Assembly (NCBI GenBank): GCA_000153745.1
Contig: DS022282.1
Location: 1,262,066-1,326,065 of the forward strand
Source of the DNA: Rhodobacterales bacterium HTCC2255
GTDB taxonomy: Bacteria; Pseudomonadota; Alphaproteobacteria; Rhodobacterales; Rhodobacteraceae
Length of the DNA: 64,000 nt
Direction of reading: 5' to 3'
Each line of letters opens with the position of its first letter. Within the stretch, counting starts at the first letter, position 1. This document shows, one piece after another, positions 1 through 64,000 of the stretch. Below the pieces are notes generated by a model. That model was given only the letters and a program-made list of their open reading frames with translations. It did not search any database and was not told where the DNA came from. Made by a program: the position numbers and the translations under genes.

Positions 1-129
1 CCAAGCACTAGGCGCATCCAAATATCTAATATTGTCAGCAACTGCTACGTACTGAGATAGAACCGTAACCACTAAAATACTTATGATTAGCTTTATAAAT
101 AAATAGCTCTGAAAATAACTTACTCTCAT
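1..129 (-). CDS. Partial CDS, N-terminus of a secreted or membrane-anchored protein
   Basis: From an ATG at 129 the frame stays open to the window edge (43 codons seen). The protein begins MRVSYFQ, then has a hydrophobic run at about residues 10-25 (LFIKLIISILVVTVLS) followed by a polar stretch beginning VAVADNIRY. This reads as a Sec signal peptide or signal anchor, with a possible cleavage after AVA. Only 7 bases separate it from the stop of the glycosyltransferase gene before it, so it probably belongs to the same polysaccharide transcript. Too little is visible to name a family; an envelope or polysaccharide-processing protein is a guess from context. Confidence 0.5.
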   Translation of the reverse strand, partial: MRVSYFQSYLFIKLIISILVVTVLSQYVAVADNIRYLDAPSAW

Positions 130-136
130 TGCCAAT

Positions 137-1297
137 CTATTCCTTTAGCTCGTGGTATAAACCTAAATAACGAGTGCCAAAAAGTTTAAAATTTTCAATA
201 TTTGACTCTTTTCGCTTTAAGCATACCGAACGGTAAAGAGTTTGGAAGGTAGGGTTCTCGATCAAGTTGGAGCAAAATTCGACAAGGTTCACAACATCAT
301 TTGAAAAATAAAGCTGGTTGTCATCTTCATTTAGCTCTGATAATTCAATTTCCTGATCAGTTGACTCAATTCCAATCAAACAACAACCGGCATCCAGCGC
401 CATCATTCCAGATACTCCTGACTCTCCCGCTACAGTAGCTACTAATGCAATATCATTTTCAGAATATATGTCTCGCGCATTATTAACGTATCCACATAGA
501 GTCACGAAATCTTCTAGACTTTCTTTCACAACAATGTCTTTAACTAAATTAAAATCCTCACCATCACCACATAATGAAAAATTTATGTGGTACCCATAAC
601 TCACTAGTCCACGTATCACATCTAACATTACGTCGATTTTTTTTTCAAAAAACCTAACACGCGACACTGTACATATATTAATTACGTCTTTTTCACTAAA
701 GGATGTCCTTGGCACCTCTAATATTCCCGAAGCATAGCCAAACGGAATAAAGGAAATGGGGACTTTCGGCGCATACCTCCTTATCACCTTAATGTCTTCT
801 TCAAAAATTTCCGTGACTAAATGATCACAATTTCTCCAAGACCAAATATTTATTAATTTCGATATTGGTTTTAGTAAATGAGTATTGGTATGAAAGGTTT
901 CTAAAAAAATTGGTTTTTGTTTTGAAAAAAACCTCCAAAACCTCAGAAAAAAAAGACTGTATCCCGGAAGCGTTAGGTTTACGTGAACGATATCAATCTT
1001 CCCTTTCGTTATTTTACGCCATATAATTAACGAATAAAACGGCATTAGAAGGTAGGAAAAGTAATTTCTTATTCGGCGTAAAGAAGACAAATAGAGTATT
1101 TTTCTTTTGAAAATATACTCAATACTAACAGGCTTCTCATGCAGCCTATCAATATGTTCCGCAGCTTCATACACATCATGAAATGCTAAAACACCAACTC
1201 TAAAAGATTCTTTTTCTGATATTTCAATTGAAAGTTCAACGATAAGCTCTTCCGCACCGCCCTTCCCAAGATGCGGAATAAGGTACAATACATTCAT
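137..1297 (-). CDS. Glycosyltransferase, family 4 type (GT-B fold)
   Basis: Likely transfers a sugar from a nucleotide donor to a growing surface polysaccharide at the inner membrane. The N-terminus MNVLYLIPHLGKGGAEEL is the usual GT4 opening with its glycine-rich GKGGAE loop. The C-terminal half starts near DVINICTVSRVRFFEKKID and holds the donor-binding region around ESGVSGMMALDAGCCLIG, where the expected glutamate is visible. The 386-residue length is normal. The ATG at 1297 overlaps the TGA of the upstream glycosyltransferase gene (ATGA), which favours it over the in-frame GTG at 1309. Donor and acceptor cannot be read from the sequence. Confidence 0.85.
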   Translation of the reverse strand: MNVLYLIPHLGKGGAEELIVELSIEISEKESFRVGVLAFHDVYEAAEHIDRLHEKPVSIEYIFKRKILYLSSLRRIRNYFSYLLMPFYSLIIWRKITKGKIDIVHVNLTLPGYSLFFLRFWRFFSKQKPIFLETFHTNTHLLKPISKLINIWSWRNCDHLVTEIFEEDIKVIRRYAPKVPISFIPFGYASGILEVPRTSFSEKDVINICTVSRVRFFEKKIDVMLDVIRGLVSYGYHINFSLCGDGEDFNLVKDIVVKESLEDFVTLCGYVNNARDIYSENDIALVATVAGESGVSGMMALDAGCCLIGIESTDQEIELSELNEDDNQLYFSNDVVNLVEFCSNLIENPTFQTLYRSVCLKRKESNIENFKLFGTRYLGLYHELKE

Positions 1298-2274
1298 CTT
1301 AAAAGCCACTTAAAGGCTACTTTTTGTAAATTTAATACTCGATATATCTTGCCTAATAACTTACAAAACATAGGTGGGCTGTGAAATAAAATCATAAAAG
1401 GAATTCGATATGAAAAACCTATCGGAATGTTAGCCAAAAAGAACTCATAATCTTCTCGGTTTCGTTCATAGCCAGTCTTCTTACCAATATACAACTTGCG
1501 TAAAAGGTTAGGATATATGAATTTTTTTGCGTTAATATTAAATTGGCTACCTAGAACTGGTGTTAACGAAGTGACAATCTCAAGCATGCTCTTAATAATA
1601 TAAACAGATTGCCCGTTAGTATTAACCTCCGTACTAGTAGAGTTACCTGCATTTATTACTATAGGCCTACTAATTACATACACTGGCTTATTAATGCTAT
1701 ATTCCAGAAAAACCCCTAACTGTAACCAGTAAGAACCATAGTATTTCTTAGCTTTTACTGAAAGAAAATGCTCTCTAGAGTGAACTACGGCGGATAGAAA
1801 ATTCATATTTAGGCCTGCAATATTTGTTAGTTCGGCTGCTGAGTTAACTAACTGGTCACTTTCTAAATGAATTACTGAATCTTTTATCATCACTTTATTT
1901 TCTGGACATATTGAAAAATTGCATAACACACCAACCAAATCAGGATTTTTGCTTAAAACAGTTAAGACTTCTTGAACTGCTCCGTCTGCCAGAATGTCGT
2001 CATCCCCAATTATCCATACATATTTACTTCTTGCCAATCTCACACATTCTGCAAAATTAAAATCTGGACCAATATTTTTTTCATGCGAAATGACTCTTAA
2101 TCGAGCTATTTTTGACTTATAGCTATCTACGACCTCAAGAGTTTTATCCATAGATGCATTATCTAGGACAAGCACTTCAATCTCAGGAAAAAGTCTTAAG
2201 TTCTGAACAAGACTATCTAACAACGGTCTGATCCGCAAAGCACCGTTGTACACTGGAAGAGCTATTGTAATCAT
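1294..2274 (-). CDS. Glycosyltransferase, family 2 type (GT-A fold)
   Basis: Predicted inverting glycosyltransferase that uses a nucleotide sugar. The N-terminus MITIALPVYNG, the EVLVLDNASMDKT nucleotide-binding strand and the WIIGDDDIL motif with its metal-binding aspartates (about residues 92-100) are classic GT2 features. The C-terminal third is variable and probably contacts the acceptor. GGAG sits about 7-8 bases upstream of the ATG. It is coupled to the downstream GT4 gene by an ATGA overlap and starts 22 bases after the ABC transporter gene, so the two transferases probably act on the same lipid-linked intermediate. The specificity is unknown. Confidence 0.87.
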   Translation of the reverse strand: MITIALPVYNGALRIRPLLDSLVQNLRLFPEIEVLVLDNASMDKTLEVVDSYKSKIARLRVISHEKNIGPDFNFAECVRLARSKYVWIIGDDDILADGAVQEVLTVLSKNPDLVGVLCNFSICPENKVMIKDSVIHLESDQLVNSAAELTNIAGLNMNFLSAVVHSREHFLSVKAKKYYGSYWLQLGVFLEYSINKPVYVISRPIVINAGNSTSTEVNTNGQSVYIIKSMLEIVTSLTPVLGSQFNINAKKFIYPNLLRKLYIGKKTGYERNREDYEFFLANIPIGFSYRIPFMILFHSPPMFCKLLGKIYRVLNLQKVAFKWLLR

Positions 2275-2296
2275 AAGTCATCTCCAAATAAAAATA

Positions 2297-4084
2297 TCAT
2301 TTTGTCGACCCAAAAAATTCGGGATGCCTTAGTTGTAACTCCAAAAAAGAACCAAAGTCTTTAATTACCCCATGTTCGAGTAAAAATATTTTGTCGCATT
2401 TTTTTACTGACTCTAACCGATGGGCCACTATTAGTATCGTACTTTCGCCCGCCAAACTATTAATAGTATCCATCACCTGTCTCTCACTTACGCCATCCAA
2501 GGCGCTTGTAGCTTCGTCAAAGACTATAATGTCAGGCTTGCTATAAATTGCTCTTGCAATTGCGATTCTTTGCCGTTGACCGCCCGAAAGCTTCACCCCA
2601 CGCTCCCCCAGTTCAGTATCTAGACCATAATCCATCAAGTTTACGACATCTGCCAAATGCGATGACTCCAGAGCTTTCAGCACCTTGTCATCACAAATAT
2701 TTTCAATGCCAACACCTAGCGCTACATTATCTCTGATAGTGCCGTCAGTTAGAAATATATCCTGATGAACAACTGCCATGTTTAAATCTGAACCATTACT
2801 CTTCTTACCAAAGCCTATTGTTCCAGAAGTTGCCTCTAACAGACCACACACTAAGTCCATCAATGTACTCTTACCTGAGCCAGACGAACCTATAAAACCT
2901 ACCATTTCCCCGGTATTCACTACGAAAGACATGTCCTTTATGGCTATATTATCAGCTTCATAGCTGAATGTAAGGTTTCTTACATCGATCGCAACCTTAC
3001 TATCGGGCAATGGGTGACTTTTTTTAACATTACCTCGCCTGATATCTGCCCTATCCTCGTTATCAAGCATTAGGTCATCACGAATTATATAGAACGATTC
3101 AGAGTTACCTCTAACGTGTGCAAGAGCTACATATATCTGCTGCACACTTGGTAAAACCTTGAGTCCAGCAAGCGCATACGCTGTCATGATTGCCAGCAAA
3201 CCCCCAATATTCCTATCATTTTCTATATACAGATATAAAACAATACCTGTCATTGAACCAAAAGCTAGCAACTCTATGAGGTATCTAGGCCCTTGCGCTA
3301 AAGCAACATTCAAGCCTTTTGCTCTGGACAGCATAATCCCATGCTTATTAAACGCTCGGGGATACCCTTCAAGCCGACGTAGAATTATCAGATCTCGTAT
3401 CCCCATTAAGCCTTCTGATAGGATCCTGAAGCGCTTTGAATATGTATCTGAAATTATTTGACCATTCCATGCTAGTCGTTTCTTAACAACTTTATACAAA
3501 ATCATATATACAAAAAGAAACACCAATCCCGCCACAATTGCTACGTGAGGATCCTGAATCACGAACGCAACTAAAAAAATCAAAACTAAAACTATTTTTG
3601 AGTTCATCATCATAATGGGGAGCATAACCAAATCAGCAAAACGCTGACTTTCCACTGCAATCTGCTTGGTCATATCAGCTGAATTTCTATTTGCATGAAA
3701 TGTCCATGATGAGCCCATGTAATTTTCAAACAATCTGTCAGCAAAATTTACCCCAATTGATGCAGAAAATATGGCAAGTCGGTAAGTCAAATAAATGGAA
3801 CATATTGCGCTTGCACTCATAATAAAGAGAGAAGTCAATCCAAGGAATATAATAAGTTCTTTAGTGTTATATAAAGTCATGAAATCAAGATATCCAATAG
3901 TAGATACTGTTTCTCTTAGCGCGCCTGGATTACCAACTGCTTGCATAAATGGCATCACAGACGCCACACCTGTTATCTCGAATACAGCACTCATAAGAAT
4001 AAGAAGCTGCATTTTATATAGCTTAAGTCTTTGTGGTGGACTGAAGATCTTAAAAATATCACGAAATAGTGTTGGAAATGACAT
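2297..4084 (-). CDS. ABC transporter half-transporter, fused membrane and ATPase domains (MsbA/PglK-like)
   Basis: Type IV (exporter-fold) ABC protein of about 595 residues. The N-terminal 300 or so residues hold about six hydrophobic segments. The ATPase domain shows Walker A GSSGSGKST, the signature LSGGQRQR, Walker B IIVFDEATSALD and the H-loop VAHR. Relatives flip lipid A-core (MsbA) or lipid-linked oligosaccharides (PglK). Because it stands between nucleotide-sugar enzymes and glycosyltransferases, and no Wzx-like or Wzm/Wzt-like gene is visible, it may flip the undecaprenyl-linked glycan made here. The start is the ATG at 4084 with AAAGG upstream; a TTG one codon earlier is less likely. 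Confidence 0.85.
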   Translation of the reverse strand: MSFPTLFRDIFKIFSPPQRLKLYKMQLLILMSAVFEITGVASVMPFMQAVGNPGALRETVSTIGYLDFMTLYNTKELIIFLGLTSLFIMSASAICSIYLTYRLAIFSASIGVNFADRLFENYMGSSWTFHANRNSADMTKQIAVESQRFADLVMLPIMMMNSKIVLVLIFLVAFVIQDPHVAIVAGLVFLFVYMILYKVVKKRLAWNGQIISDTYSKRFRILSEGLMGIRDLIILRRLEGYPRAFNKHGIMLSRAKGLNVALAQGPRYLIELLAFGSMTGIVLYLYIENDRNIGGLLAIMTAYALAGLKVLPSVQQIYVALAHVRGNSESFYIIRDDLMLDNEDRADIRRGNVKKSHPLPDSKVAIDVRNLTFSYEADNIAIKDMSFVVNTGEMVGFIGSSGSGKSTLMDLVCGLLEATSGTIGFGKKSNGSDLNMAVVHQDIFLTDGTIRDNVALGVGIENICDDKVLKALESSHLADVVNLMDYGLDTELGERGVKLSGGQRQRIAIARAIYSKPDIIVFDEATSALDGVSERQVMDTINSLAGESTILIVAHRLESVKKCDKIFLLEHGVIKDFGSFLELQLRHPEFFGSTK

Positions 4085-4192
4085 CAAATTAAACCTTTAT
4101 TTTTTGTATCAGAAAATAAATTAAATTGATAAAAACTGAATCAACATTAAAGAGCTAAAATTATAAAAATATTAGTGAATTGAGGAATTATA

Positions 4193-5302
4193 CTATACGT
4201 TACTTACAGAAAAAGAGTTGCATACGTCTATTACCAGATCAATATGAGCAGTCTCCATAACAGGGCTAATAGGCAGGCTCAAAATTTCCTGATGAATTTT
4301 CTCTGTAATGGGAAGACTCAGATGTCCTAATTCACGGTACGCCAACTGTCCATGCGAAGGTATAGGATAGTGAATCAATGTTTGGATGCCATGGCTGCTG
4401 AGCAGCGTTGCCAATTCCTCTCTAAACATAGTGCTAATGACAAAAAGATGGTAAACATTATTCAAACCATCTAAAGGTGCAATTCGAATATTTGGGTTAT
4501 CAATTCTTTTATAATATTCTTTTGCTATAGCCCTTCTTCTATTATTGTCACTATCTAAGGTCTTCAATTTTACAGACAGCATAGCAGCTTGAATTTCGTC
4601 TAAACGGCTATTAACACCTTTGATATTGTTAACATATTTCCGTTCGCTACCGTAATTGCCAATTGCCCTGATGGTATTTGCCAACGCTGAATCAGATGTC
4701 ACAACAGCACCCGCATCACCAAGGGCACCTAAATTCTTTCCGGGATAAAAACTAAATGCAGCGGCATCACTCCAAGATCCTACCATTTTACCATCACAAA
4801 AAACCCCGTGGGCCTGAGCTCCATCCTCTAACACCAATAAATCATACACCTTAGCAATTGCCATTATCTCACGCATTGGAGCACTTCGACCATACAAATG
4901 AACTGGCAATATGACTTTTGTCCTAGAAGTAATTGCTTTCTCGATATTTTTGACGTCGATATTGAATGTGAAAGGATCTGGTTCAACAAATATTGGAGTT
5001 AGCCTATTTTCAGTGACCGATAATATAGTGGCAATATATGTATTTGCTGGTACCAATACCTCGTCGCCATCTTTAAGTTTTCCTAACTCTTTCCAGGCAC
5101 GCATGGTTAATGTCAAAGCGTCAAGGCCGTTGGCAACCCCTATACAGTGATCAGAGTCACAGTACTCTGCAAACTCCCTCTCGAAATTGTTAAGATATTG
5201 TCCTTGAATATACCACCCAGAATCAATTACGTTAGAACACGCTTCAATCAGCTCTTGTTTATGTCGACTATTAATCGCTTTTAAATCAAGGAAAGGTATC
5301 AT
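4193..5302 (-). CDS. fdtB: dTDP-3-keto-6-deoxyhexose 3-aminotransferase (FdtB/QdtB-like)
   Basis: PLP-dependent aminotransferase of the DegT/DnrJ/EryC1 family that would convert the C3 ketone of a dTDP-6-deoxyhexulose to an amine. Lys189 in SFYPGKN is the Schiff-base lysine, and the LEDGAQAHG segment around Asp160 contacts the PLP ring nitrogen. The 369-residue length is normal. The gene is last in the run rmlB-rmlA-fdtA-fdtC-fdtB, coupled to fdtC by ATGA, which is what assigns it to 3-amino-3,6-dideoxy sugar synthesis rather than to C4 amination. Whether the sugar is galacto (Fuc3N) or gluco (Qui3N) depends on FdtA. Confidence 0.87.
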
Positions 5303-5763
5303 TTATTTAAATATCTCATTATTTTTGCTGGATTACCGACAACGACAGCGTGATTAGGGACATCTTTGACCACTACAGCGCCCGCTCCGATCATTGCATA
5401 TTCTCCAATAATTATGCCTGCCAAAATTGTCGCATTGGCCCCTATACTAGCACCTCTTCGTACTATAGTTTTGGGCACCACAGACTGATATTTTTGGGAG
5501 CGCGGAAATAGATCGTTCGTAAAGGTAACGCTAGGACCTACAAACACATCATCTTCAAGAGTAACCCCATCCCACAAAAATACACCCGACTTAATTGTAC
5601 ATCTGTCCCCAATAACAGCTCTGCCTTCGATCATGCTATGTGCACATATATTGCAATCTTTGCCAATTTGCGCCCCATCAAGAACCACAACAAACTGCCA
5701 AACTTTAGTCCCTTCCCCTATATTACATTTGGCCACATCGGCTTTTGGGTGCACGAAACTCAT
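5299..5763 (-). CDS. fdtC: Left-handed beta-helix sugar N-acyltransferase (FdtC/QdtC-like)
   Basis: Expected to transfer an acetyl group from acetyl-CoA to the 3-amino group of the dTDP-amino sugar made by the adjacent aminotransferase. The 154 residues are dominated by hexapeptide repeats ([40 protein letters not shown]), giving a trimeric left-handed beta-helix, and the chain ends with the familiar [12 protein letters not shown] loop with NDLFPRS matches sugar N-acetyltransferases of the WlbB/FdtC group. ATGA overlaps on both sides couple it to fdtA and fdtB. An acyl group other than acetyl cannot be excluded. Confidence 0.85.
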
Positions 5764-6158
5764 ATAACGGTATCCTTAAATTTAATGTAATCTCGAATAT
5801 AGTCACTTTCGTCGTAGTAATCACTTGCTAAGACCAAAAGGACGCAGTCGGCACTAAAATCGTGCATTTCATGCCACAACATAGGAGGAAGGTCGACAAC
5901 AACTTTGGAGGAATCCATAATTACGTCCTCTCTTTCTATTCCATCATCAAGTGTCATGCGGCAGCTACCAGCAACACAGACTGCAATTTGATGCAATTTT
6001 TTATGTGCATGAAGCCCTCTTGTAACACCCGGTCTAGTACCTAAAACGTAATATACTCTTTTAATGTCAAATGGAACGCCTGAAGTTTGATCCATGGCCA
6101 CTAAGCCACCTCTTTCATCACCCATTCTCGGGAAATCATATAACTTAGCAATAGTCAT
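5760..6158 (-). CDS. fdtA: dTDP-4-keto-6-deoxyglucose 3,4-ketoisomerase (FdtA/QdtA family, WxcM-like cupin)
   Basis: Small cupin (132 residues) that moves the keto group of dTDP-4-keto-6-deoxyglucose from C4 to C3. The signature [11 protein letters not shown] (His50 and His52 in the active site), the preceding IKRVYYVLG strand and the ending [17 protein letters not shown] are characteristic. From memory of the structural work, galacto-forming FdtA has an Arg and a His where gluco-forming QdtA has Tyr and Arg; this protein shows DERG (Arg16) and WHEM (His96), so it looks like FdtA. It is coupled by ATGA to both neighbours, and the absence of rmlC and rmlD fits this branch. Confidence 0.86.
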
Positions 6159-7027
6159 GAATTTTCAACTATCAAGGATAAAAGGTATTGGCCATACGCT
6201 GTTTTAGCAAGCTCAGAGCCTTTTTGCTTCAACTTATCAACATCGATCCACCCTTGATTGAACGCAATCTCTTCTAGACAAGCCACTTTAAGCCCCTGAC
6301 GATGCTCAATGGTTTGAACAAACGAACCGGCTTCCAACAAACTGTCATGAGTGCCAGTATCTAGCCACGCAAACCCGCGGCCAAGAAGTTCAACAGAGAG
6401 ATCACCTCTGTTTAGATAAACATTGTTAATAGCGGTGATTTCTATTTCTCCACGGAGTGAAGGTTTGATGTCTTTAGCTATAGCCACAACATCATTATCA
6501 TAAAAATATAATCCTGTAACAGCATAATTGGATTTTGGATTTACAGGTTTCTCCTCCAACGACACAACAGACATTTTTTTATCAAATTCAACAACCCCAA
6601 AATGGCTTGGATCATTAACCTTATATCCGAATATAGTGGCGCCACTTTTAAGTTCAACTGTGGCCTTTAACATTGGAGTAAAGCCCTGACCATAAAAGAG
6701 ATTATCTCCAAGCACCAGCGCTACTTTATCTTTTCCAATAAATGACTCCCCTATTATAAAGGCCTCTGCTAGGCCATTGGGAGCGTGTTGTATTTCATAA
6801 TAAAAGGAAACGCCAAAGTCCTCTCCGGTACCAAGCAAACGCTTGTATGCTGACAAGTCATCCGGAGTGGTTATAATCAAAATGTCGCGTATTCCGGCCA
6901 ACATAAGGACCGAAATGGGGTAGTAAACCATTGGTTTATCATAAACTGGCAGTAATTGCTTTGACACTCCCTTAGTTACGGGATGAAGTCGCGTTCCAGA
7001 ACCTCCGGCTAACACTATTCCTTTCAT
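6155..7027 (-). CDS. rmlA: Glucose-1-phosphate thymidylyltransferase
   Basis: First step of dTDP-sugar synthesis: glucose-1-phosphate plus dTTP gives dTDP-glucose and pyrophosphate. The N-terminus [18 protein letters not shown] with [15 protein letters not shown], the [11 protein letters not shown] metal site and [13 protein letters not shown] are diagnostic of RmlA. The length of 290 is exactly typical of the family. It stands 23 bases downstream of rmlB and overlaps fdtA by ATGA. No rmlC or rmlD follows, so dTDP-rhamnose is not the product of this cluster as seen here. Confidence 0.95.
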
Positions 7028-7050
7028 AAATACTTTTTACTCCTCATAGA

Positions 7051-8073
7051 TTATTTTGTGACAGCCACACACCATTCTTTATTATCAAGATACCACAAAA
7101 CGGTCTTCCTAATGCCCGACTCAAATGTTTCACTAGGTTGCCAAGACAAATCTCTTGATATTTTAGCCGCATCAATAGCATAGCGTTTGTCATGACCAGG
7201 CCGGTCTTCTACATGAGTAATCTGACTAGTATATGATCGGTCAGCTAATGGAATTAATTCATCCAATAGATTACAGATCGTCATGACGACATCAATGTTT
7301 TTCTTTTCATTATGGCCACCTATGTTATAGGTCTGTCCAAGTTTACCTTTCGTGACAACTTTATAGAGCGCCTCAGCATGATCTTCTACATATAGCCAAT
7401 CACGCACTTGGTCACCAGCCCCATATATTGGTAATTTTTTTCCTTCTATAGCGTTATTAATAATCAGGGGTATCAGTTTTTCAGGAAACTGATACGGCCC
7501 ATAATTGTTTGAACAGTTACTAATAACGACTGGGAAATCATAGGTCCTAAACCAAGCTCGAACTAAATGATCCGAAGCAGCCTTTGATGCAGAGTATGGT
7601 GAACTAGGACAGTACGGGGTCTCCTCAGTGAATAACTCACCATCCTCTAAATCACCGTAGACCTCATCAGTTGATATGTGGTGAAATATAAATCGATCTT
7701 GTTTGTTCTTGTCTAAATTGGACCAATATGCCTTTGCAACCTCAAGCATATTATAGGTTCCGACGACGTTTGTCAGGATAAAGTCACTAGGACTATTAAT
7801 TGATCTATCCACATGGCTTTCAGCCGCTAAGTGCATAACTACATCTGGACTATGCTCACTAAACACCCGCACTAGCTCTTTCTTGTTACAAATATCCACT
7901 TGTTCAAAGGTATAGGCACTATTAGATGCTGTGCCTTGCAACGATTCTAGATTTCCTGCATAAGTCAATGCATCAATATTAACAACGCAATCATCGGTAT
8001 TTTGAAGAATAAATCGGATAACCGCTGATCCAATAAAACCCGCACCACCTGTAACTAGTACTTTTTTTGCCAT
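7051..8073 (-). CDS. rmlB: dTDP-glucose 4,6-dehydratase
   Basis: Extended short-chain dehydrogenase that turns dTDP-glucose into dTDP-4-keto-6-deoxyglucose using bound NAD. It shows the Rossmann motif GGAGFIGSA, the catalytic STDEVYGDL (Asp and Glu that remove the C6 hydroxyl), SPYSASK (Tyr and Lys of the SDR triad) and [18 protein letters not shown]. The 340-residue length is normal. It is the first gene of the dTDP block and is preceded by a 175-base gap, so a promoter may lie there, although I see no convincing consensus. Confidence 0.95.
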
Positions 8074-8248
8074 AATAGATCCAAATATAAAATTGAGAAT
8101 ATAGAATACAATCGGGAGACGAAAATATTGATTACGTCTTCACGGAAAACTACAAACTAAAAGTCGCCTAAACCGAATTAGAGTTTTTGTAACACCAAGA
8201 TATAAAAGCGGCATAATACCTCAAATAAGGTAATTTTCTAAAGGCATT

Positions 8249-9205
8249 TTACACTTTCAACCTTAAAAATTCTTTAATAGATTCCCGCAAAGAAATTGTA
8301 ATATGCAATTTTAAATCACTTTTTGCTGCGCTAATGTCGGGTATATAAACGTTTCGACCCTGAAAAGTGCTTCCCGTATTTTTAAATACCACCGGTTTAT
8401 CAGGGCTTAATATATCCCTAACAAGATATGCAAGATCAGATATCGATATAGCCTCATCAGACCCAACATTGTAAGCATGCCCGGCAACCCCTTCATCAAA
8501 AATACACAATAACCATTGAGCCAAATCAAATTGGTTCATATAGGACCTTAGAGGAGTGCCATCACCTCCTACATTTATTTCCGTGCCATAAAGCGCATCG
8601 TTGATGAAATTCCCCATAGCGTAGTGCGCGGTTAAGGGCAAATCTGGCCCTACAAAAGCAAAGCAGCGCGCTATTACGGTCTGAAGGTCATACTTATCTC
8701 TGTACAGACAGCATAAATGCTCAGCAGCGATCTTCCCTAACCCATAGGCACTCGAGGGGAATAATGGATCAGCCCGCCCTAAATAGTCTTCTGGTATTTT
8801 ATCAAGACCATCTGGCTGAGGCCCATAAACAGCCCCAGAACTCGTCAAAAGAAAGCGTCTTACATTATTTTCGACAGCGAAATTTAGTATGTTATTGGTA
8901 CCAATCGTAATGTCGTTATACGTTTTATAAGGAGTCAAAAACGCTCCATTAGTTGACTCTGTAGCAGCATGAATAATTCTGTCAATTTCAACATTTTTGG
9001 GTAGCGTCGAATACTCCAGTACGTCTCCCTCGAACAATTTCAACCAAGACAACTTGGAAAATTCAGGGTTTGAATCTAAAAAAAACTTCGGGCTACGGGT
9101 CAAAATCCCAACTTCTTCACTAAATGACCCCACCTCTTTCATTGCCATCCAATGTCGCAACAAGGCTCGACCGAAGAATCCAGTCCCTCCAGTAACAAAT
9201 ATCAT
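8249..9205 (-). CDS. NAD-dependent epimerase/dehydratase (extended SDR), last gene of the six-gene cassette
   Basis: Extended SDR of 318 residues with TGGTGFFG at 5-12, TSSGAVYG and the YGLGK triad motif, followed by a nucleotide-sugar type C-terminal domain with NVGSDEAISI. It would act on a nucleotide sugar at a keto or hydroxyl carbon. In yersiniose synthesis a reductase (YerF) follows the ThDP enzyme, so a role reducing the ketone left on a newly added branch is one option; C-epimerisation is another. It is coupled by ATGA to the upstream nucleotidyltransferase gene. The exact substrate cannot be read. Confidence 0.75.
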   Translation of the reverse strand: MIFVTGGTGFFGRALLRHWMAMKEVGSFSEEVGILTRSPKFFLDSNPEFSKLSWLKLFEGDVLEYSTLPKNVEIDRIIHAATESTNGAFLTPYKTYNDITIGTNNILNFAVENNVRRFLLTSSGAVYGPQPDGLDKIPEDYLGRADPLFPSSAYGLGKIAAEHLCCLYRDKYDLQTVIARCFAFVGPDLPLTAHYAMGNFINDALYGTEINVGGDGTPLRSYMNQFDLAQWLLCIFDEGVAGHAYNVGSDEAISISDLAYLVRDILSPDKPVVFKNTGSTFQGRNVYIPDISAAKSDLKLHITISLRESIKEFLRLKV

Positions 9206-9888
9206 ACTAAGGAGAATCTTTCTTCAATAAGATCAAAATCGCGATTACTATCTGCGTTCAACCAAAAGTCATAATATTCATGCTGTTTCAAAATATTTTT
9301 ATTAGCGCAAAAGTTTAGGAAATCAACCTCTAGTCCACCATCAATTCTTTCGGATTCAAAGTTTTTTAGAGTATCACGAAATAGTTCCCTGTCACCTTGA
9401 AATAACCCAGCAAAGATACTGTGGGCATTGGCAGGATTTCTTGAATCATATGAACTAATACCTTTCACTGCCGTCTCAAAAGGAGATGTGTAAACCCGAG
9501 GAAATCTAGTTCTTACAGGAACTGTTGTAAGGGAAATAGAGCCACAAAGTGGGGTAATCCAAAAACTTTTTTCCGTGAAGATGTCAGGATATGAAAATGA
9601 CATCAGAGGAAGCTTAAATGCATTCAAAACGGTTTTAAATTTAAATATTGTTGGCGATTTATCAGGTGTTTCGACGATATCAACCTTATGGAGACCTACT
9701 TCTTTTTCAAACAATGAAATTTCATTCCGTTCAACCAACAAATGTATTTTTTTAAAATTATTTATATTCAGAGATAAAAAATTATGAATCACTGACTTAC
9801 CGTTATTCATTAAAAAAAGCGGTTTAGACATATAAGAATTATTATATTTCCTTTTGCCACCACAAAATAAAAAAATCTCGTTATTCAT
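9202..9888 (-). CDS. Divergent nucleotidyltransferase-like protein of the six-gene cassette
   Basis: A 228-residue protein with the outline of a sugar-1-phosphate nucleotidyltransferase. The N-terminus IFLFCGGKRKYNNSYMSKPL sits where family members have L-A-G-G-x-G-T-R and P-K-P. The SYPDIF segment sits where a metal-binding Asp is expected, and NADSNRDFDLI resembles the second metal site near the C-terminus. The usual G-x-G-T-R loop is not intact, so activity is uncertain. It overlaps both neighbours (8 and 4 bases). It may activate an unusual sugar or polyol phosphate, or it may have lost catalysis. The family call is mine, by eye. Confidence 0.55.
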   Translation of the reverse strand: MNNEIFLFCGGKRKYNNSYMSKPLFLMNNGKSVIHNFLSLNINNFKKIHLLVERNEISLFEKEVGLHKVDIVETPDKSPTIFKFKTVLNAFKLPLMSFSYPDIFTEKSFWITPLCGSISLTTVPVRTRFPRVYTSPFETAVKGISSYDSRNPANAHSIFAGLFQGDRELFRDTLKNFESERIDGGLEVDFLNFCANKNILKQHEYYDFWLNADSNRDFDLIEERFSLV

Positions 9889-10678
9889 AAAATATTATCT
9901 CCATGTCTTTATCAATTTTATTTAGCTGGCCACAAGCAGAAGCTATGCGCTCATTCAATGCTAAAAAAGAATCACTGTTCCAACTTGCTATTAGAATAAA
10001 CTTATTATCGGGGAGAACTTTATAGCTTATGTGACATTTAGCTAAATAAAGAACTGGAAGAAATGCAATAACATCCCATATGCGCACGCTAAAACCGACA
10101 AAAGTCTGTAATTTACCTTTTAACAACTCTAGAAGACCGATACCTGCAGAGCCCCATCTATAGAGACCGGTTGAGTAATCGTCAATAATACATAACAAAT
10201 CATTCCTCAGTGACATATCATTTCGGCTGAGATCAGGTGGGTATGCGAAATATGTCGGCCCTGAGCTTTTTGACTTAATGTCAAAGCTGGAATGTAATTC
10301 ACCATTATCCCAAATAACTCTATCTTTTGGGATCGGGGAATAAACGCCCGCCTTCACTATCTTGTAATTTTTGATTACGCAAATAATCGTGCAATACCAG
10401 GGGTTACCGAGCTGGAAATTATGCGAACCGTCTAGCGGATCAATAACGACCGTCGTGTCTTTAAACGGTATGAGCCCATTAAAACTAACTCCTTCTTCGG
10501 AATAAATAACACAACATTCAATAGAACTTGCCGTACTTGACAAAACATCATGTAGATCAAAATCAAGTTTCGTTACGACATCTCGTTCGACGCCATTTTT
10601 TGTGTCCAAGACAGCTCTATCTACATCTGAGCACCTTTCGTAAACATCGATCGCAGCCGCGATTAGATCAACAATCAT
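9881..10678 (-). CDS. Inositol-monophosphatase-superfamily phosphatase
   Basis: Magnesium-dependent phosphatase fold, 265 residues. The metal-binding signature is clear: SEEG (Glu61/Glu62), VIDPLDGSHNF (Asp80, Asp83) and a later WDVIAF aspartate. The superfamily removes phosphate from inositol, fructose bisphosphate, PAP and various sugar phosphates. Within this cassette a sugar- or polyol-phosphate substrate is more likely than a housekeeping one, because the gene is coupled by ATGA to a mannitol-phosphate-dehydrogenase-like gene and by 8 bases to a nucleotidyltransferase-like gene. A second, ordinary family member is encoded at 38573-39346. Confidence 0.78.
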   Translation of the reverse strand: MIVDLIAAAIDVYERCSDVDRAVLDTKNGVERDVVTKLDFDLHDVLSSTASSIECCVIYSEEGVSFNGLIPFKDTTVVIDPLDGSHNFQLGNPWYCTIICVIKNYKIVKAGVYSPIPKDRVIWDNGELHSSFDIKSKSSGPTYFAYPPDLSRNDMSLRNDLLCIIDDYSTGLYRWGSAGIGLLELLKGKLQTFVGFSVRIWDVIAFLPVLYLAKCHISYKVLPDNKFILIASWNSDSFLALNERIASACGQLNKIDKDMEIIFYE

Positions 10679-11760
10679 ACGTCGTACTCTTCATAGGCTT
10701 TCTGAATAAGCATCCCTTCTGCGCTATCACTCTGAACACCTAGATGTAACGATAAGAAATCACCTAGCGAACCGTTATTAATTTTATTTATAATAGGATA
10801 ATCAGGGTCGTTTTTCTCATTATACTTTAAAGCCGCCACAATACCTTTGGTCAGGTTCACTGGAGAAATCCCCGCAGATATACACATCCTCAGTGCACCT
10901 AATAACCTCCCACCTGGCTGTAACTTTCTAATAGGCTCACGAGCAACCCGAATTACCGGATCAAATAGAAGATTATTACTAAATCTTCTAATTTCTTTTT
11001 TTGCATATGCTTCCATGAAGTTATGGTCATGATTTGTGAGGATTTTTAACATTTGCAAAATCTCATCCACAACTCCTTCCAAAATAATGCTTACCTCCTC
11101 TATCGCCAACGCTTCATGAACGTACTTGCATTCAAATAGATAGCCGTAGAATGCAGCTATGCAGTGAGGAGTATTGTGTAAGTATAATTTGGCATCCCAC
11201 TCACTTTTCATTTGGTCTAAATCAATCCAGTGGATACCTGGAGTTAGGTCTTTTAAGCAATCCGTAATATCACCATGATCTTCTAGATACAAAACTCCAT
11301 TCTCTGTATGCAATGCGTTAGGGTCTAGTTCAAGGTTTTCAGTTGATGCAGTTAGCGACGCAATAACATCTGGTACGCCAAAATATATATCGTCTTTTCC
11401 AAGATGCCCTTGTAAAATTTTGACTGTATAAGGATCGTTCTCTAGGCTGAATATCTTACAGGTTAATTTCCCTAACTCCTTAGGTAACTTTTCTACATTT
11501 CTAGGGCCGACACAAACAAAGGCGATGTCAAATACTTCCAAATCAATTTCATTTAGATCAGAGAAAGCCAAACGACTATCAACATCCATAACATCTAAAC
11601 GATCACCAAAACTCATGAATGTTTTGTACACCCCTCTCTCTCTTAAAGATGTGGCGAGCTGGTCATTGCCATCGAAAAATGTTATCTCGAAATTTTTTAG
11701 TTCCCAAGGAACATATCCTCTACCAATCGCTCCTGCACCTACTATTAAAGCTTTAACCAC
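10675..11760 (-). CDS. Mannitol-1-phosphate 5-dehydrogenase-like oxidoreductase
   Basis: Polyol-specific long-chain dehydrogenase/reductase of 361 residues. It has an N-terminal NAD(P) loop GAGAIGRG at 8-15 and the family catalytic trio in AKLYLHNTPH (Lys191, Asn196, His199). MtlD interconverts fructose-6-phosphate and mannitol-1-phosphate; here no mannitol transporter is nearby, and the gene is locked between an enolase-superfamily and a phosphatase gene, so a ketose- or aldose-phosphate reduction for glycan synthesis is more likely. The start appears to be GTG at 11760, inside the end of the upstream gene, with AAGGA about nine bases before it. The substrate is unknown. Confidence 0.72.
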   Translation of the reverse strand: MVKALIVGAGAIGRGYVPWELKNFEITFFDGNDQLATSLRERGVYKTFMSFGDRLDVMDVDSRLAFSDLNEIDLEVFDIAFVCVGPRNVEKLPKELGKLTCKIFSLENDPYTVKILQGHLGKDDIYFGVPDVIASLTASTENLELDPNALHTENGVLYLEDHGDITDCLKDLTPGIHWIDLDQMKSEWDAKLYLHNTPHCIAAFYGYLFECKYVHEALAIEEVSIILEGVVDEILQMLKILTNHDHNFMEAYAKKEIRRFSNNLLFDPVIRVAREPIRKLQPGGRLLGALRMCISAGISPVNLTKGIVAALKYNEKNDPDYPIINKINNGSLGDFLSLHLGVQSDSAEGMLIQKAYEEYDV

Positions 11761-13076
11761 GTTATACCGTCCTTAAAATTAATTAACTTACTATTTATCT
11801 CACTAGCAAACCCCACCAATAACCCGCTCATTCTCGGGGCTTCAACCCTTCCTCTCGACACTAAAGCAGGCTGGGTCATAAAATGAGAACAGAAACTTAC
11901 GTTTTCTAACAAACTGGAATCAAAATCTTTTATACCAAAATAACGTGCCTGATTATAAAAGCTTATATGTGCCGATAGTTCATCAAGACAAGAACCGCCC
12001 GCATGTGGTGTTATCGGGCAATTAAGCCGGTAAGCTATTTCACATACTAAGATGACATCAATGAACCCAAGCATCCTGCAAGGATCAGCTTGGAATCTGT
12101 CTATACCCTGCATCATTAGTGACAGCGCCACATGCGGAGATGGGCAGTTTTCGCCAGTCACAATTTCTATACTCAAGTTATGTTTTGCTTTATATTTTAT
12201 CAGCTGCTCGAACAACACTATATTATCTGGCGCAAAAGGTTCTTCAAGCCATAGGATACCACGGACCTCTAAGGCCACTATAAATTTCTTAGCTGTATCA
12301 AGAGACAGAGTTTGATTCGCATCAGCACAAAGAATGATATCTTTAGGCAATATTTCCTTTAATTTATCAATTTTGTTTAGGAAATAGTCTATGTCTGGTC
12401 CAACTTTAAGTTTAAACAGCGTTTTACCTTCATCATGAAAGACATTTAGAATTTCCTTTGAAAGGGTATCGACATCAAATCCTATCCAGGTCGTATGGTA
12501 TACAGGCAGCCCGTTTTTTTCAATAAGCGTGATATTTTCATTCAAAACCTGAGGTGTTGGTGTGAAAATTGTATTATTAACCTCAAAAATTGAAGACAAA
12601 TTGGTGTTTTCACCATAAAAACCAAGGAAATCATTATCACTGATACCTAAAAATAACTTCCAAGCCGGTAGATTATATTTTTTGCCAAAAAAGTCCACGA
12701 TTGTATTTAAAATTACTCCCGTGGCTTGGTACTGAACACCTCCATTAGGTGATAGCCATCTAATCTGGTGCGGATTAATCAAGAAAGCATAAGGCGACTC
12801 CCAGCCCTGAGATAACTCCCGCAAGGTTGACCCATCATAAAGTTGCAAGATATCCTCGACCGCACGACATATAAGGTCATTCCCCAAACCCAAAGTAAAT
12901 CCAGCGCCATACGCGTCTATACCATTTTTCCGTAAGCCTACTAGCGGGTTTGAATACTGAGTATGCAAGTTGATCGCGTCACTACCCATTCCAAATCTGG
13001 GAATATCAATTCTAACATCACTGATAGTCCATTGCTCTATATTAAATTCAAAGTCTAACAAGTCATTTAAAATCAT
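11745..13076 (-). CDS. Enolase-superfamily acid-sugar dehydratase, L-fuconate-dehydratase-like
   Basis: Predicted to abstract the alpha proton of an aldonate and eliminate water, giving a 2-keto-3-deoxy acid. With the ATG at 13076 as residue 1 (443 residues), the visible catalytic set is Lys222-x-Lys224 (FKLKVG), metal ligands Asp252 (ADAN), Glu278 (LEEP) and Glu309 (GEN), and His358 (TPHAGG). The early GSDAINLHTQYSNP segment and the spacing match the fuconate dehydratase group. GAGGA lies just upstream of 13076, and this start gives a 14-base overlap with the ThDP gene, so the ATG or TTG further upstream is unlikely. An aldonate dehydratase inside a polysaccharide cluster is unusual. Confidence 0.78.
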   Translation of the reverse strand: MILNDLLDFEFNIEQWTISDVRIDIPRFGMGSDAINLHTQYSNPLVGLRKNGIDAYGAGFTLGLGNDLICRAVEDILQLYDGSTLRELSQGWESPYAFLINPHQIRWLSPNGGVQYQATGVILNTIVDFFGKKYNLPAWKLFLGISDNDFLGFYGENTNLSSIFEVNNTIFTPTPQVLNENITLIEKNGLPVYHTTWIGFDVDTLSKEILNVFHDEGKTLFKLKVGPDIDYFLNKIDKLKEILPKDIILCADANQTLSLDTAKKFIVALEVRGILWLEEPFAPDNIVLFEQLIKYKAKHNLSIEIVTGENCPSPHVALSLMMQGIDRFQADPCRMLGFIDVILVCEIAYRLNCPITPHAGGSCLDELSAHISFYNQARYFGIKDFDSSLLENVSFCSHFMTQPALVSRGRVEAPRMSGLLVGFASEINSKLINFKDGITWLKL

Positions 13077-14886
13077 AGAATTCCTCAAACTCAACATAAG
13101 GATACATATAATCAATAGCTGTATTTTCGAATGTGCCCTCATCGTTCATTTTGCTTACGACCAAAGGCTCAATGGTCTCAAACTCACTGGTAAAGACCTC
13201 GATAACCAATTTAATAGCATCTACTTTTGTGAGGTGATCTCGAAGTATGCTCTTAAGTTCGTTTTTAGATCTTGCACCCCTATATTCAATACCAAAGCAC
13301 GAAACTAAACTCTTATAGTCAGGAATAAAAACCCCGCTAGCCTCATCAGTTCCAAGCTTTCGTCCCTCAAAGAATTTATCTTGAGTTGCTTTTATCGATC
13401 TATAACCTCCATTATTTACAATAATCAAAACAAATGATGAGTCACTGGTTTTTAATGTTGATAACTCAGAAGCACACATCATCAAAGACCCATCGCCTAC
13501 AACTCCTAAAACAGGCTTTGCATTACAACTCTGCGACGCTCCTACTATGTATGAAAGAGTCATTCCCATTGAACCGAAGGAGCCTGAAGAGATAAAGGTG
13601 TTATTTTTTGTTAACTTCATCGATTGCGGAACGATGTACCATGGCTGGCCTGCGTCAGTTACTACTGCGCCAAATTGATCCATATAATCATCCAGCTCAT
13701 CGAGAGCATCATAGAGACTAAAATCTGATGATATAGGTATGTGCTCCAAATACATAGACTTTATTCGAGCACAGTAGGCGAGCCATTCTTGAAGATCATT
13801 TTCTAAATTAATATTTAGTGTGATATATCTTAAAGACTGAACAACATCCATCGAAAAAGTATTTTCAATATTTAAATCATTCTTTCGGTGCGCAACAATC
13901 GCATCATCGATCTCAAACCAATATTTTTTTGCATTCGGATTAAATAATAACGGATCCCAGCCTACGATTTGCTGATGCATACTACATCCAACAATAATAA
14001 TCGTATCGGCTTGCTGGCTTATTATATTTGCGCTTCTATTACCCCTGATACTTAAGACGCCCAGATAATATTCATCATCATGATAACCAACAGATTTCGC
14101 GAGAGGTGTGACCATGTAAGGAATCTTGAATTCACGGGCAATCGCTCTACATGCTTCCTCTCCTTTTGCTCGCAAAACACCCGCCCCGAAGATAAAAATA
14201 GGAGCGGCTCCAACGCTTATTTTTTTTTGGTCGATATTTTCAAGATTACCAACTTTGTATTCTACAAGTAATTCCCGCTCTTTCCAATAAGCGTTAATCA
14301 CATCATGTGGTAAATTTTTCCCCTGAACGTCAAGAGGAATTTCAATATAGGCAGGGCCAGTCCGGCCTGACAACATAGCACTCAGCGCCTCTTCTACAGC
14401 ACTGATCCCCTCAATTGGATTTTGAATGATTGTCGAATATTTCGTAATCGGACGAAAACAATCAATAGCATCAAATTCAAAAGTACCATTCTGCCTTAAG
14501 CCAGACATTTTATTAATACGCGAAGAATCTGAACTCTTCACTTGACCGCCCAAGAACATTACTGGAGAGCTATCCTGCCATGCCGCGGCTACAGAGGTAA
14601 ATAAGTTTGTTACACCTGGCCCGGTTGTGCCGATAGCTACGCCAACTGTTTTACCAGCACGTGTATATGCATCCGCGGCAATACCTGCAAAAGATTCGTG
14701 TTGCACACAAACCAAATCCATATTACGTGAGCGTGCAATAGCATCAACGATATACATTATCCCACCACCAGTAAGCGAGAAAACTTTATCAACCCCAAGC
14801 ATATTAAGACGGATCAAAATATAATCTGAAAAATTAATAATATCTGTACTGTTAATCTTATCTAAAAATATTTTCTTTGCACTCAT
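13063..14886 (-). CDS. Thiamine-diphosphate-dependent carboligase, acetolactate-synthase-like (possible YerE-type enzyme)
   Basis: Three-domain ThDP enzyme of about 607 residues. The activating glutamate is Glu64 in CVQHESFAG; the ThDP-magnesium motif runs from GDG (465-467) to NN (492-493). The C-terminal tail with DYMYPYVEFEEF is long. The family decarboxylates a 2-keto acid and transfers the acyl carbanion. Because ddhABCD lies directly upstream, the closest known role is YerE of yersiniose synthesis, which adds a two-carbon unit to C4 of a CDP-4-keto-3,6-dideoxyhexose. The start is ATG 14886 with GAGG upstream; the TTG at 14901 is rejected. It heads an overlapping six-gene run. Confidence 0.8.
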   Translation of the reverse strand: MSAKKIFLDKINSTDIINFSDYILIRLNMLGVDKVFSLTGGGIMYIVDAIARSRNMDLVCVQHESFAGIAADAYTRAGKTVGVAIGTTGPGVTNLFTSVAAAWQDSSPVMFLGGQVKSSDSSRINKMSGLRQNGTFEFDAIDCFRPITKYSTIIQNPIEGISAVEEALSAMLSGRTGPAYIEIPLDVQGKNLPHDVINAYWKERELLVEYKVGNLENIDQKKISVGAAPIFIFGAGVLRAKGEEACRAIAREFKIPYMVTPLAKSVGYHDDEYYLGVLSIRGNRSANIISQQADTIIIVGCSMHQQIVGWDPLLFNPNAKKYWFEIDDAIVAHRKNDLNIENTFSMDVVQSLRYITLNINLENDLQEWLAYCARIKSMYLEHIPISSDFSLYDALDELDDYMDQFGAVVTDAGQPWYIVPQSMKLTKNNTFISSGSFGSMGMTLSYIVGASQSCNAKPVLGVVGDGSLMMCASELSTLKTSDSSFVLIIVNNGGYRSIKATQDKFFEGRKLGTDEASGVFIPDYKSLVSCFGIEYRGARSKNELKSILRDHLTKVDAIKLVIEVFTSEFETIEPLVVSKMNDEGTFENTAIDYMYPYVEFEEFYDFK

Positions 14887-14979
14887 GTTACCTGACCTCA
14901 AAATACTGGTCTATAAACCAGATATAATTAAATTTATTCTTAAATATGACTGGAAATCTGTAATTTTAAGCAGTTGTAC

Positions 14980-16299
14980 TTAAAAATCTGAAACACCAAA
15001 AAATTCTTCCAATTTCTGGACTGCATAATCTAAGTGGTCATTTTTCAAGCCGGGATATAATCCAATCCAGAGAGTTTGATTCATTGTAATGTCAGTATTA
15101 GTCAAGCTCCCCACAACTCTATACTCTAATCCCTCGAAATATGGCTGTTTTGTTAAATTTCCAGCAAAGAGCAATCGAGAACCAATTTTATTTTGATCCA
15201 AATATTTTGTTAAATCTGTTCGATCAACCCCACAGTCTTCTTTTAAGGTTATTGGAAACCCGAACCAAGACGGCTCTGAATTCTCGGTTGGTACCGTCAG
15301 TTCTATGTAATCAGACAGCGACGATAACTTTTCGCTCAAATAAGCGAAATTATCATTTCTAGCCTTTATAAACTCTGGGAGTCGCTTTAACTGAGCTAAC
15401 CCGCACGCCGCCTGCATATCTGTTATTTTTAAATTGTAACCAAGGTGAGAATAAGTGTACTTATGGTCATAACCTTGCGGTAAAGACCCTAATTTTTGCC
15501 CAAAACGCTTACCACAAGTATCATCGCACCCTGGCTTGCAGTAGCAATCACGCCCCCAATCTCGGTAAGATTCAGCAATACTCATAAGCTCTGAGTTATT
15601 ACTGAAAACTGCACCGCCTTCGCCCATTGTCATGTGGTGCGCAGGGTAAAAACTTAAGGTCGCTATATCCCCCCATGTACCAATCATCTTTCCATCATAC
15701 TTCGCCCCCAATGCGTCACAGCTATCTTCAACAAGCCATAGTCCATGCCGATCACATATGTCCTTAACTTTCCTGACGTTAAAAGGGTTACCTAGAGTAT
15801 GCGCAAGCATAATTGCTTTCGTTTTTGGCGTAATCGCAGCTTCAATAAGGTTGGCATCGATATTGTGAGTGCTAAGGTCTACATCAACGAAAACAGGGAC
15901 TGCGCCAAATTGGACAATTGGATTAACGGTCGTAGGAAAACCAGCAGCAACACCAATTACCTCATCGCCCTTCTTGATCGCCCTATCCCCAAGCTTATGA
16001 GACGTTAACGTACTAAAAGCTACTAAGTTAGCGGACGAACCAGAATTAACCGTAATTAAGTGCTTTATACCAATAAATGCCGCCAGTTCTTTTTCAAATT
16101 TATCATTAAATCGGCCTGTGGTTAACCAACCGTCTAACGATGCCTCAACCATATACTGAAGCTCTGTTTCGCCAATTACTTTCCCCGACACAGGGACGGG
16201 GGTTTCGCCCGAAACAAATATCTTTTCCGCGTACTGTAATTTTGCATATTTACTGACCAATTCAGCAATCTCGTCTCTCAGATTTTCAGTTGTTTGCAT
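14980..16299 (-). CDS. ddhC: CDP-4-keto-6-deoxyglucose-3-dehydratase (E1, PMP/[2Fe-2S] enzyme)
   Basis: Removes the C3 hydroxyl of CDP-4-keto-6-deoxyglucose with PMP and an iron-sulphur cluster, partnered by the DdhD reductase. It belongs to the DegT fold, but the Schiff-base lysine is replaced by histidine (His221 in FYPAHHMTMGEGGA), the hallmark of E1. Cysteines fit C-x57-C-x1-C-x7-C exactly: Cys194, Cys252, Cys254 and Cys262, with an extra Cys258. The length of 439 is standard. The ATG overlaps the end of ddhB by 14 bases and has AAGGA upstream. Synonym rfbH. Confidence 0.95.
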   Translation of the reverse strand: MQTTENLRDEIAELVSKYAKLQYAEKIFVSGETPVPVSGKVIGETELQYMVEASLDGWLTTGRFNDKFEKELAAFIGIKHLITVNSGSSANLVAFSTLTSHKLGDRAIKKGDEVIGVAAGFPTTVNPIVQFGAVPVFVDVDLSTHNIDANLIEAAITPKTKAIMLAHTLGNPFNVRKVKDICDRHGLWLVEDSCDALGAKYDGKMIGTWGDIATLSFYPAHHMTMGEGGAVFSNNSELMSIAESYRDWGRDCYCKPGCDDTCGKRFGQKLGSLPQGYDHKYTYSHLGYNLKITDMQAACGLAQLKRLPEFIKARNDNFAYLSEKLSSLSDYIELTVPTENSEPSWFGFPITLKEDCGVDRTDLTKYLDQNKIGSRLLFAGNLTKQPYFEGLEYRVVGSLTNTDITMNQTLWIGLYPGLKNDHLDYAVQKLEEFFGVSDF

Positions 16300-17380
16300 G
16301 TCTCATATCCTTAGTAAATTCATTGATCTCATTAATACACTCTACTCTCATGTCAGCCCCTTCAATCCAGTATTTGTGCCATCCTGTAATTTTCTCTAAC
16401 GTAGTATCAAGGCTCCATGTGGGTGCCCAACCCAAAATAGCTGATGCCTTCGATATGTCTAATTTAAGCAGCATCGCTTCATGAGGATTATCATCCCGAT
16501 CTAGTCTCCAAGATGCACCGGGCCATAGGCTAATCATTTGATCTAAAATCCAATCTACCGGCCGAACATCACGGTCATGTGGGCCAAAATTCCAACCTTC
16601 CGAAAACTTGCCAGGGTTTTTGAATAATTGCTCTGCAAGAATTAAGTAACCAGAAAGAGGTTCAAGAACATGCTGCCATGGCCTTGTGGCATCCGGATTA
16701 CGAATAACAACAGATTTAGACGCCTCAAAAGCCCTAAGAATATCTGGTATTAAGCGATCTTCCGCCCAATCCCCTCCACCAATAACATTGCCAGCCCGCG
16801 CGGTAGCAAGACCAATATTAGCACCCCTCAAGAACGAATCCCTATAAGAACTTGTGACTAATTCAGAACAGCCCTTACTGCTACTATAAGGATCTCTGCC
16901 GCCCATTGGATCTGTTTCTTTATAACCCCAGACCCATTCATTATTTTCATAACATTTATCGGTGGTTATGTTTACCACAGCTTTCACTGATGAACATAGC
17001 CTGACAGCTTCTAGTAAATTCGCTGTTCCCATAACATTGGTTTCGTATGTTTCTAGCGGCTTTTCATAAGAGGCACGAACAAGGGGTTGGGCCGCCATGT
17101 GAAACACTATATCAGGAGAAAACTTCAAAATACTGGCACTAAGTGCCGCATAATCTCGTATGTCATTAATATCAGACTCTACTAAACCCTCAATACCAGC
17201 TATCGCAAATAAGTTTGGATTAGTTAATGGCTCCAAGGCATAACCTTTCACGACTGCACCCATCGAGTTAAGCCATATAGACAACCAGCTCCCTTTGAAA
17301 CCGGTATGCCCGGTCAAGAAAACCTTTTTCCCTTTCCAAAATTCTGAATTAATCATGTCGTCTGCTACCATATTTTCCAA
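16286..17380 (-). CDS. ddhB: CDP-glucose 4,6-dehydratase
   Basis: Extended SDR that converts CDP-glucose to CDP-4-keto-6-deoxyglucose. It carries [13 protein letters not shown] (cofactor loop), TTDKCYEN (catalytic Asp-Lys segment peculiar to RfbG), [11 protein letters not shown] (Tyr and Lys) and [16 protein letters not shown], all diagnostic. The start is uncertain: TTG 17380 (MENMV) is the position used by relatives that overlap the end of the cytidylyltransferase gene, while ATG 17371 and ATG 17356 are alternatives; none has a strong ribosome site. It lies between ddhA and ddhC, overlapping both. Synonym rfbG. Confidence 0.94.
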
Positions 17381-18135
17381 GGTGCTTTATGTTTAGCCCA
17401 CAATTCCTCAAGTAGAATTTTGTCTCGCAGGGTATCCATTGGCTGCCAAAATCCCTGATGTTCAAATGCCATTAACTCACCGTCATGAGACAAAGATTTA
17501 AGCGGCGTCTGCTCCCAAACACTATCAAAGTTCTCAATTTTGTTTAGCACCATAGGCGACAACACAAAAAACCCACCATTTATCATCCCACCGTCGCCTT
17601 TTGGTTTCTCCATAAAACTCTTAACGGATAAGCCCTCTGTCTCTAAAGCACCAAATCTACCAGGAGGAAAAACTGACGTTACAGTAGCAAGCTTGCCATG
17701 CGACTTATGAAATTCAATACATGCAGAAATATCAACATCACTAACACCGTCCCCATATGTCAAACAAAAAGCTTCGTCATTTTGAATATATTGAGATACA
17801 GCCAATAGCCGACCTCCTGTTTGAGCATGCTCGCCGGTATCAACCAAAGTAACTTTCCAGGGCTCAGCTCGACCATCATGAACCTCCATACGGTTCTCGG
17901 TCATATGAAACGTCACGTCGGATTGATGAAGAAAGTAGTTAGCAAAATATTCCTTGATTACATACCCTTTGTACCCGCAACAGATAATAAACTCATTCAC
18001 ACCATGTTTTGAGTACATTTTCATGATATGCCAAAGAATGGGCTTACCCCCAATTTCGATCATCGGCTTTGGCTTTAAGTCAGTTTCCTCACTTATACGC
18101 GTTCCGAAGCCACCGGCCAAAATTACTGCTTTCAT
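17365..18135 (-). CDS. ddhA: Glucose-1-phosphate cytidylyltransferase
   Basis: Makes CDP-glucose from CTP and glucose-1-phosphate, the entry to CDP-3,6-dideoxyhexoses. The N-terminus [25 protein letters not shown], the [12 protein letters not shown] segment, [10 protein letters not shown] (metal site) and the ending APWKIW are typical, and the length of 256 matches the family. AAGGA lies seven bases before the ATG. It starts nine bases after ddhD ends and overlaps the start of ddhB. Synonym rfbF. Confidence 0.96.
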
Positions 18136-18144
18136 ATTAGTTCC

Positions 18145-19119
18145 TTAATTTGAGCTTACAAACGCATCTGAATAAAATCTGGTCCGCCTGAGACCATTCT
18201 GCACCAATACATCACATGCATCCTTGATCATAACTTCTGACCCACATGCATATACCGTAGTTTCTTTGAGGTTTAGCCCAAGGTCTAAGACAGCATCTTG
18301 AACATAACCAAAATAAGAACCTTCTATTTTTTCTCTAGATAAGACTGGGACAAATGTATACTTAAAGTTGGCGGCCCCAAGGTCCATATACAAGTCCTCC
18401 AAAACCCTACCACCCCAGACAATGTAAATTATTTTTTCGTCCAGGCTTCCTCCTAAGCTCTCGATGATAGCTTTTATCGGTGCAATACCTGTACCCGTGG
18501 CCATTAAAACAACATTCTTAGAGTCATCCACCCTATATGAAAATGTACCTAGAGGGCCCTCAATTCGCAGAAGATCATTTTGCCTTGCCTTTGTAAACAA
18601 ATATTCACTCATCAAGCCCTCGGAAACTCTTTTTACCTGAATCTCGAGATTTCCATCTAATCTCTCAGCATTTGCCAATGAATAACTTCGGCGAATACCC
18701 TTTTCAATTAAATTAATGTACTGACCTGCAACAAATTTAAAATTTGAGTAAGGTGGCACCCTCAGAATCACTTGAAGCACATCGTTGTTGAGTAGTTTTA
18801 AACTACTAATACGGCACGGCAAAATGCGTACTGGGATATTACCAATTTCACCAAGATCTTCAACATCTAAAGACACATCGGTAACTGGCACTCTACAACA
18901 CGTAAGAATGTTACCTATTTCCTGTCCTTCGAGTGTCAACGACGCTTCGGGCTTAATCGCGAATGTTTTCCCACTTAATACAGGCGCAACACATACACCG
19001 CACCTACCACTGGTGCAACTATGCTCTATCGCAATATTATGTTTTCGTGCAGCATCCAAAATTGTTTCACCTAACCCGCACTCAAAAGCAACACCGTTGG
19101 ATAACGAAATAGTTGGCAA
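18145..19119 (-). CDS. ddhD: CDP-6-deoxy-delta-3,4-glucoseen reductase (E3)
   Basis: Electron donor to DdhC: passes electrons from NAD(P)H through FAD and a plant-type [2Fe-2S] cluster. Residues 1-90 form the ferredoxin domain with CTSGRCGVC and a downstream Cys (ILTCC); the remainder is a ferredoxin-reductase module with RRSYSLAN (FAD) and ATGTGIAPIKA (NAD). The 324-residue length is normal. The start is a TTG at 19119 with AGGGG six bases upstream; there is no nearby in-frame ATG. It precedes ddhA by nine bases. Synonyms ascD and rfbI. Confidence 0.92.
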   Translation of the reverse strand: MPTISLSNGVAFECGLGETILDAARKHNIAIEHSCTSGRCGVCVAPVLSGKTFAIKPEASLTLEGQEIGNILTCCRVPVTDVSLDVEDLGEIGNIPVRILPCRISSLKLLNNDVLQVILRVPPYSNFKFVAGQYINLIEKGIRRSYSLANAERLDGNLEIQVKRVSEGLMSEYLFTKARQNDLLRIEGPLGTFSYRVDDSKNVVLMATGTGIAPIKAIIESLGGSLDEKIIYIVWGGRVLEDLYMDLGAANFKYTFVPVLSREKIEGSYFGYVQDAVLDLGLNLKETTVYACGSEVMIKDACDVLVQNGLRRTRFYSDAFVSSN

Positions 19120-19184
19120 AAAGAACCCCTTAATTAAAAATAGTGGTCATACTCAAAGTTTTATTCGGACTCTAAAGCTAGAAT

Positions 19185-20272
19185 TCAAGTGATTTTTTTC
19201 ACAGAAATAATTTTGTTAATCATTCTTCTACAGCGTTTCTCATATAGCTCATAAGACACTATCGACAGCAAACATGTAATGCCGAATACTAGAGCAATGT
19301 TGACCGAAAGAGAGTTGGAATAACTAGCCAGGTTTAGATACTTTATTACTAGCCAATGAAAAAGATAAAAGCCAAACGATATCTCTCCAAAATATACAAA
19401 AAGCCGTCCCGCGAGCAATCGCCCTAAAAACCCACTATCAAAAGAAAAAGATAGAATAACAAATGACATTGGCAACCAATAATATGATGCATACCTATAA
19501 ACATAATCAACCTGAGAATGGAATGTTACAAATAGGGCCAACATTAAAATCGACAGCGGCTGCATGATTTGAATTAATTTATCCTTACGATCAAAAGGCA
19601 ATATATATGACCTAAGCAAATACAGAATAATGCCTATAAAAAAATCTAACACACGAAATATTGGACTAATATAGAACTGACTGTGATGAAGATTGCTAGG
19701 AAATATCGCTACCAACGAAAAGTAGGCCAGCAACACAAAAGCTATTACCAGCAATGCGTTTCTTAAATTCACCTTCAACACCAAAGGAAGGAAAAATGGG
19801 AAAATAAAGTAAAAAAAGAATTCAGTCGAAATACTCCAACCAGGAGAATTGAAGCTAAAATACACTATTTCAATCGGGATTATAGATTGAAGCATGGCCA
19901 TATCGAATCCAAAAATACCTGCATATCTCAATGGATCGTCCACAATATTAGTTGCATACAATGGGATAGATAGAACCATAGTTAACAAATAGAGCGGGTA
20001 AATTCTTGCAAACCGTTTAGTCAAAAAAAAATTACACTTTTCGTTTTAGCCGAATTGCTAAACTGTTCTTTATATACATGCGTTAGAATAAACCCACTCA
20101 AGATAAAGAAAAAACTTACTCCTATAAAACCTTCCGAAAATACAGCCGGCAAATTGAGTCCCTTTCCTTCTGGGAATTGGACTAAGGTTAAATGTGATAA
20201 AAACACAAAAACTGCGAAAACAAACCTTAAACTCGTCAAAGTATTTAATGAAGCGACATTATTACTAGCCAT
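19185..20272 (-). pseudogene. Acyltransferase-3 family membrane O-acyltransferase, interrupted by a frameshift at a T9 run
   Basis: Two adjoining frames together make one acyltransferase-3 protein (O-antigen acetylase type). The upstream part (20272-20021, 83 residues) has TSLRFVFAVFVFLSHL with the catalytic-type His and GFIGVSFFFILSGFIL; the downstream part (from about 20024) continues TKRFARIYPLYLLT and has multiple membrane helices to 19185. They meet at nine consecutive T on the coding strand (A at 20023-20031 on the plus strand). One extra T would restore a single frame reading VIFFLTKRFARIYP. It could be a broken gene, a slipped-strand switch, transcriptional slippage or a base-calling error. 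Confidence 0.8.
20023..20031 (-). repeat. Homopolymer T9 (coding strand) at the acyltransferase frame break
   Basis: Nine A on the plus strand, T9 in the coding direction. With nine T the first frame ends in TGA at the run; ten T joins both halves; eight T runs into TAA two codons later. The run is long enough for slipped-strand mispairing. Confidence 0.9.
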
Positions 20273-20454
20273 TTAAACTTTTCCTGTTTCTCAAAAACCG
20301 ATACTGAGTTTACTGTTGAAGCCCCCAGCAAGCCAAACTCAATTGCTCAGAGTATATTTTTATCAAATTTTAAATATGAACACCTGACTTTGATTATCTT
20401 CAATAACGTAATCCATCTATTAGCTATAGAAAATTTCACTTCAAAAGCCCATTT

Positions 20455-21462
20455 TCATTTCTGGAGATACCACTCTACAAATTTTTCAATGCCATCTTCG
20501 ATTGAAGTGCTTGGCCTGAAGTCGCATAATGATGCCAGCGGATCAATATTGGCATAAGTCACTGGGACATCCCCTGGCTGCATTGGTAAAAGATTTTCAA
20601 CTGCTTTCTTTCCAACAGAATTCTCAATTGCATTAATGAAACGCCTTAATGTGACCGGGTTGTTGTTCCCTATATTGAGTACCTGAAATGGAGCCTTGGC
20701 ATTTGTAATATTGTTAGACACACAGGCTGGCTTGTGGTCAATTAGCTTAATGATGCCGTCAATAATGTCATCTATATACGTAAAATCGCGCAACATATCC
20801 CCCGAATTAAACACGTCAATGGACACGCCGTCATTAATGGATTTTGTGAAACTATAGTACGCCATATCTGGACGGCCATATGGTCCATAGACAGTAAAGA
20901 ATCTGAGGCCAGTACATGGAATACTGAATAGATGACTATATGAATGAGCTAAAAGTTCATTTGATTTTTTTGTAGCAGCATAAAGACTAATCGGATAGTC
21001 AGTATTATCATCAGTACTAAAAGGCTGCTTAATATTCATACCATAAACTGAACTTGATGACGCAAAAAGTAAATGCTCAATTTTAAAATTCCTACAACAT
21101 TCTAAAATATTGGAAAAGCCCACTAGATTTGAATTTATATACGCCTGTGGATTTTTTAAGGAATACCGAACGCCTGCCTGAGCTGCCAAGTTGACTACAA
21201 TATCAAAGCTATGATCTTTAAATAACTTCCCCAAGGTGACTTCGTTGGAGATATCCAATTCAAAAAATCGATAGGCCTCTTCTATTTTATGTTTACTAAC
21301 AAATTCATTTAAAACTTCCAGCCTATCGAGCTTTAGTTTTACGTCATAGTAGTCATTGAGGTTATCTATACCCACAACTTGAAATCCAAACTTAAGTAAT
21401 TCGCTAGTTAGATGAAACCCGATAAACCCCGCCGATCCTGTAACAAGAACTTTCTTTATCAT
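20455..21462 (-). CDS. UDP-glucuronate 4-epimerase-like SDR
   Basis: Extended SDR, 335 residues, with GSAGFIGFHL (NAD loop), IDNLNDYYDVKLK (a segment typical of UDP-glucuronate 4-epimerases), ASSSSVYG and YAATKK (Tyr and Lys). It would convert UDP-glucuronate to UDP-galacturonate. The gene begins directly after the stop of ugd with no gap, which supplies exactly that substrate. The alternative is another UDP-hexose 4-epimerase activity, but the NDYYD segment favours the uronate. It acts in the cytoplasm, feeding the polysaccharide. Confidence 0.88.
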   Translation of the reverse strand: MIKKVLVTGSAGFIGFHLTSELLKFGFQVVGIDNLNDYYDVKLKLDRLEVLNEFVSKHKIEEAYRFFELDISNEVTLGKLFKDHSFDIVVNLAAQAGVRYSLKNPQAYINSNLVGFSNILECCRNFKIEHLLFASSSSVYGMNIKQPFSTDDNTDYPISLYAATKKSNELLAHSYSHLFSIPCTGLRFFTVYGPYGRPDMAYYSFTKSINDGVSIDVFNSGDMLRDFTYIDDIIDGIIKLIDHKPACVSNNITNAKAPFQVLNIGNNNPVTLRRFINAIENSVGKKAVENLLPMQPGDVPVTYANIDPLASLCDFRPSTSIEDGIEKFVEWYLQK

Positions 21463-22641
21463 TTAATTTTCACCAAAAATATCACGACTGAATAACTTTT
21501 CTTTTACCTCTATTAAATCCTCTGAATACCTGTTCGCTAAAATTATTTCTGAAACTGATGTAAACTCATCAAGGGATTTGATTACTTTTGAACCATAAAA
21601 AAGAGCCTCATTAAAGGAAGGCTCGTAAACAACAACCTTAATACCTTTAGCCTTAATACGCTTCATAACCCCCTGTATCGCCGACGACCTAAAATTATCA
21701 CTTCCCTCTTTCATAACGAGGCGATAAAAACCAACAACTTCTGGGTTTTTCTTAATAATTTCGTCCGCGATAACATCTTTACGCGTGCTATTTGAAGAGA
21801 CAATTGCTTGAATTAAAGCCTGAGGAACATTCTCGTAGTTGGCCAAAAGCTGTTTAGTGTCTTTTGGAAGGCAATATCCACCATAACCAAAGGATGGGTT
21901 GTTATAACCCTTGCCTATTCGCTCATCCAGGCACACGCCATTGATGATGCCCTTTGCATCCAATTCATGAGCCAGTGCATAGGAATCAAGCTCATTGAAG
22001 AACGATACCCTCATTGCTAAGTAGGTGTTAGCATAGAGCTTGACCGCCTCCGCCTCGGTTGAGCGGATAAATAACGTCTCAATATCCTTCTTTTCAGCAC
22101 CCTCAACTAAGAGGTCAGCAAAGGCTATACCCGCCGTAAGCTGGCTTCCCACAATAATGCGTGACGGGTAAAGGTTATCCTTTAGTGCCTGACCTTCTCG
22201 CAAGAACTCGGGCGAAAAGATCACACGGTTTGTCTTATGATTTTCTTGTAGTGATTTTGTATGCCCCACTGGGATGGTGGACTTAATGATGACTAGTGCA
22301 TCTGTGTTTAGCTCCATAGCATCACTTACCACACTATCTACAGTGCTGGTATCAAATCGGTTCGTACTAGGGTCATAGTCGGTAGGCGTTGCCACCACCA
22401 CAAAGTCAGCACCACTGTAGGCTACCCGCTTATCTAGTGTAGCTGTCAGACTTAGCTCTTTATCGGCTAAAAAGGCCTCAATCTCGGCGTCAGCGACAGT
22501 GGATTGCCTATTAATAATCTTTTCAACCCTTGAAGCGTCCACGTCAAGCACAACCACATCGTTGTGCTGGGCAAGTAACACAGAGAGGGACATACCTACG
22601 TAACCTGAACCCACAACAGTGATTTTCGTTTTGTTAGTCAT
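21463..22641 (-). CDS. ugd: UDP-glucose 6-dehydrogenase
   Basis: Oxidises UDP-glucose twice with NAD to UDP-glucuronate. The N-terminal Rossmann motif VVGSGYVGMSL, KSTIPVGHT, FSPEFLREGQAL and the catalytic-cysteine loop FGYGGYCLPKDTKQL are all present. The 392-residue length matches the shorter bacterial Ugd class. It is followed without a gap by the 4-epimerase gene, and galU lies 120 bases upstream, so UDP-glucose, UDP-GlcA and UDP-GalA form one supply line. Confidence 0.95.
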   Translation of the reverse strand: MTNKTKITVVGSGYVGMSLSVLLAQHNDVVVLDVDASRVEKIINRQSTVADAEIEAFLADKELSLTATLDKRVAYSGADFVVVATPTDYDPSTNRFDTSTVDSVVSDAMELNTDALVIIKSTIPVGHTKSLQENHKTNRVIFSPEFLREGQALKDNLYPSRIIVGSQLTAGIAFADLLVEGAEKKDIETLFIRSTEAEAVKLYANTYLAMRVSFFNELDSYALAHELDAKGIINGVCLDERIGKGYNNPSFGYGGYCLPKDTKQLLANYENVPQALIQAIVSSNSTRKDVIADEIIKKNPEVVGFYRLVMKEGSDNFRSSAIQGVMKRIKAKGIKVVVYEPSFNEALFYGSKVIKSLDEFTSVSEIILANRYSEDLIEVKEKLFSRDIFGEN

Positions 22642-22761
22642 ATTTAGAACTTTAATGTAATGTTAATCGTTTGATTTACTGTGGGATTTTATAACTAAAC
22701 TTTGTTTTTTATAGACACCAGAAACTACCCTTTAAAATACGTGAAGCGCTTTTATCTAATA

Positions 22762-23673
22762 CTAAAAATCATCATCGTTTAGTTTATTCATTAATGCGTA
22801 TATTTTTGTTCTTGTTTTTGGGTCTTGCATACCAACTAATAGATTTGCAGCTAAGAACCCATGTTTATTGCCACAATCAAATATATGTGCGTCTGTCAAA
22901 ACAGCATTTAAACTTTTTTTAGTTAAAAGTTTAAATAACGCATCAGTTAATTGTATTTCACCACCTACGCCAGGATTAATATCTTCAAGAAAATTAAATA
23001 ATTGTGGAGGCAAAATATAACGCCCCAAAAGAGCTAAATTGGACGGAGCATTTTGAGGTTCTGGCTTTTCAATCAAAGCTTTTAGGGGAGCGCTCTCAAA
23101 CTCATTTATATTTTTTTTACTCATTTCGACTATACCATATTTGTCAGTATCGTCGAAATCTATACGTTCAACCATAACCTGACCGATACCAGTCTTGTTC
23201 CAAGCTTTCATTAAATGAGAAAAGCTAAAGTTTTTTTGACGATTTTTCCTGTCTACAATTAAGACATCTGGAAGCAGGACAGCAAAAGCTTCATCATTTA
23301 TGAGATGCTTTGCACATAAAATTGCATGACCTAAACCTAACGCATCAGCTTGTCGTATTGAAGATATCTTAACGTAATCTGGGATAATTTTTACTATATC
23401 CTCAAGGATCTTATTTTTTCCTTTTTTTACTAATCTATGTTCTAGTTCGTAATGTGCATCAAAATGATTTTCAATTGCTTCTTTTCCACTTCGGGTTACG
23501 AAAATAATTTCACGAATACCGCCATCAATAGCTTCTTTGACCACATGTTCAATTATAGGCCTATCATAAATCGGCAAAAGCTCTTTTGGAATTGCCTTTG
23601 TCGCTGGTAGCATTCGAGTTCCTAACCCAGCTACTGGTATTACTGCTTTATATACTGGCTTTATACAATTCAC
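22762..23673 (-). CDS. galU: UTP-glucose-1-phosphate uridylyltransferase
   Basis: Produces UDP-glucose for ugd and galE. It shows AVIPVAGLGTRMLPATKAIPKELLPI, split here as the GLGTRMLP loop and the KELLPI lysine segment, then FVTRSGKEAIENHFD and LPDVLI (the metal site) and GEIQLTDAL. The 303-residue length is usual. No ATG lies near the start; GTG at 23673 appears to be used. It follows the MarR-type regulator gene by 38 bases and is probably in the same transcript. Confidence 0.94.
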   Translation of the reverse strand: MNCIKPVYKAVIPVAGLGTRMLPATKAIPKELLPIYDRPIIEHVVKEAIDGGIREIIFVTRSGKEAIENHFDAHYELEHRLVKKGKNKILEDIVKIIPDYVKISSIRQADALGLGHAILCAKHLINDEAFAVLLPDVLIVDRKNRQKNFSFSHLMKAWNKTGIGQVMVERIDFDDTDKYGIVEMSKKNINEFESAPLKALIEKPEPQNAPSNLALLGRYILPPQLFNFLEDINPGVGGEIQLTDALFKLLTKKSLNAVLTDAHIFDCGNKHGFLAANLLVGMQDPKTRTKIYALMNKLNDDDF

Positions 23674-23711
23674 TTTATTTCACCATTAGGCATCTAAAAA
23701 ACCAATCATTA

Positions 23712-24077
23712 TCAAATATCTTTTTGTTTATCATGTGAAACATTACCAACACTTTTTTCTAGTAAATCAATTTCTTCTTTAAGTAATTTAAACTCTAGCT
23801 TTTTACGAATAAGAAATTGGTTAGCAATTAAGGATTTTTCGCGTATACCTTTTGGTGTCAATAAATAAAAATAACGAGACTTTTGTGAATTTTCTTTAAA
23901 ATTTGAGAGCTTAACGTAACCCTTATCAATTAGTGATGTTAAAAGATAATATGCAGATCCATGAGAAATTCCAATATTTTTAGCAATTTCCCTCGTAGTC
24001 AATTGAGGGTTATCATTTATTATCTGAAACACTCTTAACTTTGCGTCTTCTTGATGCTCTTTACGACGACTAGCCAT
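23712..24077 (-). CDS. EPS-associated MarR-family transcriptional regulator
   Basis: Winged-helix DNA-binding protein of 121 residues. The helix-turn-helix is at about 24-60 (LTTREIAKNIGISHGSAYYLL) and the wing follows with SRYFYLLTPKGI; the C-terminal part is a charged helix. It resembles the small MarR-type regulators found at the head of exopolysaccharide operons. The gene opens the leftward polysaccharide unit and faces an RfaH-like gene across a 326-base control region with a perfect palindrome, so autoregulation is likely. Its leader carries an ops-like octamer. Confidence 0.82.
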   Translation of the reverse strand: MASRRKEHQEDAKLRVFQIINDNPQLTTREIAKNIGISHGSAYYLLTSLIDKGYVKLSNFKENSQKSRYFYLLTPKGIREKSLIANQFLIRKKLEFKLLKEEIDLLEKSVGNVSHDKQKDI

Positions 24078-24082
24078 ATATA

Positions 24083-24090
24083 GCTACCGC
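24083..24090 (-). promoter_or_regulatory. ops-like element (core GCGGTAGC) in the marR-type leader
   Basis: On the minus strand the leader reads TGTGCGGTAGCTATAT just before the marR ATG (24077). GCGGTAGC is the core of the E. coli ops sequence (GGCGGTAGCGT) that recruits RfaH. A strong hairpin sits directly upstream and an RfaH homologue is encoded divergently. Placement only five bases before the start codon is unusual for ops. Confidence 0.45.
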
Positions 24091-24116
24091 ACAAGCCTTT
24101 GGGACAAAGCCTTGTG
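24090..24116 (-). promoter_or_regulatory. Leader hairpin upstream of the ops-like octamer
   Basis: Arms of 12 bases at 24090-24101 and 24105-24116 pair at 11 of 12 positions around a 3-base loop. In the marR transcript this hairpin immediately precedes GCGGTAGC. There is no T tract, so it is not a simple terminator; it could be a pause hairpin. Confidence 0.6.
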
Positions 24117-24183
24117 AATATAATATAAAATTTGATTTTGTTATTTGCATAACATTCAAAATTGAACATGCGTATATGTACAA

Positions 24184-24196
24184 CCATTGTCAATGG
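24184..24196. promoter_or_regulatory. Candidate operator, palindrome CCATTGTCAATGG
   Basis: Perfect inverted repeat of 6 bases with a single central base, about 107 bases upstream of the marR-type start and 207 upstream of the rfaH-like start. On the minus strand it contains TTGACA, so a bound repressor could block a leftward promoter. The assignment to the adjacent MarR protein is inference. Confidence 0.45.
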
Positions 24197-24292
24197 TGTT
24201 TTTATATTATTATGAGACTATATATACATATATTATATACAAGATAGTATGTTATCTACTTATGGTTGAAATATTTTTTAATCTTAAACATC

Positions 24293-24320
24293 TTGACAAA
24301 AAAAATCAAAATAATATTAT
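24293..24320 (+). promoter_or_regulatory. Sigma-70-type promoter for the rfaH-like gene
   Basis: TTGACA (24293-24298), 16-base spacer, TATTAT (24315-24320). Transcription would start near 24327, leaving a leader of roughly 75 bases before the ATG at 24404, with AAAAAGG as ribosome site. Confidence 0.6.
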
Positions 24321-24403
24321 TTATTCATTCTTTTTACAGGAATATTAAATACTATTATCTATTTATGTTCAAATATGAACAATAATTAAAAAGGTATATT
24401 AAC

Positions 24404-24904
24404 ATGTCAAAAGAGTGGTTCATTTTACAATTTAAACCAAATTCACATCACCAAGCTACAAAAAATTTAACCCGCCAAGGGTTTGAAACGTTTTTACCCT
24501 TAACCGATATTACTTCACGAAAAACATCCAGATTTATAAATACTACTCGACCACTATTTCCAGGCTACATGTTCATTACGTTTGATAGAACAAAACCTGA
24601 ATGGCATAAAATAAATAATACTTATGGTGTATCACGACTAGTTACCTTTAATTCTAATCTTAAATCAATCCCAACCACACTTGTTGAAAACTTAATGGTA
24701 AGATGCGATTTATCAAGTAAGATACTCCCTGTAGAAAATTTAAAAAAAGGTGACCAAGTTAAAATTTTACATGGCCCTTTTGCAAACTTTATCGCTACAG
24801 TTGAAACTTATGAAACGGATCAACGCATTTGGGTTTTAATGGACTTAATGAGCAGAAAAACAAAGATACAAACTCCTTTAGATGCCCTTGAATTATCAAA
24901 TTGA
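24404..24904 (+). CDS. RfaH-like NusG-family antiterminator
   Basis: 166-residue NusG paralogue. Residues 1-100 form the NGN domain (EWFILQFKPNSHHQATKNL, then the RPLFPGYMFITFD strand-loop typical of RfaH/NusG), and the C-terminal part from about 110 is a KOW domain (KKGDQVKILHGPFANFIATV). Such paralogues bind RNA polymerase at ops sites in long polysaccharide operons and suppress Rho and hairpin termination. It stands divergent from a MarR-type gene whose leader has an ops-like octamer, and convergent with galE (20-base gap). The housekeeping NusG is expected elsewhere with secE and rplK, which are absent here. Confidence 0.85.
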   Translation: MSKEWFILQFKPNSHHQATKNLTRQGFETFLPLTDITSRKTSRFINTTRPLFPGYMFITFDRTKPEWHKINNTYGVSRLVTFNSNLKSIPTTLVENLMVRCDLSSKILPVENLKKGDQVKILHGPFANFIATVETYETDQRIWVLMDLMSRKTKIQTPLDALELSN

Positions 24905-24924
24905 AATATTCTAATAAAATTTAA

Positions 24925-25938
24925 TTATTTAATACCATAACCATTTGGGTTGAGTTTCTGCCATCGCCAAGTATCCTCACAAATATTATTTATATTTCTT
25001 TCTGGTTTCCAACTTGTTTTCTCAAATGCCTTTGAAGAATCCGCCCAAAAAGCAGCAAGGTCTCCTTCACGTCGAGGTAAATATTTAAATTTAATTGGAA
25101 CGCCAGATATCTCTTCAAAGTTACTCACTAATTCAAGAACAGTTGTACTTTTCCCAGCTCCAATATTTAACACGTCAAACATATCGAGTTTATTTTGATT
25201 TAAAGCACCTATATGCGCCAGAGCTAAATCTACGACATGGATATAATCCCTTGCTCCAGTTCCATCTGATGTATCATATTCATTGCCAAAAATATTTAAA
25301 TGTTCACGACGGCCACCAGCCACCTGAGCAATATACGGCATTAAATTATTTGGTATTCCAATTGGTTCTTCCCCAATTTGACCAGATTCATGAGCTCCTA
25401 CAGGGTTAAAATACCTGAGTATAACTCCTTTACGATTTGTATCTACTTCAGTCCAATCATTGATTATATTCTCGATTATCAACTTTGTGCGCCCATATGG
25501 ATTCACTGGATTAGTTGGGTGTTCTTCATCGTATGGTAGATATTGCGGCTTACCATAAACAGTAGCTGATGATGAAAAAACAATTTTATTACAACCTGCT
25601 TTAGACATAGCCGTAAGCAACGAAACAGAACCACCAACGTTTACATCATAGTACATCAATGGGTTTGCAACACTTTCACCAACAGCCTTCAACCCAGCAA
25701 AATGAATAACTGAATCTGGTTTAAAAGTATTAAAAATTTTATCTAATGCATTTGCATCGCGAATATCTGCATTTGTAAATTGCAACTCACAATTGGTTAT
25801 AAGTCGAACTCGCTCAAGTGAAGTCTCATGTCCATTCGAGAGATTATCTATTACAAAAACTTCATGACCAGCTTTTAAAAGCTCAACACATGTATGACTA
25901 CCAATATAACCGGCACCGCCTGTTACGAGAACTCTCAT
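24925..25938 (-). CDS. galE: UDP-glucose 4-epimerase
   Basis: Interconverts UDP-glucose and UDP-galactose with tightly bound NAD. It shows GGAGYIGSHTCVELL, IDNLSNGH, HFAGLKAVGES, FSSSATVYGKPQYLPYDE and YGRTK, then RYFNPVGAH and NIGAGKSTTV. The 337-residue length is standard. It is transcribed toward the rfaH-like gene from its own promoter region, shared with the divergent glutaryl-CoA dehydrogenase gene (134-base gap). It rounds off the sugar-nucleotide supply of the polysaccharide locus. Confidence 0.96.
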   Translation of the reverse strand: MRVLVTGGAGYIGSHTCVELLKAGHEVFVIDNLSNGHETSLERVRLITNCELQFTNADIRDANALDKIFNTFKPDSVIHFAGLKAVGESVANPLMYYDVNVGGSVSLLTAMSKAGCNKIVFSSSATVYGKPQYLPYDEEHPTNPVNPYGRTKLIIENIINDWTEVDTNRKGVILRYFNPVGAHESGQIGEEPIGIPNNLMPYIAQVAGGRREHLNIFGNEYDTSDGTGARDYIHVVDLALAHIGALNQNKLDMFDVLNIGAGKSTTVLELVSNFEEISGVPIKFKYLPRREGDLAAFWADSSKAFEKTSWKPERNINNICEDTWRWQKLNPNGYGIK

Positions 25939-26072
25939 ATTAATTTTCCATTGTAGTTATTTATCAATTTTAAAAATTACACTTAGCTATTTAAAAAAAT
26001 ATATTCCAGAAGAATTGCCGCATTGCCAATTTTGATTTAAACTATAAATATAAAAAAACAAAAGAATATATC

Positions 26073-27287
26073 ATGACTTCAAACACACCACTTTCAGCAA
26101 GATCTAAACCTGCTAGTTTCAATTGGGAAGACCCATTTTTATTAGAAGATCAACTCACTGAAGAAGAGCGCATGATACGTGACACAGCAAAAGCTTATTG
26201 CCAAAACAAATTAATGCCAAGAATCATTGAGGCTAACCGCCATGAATTATTTCATATAGAAATTATGGCCGAAATGGGTGAGCTTGGTTTGCTTGGCTCA
26301 ACTATTCCAGAAGAATTTGGTGGCGTTGGCGCTAATTACACATCATATGGCTTAGTTGCCCGCGAAGTAGAGCGCGTTGACAGCGGATACCGTTCAGCCA
26401 TGTCAGTTCAATCGTCCTTAGTAATGCATCCAATTTTTGCGTACGGGAATGATGATCAACGAACTAAATATTTACCTAAATTAGCAACTGGAGAGTTAGT
26501 AGGGTGCTTTGGCCTTACAGAACCAGATCACGGCTCTGATCCTGGTGGAATGTTAACACGAGCAAAACAAATAGATGGTGGGTATTTAATTTCAGGTGCA
26601 AAAAATTGGATTACAAATTCACCAATCGCTGACGTCTTCATTATTTGGGCAAAATCTGATGCTCACGATAATAAAATCAAAGGATTTATTTTAGAGCGTG
26701 GAATGAAAGGGTTAGAATCTCCCAAGATTGAGGGTAAGTTTTCGCTGCGTGCCTCAACGACTGGAATGATTCAAATGGATGAAGTTTTCGTTCCAGAAGA
26801 AAACATCCTTCCTAATATTTCTGGATTAGCTGGTCCATTTGGATGCTTAAATCGGGCACGCTACGGCATTGCTTGGGGCACAATGGGTGCTGCAGAATTT
26901 TGTTGGCATGCAGCAAGGCAATATACAATGGATCGAAAGCAATTTGGTCGCCCTCTAGCTCAGACGCAACTTATCCAGAAAAAATTAGCCGACATGCAAA
27001 CTGAAATTTCTCTTGGCTTACAAGGATGTTTACGTATGGGACGTTTATTTGATGAACATAAAGTTCCTGCTGAATTAATAAGTTTAATGAAGCGAAATAA
27101 TTGTGGCAAAGCGCTAGATATTGCTCGCACAGCCCGTGACATGCACGGTGGAAACGGTGTTTCAGATGAATATAGTGTAATACGGCACGTTATGAACTTA
27201 GAAGCGGTAAATACGTATGAGGGTACGCATGACATTCATGCATTAATACTTGGTCGTGCACAAACAGGCTTGCAGGCATTTTTCTAA
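26073..27287 (+). CDS. gcdH: Glutaryl-CoA dehydrogenase
   Basis: FAD enzyme of the acyl-CoA dehydrogenase family that oxidises and decarboxylates glutaryl-CoA to crotonyl-CoA in lysine, hydroxylysine and tryptophan breakdown. The opening [18 protein letters not shown], the central [15 protein letters not shown] (FAD/substrate region), [10 protein letters not shown] and the catalytic-glutamate segment [20 protein letters not shown] match GcdH closely. The length of 404 is usual. No partner gene of the pathway is adjacent; the CoA-transferase at 34929 is 7 kb away. It stands alone between galE and the betaine-type transporter. Confidence 0.93.
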
Positions 27288-27605
27288 GTTACCTTAAAAA
27301 TTAAATGATATAGCGTTATCTCAGATCAAATAAGCTTGAAATCTAACTATAATATTTATGCTTAACTACATTATGTGATTAAATTCATAAAATCATATAT
27401 TTATCTGAGACTAACTATGCATTGCCAACATTAAAAAATTCTTAACGTCGCGTTATATACAATTCTTGTCGATATATATCCTTGATTTTTATCAAGAATC
27501 ATCAATAATGTCTCCACTTGGGGGAGTTACAAAATTAATTGTAATGATGAATCCATCAAAAACATGGTTAAAAATTTAAAGTTTTAACCGTATCGGGAGA
27601 ATAAT
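27288..27605. promoter_or_regulatory. 318-base upstream region of the betaine-type ABC transporter
   Basis: No gene seen. It contains an inverted repeat CTTGAT-TTTT-ATCAAG at 27481-27496, a TATAAT at 27348-27353 without a good -35, and a C/G-rich element CTCCACTTGGGGGAG near 27512-27526. The binding-protein gene has a clear ribosome site (CGGGAGAATA) just before its ATG. The repeat is a candidate operator; no regulator gene is adjacent. Confidence 0.4.
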
Positions 27606-28613
27606 ATGATTAAAAAATCTTTAACTAATCTAGCGATCGCAGCAACACTTGCGACAGCTGGAACAGCAGCTTTTGCTGACTGTGGTGATGTTCAAATAGC
27701 AGAAATGAACTGGGCATCAGCTGAATTAATGGCAAATGTAGACAAAATCATTCTTGAGAATGGTTATGGATGTAACGTGGAACTAGTTCCAGGTGCAACT
27801 ATGACTTCATTCGCATCTATGAATGAAAAAGGGCAACCTGACGTAGCTCCGGAATTATGGATCAACGCTGTTCGTGACCCATTAAATGCAGCTATGGATG
27901 AAGGCAGACTACATTCAACAAATGCTGGCCCAATCACTCAGCTAGGTGAAGGTTGGTGGGTAACTCCTGCATTCCAAGCAGCACACCCTGAATTAGACAC
28001 AGTTGTAAAAATCTTAGAGCGTCCAGACTTGTTCCCAGATGCTGAAGATCCAAGCAAAGGTGCTTTTATTGGTTGCCCAGCAGGTTGGGGTTGCCAATTG
28101 GCAAACGCAAACTTGTTCAGAGCATTTGACATGGAAGCAAAAGGTTGGACATTAGTTGATCCAGGCTCAGCTGCTGGTTTAGACGGTTCAATTGCTAAAG
28201 CTGGTGATCGTGGTGAAAATTGGTTTGGTTATTACTGGTCTCCAACTGCAATGGTTGGAAAATATGGCCTAATTCCAATTGACTTTGGTGTACCTTTCGC
28301 AGGCACTGACAACTGGGATGGTTGTATTGTTAAAGCAGAGCAAGATTGTGCTGACCCGCAAGCAAGTGCTTGGACAGTATCTGAAGTACACACAATCATT
28401 ACTGATAGCTTGAAAAATAAAGGCGGCATTGCTGTTGATTATTTAGAAGCGCGTACGTACCCAGGTCCAATCATGAACGCAATGTTAGTATACATGGGTG
28501 AAGAACAAGCTGGTGGCGAAGATGCTGCTATTGAATTCTTAATGCAGCACGAAGACTTATGGTCATCTTGGGTTTCTGCAGATGCTGCTGCAAAAATCAA
28601 AGCTGGATTATAA
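27606..28613 (+). CDS. Periplasmic binding protein of a glycine betaine/proline-type (OpuAC-like) ABC transporter
   Basis: Sec signal peptide at 1-24 (basic start, hydrophobic run, AAFA before DCG). The mature protein is an OpuAC-type binding protein: EMNWASAELMANVDKIIL, TELW-like ELWINAVRDP, and many tryptophans (GWWVTP, WFGYYWSPT, DNWDGC) suited to a cation-pi cage for quaternary or tertiary amines. Several paired cysteines suggest disulphides. Likely substrates are glycine betaine, choline or trimethylamine N-oxide; the sequence alone does not decide. It is followed by a hairpin and then the permease and ATPase genes. Confidence 0.85.
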   Translation: MIKKSLTNLAIAATLATAGTAAFADCGDVQIAEMNWASAELMANVDKIILENGYGCNVELVPGATMTSFASMNEKGQPDVAPELWINAVRDPLNAAMDEGRLHSTNAGPITQLGEGWWVTPAFQAAHPELDTVVKILERPDLFPDAEDPSKGAFIGCPAGWGCQLANANLFRAFDMEAKGWTLVDPGSAAGLDGSIAKAGDRGENWFGYYWSPTAMVGKYGLIPIDFGVPFAGTDNWDGCIVKAEQDCADPQASAWTVSEVHTIITDSLKNKGGIAVDYLEARTYPGPIMNAMLVYMGEEQAGGEDAAIEFLMQHEDLWSSWVSADAAAKIKAGL

Positions 28614-28626
28614 TATATAACTTTTC

Positions 28627-28662
28627 AAAACACCGGTTAGATTGATTTCTAGCCGGTGTTTT
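28627..28662 (+). terminator. Hairpin with T run between binding-protein and permease genes
   Basis: AAAACACCGG (28627-28636) pairs with CCGGTGTTTT (28653-28662); the stem extends through GU pairing to a 6-base loop (28642-28647) and is followed by T residues. It is probably a partial terminator or 3' stabiliser that leaves the binding-protein mRNA in excess. Confidence 0.7.
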
Positions 28663-28689
28663 TATTTATCAAAAGAATGGAATTATTTA

Positions 28690-29601
28690 ATGTCTCTTAT
28701 TGATTGGAATAAACTCACCATAACCGAACCACCCGTTTTACCCAGAGAGCTTCTTAGAAATTTTAAAAAAGGCATTGATGGTGCTTTTAGAGATTTTTCT
28801 CGAACATACGGTGAGGCATTAGAAAACTTTTTCAATCCATTATTAATGTTCTTGAAGTGGTTTCAGGATTTATTGGTAGCAACACCCTGGCCAATAATCC
28901 TTTTTATTATTGGAGGACTTTCTTGGATTGGCTCCAGAAGTTGGAAAATGTCAGTAGGTGCTGTTTTGGCATTTGTTGCAATTGGCTGGATGGATATGTG
29001 GGAAGATACTATGGCTACTTTAGCAATCGTATCTGTAGCTACTCTATTATGTATAGCAATTGGAATTCCGATAGGGATCTGGATGTCTCGAAGTGATCGT
29101 GCGCAAAGGATAATCACACCTGTACTTGATGTTATGCAAACTATTCCTTCTTTCGTGTATCTTATACCTGTTGTTATGCTGCTAGGAATTGGTAAAGTTC
29201 CAGGATTATTAGCTGTTATGATCTACGCAAGCCCCCCAATCATTAGATTAACTAATTTAGGAATTCGTTTGGTTGATGCTGAGGTTTTAGAAGCTGCTGA
29301 TGCGTTTGGATCAAATTATCGACAAAAATTATTCCAAGTACAAATTCCACTTGCACTTCCAAATATATTTGCAGGCGTTAATCAAACAATTATGATGTCC
29401 CTTTCAATGGTTGTTATTGCTGCAATGATTGGTGTGCCTGGACTAGGAGTTCCAGTTTTAAGAGCCGTATCAAATCAATACTTAGCATTAGGCTTAATGA
29501 ATGGCCTTGCAATTGTTGCAATTGCTATAATTTTCGACCGCGTATCTCAAGCGTATGGCAAAAGATTACAAAAACATCGCGAAGGAGATCATGGTGTCTA
29601 A
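28690..29601 (+). CDS. Permease of the betaine-type ABC transporter (ProW-like)
   Basis: Inner-membrane component, 303 residues from the ATG at 28690. After a hydrophilic N-terminal stretch there are six or more membrane segments, and the coupling loop EAADAFGSNYRQKLFQVQIPLALPNIFAGVNQ is present in parts (EAADAFG then IPLALP), the EAA motif that contacts the ATPase. An upstream in-frame TTG at 28642 lies within the hairpin and is rejected. It overlaps the ATPase gene by 11 bases. It imports compatible solutes or TMAO-like amines together with its neighbours. Confidence 0.9.
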   Translation: MSLIDWNKLTITEPPVLPRELLRNFKKGIDGAFRDFSRTYGEALENFFNPLLMFLKWFQDLLVATPWPIILFIIGGLSWIGSRSWKMSVGAVLAFVAIGWMDMWEDTMATLAIVSVATLLCIAIGIPIGIWMSRSDRAQRIITPVLDVMQTIPSFVYLIPVVMLLGIGKVPGLLAVMIYASPPIIRLTNLGIRLVDAEVLEAADAFGSNYRQKLFQVQIPLALPNIFAGVNQTIMMSLSMVVIAAMIGVPGLGVPVLRAVSNQYLALGLMNGLAIVAIAIIFDRVSQAYGKRLQKHREGDHGV

Positions 29602-30640
29602 AGTAAAAATTAAAATTAATGATTTATACAAAATCTTTGGCCCCAAAGGTGAATCTCATGTTGAAAAAGTTAAATCAGGCATGGGAAAACCAGAGCTTCT
29701 TGAAAAACATAGTCATGTTTTAGGCCTTCAAAATATTAATCTTGATATTATAGAGGGTAAAATTCAGGTTATTATGGGTTTATCGGGTTCAGGGAAATCT
29801 ACATTAATTCGCCATATAAATCGTTTAATTGAACCTACTGCTGGTCAAATTTATATCGATGATGTTGATGTACTTGCAATGTCTGATGAAGAACTTATGA
29901 ATTTCCGCAGATTTAAAGCATCAATGGTTTTCCAAAAATTTGCACTTCTTCCACACAGAACTGTTTTAGCAAATACTATTTATGGGTTAACTATGCAGGG
30001 CGTTGAAGTCAAAGATGCAGAAGAGCGCGCGGCTCACTGGTTAAAACGTGTTGGATTAGATGGTTTTGAAGACCGCTATCCAGCTCAATTATCTGGTGGC
30101 ATGCAACAACGCGTAGGCTTAGCGAGAGCGTTAGCAACAGATGCAGATATTCTCTTAATGGATGAAGCATTTTCAGCATTAGATCCTCTTATAAGGTCAG
30201 ACATGCAAGGTATTTTGCTAGAACTTCAAGAAGAACTTCATAAAACAATTGTTTTCATAACCCATGATTTAGATGAAGCTTTACGCATTGGGGATGATAT
30301 CGCAATTTTACGTGATGGTCGTTTGGTTCAGCAAGGCTCATCTCAAGATATTGTATTAAATCCTGCTGATGATTACGTAGCAGATTTCATTAAAGATATT
30401 AACCGTGCGCGCGTCTTAACTGTCGGTACACTTCCACTTAAAAAGACATCAGCTAAAGGTATTACACTTTCAAATGAGACCTCATTAGAAGATGCTATGA
30501 AGGCACTAGTAGAAGCAAAGAAAGACAGTGTTACAGTTGTAAAAGACGATAAAAAGCTTGGAAGCGTTTCTATGCATGATATTGTGCATGCAGCTACACG
30601 CTCATCTGAAACAGCAGGGGAAGCTGTTACTTACAGATAA
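29591..30640 (+). CDS. ATPase of the betaine-type ABC transporter (ProV-like)
   Basis: Quaternary-amine-type ATPase of 349 residues. The N-terminal extension (DLYKIFGPK) is typical of ProV/OpuAA. Walker A GLSGSGKST, Q-loop FQKFALLPH, signature LSGGMQQRVG, Walker B ILLMDEAFSALDP and the switch His (THDLDEA) are all present. After residue 280 a short CBS-like region follows (SLEDAMKALVEAKKDSVTVV), shorter than the tandem CBS pair of osmosensing OpuAA. The ATG at 29591 is preceded by AAGGAG; the upstream in-frame TTG is rejected. It ends before a 14-bp inverted repeat. Confidence 0.93.
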   Translation: MVSKVKIKINDLYKIFGPKGESHVEKVKSGMGKPELLEKHSHVLGLQNINLDIIEGKIQVIMGLSGSGKSTLIRHINRLIEPTAGQIYIDDVDVLAMSDEELMNFRRFKASMVFQKFALLPHRTVLANTIYGLTMQGVEVKDAEERAAHWLKRVGLDGFEDRYPAQLSGGMQQRVGLARALATDADILLMDEAFSALDPLIRSDMQGILLELQEELHKTIVFITHDLDEALRIGDDIAILRDGRLVQQGSSQDIVLNPADDYVADFIKDINRARVLTVGTLPLKKTSAKGITLSNETSLEDAMKALVEAKKDSVTVVKDDKKLGSVSMHDIVHAATRSSETAGEAVTYR

Positions 30641-30658
30641 AGTGACCTTAAACACAGT

Positions 30659-30700
30659 TATGTAAGGCATATAAAACTTATTAAATATATGCCTTACATA
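30659..30700 (+). terminator. Perfect 14-bp inverted repeat after the transporter operon
   Basis: TATGTAAGGCATAT (30659-30672) and its exact complement ATATGCCTTACATA (30687-30700) flank a 14-base AT loop. There is no T tract, so an mRNA 3' end or stabiliser is likelier than a classic terminator. It ends six bases before the annotated rnhB ATG. Confidence 0.55.
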
Positions 30701-30705
30701 CAAAT

Positions 30706-31338
30706 ATGAATATGTCTGATGTAAACTATAATATAGAAAATTCACTTCGCCCCAATGGCAATGAAGTCATTATGGGTGTAGATGAGGTTGGCCGTGGGCC
30801 GTGGGCTGGTCCAGTAACTGCTTGCGCAGTAATACTTGACCCAGAAAACATACCTCCAGGATTAAACGACTCAAAAAAACTAAATGTAAAGCAAAGGACC
30901 AAGCTTTTTGAAGATATTATGAACTCGTCACTTGTTTCTTGTGTACACGTAGACGTAGGCGAAATTGATAAAATTAATATTTTACAAGCCACGTTTAGAG
31001 CCATGGAACGCTCTATATCTAAACTTCCCATACCAGACCATATATTGATAGATGGCAATAAATTACCTCCAAATCTGCCAAGTCCTGCAACAGCGATTAT
31101 AAAAGGTGACAGCAAATCTGCATCGATTGCAGCTGCATCAATTATAGCAAAAGTTACTCGTGACAGACTTATGGCTGACCTTTCTGTAGAATATCCGGGA
31201 TATGGTTGGGAAAAAAATGCTGGATATGGTACAAAAATGCATCAGTCTGGACTGCTAAATAATGGGGTGACCCCACACCATAGACGTTCTTTCAAACCCA
31301 TACACAATATGTTGTATTCCGCTTCACCTCGTAAGTAA
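30706..31338 (+). CDS. rnhB: Ribonuclease HII
   Basis: Cleaves RNA in RNA-DNA hybrids and removes single misincorporated ribonucleotides. The active-site aspartates and glutamate are in GVDEVGRGPWAGPV, LNDSKKL and DHILIDG, with the conserved basic loop IAKVTRDRLM and GYPGYG-like YPGYGWEKNAGYGT. The length of 210 is normal. The start is uncertain: ATG 30706 and ATG 30712 lie just after a hairpin with no clear ribosome site, and ATG 30772 is a shorter option close to the catalytic motif. ccrM follows 86 bases downstream. Confidence 0.93.
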   Translation: MNMSDVNYNIENSLRPNGNEVIMGVDEVGRGPWAGPVTACAVILDPENIPPGLNDSKKLNVKQRTKLFEDIMNSSLVSCVHVDVGEIDKINILQATFRAMERSISKLPIPDHILIDGNKLPPNLPSPATAIIKGDSKSASIAAASIIAKVTRDRLMADLSVEYPGYGWEKNAGYGTKMHQSGLLNNGVTPHHRRSFKPIHNMLYSASPRK

Positions 31339-31340
31339 CT

Positions 31341-32531
<1,191 letters not shown>

Positions 32532-32591
32532 CATTTTATAAAAAATAGCTTCACTACTAATTAAACAGAAAAAATTTGAAAGATAACTACC

Positions 32592-32614
32592 GTTTAGAAC
32601 TGCTCGTTCTAAAC
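32592..32614 (+). repeat. Perfect 9-bp inverted repeat downstream of ccrM
   Basis: GTTTAGAAC (32592-32600) and GTTCTAAAC (32606-32614) around TGCTC. There is no T tract. It stands 12 bases before the true terminator, so it may be an mRNA end structure or a protein site. Confidence 0.6.
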
Positions 32615-32625
32615 ATTGCCAACTT

Positions 32626-32651
32626 ACCCCGCCCTTGTGGCGGGGTTTTTT
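32626..32651 (+). terminator. Rho-independent terminator of ccrM
   Basis: CCCCGCC (32627-32633), loop CTTGT, GGCGGGG (32639-32645), then six T. It is the strongest terminator in the window, between the convergent ccrM and mutY genes. Confidence 0.9.
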
Positions 32652-32664
32652 ATTTATAGAATTA

Positions 32665-33702
32665 TTATTTCAGAAACTTTGATGCTTCTATCCAAACTTT
32701 TCGCATCACAGTTGGCAGGTCATTTGGCTTGAAGTTTTCTTTTGTTATAAATTTGCCAACTCTGGGTGTGCCTTTAACATTAAATGCAATTTTTATAGTT
32801 AGTTCTAAATGGAAGTGTGTAAAAGTATGGCGCACAGATTCATTTAAAGTATGCCAATCTGCTTTTAAAGGCTCTGTATAATTAGATGGAACATTATCCC
32901 AATCACTTCCAGGCCATCCCAACATACCCCCAAGCAAACCTTTTTCAGACCGTCTCTCTAGTAAAATAGATTTATCATTTCTTATGGCTACATATGCAGT
33001 TCCAGCGCGTGTTGGTTTTGTTCGTTTTGGGGTTTTATTAGGCAAACCATCCGCAATCCCCCTTATAAGTCCCTCACAATTGTAATTCCATGGGCAAATG
33101 CTGCATTTTGGATTACGAGGCGTACATATTGTAGCTCCCAAATCCATGACTGATTGAGCATAATCACCACAACGATTTTCTGGAGTTAAGTCAGAAGCCA
33201 ATAGCCAAAGATCTTTTTTAGAAGCCGGCAACGGTTCCTGAACTGCATAAATGCGAGACATGACGCGTTCAATATTACCATCAAGTACAATGGCTTTTTT
33301 ATTAAATGCTATGCTCATTATTGCAGCAGCTGTGTATGGCCCAATACCCGGTAATGATAATAAATCTTTTTCATTGCATGGAAACTTTCCACCATATTGA
33401 TCTTTAACAACTCGAGCACATTTCAGTAAATTTCTTGCTCGTGCATAATAACCCAAGCCAGCCCAAGCACCCATTACATCTTCATCCTTAGCATTCGCCA
33501 TATCATCAACTGTTGGCCATAATGTAATAAATTTAACGAAATACTCTTTAACTGCAGCTACTGTAGTTTGTTGCAGCATGACTTCAGACATCCAAATATA
33601 ATAAGGATTAGGAATGGTACCCATTTTGCTGTTTAAAGGAGGAATGCGCCATGGCATCTCGCGAGCGTTTGCATCATACCAAGATAGTATCTCTACTGCC
33701 AT
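32665..33702 (-). CDS. mutY: A/G-specific adenine glycosylase
   Basis: Removes adenine mispaired with 8-oxoguanine. MLQQTTVAAV carries the catalytic-pocket region, LPGIGPYTAAA is the helix-hairpin-helix, ILDGNIERVMSR has the catalytic Asp, and the [4Fe-4S] cysteines are in CTPRNPKCSICPWNYNC (C-x6-C-x2-C-x5-C). The C-terminal MutT-like domain (LLERRSEKGLLGGMLGWPG) recognises 8-oxoG. The ATG at 33702 gives 345 residues; the frame open further upstream would run into the divergent dciA gene and is not used. Confidence 0.95.
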   Translation of the reverse strand: MAVEILSWYDANAREMPWRIPPLNSKMGTIPNPYYIWMSEVMLQQTTVAAVKEYFVKFITLWPTVDDMANAKDEDVMGAWAGLGYYARARNLLKCARVVKDQYGGKFPCNEKDLLSLPGIGPYTAAAIMSIAFNKKAIVLDGNIERVMSRIYAVQEPLPASKKDLWLLASDLTPENRCGDYAQSVMDLGATICTPRNPKCSICPWNYNCEGLIRGIADGLPNKTPKRTKPTRAGTAYVAIRNDKSILLERRSEKGLLGGMLGWPGSDWDNVPSNYTEPLKADWHTLNESVRHTFTHFHLELTIKIAFNVKGTPRVGKFITKENFKPNDLPTVMRKVWIEASKFLK

Positions 33703-33812
33703 ATTATTTTTCTTAGTCAAGACATATGCCCTTTGCAATGCGTTGTATTTTAGGTTTATTATTAACCACTGATATAAACTGATGTAACCACTGAATATAG
33801 GAAATGACGCAA

Positions 33813-34307
33813 ATGGCATATAAGTCACGCGGATTTATACAAACTGGCGGCTTACTGAAAGCAAAAATTCGAGCAGCTACTGAAACTCGGGGCTTTGCAG
33901 AAACTAGATTACTTACAAATTGGAAAGATATTGCTGGGCCAGCGACGGCAAGTATCTGCAGGCCTGTTAAAGTAAGTTATGGAAAGCAAGGCTTTGGGGC
34001 CACACTCACTCTTTTAACAACAGGCGCAAATGCACCAGTTTTACAAATGCAACTGCCAAAAATACTTTCAAAAGTGAATTCAATATATGGTTACAATGCA
34101 ATCAGTAAAATTAAAATAACTCAGACCTCTCCAATTGACTTTGAAGATAGTTTTGAAAATTTCGAAGGTAGAGAAAATAAAAAAGTCTTATCAGAAAAAC
34201 AGATAATTAATGTTGAAACATCTGTAAAAAATGTATCTGATATTAATCTAAAGGATGCGCTGTCAAGATTGGGCAAAAATATAATAATACGAAATAATAA
34301 GGATTAA
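33813..34307 (+). CDS. dciA: DUF721 protein, DciA-type helicase-loading factor
   Basis: Small basic protein of about 164 residues with the DUF721 core (GFAETRLLTNWKDIAGP, then an ASICRPVKV strand and LQMQLPKILSKVNSIYGYNAISKIKI, partly quoted). DciA loads the replicative helicase DnaB in bacteria lacking DnaC. The N-terminal KH-like domain is complete; the C-terminal tail is longer, AT-rich and low in conservation. ATG 33813 has AGGA upstream; ATG 33804 is too close to that site. It is divergent from mutY and three bases upstream of a thioredoxin-fold gene, an arrangement common in Rhodobacterales. Confidence 0.83.
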   Translation: MAYKSRGFIQTGGLLKAKIRAATETRGFAETRLLTNWKDIAGPATASICRPVKVSYGKQGFGATLTLLTTGANAPVLQMQLPKILSKVNSIYGYNAISKIKITQTSPIDFEDSFENFEGRENKKVLSEKQIINVETSVKNVSDINLKDALSRLGKNIIIRNNKD

Positions 34308-34310
34308 ATT

Positions 34311-34928
34311 ATGAATCGCAGAAAATTTACAGGCCTTCTTTCAATAGGAGCATTGAGTGCAAGTGCAACACGAAGTTTTGCTGATAATACGGCAACAAAC
34401 CCTATTAACATTCCTGATATGGAAATGGGATCAAATGATGCACCAGTTACTATAATTGAATATGCTTCGTTTACATGCCCGCATTGCGCTAGTTTCCATA
34501 AAAATGTTTTTCCAAGCTTACGCAAAAATTATATAGATACAGGTAAAGTGAAATTTATTTATCGTGAAGTTTACTTTGATGGCCCAGGACTTTGGGCGGC
34601 CCTCCTTGCCAGATGTGGCGACACAAAAAAGTACTTTGGCATTTCAGATCTTCTTTATTCAAAGCAACGCGAATGGACTAAAGGTGATGGAGGTGCAGCA
34701 ATAGCCCAAAATCTATACAAAATAGGAAGAATTGCTGGTTTAGATCAATCAACCATGGAAGCATGCTTGCAAAATAAGGATGTTGCCACTGCTATGGTTG
34801 CTCGCTTCCAAGAAACTACAAAAGCCGACAACGTAAGTTCTACTCCCTCACTGATTTTAAACGGTAAAAATATAGGAAATATGTCATTTACAGACTTAGC
34901 AGCATTGATAGATGAGGCCATGCCTTAA
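34311..34928 (+). CDS. DsbA-family thioredoxin-fold protein, Tat-exported
   Basis: 205 residues. The N-terminus NRRKFTGLLSIGALSASA has the twin arginines and hydrophobic run of a Tat signal, with cleavage likely near SFA-DN. The active site is FTCPHCASFH (C-P-H-C as in DsbA) and the cis-proline loop is STPSLILNG. It would catalyse or isomerise disulphide bonds in the periplasm. A strong AAGGA precedes the ATG. It lies between dciA and a CoA-transferase gene with almost no spacing, so all three may be co-transcribed although unrelated in function. Confidence 0.88.
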   Translation: MNRRKFTGLLSIGALSASATRSFADNTATNPINIPDMEMGSNDAPVTIIEYASFTCPHCASFHKNVFPSLRKNYIDTGKVKFIYREVYFDGPGLWAALLARCGDTKKYFGISDLLYSKQREWTKGDGGAAIAQNLYKIGRIAGLDQSTMEACLQNKDVATAMVARFQETTKADNVSSTPSLILNGKNIGNMSFTDLAALIDEAMP

Positions 34929-36056
34929 ATGGCAGAATTACCTTTAAAAGGGTTACGAGTTATTGAATTAGCGCGTATTTTGGCTGGCCCATGGGCTGGT
35001 CAAACACTTGCTGACTTAGGGGCTGAGGTTATTAAAGTAGAAAGTAGAATGGGCGACGATACTCGCACTTGGGGACCTCCATTTGTAAAAACAGGAGATG
35101 AAACAAACGCAGCTTATTACCATAGTTGCAATAGAGGAAAACAATCCGTTTCACTAGACTTTAAAGATGACGCCGACTTACAAAAATTAAAAGATTTAAT
35201 TGCAACATCTGATATCTTAATTGAAAATTTCAAAGTAGGCGGGTTGGATAAGTATGGATTAGATTACAATACTCTACACAATGATTGCCCATCTCTAATT
35301 TATTGCTCAATTACTGGCTTCGGGCAAACAGGGCCTTATGCAAAGAGGGCAGGCTATGATTTTTTAATGCAAGGCATGTCTGGCTTGATGTCAATTACTG
35401 GTGAGCCTGAAGGTCAACCTCAAAAAGTTGGTGTTGCTGTTACTGATATATTTACTGGGCTTTACGCAGTTATTGCAGTTCAGGCAGCATTACGTTGCAG
35501 AGACACTTCAGGTTTTGGGCAGCATATTGATTTATCTCTTCTTGATGTTGCTACTGCAACAACCGCAAATCAAGCAATGAACTATCTCACAACTGGCATT
35601 TCACCAAATCGCAAAGGAAATAACCATCCAAATATTGTTCCATATTGTGCAGTTTCCACAAAAGATGGATATATTATTTTAGCTGTAGGAAATGATAATC
35701 AATTTGAAAATTTAAGTAAAATATTTGATGTTGACTGGTACCAAAAAGACAAATTCAGCACCAACCCCGCAAGATTAAAAAATCGAGATGAGCTTCTTAA
35801 TCTAATAGAGGAAAATACTAGAAGCTTTTCATCGCTAACCTTGTTATCTGAATGCGAAAAATTTGGCGTCCCTGCAGGACCTATAAATACACTCGAAGAA
35901 GTATTTAATGACCCACAAATTTTACACCGAGGCATGAAGATTGACTTACATGGTGTGCCTTCTATTAAAAACCCTATAACATTTTCAGACATGGAAATGT
36001 CTTATGATAAACCATCTCCTAATTTAGGTGACTCAAATAAGAAATTCTTAAAATAA
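34929..36056 (+). CDS. CaiB/BaiF family (class III) CoA-transferase
   Basis: Transfers CoA between carboxylic acids through an enzyme-aspartyl anhydride. It has LPLKGLRVIELARILAGPWAGQ at the start (partly quoted), LGAEVIKVE, NRGKQSVSLDFK and the catalytic aspartate in VAVTDIFTGLYA (about residue 170), all typical. The length of 375 is short-to-normal for the family. The substrate cannot be read; a succinyl- or glutaryl-type reaction would fit the glutaryl-CoA dehydrogenase 7 kb away but that is only a guess. The ATG follows the previous stop directly, and the end overlaps convergent lpxK by nine bases. Confidence 0.9.
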   Translation: MAELPLKGLRVIELARILAGPWAGQTLADLGAEVIKVESRMGDDTRTWGPPFVKTGDETNAAYYHSCNRGKQSVSLDFKDDADLQKLKDLIATSDILIENFKVGGLDKYGLDYNTLHNDCPSLIYCSITGFGQTGPYAKRAGYDFLMQGMSGLMSITGEPEGQPQKVGVAVTDIFTGLYAVIAVQAALRCRDTSGFGQHIDLSLLDVATATTANQAMNYLTTGISPNRKGNNHPNIVPYCAVSTKDGYIILAVGNDNQFENLSKIFDVDWYQKDKFSTNPARLKNRDELLNLIEENTRSFSSLTLLSECEKFGVPAGPINTLEEVFNDPQILHRGMKIDLHGVPSIKNPITFSDMEMSYDKPSPNLGDSNKKFLK

Positions 36057-37004
36057 TTTATTTAAAAGACTATTTAATTTCTTTTCATCATTTAGAGACA
36101 ATCTTACCGGTAATGTAAGGACTTTTTGTTGCCATTCTTTTGGTAATCTAGCCGCATCTTTTTCTGTCGTAACCAACTGTGAATTTTTCAGAGAAGCTTC
36201 AGCCTCTAATCTTTTTAGAATTGATACAGGTATTTTTTGATGGTCTCCAAACTCTCTGGTCGCAACTATTTCTGCACCTAATGTTCTCAATGTTGAGAAA
36301 AACTTTTCTGGCCTACCTATGCCTGCAAATGCAAAAGATCGCAGGCCATTCCAATCCATTCCTGTTTCTAGAGGTTTTAGGTATCCATTAATACATGGCA
36401 CATTCCTTATAGAAGTAAGTGCCTTATCACCTATAGAAATGATTAAATCTGTCCGTGAAAGGCCACTAGTAACCGCTTCTCTTAGCGGACCTGCAGGGAA
36501 AACTCGAGAATTTCCAAAGCCTACTTTTTGGTCCATAACAGTAATTGTTAAATCATATAACAAGTCAGGGTTTTGCAAACCATCATCTAAAATAATGACA
36601 TCTGCACCATGACTAAGAGCCATTTTTGCACCATATATTCTATTTCTTGAAACACAGACTTCGCTAAAACCTGTTAGTAGGATTGGCTCATCACCCACGT
36701 CATCAGCTGTATGTTTTGATGTGACCATGATGGGGCCCTTATTTGACCCACCGTATCCACGGCTAACAACAATTGGTTTTTTACCCATCTCCAAAAGACG
36801 CATAACTAGGTCAATCACAACAGGTGTTTTTCCTGTTCCACCCATATTGATATTTCCAACACAAATTACAGGAATATAAATTTTTTGGTGAGCCCCTAAA
36901 TACAAGCGAAGTTTTGTTAGACCGCTATATATCCAAGAAAATGGAATCAATAATATAGACATGAGGCTATATCCTTTATTCCAAAATTTAGGCGCGTGAT
37001 TCAA
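36048..37004 (-). CDS. lpxK: Tetraacyldisaccharide 4'-kinase
   Basis: Phosphorylates the 4' position of the lipid A disaccharide precursor at the inner membrane. The P-loop VGNINMGGTGKTPVV, the following VVSRGYGG and VGDEPILL, and ADVIILDDGLQNPDL are diagnostic; the N-terminal segment (SILLIPFSWIYSGL) is the membrane anchor. The opening APKFW is conserved in the family, which supports the TTG start at 37004, with AAGGA eight bases before it; the next ATG would lose that motif. It overlaps the Kdo-transferase-like gene by 17 bases. Confidence 0.93.
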   Translation of the reverse strand: MNHAPKFWNKGYSLMSILLIPFSWIYSGLTKLRLYLGAHQKIYIPVICVGNINMGGTGKTPVVIDLVMRLLEMGKKPIVVSRGYGGSNKGPIMVTSKHTADDVGDEPILLTGFSEVCVSRNRIYGAKMALSHGADVIILDDGLQNPDLLYDLTITVMDQKVGFGNSRVFPAGPLREAVTSGLSRTDLIISIGDKALTSIRNVPCINGYLKPLETGMDWNGLRSFAFAGIGRPEKFFSTLRTLGAEIVATREFGDHQKIPVSILKRLEAEASLKNSQLVTTEKDAARLPKEWQQKVLTLPVRLSLNDEKKLNSLLNKLF

Positions 37005-38277
37005 AATCTTTTTCCTTCTCTAAATACCCATCTAATAATTCAATAATACGATCATTTACTTCAGCTCCAGCTGATGAAACCTCCCAGGCTGCATGTGCCA
37101 TTTCTGCTGCTCGATCAGGTGAGATTGTATCAACCAATGCATTAGATAACATTTCTGAATTATACACTAAACGGGCCCCACCTGCATCAAGTAAACGATC
37201 AAAGTCATTTTGATAATTTTGTGTATAAGGTCCATGAAGAATAGCCGACCCTAACGCAGCAGCTTCAAATGGATCAGCTCCCCCACTAGGGACGAGAGAC
37301 CCTCCCAAAAAACAAACAGATGCTAATCTAAACCACATGCCTAGATTATTTGAACCACTTACAATCAAAATATCTGTATTTATATCAGGAATAATATCTT
37401 TGTTATATAATTGAACTTTTAAACTTAATGCAGAGAGTTTAGTTTGTGCTGTTTTTGCTTGCACCTCATCATCCATATGAAGAATTAAAAGTAGGCCTTG
37501 TAAATTTCTAGAAACGCGCCTTTGAGTTTTTCCTAGTACTGCTATTTCGCCAGGAACTACATGAGCAGCTAGCCATAAAAAGCGATTATTCTGCATTGCA
37601 GAAAATTTAGTTCTCAATAACTCATCATAAGGTAAAGCATGTGCTCCAGTTTGCATTGCACCTAGAACTTCAAGTTTTGTACGCACCTCTTTTATGCGCC
37701 TCAAGTCTTGAGCTGACTCATCAGATTTTGCCAAGATACGATCAAAATATGAAAGGTAAACTTTTATAAATCTGCGAAAGCCCAAAAATGCTCCTGCTTT
37801 AAGAGGAGCTAAACTAGCATTCGCATAAATTGCAGGTATGCCTGATTTTGCAACCCTATGTAACAATATTGGTCTAATTGTATCAGACAGCCAAACCAAA
37901 GAATTAGGTTTCCAATGGTTTATAAATTGACGAACAAATTTTGGATGATCCAAAGGTAAGCATTGATGGATACCTGGAACATTGAAATCTTGATCTGTAT
38001 TGCTTTCTTCAGTTGTTAGTAAAAATTGGATATCTTTTTTATCTTCGAAATGAGAAAGTATTTCACTAAAGTTATCCACTAAGATTAAAGATTCTGCATG
38101 CAACCAAATAAGTGTTTTCTTTCCATTCTTTTGGTTCGAAAGACCCTGTAGCTGTCCTAATAAATCTTTAGTTATTTTAGATTTTTCATATGCTTTAGTG
38201 ATTTTAGATTTTTCATAAGGCTGCAACAAATATGCAAGTAAACGATTTACAATTATGCCAAATGAAACTCTTTGCAA
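36988..38277 (-). CDS. WaaA/KdtA-like glycosyltransferase (divergent Kdo-transferase paralogue)
   Basis: 429-residue GT-B protein of the Kdo-transferase family, between DUF4170 and lpxK. The C-terminal half has GGSLVPSGGADPFEAAALGSA, close to the family GGSLV-GG-NP-EPAA motif (quoted in part). Canonical catalytic positions are changed: where WaaA has H-A-x-S-V-G-E this has HAESLIL, and where it has E-T-E-L-W-P-N this has LSDTIRPIL. Such versions occur in Rhodobacterales next to lpxK, so it may have another glycosyl or structural role. An internal duplication sits near the N-terminus. The start is TTG 38277 with AGGA upstream; no ATG is available. Confidence 0.78.
   Translation of the reverse strand: MQRVSFGIIVNRLLAYLLQPYEKSKITKAYEKSKITKDLLGQLQGLSNQKNGKKTLIWLHAESLILVDNFSEILSHFEDKKDIQFLLTTEESNTDQDFNVPGIHQCLPLDHPKFVRQFINHWKPNSLVWLSDTIRPILLHRVAKSGIPAIYANASLAPLKAGAFLGFRRFIKVYLSYFDRILAKSDESAQDLRRIKEVRTKLEVLGAMQTGAHALPYDELLRTKFSAMQNNRFLWLAAHVVPGEIAVLGKTQRRVSRNLQGLLLILHMDDEVQAKTAQTKLSALSLKVQLYNKDIIPDINTDILIVSGSNNLGMWFRLASVCFLGGSLVPSGGADPFEAAALGSAILHGPYTQNYQNDFDRLLDAGGARLVYNSEMLSNALVDTISPDRAAEMAHAAWEVSSAGAEVNDRIIELLDGYLEKEKDFESRA
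38167..38217 (-). repeat. Tandem 27-base duplication inside the WaaA-like gene
   Basis: Two 24-base copies (38167-38190 and 38194-38217) differ at one base and are separated by TGC, giving a 27-base in-frame period. They encode YEKSKITKA twice near residue 21-38. The event looks recent because the copies are almost identical. Confidence 0.85.
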
Positions 38278-38281
38278 AAAA

Positions 38282-38524
38282 TCATCCTAGCTCTTCTGTA
38301 GGACTTGCAGCATGATCTTCATCTCTAAGGCGGTGAAGATGTGCAATAAAATATCTTACATGTGCATTATCTACAGTTTGGTGAGCCTTAGCTTTCCATG
38401 CACTATAGGCAGCTTGATAATTTGGGTAAATTCCAACAATATCAATCTCATCACTGTTCCTAAATTCTTTAGTTGTAGGGTTTTTGAGTTCGCCACCAAA
38501 TACCATATGCAATCTTTGTGTCAT
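38282..38524 (-). CDS. DUF4170 protein
   Basis: 80-residue hydrophilic protein found in alphaproteobacteria between the PmbA/phosphatase genes and the Kdo-transferase gene. It shows HMVFGGELKNPTTKEFRN and VGIYPNYQAAYSAWKAKAHQTVDNAH (in part), the conserved core, and HLHRLRDE near the end. Its function is not known; conserved position in the lipid A block suggests an envelope-related role. AAGGC precedes the ATG; the WaaA-like gene starts four bases after its stop. Confidence 0.85.
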   Translation of the reverse strand: MTQRLHMVFGGELKNPTTKEFRNSDEIDIVGIYPNYQAAYSAWKAKAHQTVDNAHVRYFIAHLHRLRDEDHAASPTEELG

Positions 38525-38572
38525 TATATTGCCTTTTATTTTTAAGTGATCTTCTAATAGGTTTATAGCACC

Positions 38573-39346
38573 CTAATTAATATATCCCAGAAGTTTATCA
38601 ACAAGTATTGAATTTCCTGCAATCATACCATTTATTTTTGGTACCTCAGAATTATATTGAGGATCTTTACCACCTTGTGTTTTAACCTCACATCCTGCTT
38701 CAGTGCATATTAAATGACCAGCTGCTACATCCCACTCCCAAGTTGGGCGAAGTGTCATCATCCCATCAAACCGACCTTCAGCAACCAAACACAATCTATA
38801 TGCCAATGAGGATCTAAAATGTCTTTCTATAGGAGGTGGTGTATTTTTCCATAGTTTAGGATTGTTTTGTGATTCAGAGGCTAAAATACGAGCGCCATTT
38901 ATGTTTGTATTTTTTCCAGCATGAATTTGCACTCCATTTAAGCGTGAACCCTCACCTTTTTTTGCATCATAAAGTAAGTCTTTTGCTGGTAAATAAACTA
39001 CGGCATCCTGTATTATTCCGTTACAAGCTACAGCAATAGAAGTGGCAAAATTTTCATGTCCATTTAAAAAGGATCTCGTGCCATCAATTGGATCAATTAT
39101 AAAAGTGTTTTTTACATTATTCCTATAAGTATTGTTTTCAGCTTCTTCTGATAAAAACCCATAATTTGACCTAGCATTAGATAGATATTCAAATAACATT
39201 TTATCAATTTCTAAGTCCGCTTCACTTACAGGGCCTTGTCCATCTCCCTTGTCCCAGTAAGTAGGATTTTTTTGATAAAACCGCATTGCAATTTTACCTG
39301 CCAAAATAGCTGCATTTCTTAATAAATCGAGATCATTTTCCAGCAA
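38573..39346 (-). CDS. Inositol-monophosphatase/CysQ-family phosphatase
   Basis: 257 residues with the metal-binding set LSEEAENN, FIDPIDGTRSFLNG and WEWDVAAGH, typical of the CysQ/IMPase group. CysQ hydrolyses 3'-phosphoadenosine 5'-phosphate; other members act on inositol phosphates. Its fixed place between pmbA and DUF4170 in related bacteria suggests a housekeeping role. The only upstream start is a TTG at 39346 overlapping the end of pmbA by 14 bases; the next Met is at about residue 21 and would remove part of the fold. Confidence 0.88.
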   Translation of the reverse strand: MLENDLDLLRNAAILAGKIAMRFYQKNPTYWDKGDGQGPVSEADLEIDKMLFEYLSNARSNYGFLSEEAENNTYRNNVKNTFIIDPIDGTRSFLNGHENFATSIAVACNGIIQDAVVYLPAKDLLYDAKKGEGSRLNGVQIHAGKNTNINGARILASESQNNPKLWKNTPPPIERHFRSSLAYRLCLVAEGRFDGMMTLRPTWEWDVAAGHLICTEAGCEVKTQGGKDPQYNSEVPKINGMIAGNSILVDKLLGYIN

Positions 39347-40679
39347 TTGTTAGCCCATCAATTAATAGGCTAGGAACAACTCGTGAAAGATTTTTTCTTG
39401 CATCATTTGCTGGTACTATATTTTTCAACATGTCTAATAAATTACCAGCAATTGTGCATTCATTTACTGGACCAATTATCTGACCATTTTCTACCCAAAA
39501 ACCTGAAGCTCCGCGAGAATAATCCCCAGTATTGGGATTTATTGTAGAACCAATCATAGAAGTAACAATTAATCCTGTTCCCATCTTTGCAATTAAATCT
39601 TCTTTCGTTTCCATACCTTCTGAAAGTTGCAAATTACCACTACTTGGTGATGGTGCAGATCCTACACCACGTGATGCATTAGCAGTGCTTTTCATCTCTA
39701 ATTGTCTTGCGGTACTAAGGTCTAACGTCCAACCCTCTAGAATTCCATTTTTTATTACATGGCGTGGCTTTGCTAATAATCCTTCAGCATCAAAAGGTTT
39801 AGAACCTGCCATAGATTTTCTAGATGGATCCTCAAAGAGCGATACGTTTGAGGGTAATATTTGCTCTCCAAGATAGTTCTTTAACCAGCTCGATCCTCTT
39901 ACAATAGATGCCCCATTTATTGCAGCAACTAAATGACCAATTAAACTTGATGAAATACGTTCATCAAATAAAACTGGAAAAAATCCAGTAGGTGGCCTTA
40001 CAGCCCCAGCGCGCGCAACAGCCCTTTCACCCGCCAAATAGCCTATCTCTTCGGGACTTGGGACAGAGGCATAATGACTATGGGATTCTCCACACCAATC
40101 ACGCTCCATACTTAATCCTTCACCTGATATAGCAACACAAGAAATAGAATGTGATGTACGCCTATATCCTCCTGAAAACCCATTACTTGTTGCTAAATGA
40201 ATTGTCATATCACTTAATGCAGATGACGCTCCTTGAGCTTTAGAAACACCTTTAATGGATAAAGCTGATGCCTCTGCTCTTACAGCCATCTCCTTAAGGT
40301 ATTCAGCAGATGGTTTAGGAGAGGAATCATATAACTCTAATTGATCCACATCCCAGTCAGTAGCAAATTCTTGAGGTGTAGCTAATCCACAATACGGGTC
40401 TCGAGGAGCTTCGTTTGCCATTGCAATACAGCGCTCTGCCATTTGTTCCATAGCACTTTTGCTTAAATCAGAAATCGATACCGATGCTTGACGATCGCCT
40501 TGGATAACACGAAGGCCAATATCAACACCTTCTGCGCTTTCAGCATGCTCTAATTCACCTTCATGAACGTCTATTGATACTGACGTTCCGTCTACTATCA
40601 AGACGTCTGCAGATTGTGCACCGGCAAGTTTTGCTATGTCTAATAATTGTTGAGCAGAATCTGATAAGCTATTTTTCAT
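39333..40679 (-). CDS. pmbA: TldE/PmbA-family metalloprotease subunit
   Basis: 448 residues of the TldD/TldE fold. It carries SADVLIVDGTSVSIDVHEGELE near the start (in part), GLRVIQGDRQASVS, the FDERISSSLIGHLVAAINGAS helix region and SRGVGSAPSPSSGNL, then SRGASGFWVENGQI. TldD/TldE process peptides such as microcin precursors and CcdA; the PmbA/TldE subunit lacks the zinc site. No tldD lies beside it here. An AGGG ribosome site precedes the ATG. It opens the minus-strand lipid A block. Confidence 0.92.
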   Translation of the reverse strand: MKNSLSDSAQQLLDIAKLAGAQSADVLIVDGTSVSIDVHEGELEHAESAEGVDIGLRVIQGDRQASVSISDLSKSAMEQMAERCIAMANEAPRDPYCGLATPQEFATDWDVDQLELYDSSPKPSAEYLKEMAVRAEASALSIKGVSKAQGASSALSDMTIHLATSNGFSGGYRRTSHSISCVAISGEGLSMERDWCGESHSHYASVPSPEEIGYLAGERAVARAGAVRPPTGFFPVLFDERISSSLIGHLVAAINGASIVRGSSWLKNYLGEQILPSNVSLFEDPSRKSMAGSKPFDAEGLLAKPRHVIKNGILEGWTLDLSTARQLEMKSTANASRGVGSAPSPSSGNLQLSEGMETKEDLIAKMGTGLIVTSMIGSTINPNTGDYSRGASGFWVENGQIIGPVNECTIAGNLLDMLKNIVPANDARKNLSRVVPSLLIDGLTIAGK

Positions 40680-40747
40680 ATTTATCCCTATTTTTTTATA
40701 ACTTTAAACCTATGGGCCAAATGAACAACCATGAAAGTAGCTAAAAT

Positions 40748-40760
40748 GATCAATTTGATC
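40748..40760. promoter_or_regulatory. Candidate operator, palindrome GATCAATTTGATC
   Basis: Perfect 6-1-6 inverted repeat in the 155-base divergent gap between pmbA and the amidinotransferase gene, about 75 bases before the latter. No regulator gene is adjacent, so the binding protein is unknown. Confidence 0.4.
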
Positions 40761-40834
40761 TATTATTATTCATAATTTAGTTGCAAAAATGTCTTAGATG
40801 GCGTTCTGTCAAAACGATAAATTTGGAGAGAAAA

Positions 40835-41956
40835 ATGTCTTGGTCACCCGAAAAAACAATTGTTAATAGCTGGAATGAGTGGGATCCATTAAAACATGTA
40901 ATAGTTGGCAGAGCTGACGATTGTCATATTCCTCCTGAAGAGCCTGCATTGGATGCAAAGGTACCAGAAGATAGCGACATGCGAGGGCAATGGGGGCGTC
41001 GCCCACAAGAAACAATTGATCGTGCAAATGAACTCCTGGATAACTTTGCTAATCAATTAAAAAATCGTGGAATTAAAGTTGACCGACCAACATCAATTGA
41101 TCATAGCGAGCCAGCGATAACACCTGATTTCAAAACAGAAAGTCAATTTGGATGTATGCCCCCTAGGGATGTTTTACTAACAGTTGGTTCTGAAATATTG
41201 GAAGCAACAATGTCATATAGGTGTCGTTGGTTTGAATATTTAAATTACCGACCCTTAATGCAAGAATACTTTAACGAAGATCCAAAATTTCGCCATGAAT
41301 CAGCGCCAAAACCGCGCTTGACTGATGCGGATTATCATCCTGATTATTTATCAGATAAAATTGGCAACGAGCAGCGCTTGAAATGGGCTGAAGAAAAATT
41401 TTTCGTAACAACTGAAGAAGAGCCACTTTTTGATGCAGCTGATGTTTTAAGATTTGGTAGAGATTTAGTTGTACAACATGGATTTACAACTAATGAAAAG
41501 GGCATTGAATGGCTCCGTCGTCATTTTCCTGAACATCGCGTTCATTCTGTTAATTTTCCAGGAGACCCTTATCCAATTCATATTGATGCAACTTTTACAC
41601 CATTGCGCCCAGGATTAATATTAAACAATCCACAGCGCCGGCTTCCTGAAGCGCAGCGTAGGATGTTTAATGATAATGGTTGGGACATCGTAGATTCGGC
41701 CCAACCAGCACATAATGCTCCACCACCTTTGTGTTATTCTTCTACTTGGCTATCAATGAATGTTTTAGTTTTAGATCCAAAAACTGTTTGTGTTGAAAAG
41801 TCAGAGGTTTATCAGGCAGAGCAAATGGATAAGCTTGGCATGGAAGTTGTAGAAGTAGAATTAAGAGATGCCTATGCATTTGGTGGCGGTCTCCATTGTT
41901 GTACTGCAGATGTATATCGTGAAGGAAGTTGCGAGGATTACTTCCCTAAAATGTGA
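40835..41956 (+). CDS. Glycine amidinotransferase (AGAT) homologue
   Basis: Amidinotransferase of 373 residues, strikingly like vertebrate L-arginine:glycine amidinotransferase, which makes guanidinoacetate and ornithine. The catalytic triad is in FDAADVLRFGRDL (Asp), PIHIDATF (His) and GGGLHCCTADV (Cys); WLSMNVLVLDPKTVCVE is also conserved. A Met next to the active-site His in the animal enzyme (PMHID) is Ile here, which may alter acceptor choice. GGAGAG precedes ATG 40835; the longer reading from an upstream TTG is rejected. There is no creatine-pathway partner nearby. It is possibly for osmolyte, guanidino-compound or nitrogen metabolism. Confidence 0.88.
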   Translation: MSWSPEKTIVNSWNEWDPLKHVIVGRADDCHIPPEEPALDAKVPEDSDMRGQWGRRPQETIDRANELLDNFANQLKNRGIKVDRPTSIDHSEPAITPDFKTESQFGCMPPRDVLLTVGSEILEATMSYRCRWFEYLNYRPLMQEYFNEDPKFRHESAPKPRLTDADYHPDYLSDKIGNEQRLKWAEEKFFVTTEEEPLFDAADVLRFGRDLVVQHGFTTNEKGIEWLRRHFPEHRVHSVNFPGDPYPIHIDATFTPLRPGLILNNPQRRLPEAQRRMFNDNGWDIVDSAQPAHNAPPPLCYSSTWLSMNVLVLDPKTVCVEKSEVYQAEQMDKLGMEVVEVELRDAYAFGGGLHCCTADVYREGSCEDYFPKM

Positions 41957-41984
41957 TTTATCTTGAAAGAATAAATATTATAAT

Positions 41985-42737
41985 ATGCTAGATTTCACAA
42001 ATAAGACTATCATAATTACAGGTGCTTCACGTGGTATTGGTGAAGCATCTGCCAACTATTTTTCAAACTTAAATGCAAATGTTGTTTTAGCTGCACGATC
42101 AAAAAGTAAAATTGCGGAGATAGCAGATAAACTTGGTAAAAATGCATTAGCCATTGAATGCAATGTAGCCGACCCAACCCAAGTAAATAGTCTAATGGTG
42201 AAATCATCAAAAGTTTTTGGAACAATAGATGTATTGATAAATAATGCAGGTATCATTGACCCAATACAACGTATTGAACACTCTGACCCAGTAGCATGGG
42301 GGCAATTGATCGATACAAATTTAAAAGGCCTCTATTATGGCATTAGATATGCTTTGCCATTTATGAAGTCTAATAATGGTGGCACCATATTAAATGTAGG
42401 TTCAGGAGCTGCAAAAACCCCCTTAGAAGGTTGGTCTCATTATTGTTCTTCAAAGGCTGCCGTTCATCATTTAACTTCTTGTCTTCACAAGGAAGAAGTT
42501 GAAAATGGCATAAGGGCTTTAACATTATCACCTGGCACAGTTGCCACTGATATGCAAAAAATTATAGCTAAATCAGGCATAAATAGTGTGAGTGAACTTT
42601 CCTGGGAAGAACATATCGATGCGCATTGGCCAGCAATGGCATTAGCTTGGATGACTACTTCTGAGTCAGACGGTTGGTTGGGTCAAACCGTTTCATTACG
42701 TGATAAAAAAATCAGAGAATTAATAGGCCTAAAATAA
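41985..42737 (+). CDS. Short-chain dehydrogenase/reductase
   Basis: Classical SDR of 250 residues with GASRGIGEA (cofactor loop), NNAGIIDP, and the YCSSK catalytic Tyr-Lys, preceded by LNVGSGAAKTPLEGW. An Asp/Arg pattern after the second strand (LAARSKSK) suggests NADP. It starts 28 bases after the amidinotransferase gene and precedes frmA by about 100 bases. The substrate is unknown; co-transcription with the amidinotransferase is plausible. Confidence 0.87.
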   Translation: MLDFTNKTIIITGASRGIGEASANYFSNLNANVVLAARSKSKIAEIADKLGKNALAIECNVADPTQVNSLMVKSSKVFGTIDVLINNAGIIDPIQRIEHSDPVAWGQLIDTNLKGLYYGIRYALPFMKSNNGGTILNVGSGAAKTPLEGWSHYCSSKAAVHHLTSCLHKEEVENGIRALTLSPGTVATDMQKIIAKSGINSVSELSWEEHIDAHWPAMALAWMTTSESDGWLGQTVSLRDKKIRELIGLK

Positions 42738-42836
42738 TAGTATTTGTTAATTTGTTTTTTATTGATAGGCTATTATAGCATATATATTTGCCAATCTGTT
42801 TATCTAAATAAATATTTTAAAACTAAGGAGATTACC

Positions 42837-43949
42837 ATGATTACACGCGCAGCAGTTGCATTAGCAGCAGGGCAGCCTCTTAAAGTTATGGATGTAAATT
42901 TAGAAGGCCCAAAATCTGGTGAGGTTTTAATTGAAATTAAAGCAACAGGTATTTGCCATACAGATGAATTTACCCGCTCAGGGGATGATCCAGAAGGTGC
43001 ATTTCCAGCTATTTTAGGCCACGAGGGTGCTGGAGTTGTAATTGAAATTGGTGAGGGTGTTACAAGCCTTGAAGTAGGTGATCATGTTATACCATTATAT
43101 ACTCCTGAATGCCGTGAATGCGAATATTGCTTGAATCCAAAAACAAATTTATGTCAAAAAATTCGAAGCACCCAAGGTGCTGGTGTAATGCCTGATGGAA
43201 CATCACGGTTTTCCATGATGGATGGCACACCAATTCTCCATTATATGGGTTGCTCTACTTTTTCTAACCATACAGTGATGCCTGAAATTGCATTGGCTAA
43301 AGTTCGAAAAGATGCACCATTTGACAAGATTTGTTATATTGGGTGTGGCGTAACAACTGGCATTGGTGCAGTTATAAACACAGCCAAAGTCGAAATTGGA
43401 TCAACTGCAATTGTATTTGGATTAGGTGGAATTGGCCTCAATGTTGTTCAAGGTTTACGTTTAGCTGGTGCAGATCAAATCGTTGGAGTTGATTTAAACA
43501 ATAGCAAAGAAGATTTGGCCAGAGAATTTGGAATGACTGACTTTGTAAATCCAAATGATGTAAAAGGTGATCTTGTTGCACACCTAGTTGAGCTTACTAA
43601 CGGTGGTGCTGATTATACATTTGATGCAACTGGAAATACTGGTGTCATGCGAACTGCTTTAGAGGCCGCTCATAAAGGTTGGGGTGAAAGTATAATTATC
43701 GGAGTAGCTGCTGCTGGAGCAGAAATCTCTACGCGGCCATTTCAGTTAGTTACTGGCCGTGTGTGGCGTGGCACCGCTTTTGGAGGTGCAAGCGGCAGAA
43801 CTGATGTTCCAAAAATTGTAGATTGGTATATGGATGGCAAGATAGAAATAGATTCTATGATTACGCACAAACTGAACTTAGAAGACATAAATAAAGGTTT
43901 TGATTTAATGCATGAAGGTAAATCAATTCGTGCTGTGGTTGAATTTTAA
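42837..43949 (+). CDS. frmA: S-(hydroxymethyl)glutathione dehydrogenase / class III alcohol dehydrogenase
   Basis: Zinc- and NAD-dependent enzyme that oxidises the formaldehyde-glutathione adduct to S-formylglutathione. ATG 42837 with AAGGAG gives 370 residues beginning MITRAAVALAAGQPL, as in the family. Catalytic zinc ligands are in GICHTDE and GHEGAG; the structural zinc cysteines are CRECEYCLNPKTNLC; the NAD loop is FGLGGIGL. S-formylglutathione hydrolase follows 24 bases later, completing the pathway. Formaldehyde arises from C1 compounds, including demethylation of TMAO, betaine or DMSP in marine bacteria. Confidence 0.95.
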   Translation: MITRAAVALAAGQPLKVMDVNLEGPKSGEVLIEIKATGICHTDEFTRSGDDPEGAFPAILGHEGAGVVIEIGEGVTSLEVGDHVIPLYTPECRECEYCLNPKTNLCQKIRSTQGAGVMPDGTSRFSMMDGTPILHYMGCSTFSNHTVMPEIALAKVRKDAPFDKICYIGCGVTTGIGAVINTAKVEIGSTAIVFGLGGIGLNVVQGLRLAGADQIVGVDLNNSKEDLAREFGMTDFVNPNDVKGDLVAHLVELTNGGADYTFDATGNTGVMRTALEAAHKGWGESIIIGVAAAGAEISTRPFQLVTGRVWRGTAFGGASGRTDVPKIVDWYMDGKIEIDSMITHKLNLEDINKGFDLMHEGKSIRAVVEF

Positions 43950-43973
43950 TTATCACAAAAGGTGAAGCTTTAC

Positions 43974-44810
43974 ATGGAAACTCTATCAGAAAATTTTTGT
44001 TTCGGAGGCACACAAGGTGTATTCAAGCATTATTCAGAATCATGCAAATGTGATATGACTTTTGCAGTATATCTCCCACCACAAGCGAAAATGAATAAAG
44101 TTCCGGTCTTATGGTATCTCTCAGGGCTTACTTGTACTCATGAAAATGCTATGGTTAAGGCTACTGCACAGGGTTGGGCAGCAGAAAATGGAATTGCCCT
44201 AATTTTTCCTGATACTTCACCTCGTGGAGAGAATGTACCAAATCATGATGATTATGATTTAGGGCAAGGTGCAGGTTTTTATGTAAATGCCACAACTGAT
44301 AAATGGTCTGAAAATTTTCAGATGTGGGACTACATAACCATTGCATTACCAAAGCTTATATTTGAAAATTTTCCCTTATTAAAAAATGCTCAAGGCATAA
44401 CGGGTCACTCAATGGGAGGTCATGGCGCATTAACAATGGCAATGACTTTGCCAGATCAATATCAATCAGTTTCTGCATTTGCACCTATTGGAAATCCAAC
44501 AAAATCTGAATGGGGTCAAAAACAATTCAAGGAATACCTTGGTGAAGATACTACTACTTGGGAAAAACATGACGCTACAATTTTAATGCAAAAGGTAGGC
44601 TTTCATTCAAATGTTCTTATTGACCAAGGCAGTGAAGATAATTTTTTAGATTTGTTACAACCAGAATCACTAAAGAATGCAATGGACACACGAGAACAAG
44701 AAGGACAATTTAGAATTTCAAATGGTTATGATCATAGTTACTTTTTTGTAATGAGCTTTATGAGAGAACACATTGAACATCATGCAACCATTTTAAATGT
44801 TATAGATTAA
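43974..44810 (+). CDS. fghA: S-formylglutathione hydrolase
   Basis: Serine hydrolase (esterase D family) that releases formate and glutathione. From ATG 43974 it starts METLSENFCFGGTQGVF, the usual opening; the GTG at 43962 is an in-frame alternative. WYLSGLTCTHEN, the nucleophile elbow GHSMGGHGAL, GSEDNFLD (Asp) and YDHSYFF (His) complete the triad. The 278-residue length is typical. It lies directly downstream of frmA and touches the YaiI/YqxD gene. Confidence 0.95.
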   Translation: METLSENFCFGGTQGVFKHYSESCKCDMTFAVYLPPQAKMNKVPVLWYLSGLTCTHENAMVKATAQGWAAENGIALIFPDTSPRGENVPNHDDYDLGQGAGFYVNATTDKWSENFQMWDYITIALPKLIFENFPLLKNAQGITGHSMGGHGALTMAMTLPDQYQSVSAFAPIGNPTKSEWGQKQFKEYLGEDTTTWEKHDATILMQKVGFHSNVLIDQGSEDNFLDLLQPESLKNAMDTREQEGQFRISNGYDHSYFFVMSFMREHIEHHATILNVID

Positions 44811-45265
44811 TGACAAATATTTACATTGATGCAGATGCATGTCCGGTTAAAGACGAAACTATTAGAGTCGCTGAACGCCATGATGTAAAAGTTTTCATTG
44901 TATCCAATGGAGGCTTGCGCCCAAATCTTCACCCATTGGTTGAAAATATCATTGTGCCGGATGGTCCAGATATTGCAGATATGTGGATTGCGGATCGAGC
45001 TCGTAAAGGTGATTTAGTAATAACTGGTGATATCCCTTTAGCAGCAAAAACTGTGGCCGCTGGTGCACGGACTATTCGCCATAATGGTGATATGTTTACA
45101 CCGTCTAATATTGGCAATCAGCTTGCAACAAGAGATCTAATGGCTGATTTACGTGGTGCTAATCCATTTTTACAAGGATCTGGTAAACCATTTTCAAAAA
45201 CAGATAGGTCTAATTTTTTAAATTCATTAGAGCGTGAAATACGAGCTGCAAAAAAAGAAATTTAG
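44810..45265 (+). CDS. YaiI/YqxD family protein (DUF188)
   Basis: 151 residues. IYIDADACPVKDETIRVAERH opens the NYN/PIN-like domain (in part), with DIADMWIADRARKGDLVITGDIPLA and the ending FSKTDRSNFLNSLE. The fold is PIN-related with conserved acidic residues, so a nuclease role is suspected, but no function is established. The ATG overlaps the fghA stop (TAATG) and the end overlaps convergent hemY by four bases. Confidence 0.9.
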   Translation: MTNIYIDADACPVKDETIRVAERHDVKVFIVSNGGLRPNLHPLVENIIVPDGPDIADMWIADRARKGDLVITGDIPLAAKTVAAGARTIRHNGDMFTPSNIGNQLATRDLMADLRGANPFLQGSGKPFSKTDRSNFLNSLEREIRAAKKEI

Positions 45266-46698
45266 TCACTAACAACTTCAGCATCATCAATATCAGACAC
45301 AGAAGGCAAAGAATTTTCCGCGCCAGTTAAAATACCTGCAGTAAAATCTAACTTTTCATTAGTTATTTTTTTAGCATCTCTAGGCGGAGCTTTCCATGAT
45401 AAGCTATCAAATGTTTCACAATTTTCACATCTAGGCTGCCAAGATAAATGAATATTCGAGCATTTTTCGCATATCCATTGTGGACCTCGCGATGCAGTTA
45501 AAGCTTTATTCAACCAAGCTCTAACTGTTTTTTCATCCGCTCCTTCGCCTTTTTCTATTGCCGCCATTAAAGCAAGCGATCTCACTGTAGGATTAGTAGA
45601 TGTTAAATCCTTTATTGCTCGCCTCGCAGCTGGAAAATCTTCATCCCCGATAGCTAATTCTGCCAGAAGTAATTTTGTTTCATAATGTTCACTTTTTAAT
45701 TTAACAAAAGAACTAAAGCGTTTACGTCTCTCACCACTTGTTTCTTTTAAATTAATTTCTGCAAATGCTGTCGCCAAATCTGGGTGTGGGTTTAAACCCC
45801 AAGTTTTTTTTAAAATTTTAGTAGAAGCGCGCTTATTATTGTCTAGCATGTACATTTCTGCAGCCAAAATTGCTGCAGGTATCAAATCAGGTGAAGACTT
45901 GTTTGCTGCAATCGCAGCCGCTTTGCCCGTATCTATTTCTCCAGCTTCAAGCATTGCTTTTGCATCAGCAAGCAATAAAATAGCTTCTCGGCGAAGGCCA
46001 ATATCTTTGGGAAGTTTCCCTGCACGTACATTTGCTTTTATAGTTTTCTGAGCACCCTTCCAATCTTGTTTTTCTGTTTGCAAATCAAATAAAACATTCA
46101 ATGTCTGATCATGATTTGGGCGTATTGAAAATGCTTTTTCAGCCAACAATAATGCGGTTTCATTATCACCTTCTAAAAGTTTTTGCTTTAAAAGACCTTG
46201 TAACCCAACAAATCTTGTTTGATCGTTTTTAAGGAGGCGCTTATAATATTTAAGAGCCCTTTTATTATCTCCAAACTTTTCTGCAGCTTGGGCGCTAACA
46301 AGGTTCGTCAACTGAGGGCGCTGTAATAACCTCTCTGCACGGTTTGCATTATTAATTGCGTCTTTGCCTTCTCCCGCAGCCATAGAAACCATACTATCGG
46401 CAAGCGCTTTGTATCCTCGTTCTTCTTTATTTTTATTAAAGTATCGCGTTATAGCGGTTTCATCACCATTAAAAAATTTAAATATTGCGACAAGTATCCC
46501 GAAAAGCCATTTTGTAGCTAATAAAGAAGACATACACAAAATAATACCAATAATACCTTGAATAGGTGTTAAAGATATTTCATAGGATGCAAATTGCATT
46601 GTTATTACACCACCGGCATCAATAATTACTCCAGTTACTAATGTAACCAAGGCGATAATTGTGATAAAAAATATTATTTTGATTAAAGACCAGATCAT
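45262..46698 (-). CDS. hemY: HemY-domain membrane protein with TPR repeats
   Basis: 478 residues: two N-terminal membrane helices (about 5-30 and 45-70), the HemY_N region, then helical TPR-like repeats through 330, and a C-terminal rubredoxin-like zinc ribbon (ICEKCSNIH then RCENCETFD). HemY-type proteins are encoded beside hemD and are linked to late haem synthesis, although they are not the protoporphyrinogen oxidase HemY of Bacillus. Nine bases separate it from the COG4223 gene. The biochemical role is unclear. Confidence 0.85.
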   Translation of the reverse strand: MIWSLIKIIFFITIIALVTLVTGVIIDAGGVITMQFASYEISLTPIQGIIGIILCMSSLLATKWLFGILVAIFKFFNGDETAITRYFNKNKEERGYKALADSMVSMAAGEGKDAINNANRAERLLQRPQLTNLVSAQAAEKFGDNKRALKYYKRLLKNDQTRFVGLQGLLKQKLLEGDNETALLLAEKAFSIRPNHDQTLNVLFDLQTEKQDWKGAQKTIKANVRAGKLPKDIGLRREAILLLADAKAMLEAGEIDTGKAAAIAANKSSPDLIPAAILAAEMYMLDNNKRASTKILKKTWGLNPHPDLATAFAEINLKETSGERRKRFSSFVKLKSEHYETKLLLAELAIGDEDFPAARRAIKDLTSTNPTVRSLALMAAIEKGEGADEKTVRAWLNKALTASRGPQWICEKCSNIHLSWQPRCENCETFDSLSWKAPPRDAKKITNEKLDFTAGILTGAENSLPSVSDIDDAEVVSD

Positions 46699-46707
46699 AA
46701 TAATACC

Positions 46708-47844
46708 TTAATTTTCCAAAAGTTTAGAAAAGGCATCTACAACAGTTTGCCTATTAACTGCTAGTGTTAGCCAGTCTTTAATCCCGGACTTGGCTGGCTC
46801 ATCAAGCAAAGATGCTTGGTCTATAACCTCTGATAAATCATCATTGTTTAGTGCAACCTGCATACGAGAAAGGACTGCATTCACTGAATTACCTTTTTGA
46901 GCATCTAAAGATCTAACAGTAACTTGAGACTTTAAAAAACCTATAAGTTTTCCTCCCACTCCAGGCTCCACATCTTGTTTTATAGACTGCTTAAGGCTTG
47001 CATGAGCAGCTGCAGGGAAACTAGTTTTCAAATAATTAATCGTGACCACACCCTCAGAATTTGCAATGAGTACTTTTGGAATATCAATTCCTTTTTTTGA
47101 TATTTTTTCTAAAACCTTTATGTAAGATCCACCAATCTCTAGCACTTCTTTTATATCATCAGAATAATTCAAATGTTTTGAATTATTCTCGGCTGGTGAT
47201 AAATTTGTATTCTTAATTTTATTAAAACGCTGAGTTAGCTTTTCTTGGTTGCTTGATAAAATAGCCACTTCAGATCTTATTTTTTTAAGTATTAAATCAT
47301 AATTTTTATCAATAGACCCATTATTATTTGATACAACCTTTGAAGAATTAAATATCAAATCATCAATTTGAATTAATATATTTGATATCTTTTTTTCTAA
47401 ACCATCTAAACTTTCAGTAATTTTTAAATCATTAATTACAGATAATTCTTTTGAAATTATTGAAATATCATTACGTATTTCATTTCTTAATTGCTTAATT
47501 TTCAATTCAACATTTGGGTGCTCTATATTTTCTATTTTATTTAACCGTTGATCGGTTTCTAATTTATAAATTTGAATTTTTTCTATTGCTAATGCTTCAC
47601 TTGGCGAAAGAAATCTAGCAACAGGTGCCATCCCATTGGGCAAAATTGAAGAAATTTTAGTGCTAAATAAAAGCGTGATTATACCACCACATAGTAGTAA
47701 AAAAATTATCATAATGAAATATTTTAAACCGTTACTTTTTTTCAGTTTATGTTTTTCTATTGTTTTATGATTTAAAGCTTCAATATCTTTCTGATCTTCA
47801 ATATCTGGCTCTTGATTATTTTTTGGTGTTGGCTTCTTTGCCAT
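46708..47844 (-). CDS. Mitofilin-like COG4223 membrane protein
   Basis: 378 residues. A charged cytoplasmic N-terminus is followed by one membrane helix (YFIMIIFLLLCGGIITLLF, about 43-61), then long coiled-coil rich in Lys, Glu, Ile and Asn, and a C-terminal helical domain (VNAVLSRMQVALNNDDLSEVI) like the mitofilin signature of Mic60. Alphaproteobacterial Mic60 shapes intracytoplasmic membranes and is encoded, as here, between hemD and hemY. It probably bends or tethers the inner membrane. Confidence 0.83.
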   Translation of the reverse strand: MAKKPTPKNNQEPDIEDQKDIEALNHKTIEKHKLKKSNGLKYFIMIIFLLLCGGIITLLFSTKISSILPNGMAPVARFLSPSEALAIEKIQIYKLETDQRLNKIENIEHPNVELKIKQLRNEIRNDISIISKELSVINDLKITESLDGLEKKISNILIQIDDLIFNSSKVVSNNNGSIDKNYDLILKKIRSEVAILSSNQEKLTQRFNKIKNTNLSPAENNSKHLNYSDDIKEVLEIGGSYIKVLEKISKKGIDIPKVLIANSEGVVTINYLKTSFPAAAHASLKQSIKQDVEPGVGGKLIGFLKSQVTVRSLDAQKGNSVNAVLSRMQVALNNDDLSEVIDQASLLDEPAKSGIKDWLTLAVNRQTVVDAFSKLLEN

Positions 47845-47874
47845 TTTAAAGATCCTTAATATTTAATCACAGAT

Positions 47875-48549
47875 TTATAATCTTATTGCTAATGCACTTA
47901 TCATAGCATCACTACTAGGTTTAGGTGATACGATAATATTTTTGAATCCACATTGTTCAAAAGGTTTACTAACTTTATTACTTATACAAACTACAATGAT
48001 ATGATCATTTTGACTACTGATGCAATTTACTAAATGATTAGCCATATTTTCAGAATAAACCGGTATAATACATCCTTTACTAATTTCAGACTTTGTTTCG
48101 TTTGTTATTTCTAACAAAACTTGAGCATATAAAATATATTCATCTATATTTGCGGAAGAGATAGAAGAAATATCAGTGGTAACTTGCTCACCTCTTAAAT
48201 AAGTACACTTTTCAGGCAATCCAGATTCAATCATTTTTTCAATTGTTTCAGAAATAGATATTACATCAAATCCATTCAATTTCGCTAAATTAGCAACTTT
48301 GTGCCCAACACAATGTACATCACCTCTTTGGGAAGTCGACTTTGACAAGATATTAACAGCATTTTGAGAGGTAAATATAAATGGATTAATTAATTTTTTG
48401 GGTAAACTAGCCTTTAAGTCCTTTATATATATCATTGGGCTTATAATGAATCTTGGCACTCTTCCAAGACGTTTAATTAAATCATCCAATAATTGCTCAG
48501 ACTGCTTTTGCGGTCTTGTAATAAGTAATAGAGGTTTATTCTCAGTCAT
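47875..48549 (-). CDS. hemD: Uroporphyrinogen-III synthase
   Basis: Cyclises hydroxymethylbilane with ring D inversion. It is a two-domain protein of 224 residues with weak conservation, typical of HemD: LLITRPQKQSEQL at the start, PFIFTSQNAVNIL, VHCVGHKVANLAKLNGFDV, TYLRGEQVTTDI and the end PSSDAMISAL. It is first in the hemD-COG4223-hemY order and divergent from tsaD. hemC is not in the window. Confidence 0.88.
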   Translation of the reverse strand: MTENKPLLLITRPQKQSEQLLDDLIKRLGRVPRFIISPMIYIKDLKASLPKKLINPFIFTSQNAVNILSKSTSQRGDVHCVGHKVANLAKLNGFDVISISETIEKMIESGLPEKCTYLRGEQVTTDISSISSANIDEYILYAQVLLEITNETKSEISKGCIIPVYSENMANHLVNCISSQNDHIIVVCISNKVSKPFEQCGFKNIIVSPKPSSDAMISALAIRL

Positions 48550-48609
48550 TGCTTGCCATGAATTCCAGTGCTATTTGGTTTAAACAACCATGTAGGCTAA
48601 TTAAATACA

Positions 48610-49701
48610 ATGACTGATATTATAACAATCCTTGGTATAGAGAGTAGCTGTGATGATACTGCCGCAGCTGTGGTTCAACGTATTAATGGAAAAGCTCTTG
48701 TTTTATCATCTGTAGTTGTTGGTCAAGAAATTCTCCACGAAGCATATGGCGGTGTTGTTCCAGAAATTGCAGCTCGTGCACACGCCGAACAGTTAGACAT
48801 AGCTGTCGAAAAAGCACTTGTTCAATCAGATATAAAGTTAGAGCATGTTGACGCTATCGCTGTAACATCTGGGCCAGGATTAATTGGTGGTGTCGTAAGT
48901 GGAGTGATGTGTGCAAAAGGTTTGGCTGCTGGGATGAATAAACCTTTAATTGGTATAAATCATTTAGTTGGACATGCTTTAACTCCACGAATGACTGACA
49001 CAATTTCCTATCCATATCTGATGCTGTTAGTAAGTGGAGGCCATTGTCAGTTTCTAGCCGTTTTGTCTGAGACAGAGTTCGATAGAATTGGAGGAACGAT
49101 TGATGATGCACCAGGAGAAGCATTTGATAAAACAGCGAAACTTTTAGGCCTTGGGTATCCTGGTGGTCCATTGGTTGAAAAAGCTGCTAAAAATGGTGAT
49201 CCCACACGTTTTAAATTCCCCCGCCCTCTGCTGGACAGGCCAGATTGTAATATGTCTTTTTCAGGCCTAAAAACAGCCTTGAGAAGGGCGCGCGATTTAT
49301 TAGTAAAAGAAAAAGGTGGTATTTCTTATCAAGATCAAAGCGATTTATGTGCAAGTTTCCAAATAGCAGTTGCCGATACTTTAGCTGAAAAGGCCAATCG
49401 GGCTATAGATATATTCAAAAAGACGACAGACTCTAAAAATTTTGCAGTTGCTGGTGGTGTTGCAGCAAATACAGTGATCAAAAAAGAATTAGAGAATATA
49501 GCACAAAAACATAATTTTACTTTATTATCACCTCCCTTAAAGTACTGCACAGACAATGCAGCCATGATCGCTTGGGCTGGTATAGAACGATACTCTGCAG
49601 GTTTAGTAGATGACATGACATTGGCTGCCCGCCCTAGATGGCCAATTGATCACAAAGCTAAACCAATGCTTGGTTCTGGAAAAAAAGGTGCTAAAGCATG
49701 A
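48610..49701 (+). CDS. tsaD: tRNA threonylcarbamoyladenosine transferase subunit TsaD
   Basis: Transfers the threonylcarbamoyl group to A37 of ANN-decoding tRNAs, with TsaB and TsaE. It has [26 protein letters not shown], the metal-binding HLVGHAL (His-x3-His), SGGHCQF and [18 protein letters not shown]. The length of 363 matches. TsaE is encoded at 56245. It overlaps gpsA by four bases (ATGA). Confidence 0.96.
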
Positions 49702-50675
49702 ATAAAATAGGCATTATGGGGAGTGGTGCATTTGGTACGGGATTGGCAGCAACACTAGCAAAAGCAAATAATAACGTTGTTTTATGGGGCCGTAACTCTG
49801 ATCATATAAAAAATATTAATTCAACAAATATGAATGCACGCTATCTTCCAAATATAAAGTTGCCTAATAATATTTATGCAACTTCAGATTTCAGTGATTT
49901 AAATAGCGTAGATGCACTTTTGATGGTTGCTCCAGCTCAATACCTTCGAGAAACATTGAAGAGTTTTGATCTAAAAAATCTTAATTGCCCACTGATCGTT
50001 TGCTCAAAAGGAATTGAAAAAAGTACCGGAAAATTACAATCTCAAATTATTGAGGAAGTTTTGGGAAATAAACAATGTGCAGCACTTAGTGGCCCAGGAT
50101 TTGCTATTGAATTGGCAAAAGGAATGCCAACAGCCTTAACGCTAGCAGCTGATGACACAGAGTTAGGAGCATCTTTACAATCTATGCTCAGTACTGAGGC
50201 TCTTAGATTGTACCTTTCAAATGACTTACTTGGTGTTCAGCTAGGGGGAGCACTTAAAAATGTATTTGCAATTGCGAGCGGTATTGTTGTTGGCTCTAAC
50301 CTAGGAGAAAGTGCACGTGCTGCAGTAATTACTCGGGGTTTCACTGAGCTATCTAGATTAACATATTCAATGGGTGGAAAATTAGATACTTTGAACGGAT
50401 TATCTGGATTTGGTGATCTAACTTTATCATGCACCTCAAAATTATCGCGTAATTTTTGTTACGGCAAACAATTGGCAAGATCTGGAAACTTGAATCCAGG
50501 TGAAACAGTTGAAGGAATTGATACCGCGTTGATAACTCTAAAGTTAGCAGAAAAGTATAAAGTAGAAATGCCAATAGCGTCTCAAGTTGCTTTAGTTTTA
50601 AGTGGCCAAACTACCGTAGAGATTGCATTGAGTGAACTTATGAAGCGCCCATTAAAAAGCGAAAATATAACTTAA
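49698..50675 (+). CDS. gpsA: Glycerol-3-phosphate dehydrogenase [NAD(P)+]
   Basis: Makes sn-glycerol-3-phosphate for phospholipids from dihydroxyacetone phosphate. The N-terminal NAD(P) loop [34 protein letters not shown], the catalytic Lys in [13 protein letters not shown] and [13 protein letters not shown] are all family motifs. The length of 325 is normal. It is coupled to tsaD by ATGA; a hairpin follows before convergent ahcY. Confidence 0.96.
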
Positions 50676-50696
50676 TATAAATTAGGTTAATGATTT

Positions 50697-50728
50697 TCTA
50701 ATACCCACATAATAATGCGGGTATTGGA
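50697..50728. terminator. Hairpin between convergent gpsA and ahcY
   Basis: AATACCC (50700-50706) pairs with GGGTATT (50719-50725), extended by flanking pairs; the T tract is weak on both sides. Probably a bidirectional transcript end. Confidence 0.55.
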
Positions 50729-50740
50729 TTAATTTATCTA

Positions 50741-52132
50741 TTAATAGCGATAATGCTCTGGCTTGAACGGTCCAGATGTAGTTACACCAATATAATCAGC
50801 CTGATCTTTTGAAAGTTCAGTTAATTTAACACCAATTTTAGCTAAATGTAATCTAGCAACTTTTTCATCAAGATGTTTTGGTAAAATGTAAACTTCATTT
50901 TTATATTCGTCACCTTTTGTCCACAATTCAATTTGGGCCAAAACTTGATTTGTAAATGATGCTGACATCACGAATGATGGGTGTCCAGTAGCATTCCCAA
51001 GGTTTAGCAACCTTCCTTGTGACAATAAGATCATTCTATTGCCAGATGGCATTTCGTACATATCTACTTGATCTTTAATATTAGTCATTTTCAAGTTACG
51101 AAGATTAGCAACTTGAATTTCATTATCAAAGTGACCAATATTTCCTACAATAGCCATGTCTTTCATTTCACGCATATGTTCAATTCGAATAATATCTTTA
51201 TTACCTGTTGTAGTAATAAAGATATCAGCGTCTGAAATAGTATCCTCTAAAGTCGTTACTTCAAAACCGTCCATAGCAGCTTGAAGTGCACAAATCGGGT
51301 CTATTTCAGTAACTTTAACGCGCGCTCCAGCGCCGCGCAATGAAGCCGCAGAACCTTTGCCAACATCACCATAGCCACAAACAACAGCTGTTTTGCCTGC
51401 CATCATTGTGTCTGTTGCACGGCGAATTCCATCAACAAGAGATTCTTTACAACCATATTTATTATCGAATTTAGATTTTGTTACTGAGTCATTCACGTTA
51501 ATTGCTGGGAAAGGTAGCTGACCATTTTGCATTAGCTCATACAACCGGTGTACCCCAGTAGTTGTTTCCTCAGAAACACCCTGAATTGCTTCACGTGTTT
51601 TTGTAAACCAGCCTGGGCTTTCTACCATTCTCTTTTTAATCTGAGCAAAAACTGCTTCTTCTTCTTCTGATGTTGGAACATCTAGTAAATGAGTTTCACC
51701 AGCTTCTACTCGAGCACCCAGTAAAACGTATAATGTTGCGTCACCACCATCGTCTAAGATCATGTTTGCACCTTCTGCAAACATAAATGATTTATCTAAA
51801 TAATCCCAATGCTCAACTAATGTTTGACCTTTTATAGCAAATACTGGAACACCAGCTTTAGCTATTGCTGCAGCAGCATGATCTTGTGTTGAATAAATAT
51901 TACATGATGCCCAACGAACATCCGCACCCAATGCGGTTAATGTTTCTATCAAAACTGCTGTTTGAATAGTCATATGAAGTGAACCAACAATACGCGAACC
52001 TTTAAGGGGTTGCTTACTTCCAAACTCTTCACGAAGTGCCATTAGGCCTGGCATTTCTGTTTCTGCAATATCTAGTTCTTTTCGTCCAAATTCCGCAAGT
52101 GAAATGTCCTTAACAATATAGTCTGTTGCCAT
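50741..52132 (-). CDS. ahcY: Adenosylhomocysteinase
   Basis: Hydrolyses S-adenosylhomocysteine to adenosine and homocysteine, relieving product inhibition of methylases. It has [29 protein letters not shown], the NAD loop [17 protein letters not shown], and the ending [14 protein letters not shown] 52132 with AGGAG upstream gives 463 residues and the family start [16 protein letters not shown]; the ATG at 52159 is rejected. Only about 75 bases separate it from the next divergent gene, and I see no SAH riboswitch there. Confidence 0.96.
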
Positions 52133-52240
52133 CTGTACTGGCTCCTGTATCTTGTGCATTTATCTATTTTGTGCATCTAGCATTGGTAATTACTTTAGAC
52201 AAGTATTATGGTGAGATGCTTTTTGAATTGGAGTGTAACC

Positions 52241-52837
52241 TTGGCAAATCTAAAATCACGTGCATGGCAACGTATGTTGTCTGGTAGGCGTTTAGATTTG
52301 TTGAACCCCTCTCCAATGGACATTGAAATAGAGGATATTGCACATGGCCTATCTTTTGTTGCACGCTGGAACGGACAGACCTTTGGAAAATTTCCTTATT
52401 CAGTTGCTGAACACTCTGTGTTCGTCGAGAAACTATTTTTTAAAATAAACCCTCAGATAAGTCCTAAATGGCGCTTGGCAGCATTGCTTCACGATGCTCC
52501 AGAATATGTAATTGGGGATATGATAAGTCCTGTAAAATCTTCAGTTGGACGAGGTTATAGTGATATGGATGAAAGGTTAACTGCTGCAATACATCAAAGA
52601 TTTGGCCTTCCTTCAAAAACTCCTGATGTTATTAAAAAGCAAATAAAGCGAGCTGATACAGCTTCTGCTTGGCTTGAAGCAGTTCAAATTGCAGGCTTTA
52701 GTGAAGAGGAAGCAAACACCTTATTTGGTAAACCTATACTCTCAGATTTAAGAAATTTAACCTTATCCCCACATGAACCAACTCATGTCAAAACCCAGTT
52801 TTTAAAATTATTCAATGAATTAATGGAGCAAATATAA
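52241..52837 (+). CDS. HD-domain phosphohydrolase (YfbR-like)
   Basis: About 198 residues. The opening SRAWQRMLSGRRLDLLNP and IEIEDIAHGL are conserved in alphaproteobacterial family members. The metal-binding HD motif is visible as AEHSVFVE (His), LLHDAPEY (His-Asp) and a later Asp (RADTASAW). Relatives are 5'-nucleotidases for deoxynucleotides; this one is unproven. TTG 52241 has GGAG seven bases upstream and is preferred; ATG 52208 has no ribosome site. It overlaps the GST-like gene by one base. Confidence 0.82.
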   Translation: MANLKSRAWQRMLSGRRLDLLNPSPMDIEIEDIAHGLSFVARWNGQTFGKFPYSVAEHSVFVEKLFFKINPQISPKWRLAALLHDAPEYVIGDMISPVKSSVGRGYSDMDERLTAAIHQRFGLPSKTPDVIKKQIKRADTASAWLEAVQIAGFSEEEANTLFGKPILSDLRNLTLSPHEPTHVKTQFLKLFNELMEQI

Positions 52838-53457
52838 TGGAATCAGCAAAACTTTATTATCAAGATGGATCTCCATTTTCTCGTCTTTGTAGAACTTTAA
52901 TAATTGATTGGGAATTGCCCGTAGAAACTATTGAATTAGATTGGCCTCTAAATGAAAGTATTTTTAAAGAAAACCCATTAGGGCAAGTTCCAACATTAAA
53001 AACAATTGGTGAAACTATTTTTCCAACCTCACAAATTACTGAACAACTACTTGCAATGACCTTTGAACCACTTGCCCCATATTTTGATCCTCTAGCTGAT
53101 CGTCAATTATTAATAACTATTTTATCTATGGGTGATGCAATGATTGCGTCAAATGCAATTGACAGATCCGGTTTAAAACAAACTGAAAAAAATACCTATG
53201 GAATTGATATTTTAAATAGAAATGAAATGCGCGTAAATCACACCCTAGCTTGGCTAGAAGGTCAGTGTGATAAATGGTTGATTGATGATAGAGTTAGCGT
53301 TTGTGATTATGCACTCGCTTGTCTGCTATTGTGGTCAGATAGCAGAAGTCCATTTAATTGGCGCCAATATACAAAAATCACTCGGATAGTCGAAGAGCTG
53401 TCGTATAGTGATAGTTTTGCTCAAACTGTACCAAATCCCTGGGTCCCACAAGATTAA
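52837..53457 (+). CDS. Glutathione S-transferase family protein
   Basis: 206 residues with an N-terminal thioredoxin-like domain (KLYYQDGSPFSRLCRTLI, LGQVPTLKT with the cis-proline, and TSQITEQLL in place of the usual E-S glutathione contact) and a helical C-terminal domain (VNHTLAWLEGQCDKWLIDDRVSVCDYALACLL in parts). The family conjugates or reduces with glutathione; the substrate is unknown. The usual Ser/Glu pair of the glutathione site is altered (Thr-Ser), so activity is uncertain. It is co-transcribed with the HD-domain gene. Confidence 0.8.
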   Translation: MESAKLYYQDGSPFSRLCRTLIIDWELPVETIELDWPLNESIFKENPLGQVPTLKTIGETIFPTSQITEQLLAMTFEPLAPYFDPLADRQLLITILSMGDAMIASNAIDRSGLKQTEKNTYGIDILNRNEMRVNHTLAWLEGQCDKWLIDDRVSVCDYALACLLLWSDSRSPFNWRQYTKITRIVEELSYSDSFAQTVPNPWVPQD

Positions 53458-53468
53458 GTATTAGTTAA

Positions 53469-54029
53469 TTATCTTGGACTACGTTTTGCTAAAATACGTT
53501 GTAACGTTCTACGATGCATGCTCAACCGCCTTGCAGTTTCGGACACATTCCTATCACAAAGTTCGTATACTCTTTGTATATGCTCCCATCTAACTCTATC
53601 TGCAGACATTGGGTTGTCTGGTGGTGGAGGTAAATCACCTTCTTGAGCAAGCAGTGCGTTTGTAACGTCATTTGCATCTGCGGGCTTTGATAAATAATCT
53701 GTTGCACCAATCTTTACTGCTGCAACTGCGGTTGCAATTGCTCCATACCCCGTAAGAACAATGATTCTAGAGTCTGGTCGTTTAGCCCTTAAAACTTCAA
53801 CAACATCTAACCCGTTTCCATCCCCAAGACGCAAATCAATCACTGCATATGCAGGTGGCGTTGCAGTACAAAAAGCTCGTCCCGCAACTACGGTTTCCAA
53901 TGCAGTTGGTGCAAAACCGCGTTTTTCCATTGCACGAGCCAGTCGCCTACGGAATGGTTCATCATCATCAAGGATAAGTAATGAATTATCTGTTCCGATG
54001 TTTTTTAATTCTTTTGGTGTATTTGTCAT
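53469..54029 (-). CDS. regA: Redox response regulator RegA/PrrA/ActR
   Basis: Global regulator of respiration, photosynthesis and carbon/nitrogen fixation genes in alphaproteobacteria. The receiver domain has DDDEPF and phospho-acceptor Asp65 in VIDLRLGDGNG, Thr in VLTGYG and Lys in LSKPAD. A proline linker (GDLPPPPDNP) leads to the Fis-like helix-turn-helix RNVSETARRLSMHRRTLQRIL, nearly invariant among RegA proteins. ATG 54029 with AAGGG gives 186 residues, the family size; ATG 54044 is rejected. It lies downstream of senC and opposite regB. Confidence 0.95.
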   Translation of the reverse strand: MTNTPKELKNIGTDNSLLILDDDEPFRRRLARAMEKRGFAPTALETVVAGRAFCTATPPAYAVIDLRLGDGNGLDVVEVLRAKRPDSRIIVLTGYGAIATAVAAVKIGATDYLSKPADANDVTNALLAQEGDLPPPPDNPMSADRVRWEHIQRVYELCDRNVSETARRLSMHRRTLQRILAKRSPR

Positions 54030-54075
54030 GATTGAGCCCTTCATGAGAGATATTTAGTGTTAAATATTGATAGGG

Positions 54076-54675
54076 TCAAACATTTGCAAAGCATAAAATC
54101 GTTTTTGCTACTTCTTCAGGTTCAAGATCACGTCGAAAAAACTGCAAAAATCCTGATTTATCCATCAAATAACTAAATGTTGAATGATCTAATAAATAAT
54201 CTTCCCCATCGCCATTTTTGCGAAAAAAAGTTTTATAGGCCTTTGATGCAGTTTGAATTTGCTCAAGTGATCCAGTCAATCCAATTAACCTCTCATGTGA
54301 GGCTTGAACATAATCATTAAGTGCAGAAATATTATCTCTTTCAGGATCAATTGTTATGAAAACGGGTGTAATATCAACACCTTGTTCATCTAATATATCA
54401 ACTGTTGTAAGGTTTCTCTGCGTATCCAATGGACAAATATCAGGACAATATGTGTAACCAAAATAAATAAGTGTTAACCCATTTATTACATCTTTTTCAG
54501 TAACCTCAACTCCATTATGGTCCACTAATTCAAACGAACCACCAATTGAGCCTTGCCCACCAGCCACTACACTTGATCCACATGCTTTACCATCAACCCA
54601 AAACGAAAAATAACTCATTGTTGCTAGTGTTAAAACAACAATCCCAGAAAAGAGAATTGTAAAATATTTTGTCAC
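54076..54675 (-). CDS. senC: SCO1/SenC/PrrC copper chaperone
   Basis: Membrane-anchored thioredoxin-fold protein that delivers copper to the CuA site of cytochrome oxidase. One N-terminal membrane helix (about 5-25), then the copper ligands in YTYCPDICPLD (C-x3-C) and a distal His in LLDHSTFSYLMD. The length of 199 is typical. It sits between regB (divergent, 91 bases) and regA (same strand), the classic alphaproteobacterial arrangement, where it may pass the oxidase redox signal to RegB. Confidence 0.94.
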   Translation of the reverse strand: MTKYFTILFSGIVVLTLATMSYFSFWVDGKACGSSVVAGGQGSIGGSFELVDHNGVEVTEKDVINGLTLIYFGYTYCPDICPLDTQRNLTTVDILDEQGVDITPVFITIDPERDNISALNDYVQASHERLIGLTGSLEQIQTASKAYKTFFRKNGDGEDYLLDHSTFSYLMDKSGFLQFFRRDLEPEEVAKTILCFANV

Positions 54676-54766
54676 TGTTTTTCCTATCTGGTCATATTAC
54701 ATATGTTGCTCTACTTTATTAATTATCAATTTACACGTGAGAAGATGTCACAGACAAGAAGCTTTT

Positions 54767-56155
54767 ATGAATAAAAAACCAATCAATCTCTTTACAAATC
54801 AAATTCGAAGTGAATGGGTTCGCCTTCAAACACTTATATTTTTACGTTGGATGGCAATTGTAGGTCAAATTATAGCAATAATATCAGCGCATAGCTTTTT
54901 AGGTTTAAATCTTGAAATAGGATATTGTTCTATCGCAATAGGTGCATCTATTTTATTTAATTTATTGGCAAGCTTCATAGCGCCAACAAACAAGCGCTTG
55001 TCACAAAGAGCTACTATTTTATCCTTGCTATTTGACCTTACACAACTTGGTATATTATTGTTTTTAACTGGTGGTTTAAGCAACCCTTTCTCATTATTAA
55101 TACTTGCACCAGTTACAATATCTGCGACTGCCCTTACATTAAATGCCACATTATTTTTAGGTGGATATGCAATAGCAATGACAACGTTACTTACATATTT
55201 TCATTTACCCTTAACTTTTAAAAATGGAAATGTTGCAATCCTTGAACCACTATTTATATGGGGGAATTGGACAGCCTTACTGATTGGACTGGTCTTTTTA
55301 TCCGGATACGCAAGACGTGTAACTATAGAAACGTTTTCAATGTCCCAAGCACTTGCGGCTACGCAAATGGCTTTAGATCGGGAACATAAGTTAACAGTTT
55401 TAGGAGGAGTGGTAGCTGCCGCTGCACATGAAATGGGTACACCACTTGCAACAATTAAAATGGTTGCTACTGAATTAGAAGAAGAGTTAAGTTTTAATCA
55501 AGAATTAAAAGATGATGCTCGATTAATTCGCGAACAAGCTATGAGGCTTTCTGCAATATTACGAGATATGGGGCGAACAGGTAAAGATGACCTACATTTA
55601 AAAAATGCACCAATCACTGAAGTGATAAGAGAAGCTGCTGAGCCACATATAAACAGAGGTAAAAAAATAACTACACTCGTAAATGGCTTGCCAGTTTTAG
55701 AAATTCTTGAAGACGTTCCAAACTTACCCCGGCAACCTGAGATATTACATGGGTTAAGAAACTTAATTCAAAATGCAGTAGATTTTGCAATACATGATGT
55801 ATGGATAGATATTACCTGGACCGATGAAACAATTCGCATACTGGTGGCTGATGATGGAAAAGGGTATCCACCAGATTTTTTTGGAAAAGTAGGTGATCCA
55901 TTCTTAAGGCGCCATAAAACAAAAAAAGATCCTAGCCGTCCAGAATATGAAGGAATGGGATTAGGTTTATTTATTGCAAAAACACTGCTTGAGCGTACAC
56001 GCGCAAAATTAATTTTTGCGAATGGCACATCTACATATGCTACAAAGCCATCACTAGAGTTTGCTACAGGAGCAGTTGTTAGTGTCATTTGGGATAGAAA
56101 GAATTTAATTTTTGATAGTCAAATAGGTCCAGAAAATATGCCAATACAGATTTGA
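54767..56155 (+). CDS. regB: Redox sensor histidine kinase RegB/PrrB/ActS
   Basis: 462 residues from ATG 54767, exactly the size of PrrB (the upstream GTG is not needed). Six membrane helices occupy 20-185; the ubiquinone-binding loop GGLSNPF is at 102-108. The H-box is AAAAHEMGTPLATIK with His221, followed by RTGKDDLH, the N-box LRNLIQNAVDFA, and G boxes DDGKGYPP and GMGLGLFIAKTLL. The redox cysteine known from R. capsulatus (Cys265, 40 residues after His225) corresponds to Leu261 here. It phosphorylates RegA. Confidence 0.95.
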   Translation: MNKKPINLFTNQIRSEWVRLQTLIFLRWMAIVGQIIAIISAHSFLGLNLEIGYCSIAIGASILFNLLASFIAPTNKRLSQRATILSLLFDLTQLGILLFLTGGLSNPFSLLILAPVTISATALTLNATLFLGGYAIAMTTLLTYFHLPLTFKNGNVAILEPLFIWGNWTALLIGLVFLSGYARRVTIETFSMSQALAATQMALDREHKLTVLGGVVAAAAHEMGTPLATIKMVATELEEELSFNQELKDDARLIREQAMRLSAILRDMGRTGKDDLHLKNAPITEVIREAAEPHINRGKKITTLVNGLPVLEILEDVPNLPRQPEILHGLRNLIQNAVDFAIHDVWIDITWTDETIRILVADDGKGYPPDFFGKVGDPFLRRHKTKKDPSRPEYEGMGLGLFIAKTLLERTRAKLIFANGTSTYATKPSLEFATGAVVSVIWDRKNLIFDSQIGPENMPIQI

Positions 56156-56175
56156 AGCCACTGATGCAGCAAAAA

Positions 56176-56189
56176 GGTTTAAATAAACC
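56176..56189. repeat. Inverted repeat GGTTTAAATAAACC in the regB-tsaE gap
   Basis: Perfect 6-bp arms around AA, 20 bases after the regB stop. There is no T tract. A transcript end or short operator; little can be said. Confidence 0.45.
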
Positions 56190-56244
56190 ATCGTTTCAAC
56201 ATTGGGTTACAATATTCATATTTTAATAGTATGTTAAAATACAA

Positions 56245-56736
56245 ATGATTCAAAAAATTTTATTAAAATCGTCAGACGAAACAGCAGCTTTAGCTACAGC
56301 TTTTGCACCACTTCTATCTGTTGGAAACACAATTTTATTAAACGGCTCTGTTGGCGCAGGCAAAACCCATTTTGCACGTGCTTTAATTTCTACTTGCTTA
56401 AACGATATCAATGCACTCGAAGATATACCAAGTCCAACATTTACTCTTGTTCAAACATACGAATTAAACCACGTCGATATATGGCATGCTGATTTATATC
56501 GTTTAACAAGTTTATCTGAAGTTTATGAGTTGGGACTAGATACTGCATTTGAAGATGCAATTTGTTTATTAGAATGGTCCAATAGGTTAGGTGAAATGTT
56601 ACCAAAGAATGCCTTAACATTAAATTTAAATATTACAGAGGAAGACCTGAGGGAAGCAACCCTTGAGTGGGAAGATACGATTTGGGACACAATTGTGGTA
56701 GACGCACTTAAGGTATTTAATAATGAAAAATCGTGA
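56245..56736 (+). CDS. tsaE: tRNA threonylcarbamoyladenosine synthesis ATPase TsaE
   Basis: ATPase partner of the TsaB-TsaD complex in t6A synthesis. P-loop NGSVGAGKTHFARALI, SPTFTLVQTYE (switch), HADLYRL and LLEWSNRLGEMLP are the family motifs; the length of 163 is normal. It opens a run of overlapping genes, tsaE-amgK-murU-addB-addA. Its own tsaD is encoded at 48610. Confidence 0.94.
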   Translation: MIQKILLKSSDETAALATAFAPLLSVGNTILLNGSVGAGKTHFARALISTCLNDINALEDIPSPTFTLVQTYELNHVDIWHADLYRLTSLSEVYELGLDTAFEDAICLLEWSNRLGEMLPKNALTLNLNITEEDLREATLEWEDTIWDTIVVDALKVFNNEKS

Positions 56737-57730
56737 AGAACTATTGCAAGGATTTTTAACTAAATCAAATTGGGAAAGTGCAAACAGACATCCTTTAGCA
56801 TCAGATGCTTCAGGCAGAACATATGAACGACTTTATTTGAATTCAAAAAATGCTATCTTAATGAATGCGCCATATTCTGCAGGGGAAGATGTAAGGCTGT
56901 TTTTAGATGTAACAAATATGCTTAAAGAACTGAATTTATCTGCACCAATCATTTACAATGAAGATATTAAAAATGGGTTTTTATTAATTGAAGATCTTGG
57001 AGATGATCTTTTTGCACTTTTGTGTAAAAAAGCACCGGAAATAGATCATGAGATATATGGTTCTGCTGTTGATTTATTATTACATATACATAAAAATCCA
57101 GCGCCAAAAAGTTTACTAAAGTATGATATGAATATTTATTTAAAGGAAAGTAAACTTTTAACAGAATGGTATTTACCTGCAGCAGTGAGCGCTCCATTAT
57201 CTAAAAGTTTAATTGATGAATTTCATACCATCTTACATGAAACATTTTCAAAAATACCTTCATATAATCCTGTTTTAGTAATGCGGGATTATCATGCAGA
57301 AAATCTAATATGGCTGCCTAAAAGATCAGCTATAAAACGCGTAGGTCTTCTAGATTATCAAGATGCCCTAGCAGGTCACCCAGCTTATGATTTGGTCTCA
57401 CTCCTGGAAGATGCCCGCAGAGATACTTCAAGCGATTTGCAGAAAAATATGCTCAATCGATATATATCGAAAACTGAGTTAGATGCAGAAGAATTTGTTA
57501 CAGCTTATAATTTATTAGGGGCTCAGCGTAATATCAAAATTATTGGAATATTTTCACGTTTGTCACTACGTGATAAAAAATCAAGTTATGTAAACCTAAT
57601 ACCACGTGTATGGGATCATTTGATGAATAACTTAAATCACAAAGCATGTTCTCACTTAAAACAATGGATAAGTCAAAATGTACCTTACCCAAATCATACA
57701 GTTCGTCAAAAATTAGTGAATAAATTATGA
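56723..57730 (+). CDS. amgK: Aminoglycoside-phosphotransferase-fold sugar kinase (AmgK-like)
   Basis: Anomeric kinase that phosphorylates N-acetylmuramate (and GlcNAc) at C1 in the cell-wall recycling route known from Pseudomonas and Caulobacter. 335 residues; the catalytic loop is VMRDYHAENLIW (Asp, Asn) and the metal site LLDYQDALAGHPAYDLVSLLEDARR (in part), as in AmgK. The gene overlaps tsaE by 14 bases and murU by four, and the AmgK-MurU pair is functionally linked, giving UDP-MurNAc and bypassing fosfomycin-sensitive synthesis. Confidence 0.88.
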   Translation: MKNREELLQGFLTKSNWESANRHPLASDASGRTYERLYLNSKNAILMNAPYSAGEDVRLFLDVTNMLKELNLSAPIIYNEDIKNGFLLIEDLGDDLFALLCKKAPEIDHEIYGSAVDLLLHIHKNPAPKSLLKYDMNIYLKESKLLTEWYLPAAVSAPLSKSLIDEFHTILHETFSKIPSYNPVLVMRDYHAENLIWLPKRSAIKRVGLLDYQDALAGHPAYDLVSLLEDARRDTSSDLQKNMLNRYISKTELDAEEFVTAYNLLGAQRNIKIIGIFSRLSLRDKKSSYVNLIPRVWDHLMNNLNHKACSHLKQWISQNVPYPNHTVRQKLVNKL

Positions 57731-58434
57731 GTATTGAAAGTGCATTAATTTTTGGTGCTGGTTTTGGAACAAGGATGGGGGACATTACAAAAATTACCCC
57801 CAAGCCAATGATTAGAGTACTAAATAAACCGTTAATTGATTATGCTATAGATGTTATTTTAAGTGCAAATATCCAAAACATTTCTGTGAATTTACACCAT
57901 CTCCCTAAACAAATTGAAGATCATTTATCTAAATTTGAAAATATTCAAACAATCCATGAACAACCTAATATTCTTGAAACAGGTGGAGGATTAAAAAATG
58001 CTTTACCAATTCTTGGTTCAAGCCCAGTTGTTACATTAAATTCAGATATAATTTGGATTGGATCTAATCCAGTTGGGTCTCTTTTAAAATCATGGGACCC
58101 CAAAAAAATGGATGCACTTTTAATGCTCATTCCTATTCAAAATACAAAAGAATACTGCGGGCAGGGTGATTTTTATTTAGACAGTGATAACCTTTTAACA
58201 CGAAGGGGTAACAAGCCAAATGCTCCTTATGTTTATACTGGAGCTCAAATCATAAAAACTGAATTATTAAGCAATATAAATGAAAAAAGTTTTTCTATAA
58301 ATTTGTTATGGAATAAAATCCTTAATAAGAAAAAAGCTTTTGGTATTGTTTATGATGGTAGTTGGATTGATGTTGGACATCCCAAAGGTATTGATACTGC
58401 CACAAAAGAGTTATTAAATAATAGAAATGTTTGA
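57727..58434 (+). CDS. murU: N-acetylmuramate-1-phosphate uridylyltransferase-like (MurU)
   Basis: Nucleotidyltransferase of 235 residues that would turn MurNAc-1-phosphate into UDP-MurNAc. The signature LIFGAGFGTRMGDITKITPKPM, here read in two parts (GAGFGTRMG and TPKPMIRV), the metal aspartate in LNSDIIW and the second Asp in WIDVGHPKGID are intact. It is coupled to amgK by ATGA and to addB by eight bases. The partner kinase next door supports the assignment; the sequence alone would also allow a mannose-1-phosphate guanylyltransferase. Confidence 0.88.
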   Translation: MSIESALIFGAGFGTRMGDITKITPKPMIRVLNKPLIDYAIDVILSANIQNISVNLHHLPKQIEDHLSKFENIQTIHEQPNILETGGGLKNALPILGSSPVVTLNSDIIWIGSNPVGSLLKSWDPKKMDALLMLIPIQNTKEYCGQGDFYLDSDNLLTRRGNKPNAPYVYTGAQIIKTELLSNINEKSFSINLLWNKILNKKKAFGIVYDGSWIDVGHPKGIDTATKELLNNRNV

Positions 58435-61384
58435 TTCAAAAAATATACCAAGAGTATTTAAAGTTCCCGTTGGAGTAGACTTTTCTAGAGTGTTCTTAGA
58501 CGGATTAAAAAGTAGGTTGCATGAGAAGGAGCCCCATGAATTAGCTCGTGTAATTGTATTTATTAATACAAGAAGAGCAGAGCGAAAACTCAAAGAATTA
58601 TTTATAGAATCTGGCTCTTCATTACTTCCTCAATTTCATTTAATTACAGATCTTTCTGATGACCCCTTAAAACTATGTAATTTACCCGCTCAAGCTCCTT
58701 CGCATCATCGAATGATTAATCTTGGTCAATTAATCAGAAAACTTTTATTAACCGAACCAGATTTAGCACCTATTTCGGCAACCTATGACTTAGCTGAAAG
58801 TTTGAGCGCTCTAATGGATGAGGCGCAGGGTGAAGGAATCCAAATGACGGATGTGCTCAATTTAGATGTTGGAGAGCACTCTGCCCATTGGAATAGAAGC
58901 AAAAAATTTCTTTCAATTTTAGCAACTCATTGGAAGCAAAATGCTTTAACCGACCCTGAAGATCGAATGCGCCATGTTGTTGAAACATATGCTAAACATT
59001 GGGATATAAATCCTACAAATCAAACTATTTTAATTGCAGGTTCCACAGGTTCTCGGGGAGCAACTGCATTATTTATGAAAGCAATTGCGAAACTGCCAAA
59101 TGGCGCTGTTATTTTACCAGGAGTTGATGATGACCTACCCAAAGATGTCTGGAGTGCTTTAAAGACGAAAAAATTTACTCTTGATCACCCACAAGCTGGA
59201 TTTGCAAAATTATTTGATTTGTTGAAGATTGATTTTGATGATGTTGATCCTTGGCATAAAGCAAACATAAGGAATATTGACCGAAATAAATTAATATCTT
59301 TAGCTCTTAGGCCTGCACCAATTACTAATCAATGGTTGGAATATGGCCCTCTTTTGAAGCCATATTTAAATAAAGCTACACAGGACCTTGAATTAATTGA
59401 AGCGGATACAATTAAAGAAGAAGCCCTCGCAATTGCCACTCGATTACGATTTGCTACTGAGCAAGGCCAAGCAGCAGTTCTAATTTCACCAAGTCGGAAC
59501 CTAACCAGACGAGTTAATGCAAACCTTGCAAGATGGAATATTGAAGCTGATGACTCAGCAGGGACTCCACTTCAATTGTCAACAACAGGTATTTTTCTTA
59601 GGTCAATCGCTCAGTGTTTTGGTAACTCTACATTGTCATATGATTTTTTAGCATTGTTAAAACATCCATTAACTCACTCAGGCAAAGGCAGGAATATTCA
59701 TAATTTAATGACTATGGAAATAGAAGTGGGCCAGTTTAATGGAGCAAAAATATTACGTGGAGGGCCACCCTTCATAGATTTTGATATTTTATCAGGTTGG
59801 GCAACAAAAGATCCTCACAAGACAATTTGGGTAAAGTGGCTTACGAGGATTTTTCAGCCTTTAAGAGATGCAAAAGAGATGGAATTATCTGAGTGGCTAA
59901 ATTTACTAAAAAAAACAGCTGAAACTCTTTCAAGCAGTCCAGAAAATGATATTGATGCTAAAGTCTGGGAAAAAGATTCAGGTAAAGCCGCTTTAAAAAC
60001 GCTAGATCAAATATTACACCAATCAGTATCCAGCGGAATAATGTCAAACATAGAATTCAATGCATTTCTAAGGTCTATATTATCTCAAGAATTAAGATCA
60101 GAAACACAATCCGCAAACCCATTAATATCAATTTGGGGCACTTTAGAGGCACGCGTACAATCTAAAGATTTAGTTATTTTAGGTGGCTTAAATGAAGATA
60201 CATGGCCATCAAAACCCAATCATGATATGTGGCTTAATCGTGATATGCGAAAACAATTATCCCTACTTTTACCCGAGAGGCGTATTGGTCTCTCAGCGCA
60301 TGACTTTCAACAAGCTGTATCAGCACATAATGTTGTGTTATCTCGATCATTAAGAGAAGGGGATACACCTTCTACTCCATCACGTTGGTTAATAAGAATT
60401 ACTAATTTGATGCAAGGATTAAAAAATGAGGGCCCTAACGCGTTAGATGAAATGCGTAATAATGGGAACCAATGGTTAACATATGCGCGCAGTCTAGATA
60501 GAGTAGACGAAACCAAAAAAATTCCTTTTGAAACTAGGCCATCGCCAATTCCACCAGAAAATGCTCGGCTAGAAAAATTATCAGTAACACAAATTAAAGA
60601 TTTAGTCCGTGACCCTTACAAAATTTATGCATCAGTTATTTTAAAGTTAAAAAAATTAGATCCCCTTGGAAAACAAGCTGATGCCATTGAGCGTGGGAAT
60701 ACTATTCACACAATTTTAGAAGAATTCATAAGACAAACCCAAAATGAACTTCCCGAGAATGCATCGAATTTATTTATGAAAATAACTAATGAAGTTTTGA
60801 AAAAAGACGTGCCATGGCCAGCTGCACAACGTTTGTGGTTAGCTCGCATGCAAGCTATTTCATCTTCATTTATAGAGGAAGAAATCAAACGTCGTGCAGT
60901 AGGTATTAATATAGCACTTGAACGTTATGGTGAAATTGATTTTCAAGATTTAAAATTCAAACTTACAGCAAAAGCAGATCGCATTGATCAGGGTAAAAAT
61001 GGGCTTCGTCTATATGATTATAAAGCTAGCAAACCTCCATCTTTGGGTGACATTCAATATTTTGATAAGCAACTACAATTAGAAGCTATGATTGCTTTTC
61101 ATGATGGATTTAATAAAATTCGCAAACAATCAATTGAGCATTTAGAATATATAAGTTTAGGACCAGAATTAAAAAAACAGCCTTTAGATATCGATGATCA
61201 AGAAATTAGTAAAATTGTAGATGAGTTTCGAAACTTAATCTTGACTTATAATGACCCATCAAAAGGCTTTACTGCTAGAGATAAAATTCAATTTTTAAAT
61301 CATATATCAGATTATGATCAACTGTCTCGCAAAGGTGAGTGGCAAGATAGCGATACACCAAACCCGAAAGTCCTTGGACAATGA
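58427..61384 (+). CDS. addB: Double-strand break repair protein AddB (alphaproteobacterial type)
   Basis: 985-residue partner of AddA in end resection at double-strand breaks. The N-terminal three quarters form a degenerate helicase fold. The C-terminal nuclease domain shows GNTIHTILEEF (about residue 758), the LTAKADRID aspartate and YDYKASKPPS (Asp-x-Lys of the PD-(D/E)xK site, about 861). QIKDLVRDPYKIYA precedes it as in the family. The length is typical. It is translationally coupled to addA by ATGA. Confidence 0.94.
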   Translation: MFDSKNIPRVFKVPVGVDFSRVFLDGLKSRLHEKEPHELARVIVFINTRRAERKLKELFIESGSSLLPQFHLITDLSDDPLKLCNLPAQAPSHHRMINLGQLIRKLLLTEPDLAPISATYDLAESLSALMDEAQGEGIQMTDVLNLDVGEHSAHWNRSKKFLSILATHWKQNALTDPEDRMRHVVETYAKHWDINPTNQTILIAGSTGSRGATALFMKAIAKLPNGAVILPGVDDDLPKDVWSALKTKKFTLDHPQAGFAKLFDLLKIDFDDVDPWHKANIRNIDRNKLISLALRPAPITNQWLEYGPLLKPYLNKATQDLELIEADTIKEEALAIATRLRFATEQGQAAVLISPSRNLTRRVNANLARWNIEADDSAGTPLQLSTTGIFLRSIAQCFGNSTLSYDFLALLKHPLTHSGKGRNIHNLMTMEIEVGQFNGAKILRGGPPFIDFDILSGWATKDPHKTIWVKWLTRIFQPLRDAKEMELSEWLNLLKKTAETLSSSPENDIDAKVWEKDSGKAALKTLDQILHQSVSSGIMSNIEFNAFLRSILSQELRSETQSANPLISIWGTLEARVQSKDLVILGGLNEDTWPSKPNHDMWLNRDMRKQLSLLLPERRIGLSAHDFQQAVSAHNVVLSRSLREGDTPSTPSRWLIRITNLMQGLKNEGPNALDEMRNNGNQWLTYARSLDRVDETKKIPFETRPSPIPPENARLEKLSVTQIKDLVRDPYKIYASVILKLKKLDPLGKQADAIERGNTIHTILEEFIRQTQNELPENASNLFMKITNEVLKKDVPWPAAQRLWLARMQAISSSFIEEEIKRRAVGINIALERYGEIDFQDLKFKLTAKADRIDQGKNGLRLYDYKASKPPSLGDIQYFDKQLQLEAMIAFHDGFNKIRKQSIEHLEYISLGPELKKQPLDIDDQEISKIVDEFRNLILTYNDPSKGFTARDKIQFLNHISDYDQLSRKGEWQDSDTPNPKVLGQ

Positions 61385-64000
61385 AATTCAACGATGCAAC
61401 ACTAGCTCAAATCTATGCAGCTAACCCAATAAAAAATACTTGGGTATCCGCAAATGCAGGTTCAGGGAAAACACGGGTATTAACTGATAGAGTTGCGAGG
61501 TTATTGTTAAACAATACTGATCCACAAAAGATTTTATGTCTCACATATACAAAAGCAGCAGCCGCAGAAATGCAAAATCGTTTATTTGATAGTCTTGGCA
61601 AATGGGCAATGTTACCTGATGAAGAGCTTCGTACAGAATTAAAAAGTTTAGGTGAAAACGAAAATACTTTAAGCCCTGATAAAATTAAACAAGCTCGAAC
61701 TTTATTTGCGGCAGCACTTGAGACGCCTGGTGGTTTAAAGATCCAAACAATTCACTCATTCTGCGATGCATTATTGCGACGTTTTCCGCTAGAAGCTGGC
61801 GTATCACCACAATTTAATATGCTTGAAGAACGTCAAGCAAAACAATTACGCATCGAAGTTGTGGAAAGAATGGCTCAACAGTCTGAAACTTCAGAAATAG
61901 ACATGTTAGCTAAACATTTAACACGTCTAAATACAGATGATTTAACGAATGAAATTGTAAAAAAACGTACCGGCTTTGATATCGCTCCTACACCAAAAGA
62001 TTTTGGTATTTCTCAAGATATTTCATTAGATAAAATTTTTAATGAAAGAATTAATCCACATAATGATATAATAAACTCACTTATAGAATTATTAAAAACT
62101 GGCTCAAAAAACGATATGAAGGCAGCAGATAAACTAAGAGAATACTTTTTAGATAATACAAATAATACAAAACTTAAAATATTAGAAAAAGTATTCTTGA
62201 ATGGGAAAACTGCCAAGGCAGGTCCATATTCAGCTAAAGAGAATGTTGCAACATTAAAGTTAATTCCTAAAACTCATTCCTTTTTTGACATACAATCAAA
62301 AATTTCAAAAGATGTTGAAGCTACCCGTAAATGTAGATTGGCCATAAATGCATATAACAAGACACTAGTATTACACAGTTTTGCACAGTCTTTCTTGAAG
62401 GCATATGATAAACGAAAAGCTTTTAATGCGTATCTTGATTATGATGATCTTATAAACTTATCTTCAAAGTTGCTGACGTCTAGTTCAATGGCTCAGTGGG
62501 TTTTATACAGGTTAGACGGTGGCTTAGATCATATACTAGTTGATGAAGCTCAAGATACTAGCCCTGCACAATGGGCTGTAATTGATTGCCTAGCTAGAGA
62601 ATTTACATACGGTATCTCAGCCAATGATAGGCCACGAAGCCTATTTATAGTTGGTGATGAAAAGCAATCTATTTACTCATTTCAAGGCGCTGATCCAGAC
62701 ATTTTTAGTGAAAAAAAATCTGAATTTAGAGATTTATTTCAACATATAAATCAAGATATGGAGAGTCGCGAGCTACTATATTCATTTCGATCAGCACCAA
62801 AAATATTATCCTTAGTTGATCAAATTTTCACTGATGAAAATATAAAAAATCCAAAATCCAAACATAAAGCGTTTCATGATTCAAAGCCAGGTAGGGTTGA
62901 TCTTTGGCCGTTTATTGAAAAGCAAAATCAACCAGATAAGGAGGTGTGGTATAGGCCAGTTGATATGCCAGCACCAAATGATCCAAAACAAGAACTAGCA
63001 CGCCTAATTGCGAAAAGTATTAAGGGAATATTACAAAGTAAACAGACAATTAATGTTGATAACGAATTAAGACCCGTTAATCCTGGTGATATTTTAATTT
63101 TAGTGCAAGGTCGTGAAACTCAAAGTTCATCTTCATTATTTAAAGAAATCCTAAAAGAATTGAAATCTTCAAATCTCCCTGTTGCAGGTGCAGACAGACT
63201 TAACGTTGGAGATGAATTGGCTGTTAGAGATATTTTATCGCTTTTACAATTTGCAAATATGGCAAATGACGATTTGTCACTCGCTGAAGCGATGCGATCT
63301 CCTTTACTAGGTTTAACAGAAAATGAGCTGTTCAAAACTGCGCATAAAAGACAGGGTACACTGTGGCAATCCTTAAGAGATCAGAACCATCATACTAACG
63401 CTCTAGCAATCTTAACAGATATTAGAAATCAAGTTGGTTATTTAAGACCATATGAATTAATTGAGCGTATTTTAACAAAACATCGTGGCCGAGAAAAATT
63501 ATTAGCAAGGCTTGGTTCTGAAGTAGAAGATGGTATCGATGAGTTGCTCGCTCAATCATTACAGTATGAAGCATTAGAGCCTCCAACCCTTTCAGGTTTC
63601 TTACAGTGGTTTGTTTCTGGGGAAGTTGAAATTAAGCGTGATATGGGCAAAGGGAACCAAATTCGAGTAATGACCGTCCATGGATCAAAGGGGCTTGAAT
63701 CACCAATAGTCATTTTGCCAGATACTGGTGACAAAAGCTTACCTCAAAATGCTCAGATAACATTATCTAATAACTCATCAGTTTGGAGAAGTACTGGTGA
63801 TGAGGGTAGCGAAATTCAAAACAATGCTGAAAAAGTAATAAAAGAAAAACAAACCCAAGAAAAAATGCGCCTTTTATATGTTGCACTAACAAGAGCGGAA
63901 AGTTGGTTAATTATATGTGGTGCTGGTACACGCAAAAATGAACGCTCTTGGTATAACTTAATTAAAGGGGCTCTGGTTAGTCTCAATGCATCAAAAAATG
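61381..64000 (+). CDS. addA: Helicase-nuclease AddA, 3' end beyond the window
   Basis: UvrD-family helicase subunit of AddAB. 873 codons are visible with no stop, out of roughly 1,100 expected, so the C-terminal nuclease is missing. Motifs in order: Walker A SANAGSGKTRVL (about 23), TYTKAAAAEM, IQTIHSFC-D-LLRRFP, Walker B LVDEAQDTSPAQW (about 386), GDEKQSIYSFQGAD (about 425), MTVHGSKGLESPIVILP (about 766) and YVALTRAESWLI (about 833). The ATG overlaps the addB stop. Confidence 0.96.
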   Translation, partial: MKFNDATLAQIYAANPIKNTWVSANAGSGKTRVLTDRVARLLLNNTDPQKILCLTYTKAAAAEMQNRLFDSLGKWAMLPDEELRTELKSLGENENTLSPDKIKQARTLFAAALETPGGLKIQTIHSFCDALLRRFPLEAGVSPQFNMLEERQAKQLRIEVVERMAQQSETSEIDMLAKHLTRLNTDDLTNEIVKKRTGFDIAPTPKDFGISQDISLDKIFNERINPHNDIINSLIELLKTGSKNDMKAADKLREYFLDNTNNTKLKILEKVFLNGKTAKAGPYSAKENVATLKLIPKTHSFFDIQSKISKDVEATRKCRLAINAYNKTLVLHSFAQSFLKAYDKRKAFNAYLDYDDLINLSSKLLTSSSMAQWVLYRLDGGLDHILVDEAQDTSPAQWAVIDCLAREFTYGISANDRPRSLFIVGDEKQSIYSFQGADPDIFSEKKSEFRDLFQHINQDMESRELLYSFRSAPKILSLVDQIFTDENIKNPKSKHKAFHDSKPGRVDLWPFIEKQNQPDKEVWYRPVDMPAPNDPKQELARLIAKSIKGILQSKQTINVDNELRPVNPGDILILVQGRETQSSSSLFKEILKELKSSNLPVAGADRLNVGDELAVRDILSLLQFANMANDDLSLAEAMRSPLLGLTENELFKTAHKRQGTLWQSLRDQNHHTNALAILTDIRNQVGYLRPYELIERILTKHRGREKLLARLGSEVEDGIDELLAQSLQYEALEPPTLSGFLQWFVSGEVEIKRDMGKGNQIRVMTVHGSKGLESPIVILPDTGDKSLPQNAQITLSNNSSVWRSTGDEGSEIQNNAEKVIKEKQTQEKMRLLYVALTRAESWLIICGAGTRKNERSWYNLIKGALVSLNASKN

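Follow-up and report, generated by a model that had tools for sequence, protein, structure and literature searches.

Which sugar would a run of CDP-3,6-dideoxyhexose genes lead to when it continues into genes for a ThDP carboligase and a fuconate-dehydratase-like enzyme, and what would the carboligase use as its donor? We addressed this question at a locus of the marine Rhodobacterales bacterium HTCC2255, lying in a 64,000 nt stretch of contig DS022282.1 that was analyzed as a whole (hereafter, the window).

Gene order at the locus

Six ORFs, from a ThDP enzyme to an SDR, run along the minus strand of the window, all at the places where an earlier note on this DNA had put them, and their junctions overlap by exactly 14, 16, 4, 8 and 4 bases in that order. 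The first ORF (13063..14886), encoding a YerE-like ThDP carboligase of 607 aa with three TPP domains (PF02776/PF00205/PF02775), starts at an ATG internal to the longest ORF (13063-14901). The second (11745..13076), which encodes a fuconate-dehydratase-like enzyme of the enolase superfamily (443 aa; PF13378) and is the proposed donor maker, sits inside a longer frame (11745-13142). At this first junction, the ThDP stop codon TGA (13065-13063) overlaps the dehydratase ATG at 13076, and GAGGA is located immediately upstream of this ATG. The run continues with an MtlD-like polyol/ketose dehydrogenase (10675..11760; PF08125), a putative IMPase-like sugar phosphatase (9881..10678; PF00459, 64 bits against a cut-off of 27), a 228 aa orphan ORF without family match that may be a degenerate sugar nucleotidyltransferase (9202..9888), and the SDR (8249..9205; PF01370), which is proposed to reduce the new ketone of the branch or to act at some other late step.

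This cassette prolongs a ddhDABC run for CDP-4-keto-3,6-dideoxyglucose on the same strand, which consists of a ddhD-like reductase with 2Fe-2S, FAD and NAD domains (18145..19119; PF00111, PF00970, PF00175), the glucose-1-phosphate cytidylyltransferase gene ddhA (17365..18135; TIGR02623, 461 bits, cut-off 300), the CDP-glucose 4,6-dehydratase gene ddhB (16286..17380; TIGR02622, 505 bits, cut-off 278) and ddhC/RfbH for the 3-dehydratase of the 3,6-dideoxyhexose pathway (14980..16299; NF011936, 743 bits, cut-off 423). DdhA, DdhB and DdhC all exceed the NCBIfam equivalog cut-offs for membership in the CDP-3,6-dideoxyhexose pathway and their genes directly precede the ThDP gene, which bears out the linkage to ddhABCD raised in the earlier note. 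The ddhD-like reductase is 39-44% identical to the genes at the same position in three related loci (L049, L079 and L101). The ten co-directional genes from ddhD to the SDR overlap or are separated by gaps of at most 93 bases. Promoter-like and terminator-like sequences occurred at chance level (30 found against 39.2 expected, and 11 against 9.3, respectively).

A probable YerE-like carboligase

The ThDP enzyme has the three-domain architecture of the ThDP decarboxylase superfamily with the catalytic Glu and the GDG motif, and its two best matches in the PDB are 5ahk and 8rph (JanthE). E69, which we take to be the catalytic Glu, and G469-D470-G471 were invariant in an alignment of three sequences. 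Among 398 genomes, with up to three candidates scored per genome, the best foreign match was found in G222 at 35% identity, where the gene adjoins ddhDABC, an HpaI-type aldolase and a DmpF/DmpG pair. In the 345 genomes of the same family, with the same number of candidates, one further match reached E 1e-50 (G664), and its locus contained neither clear ddh genes nor other genes of the cassette. In plasmids, the matches listed for the ThDP enzyme and the dehydratase reached at most 29%, and those annotated were acetolactate synthase or L-fuconate dehydratase.

Two careful trees grouped the enzyme with YerE-like enzymes of aldolase-bearing loci (100/95 and 100/99; 99/96), and a quick tree of 108 rows, from which L089, which shares its contig with L050, and the incomplete L152 were omitted, left it unplaced. 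The first careful tree excluded duplicate sequences and every protein not longer than 400 aa, the second comprised 42 rows hand-picked out of the 108, and the trees contained no YerE, ErwE or JanthE sequence. As the branch of the window enzyme is very long (2.9 to 4.7), its exact position is unsure; L050 joined it in the first careful tree and not in the second, where two of its seven clade-mates (L086 and L095) had no donor-type gene. Judged from its sequence, the enzyme looks YerE-like rather than housekeeping, and this reading agrees with the PDB matches, the ddh-linked relatives and the two careful trees.

We set aside an ordinary acetolactate synthase in view of score, neighbors and the two careful trees. 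It would be quite extraordinary if the ThDP enzyme and the dehydratase served ordinary catabolism or the synthesis of branched-chain amino acids and had come to lie here by chance. Many ThDP proteins share this fold, and the best NCBIfam matches are acetolactate synthases, but these fall far under the cut-off, the neighbors are sugar-nucleotide genes, the relatives of the enzyme adjoin ddh genes, and the source genome has at least four further, more distant ThDP-type matches elsewhere.

The dehydratase retains its active site

The dehydratase matched the structures of ENOSF1 and FucD at E 1e-40 to 1e-34 and keeps K222, K224, D252, E278, E309, D331 and H358, presumably the catalytic Lys and His residues and the metal ligands of the enolase superfamily. 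The fuconate-dehydratase type assigned previously is supported by the intact FucD-type active site. The enzyme shares with the L-fuconate dehydratase/ENOSF1 family the fold, the KxK motif, the acidic metal ligands and the His, but it is divergent, with 26-30% identity to its matches in the 398 genomes, and lies in a surface-sugar context. As it retains 74 of 168 invariant positions while 94 are changed, and as identity is low, we do not file it as a fuconate dehydratase. No relatives were found in viral contigs.

Related loci often carry a donor-type gene beside the carboligase

We compared the window with the best 80 of at least 535 confirmed ThDP relatives from named genomes (flanks up to 10 kb) and 80 of 113 loci on viral contigs (flanks up to 8 kb), some contigs being shorter. 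ddhA, ddhB or ddhC was located within 6 kb of the ThDP gene in 50 of the best 80 named loci. A likely 2-keto-acid-forming gene was recognized within 150 bp of the ThDP gene in 34 of these 80 and absent in 46. The 34 comprise aldolases, NeuB-like synthases, aminotransferases and one galactonate-dehydratase-like gene, and 22 were recognized by reference genes from outside the 80 loci; the aminotransferase and L150 references were picked within the 80 after inspecting them, so that these counts are not independent. Donor-type genes, including AroB-like ones, were concentrated near the ThDP gene: their density was 29 per 100 kb at distances up to 1 kb and 0.4 per 100 kb at 5-10.5 kb. One locus with an AroB-like gene alone beside the ThDP gene (L152) was left out of the 34. 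None of six acetolactate-synthase-like loci contained ddh or donor genes.

The four loci with the top blast scores among the best 80 named ones all carry both DmpG and HpaI, and DmpF/DmpG and HpaI aldolases are the putative donor genes in L049, L079 and L081. In L121 (Mycolicibacterium rhodesiae), a NeuB-like synthase adjoins the ThDP gene, and in L150, a galactonate/gluconate-dehydratase-like gene directly follows the YerE-like enzyme. PanB was present in 48 of the 80 viral loci, which are phage-like contigs, although near-identical copies (e.g. L179, L181 and L255) mean that these are not 48 independent cases. In the window, the slot often held by such 2-keto-acid-forming genes is filled by the fuconate-dehydratase-like gene.

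The exact set of genes did not recur. Co-occurrence of all six families had been set beforehand as a test, and no clear relatives of the FucD-like, MtlD-like, IMPase-like or small-ORF genes were found in the 160 loci, the sole trace being the L150 dehydratase, which matched FucD marginally (E 4e-4). The exact module is therefore without comparative support. This absence is also compatible with two interleaved, independent pathways, in which pyruvate would be the donor for a yersiniose-like sugar built by ddhDABC, the ThDP enzyme and the SDR, and the four middle genes would make or modify a second, unrelated sugar. Some ddh-linked loci indeed have no donor-type gene within 6 kb, and several of them, for example L086, L092, L127 and L128, contain ddhABC, the ThDP gene and an SDR. 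Nevertheless, the middle genes are flanked by the ThDP gene and the SDR, all junctions in this run overlap, and in two of the three trees the ThDP enzyme clusters with enzymes from aldolase-bearing loci; we consider two interleaved pathways rather unlikely.

The other genes of the cassette

The best structural match of the MtlD-like protein is mannitol-1-phosphate 5-dehydrogenase (3h2z, E 1e-20), with the K-N-H motif aligned, yet it scored at best 117 bits against the cut-off of 404 for the NCBIfam equivalog of this enzyme. Peptide patterns retrieved no relatives in the named genome collection. There were 23 other matches in the 398 genomes (27-36% identity), and 25 plasmid and 10 phage records, the matches listed there being 23-28% identical. 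The IMPase-like protein passed the PF00459 gathering score of the inositol monophosphatase superfamily, and its DPLDG motif aligned with 1xi6.

The small ORF had no match in Pfam, NCBIfam or the PDB, and only two irrelevant rows appeared in Pfam at E up to 10. Its alignment to a sugar nucleotidyltransferase profile by hhalign was weak (probability 14%, E 0.0019), and a single-sequence AlphaFold model was unusable (pLDDT 40.6). Six foreign matches were found in 289 genomes of the class (E 0.004-0.01), and none in plasmids or viral contigs. These results do not bear out the label 'divergent nucleotidyltransferase'; the earlier description of the six ORFs, which stands in their places, overlaps and the other five family labels, is on this account only partly confirmed.

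CDP-mannitol routes are a precedent for activated polyols. The structural match of the MtlD-like protein and the weak nucleotidyltransferase alignment would suit a scheme in which an activated polyol is the joint product of the MtlD-like enzyme, the phosphatase and the small ORF, while the dehydratase takes no part. We regard this scheme as improbable: the phosphatase would destroy the polyol phosphate required for activation, the small ORF lacks a nucleotidyltransferase profile or PDB match, and the catalytic residues of the dehydratase are retained. The roles that we give to the MtlD-like protein, the IMPase-like protein and the small ORF are guesses.

The SDR is 41-43% identical to an SDR in 6 of the best 80 named ThDP loci, and its counterpart is 28-30% identical or absent in the four loci with the best ThDP scores. 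Relatives in its own genome are at 27% or less, except for one stretch of 85 residues at 37%. The yersiniose route also employs an SDR (YerF).

A proposed pathway to a branched 3,6-dideoxyhexose

We lean towards the view that this operon leads to a 4-C-branched 3,6-dideoxyhexose activated by CDP, with a 2-keto-3-deoxy acid from the dehydratase as branch donor. By family membership, DdhABCD would produce CDP-4-keto-3,6-dideoxyglucose, and the intact active site suggests that the fuconate-dehydratase-like enzyme could form a 2-keto-3-deoxy acid by dehydrating an aldonate. The YerE-like enzyme, if it works in the manner of ErwE, would decarboxylate this acid and attach the resulting polyhydroxy-acyl unit at C4 of the CDP-keto sugar, and the SDR would then probably reduce the new branch ketone. 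The aldonate probably comes from the MtlD-like and IMPase-like enzymes, which might, for instance, reduce a keto sugar or an ulosonate (phosphate) and strip phosphate, and the end product would be destined for a surface polysaccharide. The donor proposed in the earlier note stays plausible by analogy, by the intact active site and by the slot occupied in relatives, and the failed co-occurrence of the six families counts against it.

Known systems offer close parallels. According to a published account, ErwE takes 4-hydroxy-2-oxo acids and not pyruvate, ErwE and MMAR_2332 favor long hydroxylated donors, and YerE favors pyruvate (PMC12247030). In erwiniose synthesis of Pectobacterium atrosepticum, ErwE is likewise a YerE-like ThDP enzyme that combines a long hydroxylated 2-keto acid with CDP-4-keto-3,6-dideoxyglucose (PMC12247030). 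The ErwE-type relatives (L049, L079 and L081) carry their aldolase genes where the window has the dehydratase, and we infer that erwiniose loci use DmpFG. The same account describes YerE of the yersiniose A pathway in Yersinia pseudotuberculosis as a ThDP carboligase acting on a CDP-3,6-dideoxy-4-keto sugar with a preference for pyruvate (PMC12247030), whereas the window adds genes including the dehydratase. MMAR_2332 of the caryophyllose pathway in Mycobacterium marinum is there a YerE-like enzyme with the donor preference of ErwE (PMC12247030), and the mycobacterial relative L121 pairs its ThDP gene with the NeuB-like synthase. A branch longer than that of yersiniose, as the earlier note envisaged, agrees with the ErwE analogy but is not novel by itself, given the donor preferences of ErwE and MMAR_2332 (PMC12247030). 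The carboligation is known elsewhere; the dehydratase route to the donor seems to be new, and in the open-access literature we found no description of an aldonate dehydratase supplying the donor to a YerE-like enzyme.

We tentatively suggest, in a generalization that may or may not hold, that YerE-like carboligases commonly have a private supply of 2-keto acids, recruited repeatedly from varied catabolic and biosynthetic families (DmpG, HpaI, NeuB, class I aminotransferase, and PanB in phage-like contigs), that the window represents an aldonate-dehydratase route, and that its product is an undescribed 3,6-dideoxyhexose whose C4 branch is polyhydroxylated, 2'-deoxy and at least four carbons long. 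If so, the dehydratase and the carboligase would be a natural pair for producing chiral tertiary alcohols out of sugar acids.

Gene organization of the cassette

The ORF map of the window bore out the earlier description of six minus-strand ORFs with overlaps of 14, 16, 4, 8 and 4 bases, encoding a ThDP enzyme (13063-14886), an enolase-superfamily dehydratase (11745-13076), an MtlD-like protein (10675-11760), an IMPase-like protein (9881-10678), a small ORF product (9202-9888) and an SDR (8249-9205). The ThDP and dehydratase genes probably start at 14886 and 13076, both internal to longer ORFs; the dehydratase ATG is immediately preceded by GAGGA, and the overlap with the ThDP stop is 14 bases. 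The ddhD, ddhA, ddhB and ddhC genes lie upstream on the same strand, and ddhA, ddhB and ddhC exceed their NCBIfam cut-offs, upholding the proposed linkage. Together, the ten genes form one run (8249-19119) with a largest gap of 93 bases. Downstream (4193-8073) are look-alikes of RmlB, RmlA, FdtA, FdtC and FdtB, which would make up a dTDP-Fuc3NAc pathway.

The ThDP enzyme is probably related to YerE-like carboligases

The ThDP enzyme scored 258 bits against the NCBIfam acetolactate synthases (cut-off 738), and its top two PDB matches were 5ahk (entered there as acetolactate synthase II) and 8rph. The latter is JanthE, described as a YerE-like enzyme in passages of PMC12188165. The best foreign match in 398 genomes of the phylum (35%, in G222) is neighbored by ddhDABC, an HpcH/HpaI aldolase, an acetaldehyde dehydrogenase and a DmpG-type aldolase. 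In the scan of named genomes, for which the best 80 of 535 relatives were used, a ddhA, ddhB or ddhC homologue was located no more than 6 kb from the ThDP gene in 50 loci (45 when measured centre-to-centre) and in 0 of 6 acetolactate-synthase-like control loci. The window enzyme has a very long branch. It joined L049 and L050 in a 37-row tree (support 100/95 and 100/99) and seven rows, five of them from DmpG/HpaI loci, in a 42-row tree (99/96) that placed L050 elsewhere, while a quick 108-row tree gave it no placement. In L167 (1-4530), from a genome of the same family, a ThDP relative (29%) and a flagellin-like gene recognized by eye are some 2 kb apart, which suggests a role in flagellar sugar synthesis.

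Putative donor genes adjoin some of the ThDP genes

A homologue likely to form a 2-keto acid was found 150 bp or less from the ThDP gene in 34 of these best 80 of 535 relatives: class I aminotransferases in 11, HpaI-type aldolases in 8 + 8, NeuB-like synthases in 6, DmpG in L080 (HpaI also present) and an enolase-superfamily enzyme in L150. The reference genes came from loci outside the 80 for 22 of the 34, and from within the 80, hence non-independently, for the aminotransferases and L150. No recognized donor-type gene was found within 150 bp in the other 46. With AroB-like genes counted, the density of donor-type genes was 29 per 100 kb up to 1 kb from the ThDP gene and 0.4 per 100 kb between 5 and 10.5 kb away. 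A fuconate-dehydratase-like enzyme fills this slot in the window.

DmpG, HpaI, NeuB and sugar-acid dehydratases yield 2-keto acids in which C3 is a CH2 and C4 bears a hydroxyl. The donor preference of ErwE is for long hydroxylated 2-keto acids of the same type, and both branching by YerE-like enzymes and such donors are already published, according to passages of PMC12247030. No use of an aldonate dehydratase to supply their donor came up in the open-access literature searched. In the window, YerE-type branching would be the known part and a dehydratase-made donor the new element.

The 11 aminotransferases (L083, L084, L088, L091, L093, L094, L099, L103, L106, L124 and L155) may derive the donor from an amino acid. 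AroB-like genes, of the sugar-phosphate cyclizing kind, occur near YerE-like genes in L062, L069, L112, L145, L151 and L152, accompanied by an HpaI-like aldolase in five of the six; the L069 copy has TIGR04425 as top profile, under its cut-off, and in L152 the AroB-like gene stands alone within 150 bp, outside the 34. Such loci could make carbocyclic branched sugars. L150 (9038-12995) is a second case of a dehydratase adjoining a YerE-like enzyme: a 940-aa ThDP protein is followed after 16 bases by a gene scoring highest, under cut-off, with galactonate and gluconate dehydratases, and no ddh gene was recognized at the locus.

The dehydratase and the remaining cassette genes

The window dehydratase is 26-30% identical to its matches, found at E 1e-25 or better in 28 other genomes of the 398; the second match in its own genome is only partial and weak. 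It keeps 74 of 168 columns invariant among nine homologues from that search. Among these 74 are K222, K224, D252, E278, E309, D331 and H358, the counterparts of enolase-superfamily catalytic residues. Because these residues persist amid such divergence, the enzyme has probably kept its chemistry and changed its substrate.

The SDR is 41-43% identical to an SDR in 6 of the best 80 of 535 ThDP loci and at most 27% to proteins of its own genome, except 37% over one 85-residue stretch; at the four best-scoring loci it reached 28-30% in L079 and L081 and was undetected in L080 and L082. A place in the branched-sugar route is probable for this SDR and moderately supported. The MtlD-like protein has the K-N-H motif but reaches 117 bits where the NCBIfam cut-off is 404; the IMPase-like protein has the DPLDG motif. 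Family-profile, PDB and profile-alignment comparisons gave the small ORF no family and left its nucleotidyltransferase label unconfirmed.

The earlier note expected all six families to co-occur. Four of them, the dehydratase, MtlD-like, IMPase-like and small ORF families, had no clear relative in the 80 named (best 80 of 535) or 80 viral-contig loci; the L150 dehydratase matched that of the window marginally (E 4e-4). Since these four genes lack clear relatives at those loci and the long-branched ThDP enzyme shifts its tree position, the proposal that the dehydratase supplies a sugar-derived 2-keto acid, which the ThDP enzyme joins to a keto sugar, is probable rather than demonstrated, and one reading among others.

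YerE-like genes on viral contigs

YerE-like ThDP genes are also present on IMG/VR viral contigs (L178-L257), for example L183 (7983-10722), whose copy matches phrog_11199, of unknown function in PHROGs, and L257 (7983-10705). With duplicate copies counted, a homologue of PanB (ketopantoate hydroxymethyltransferase) lies within 150 bp in 48 of 80 loci and a ddh-like gene within 6 kb in 72; PF02548 was verified for the PanB homologue in three. L257 carries PhoH-like and exonuclease genes and L246 a primase/helicase. Five of ten viral-contig proteins had no match in PHROGs, and named phages reached only 27-32% among the matches listed. These contigs possibly encode phage branched-sugar pathways with a donor from PanB.
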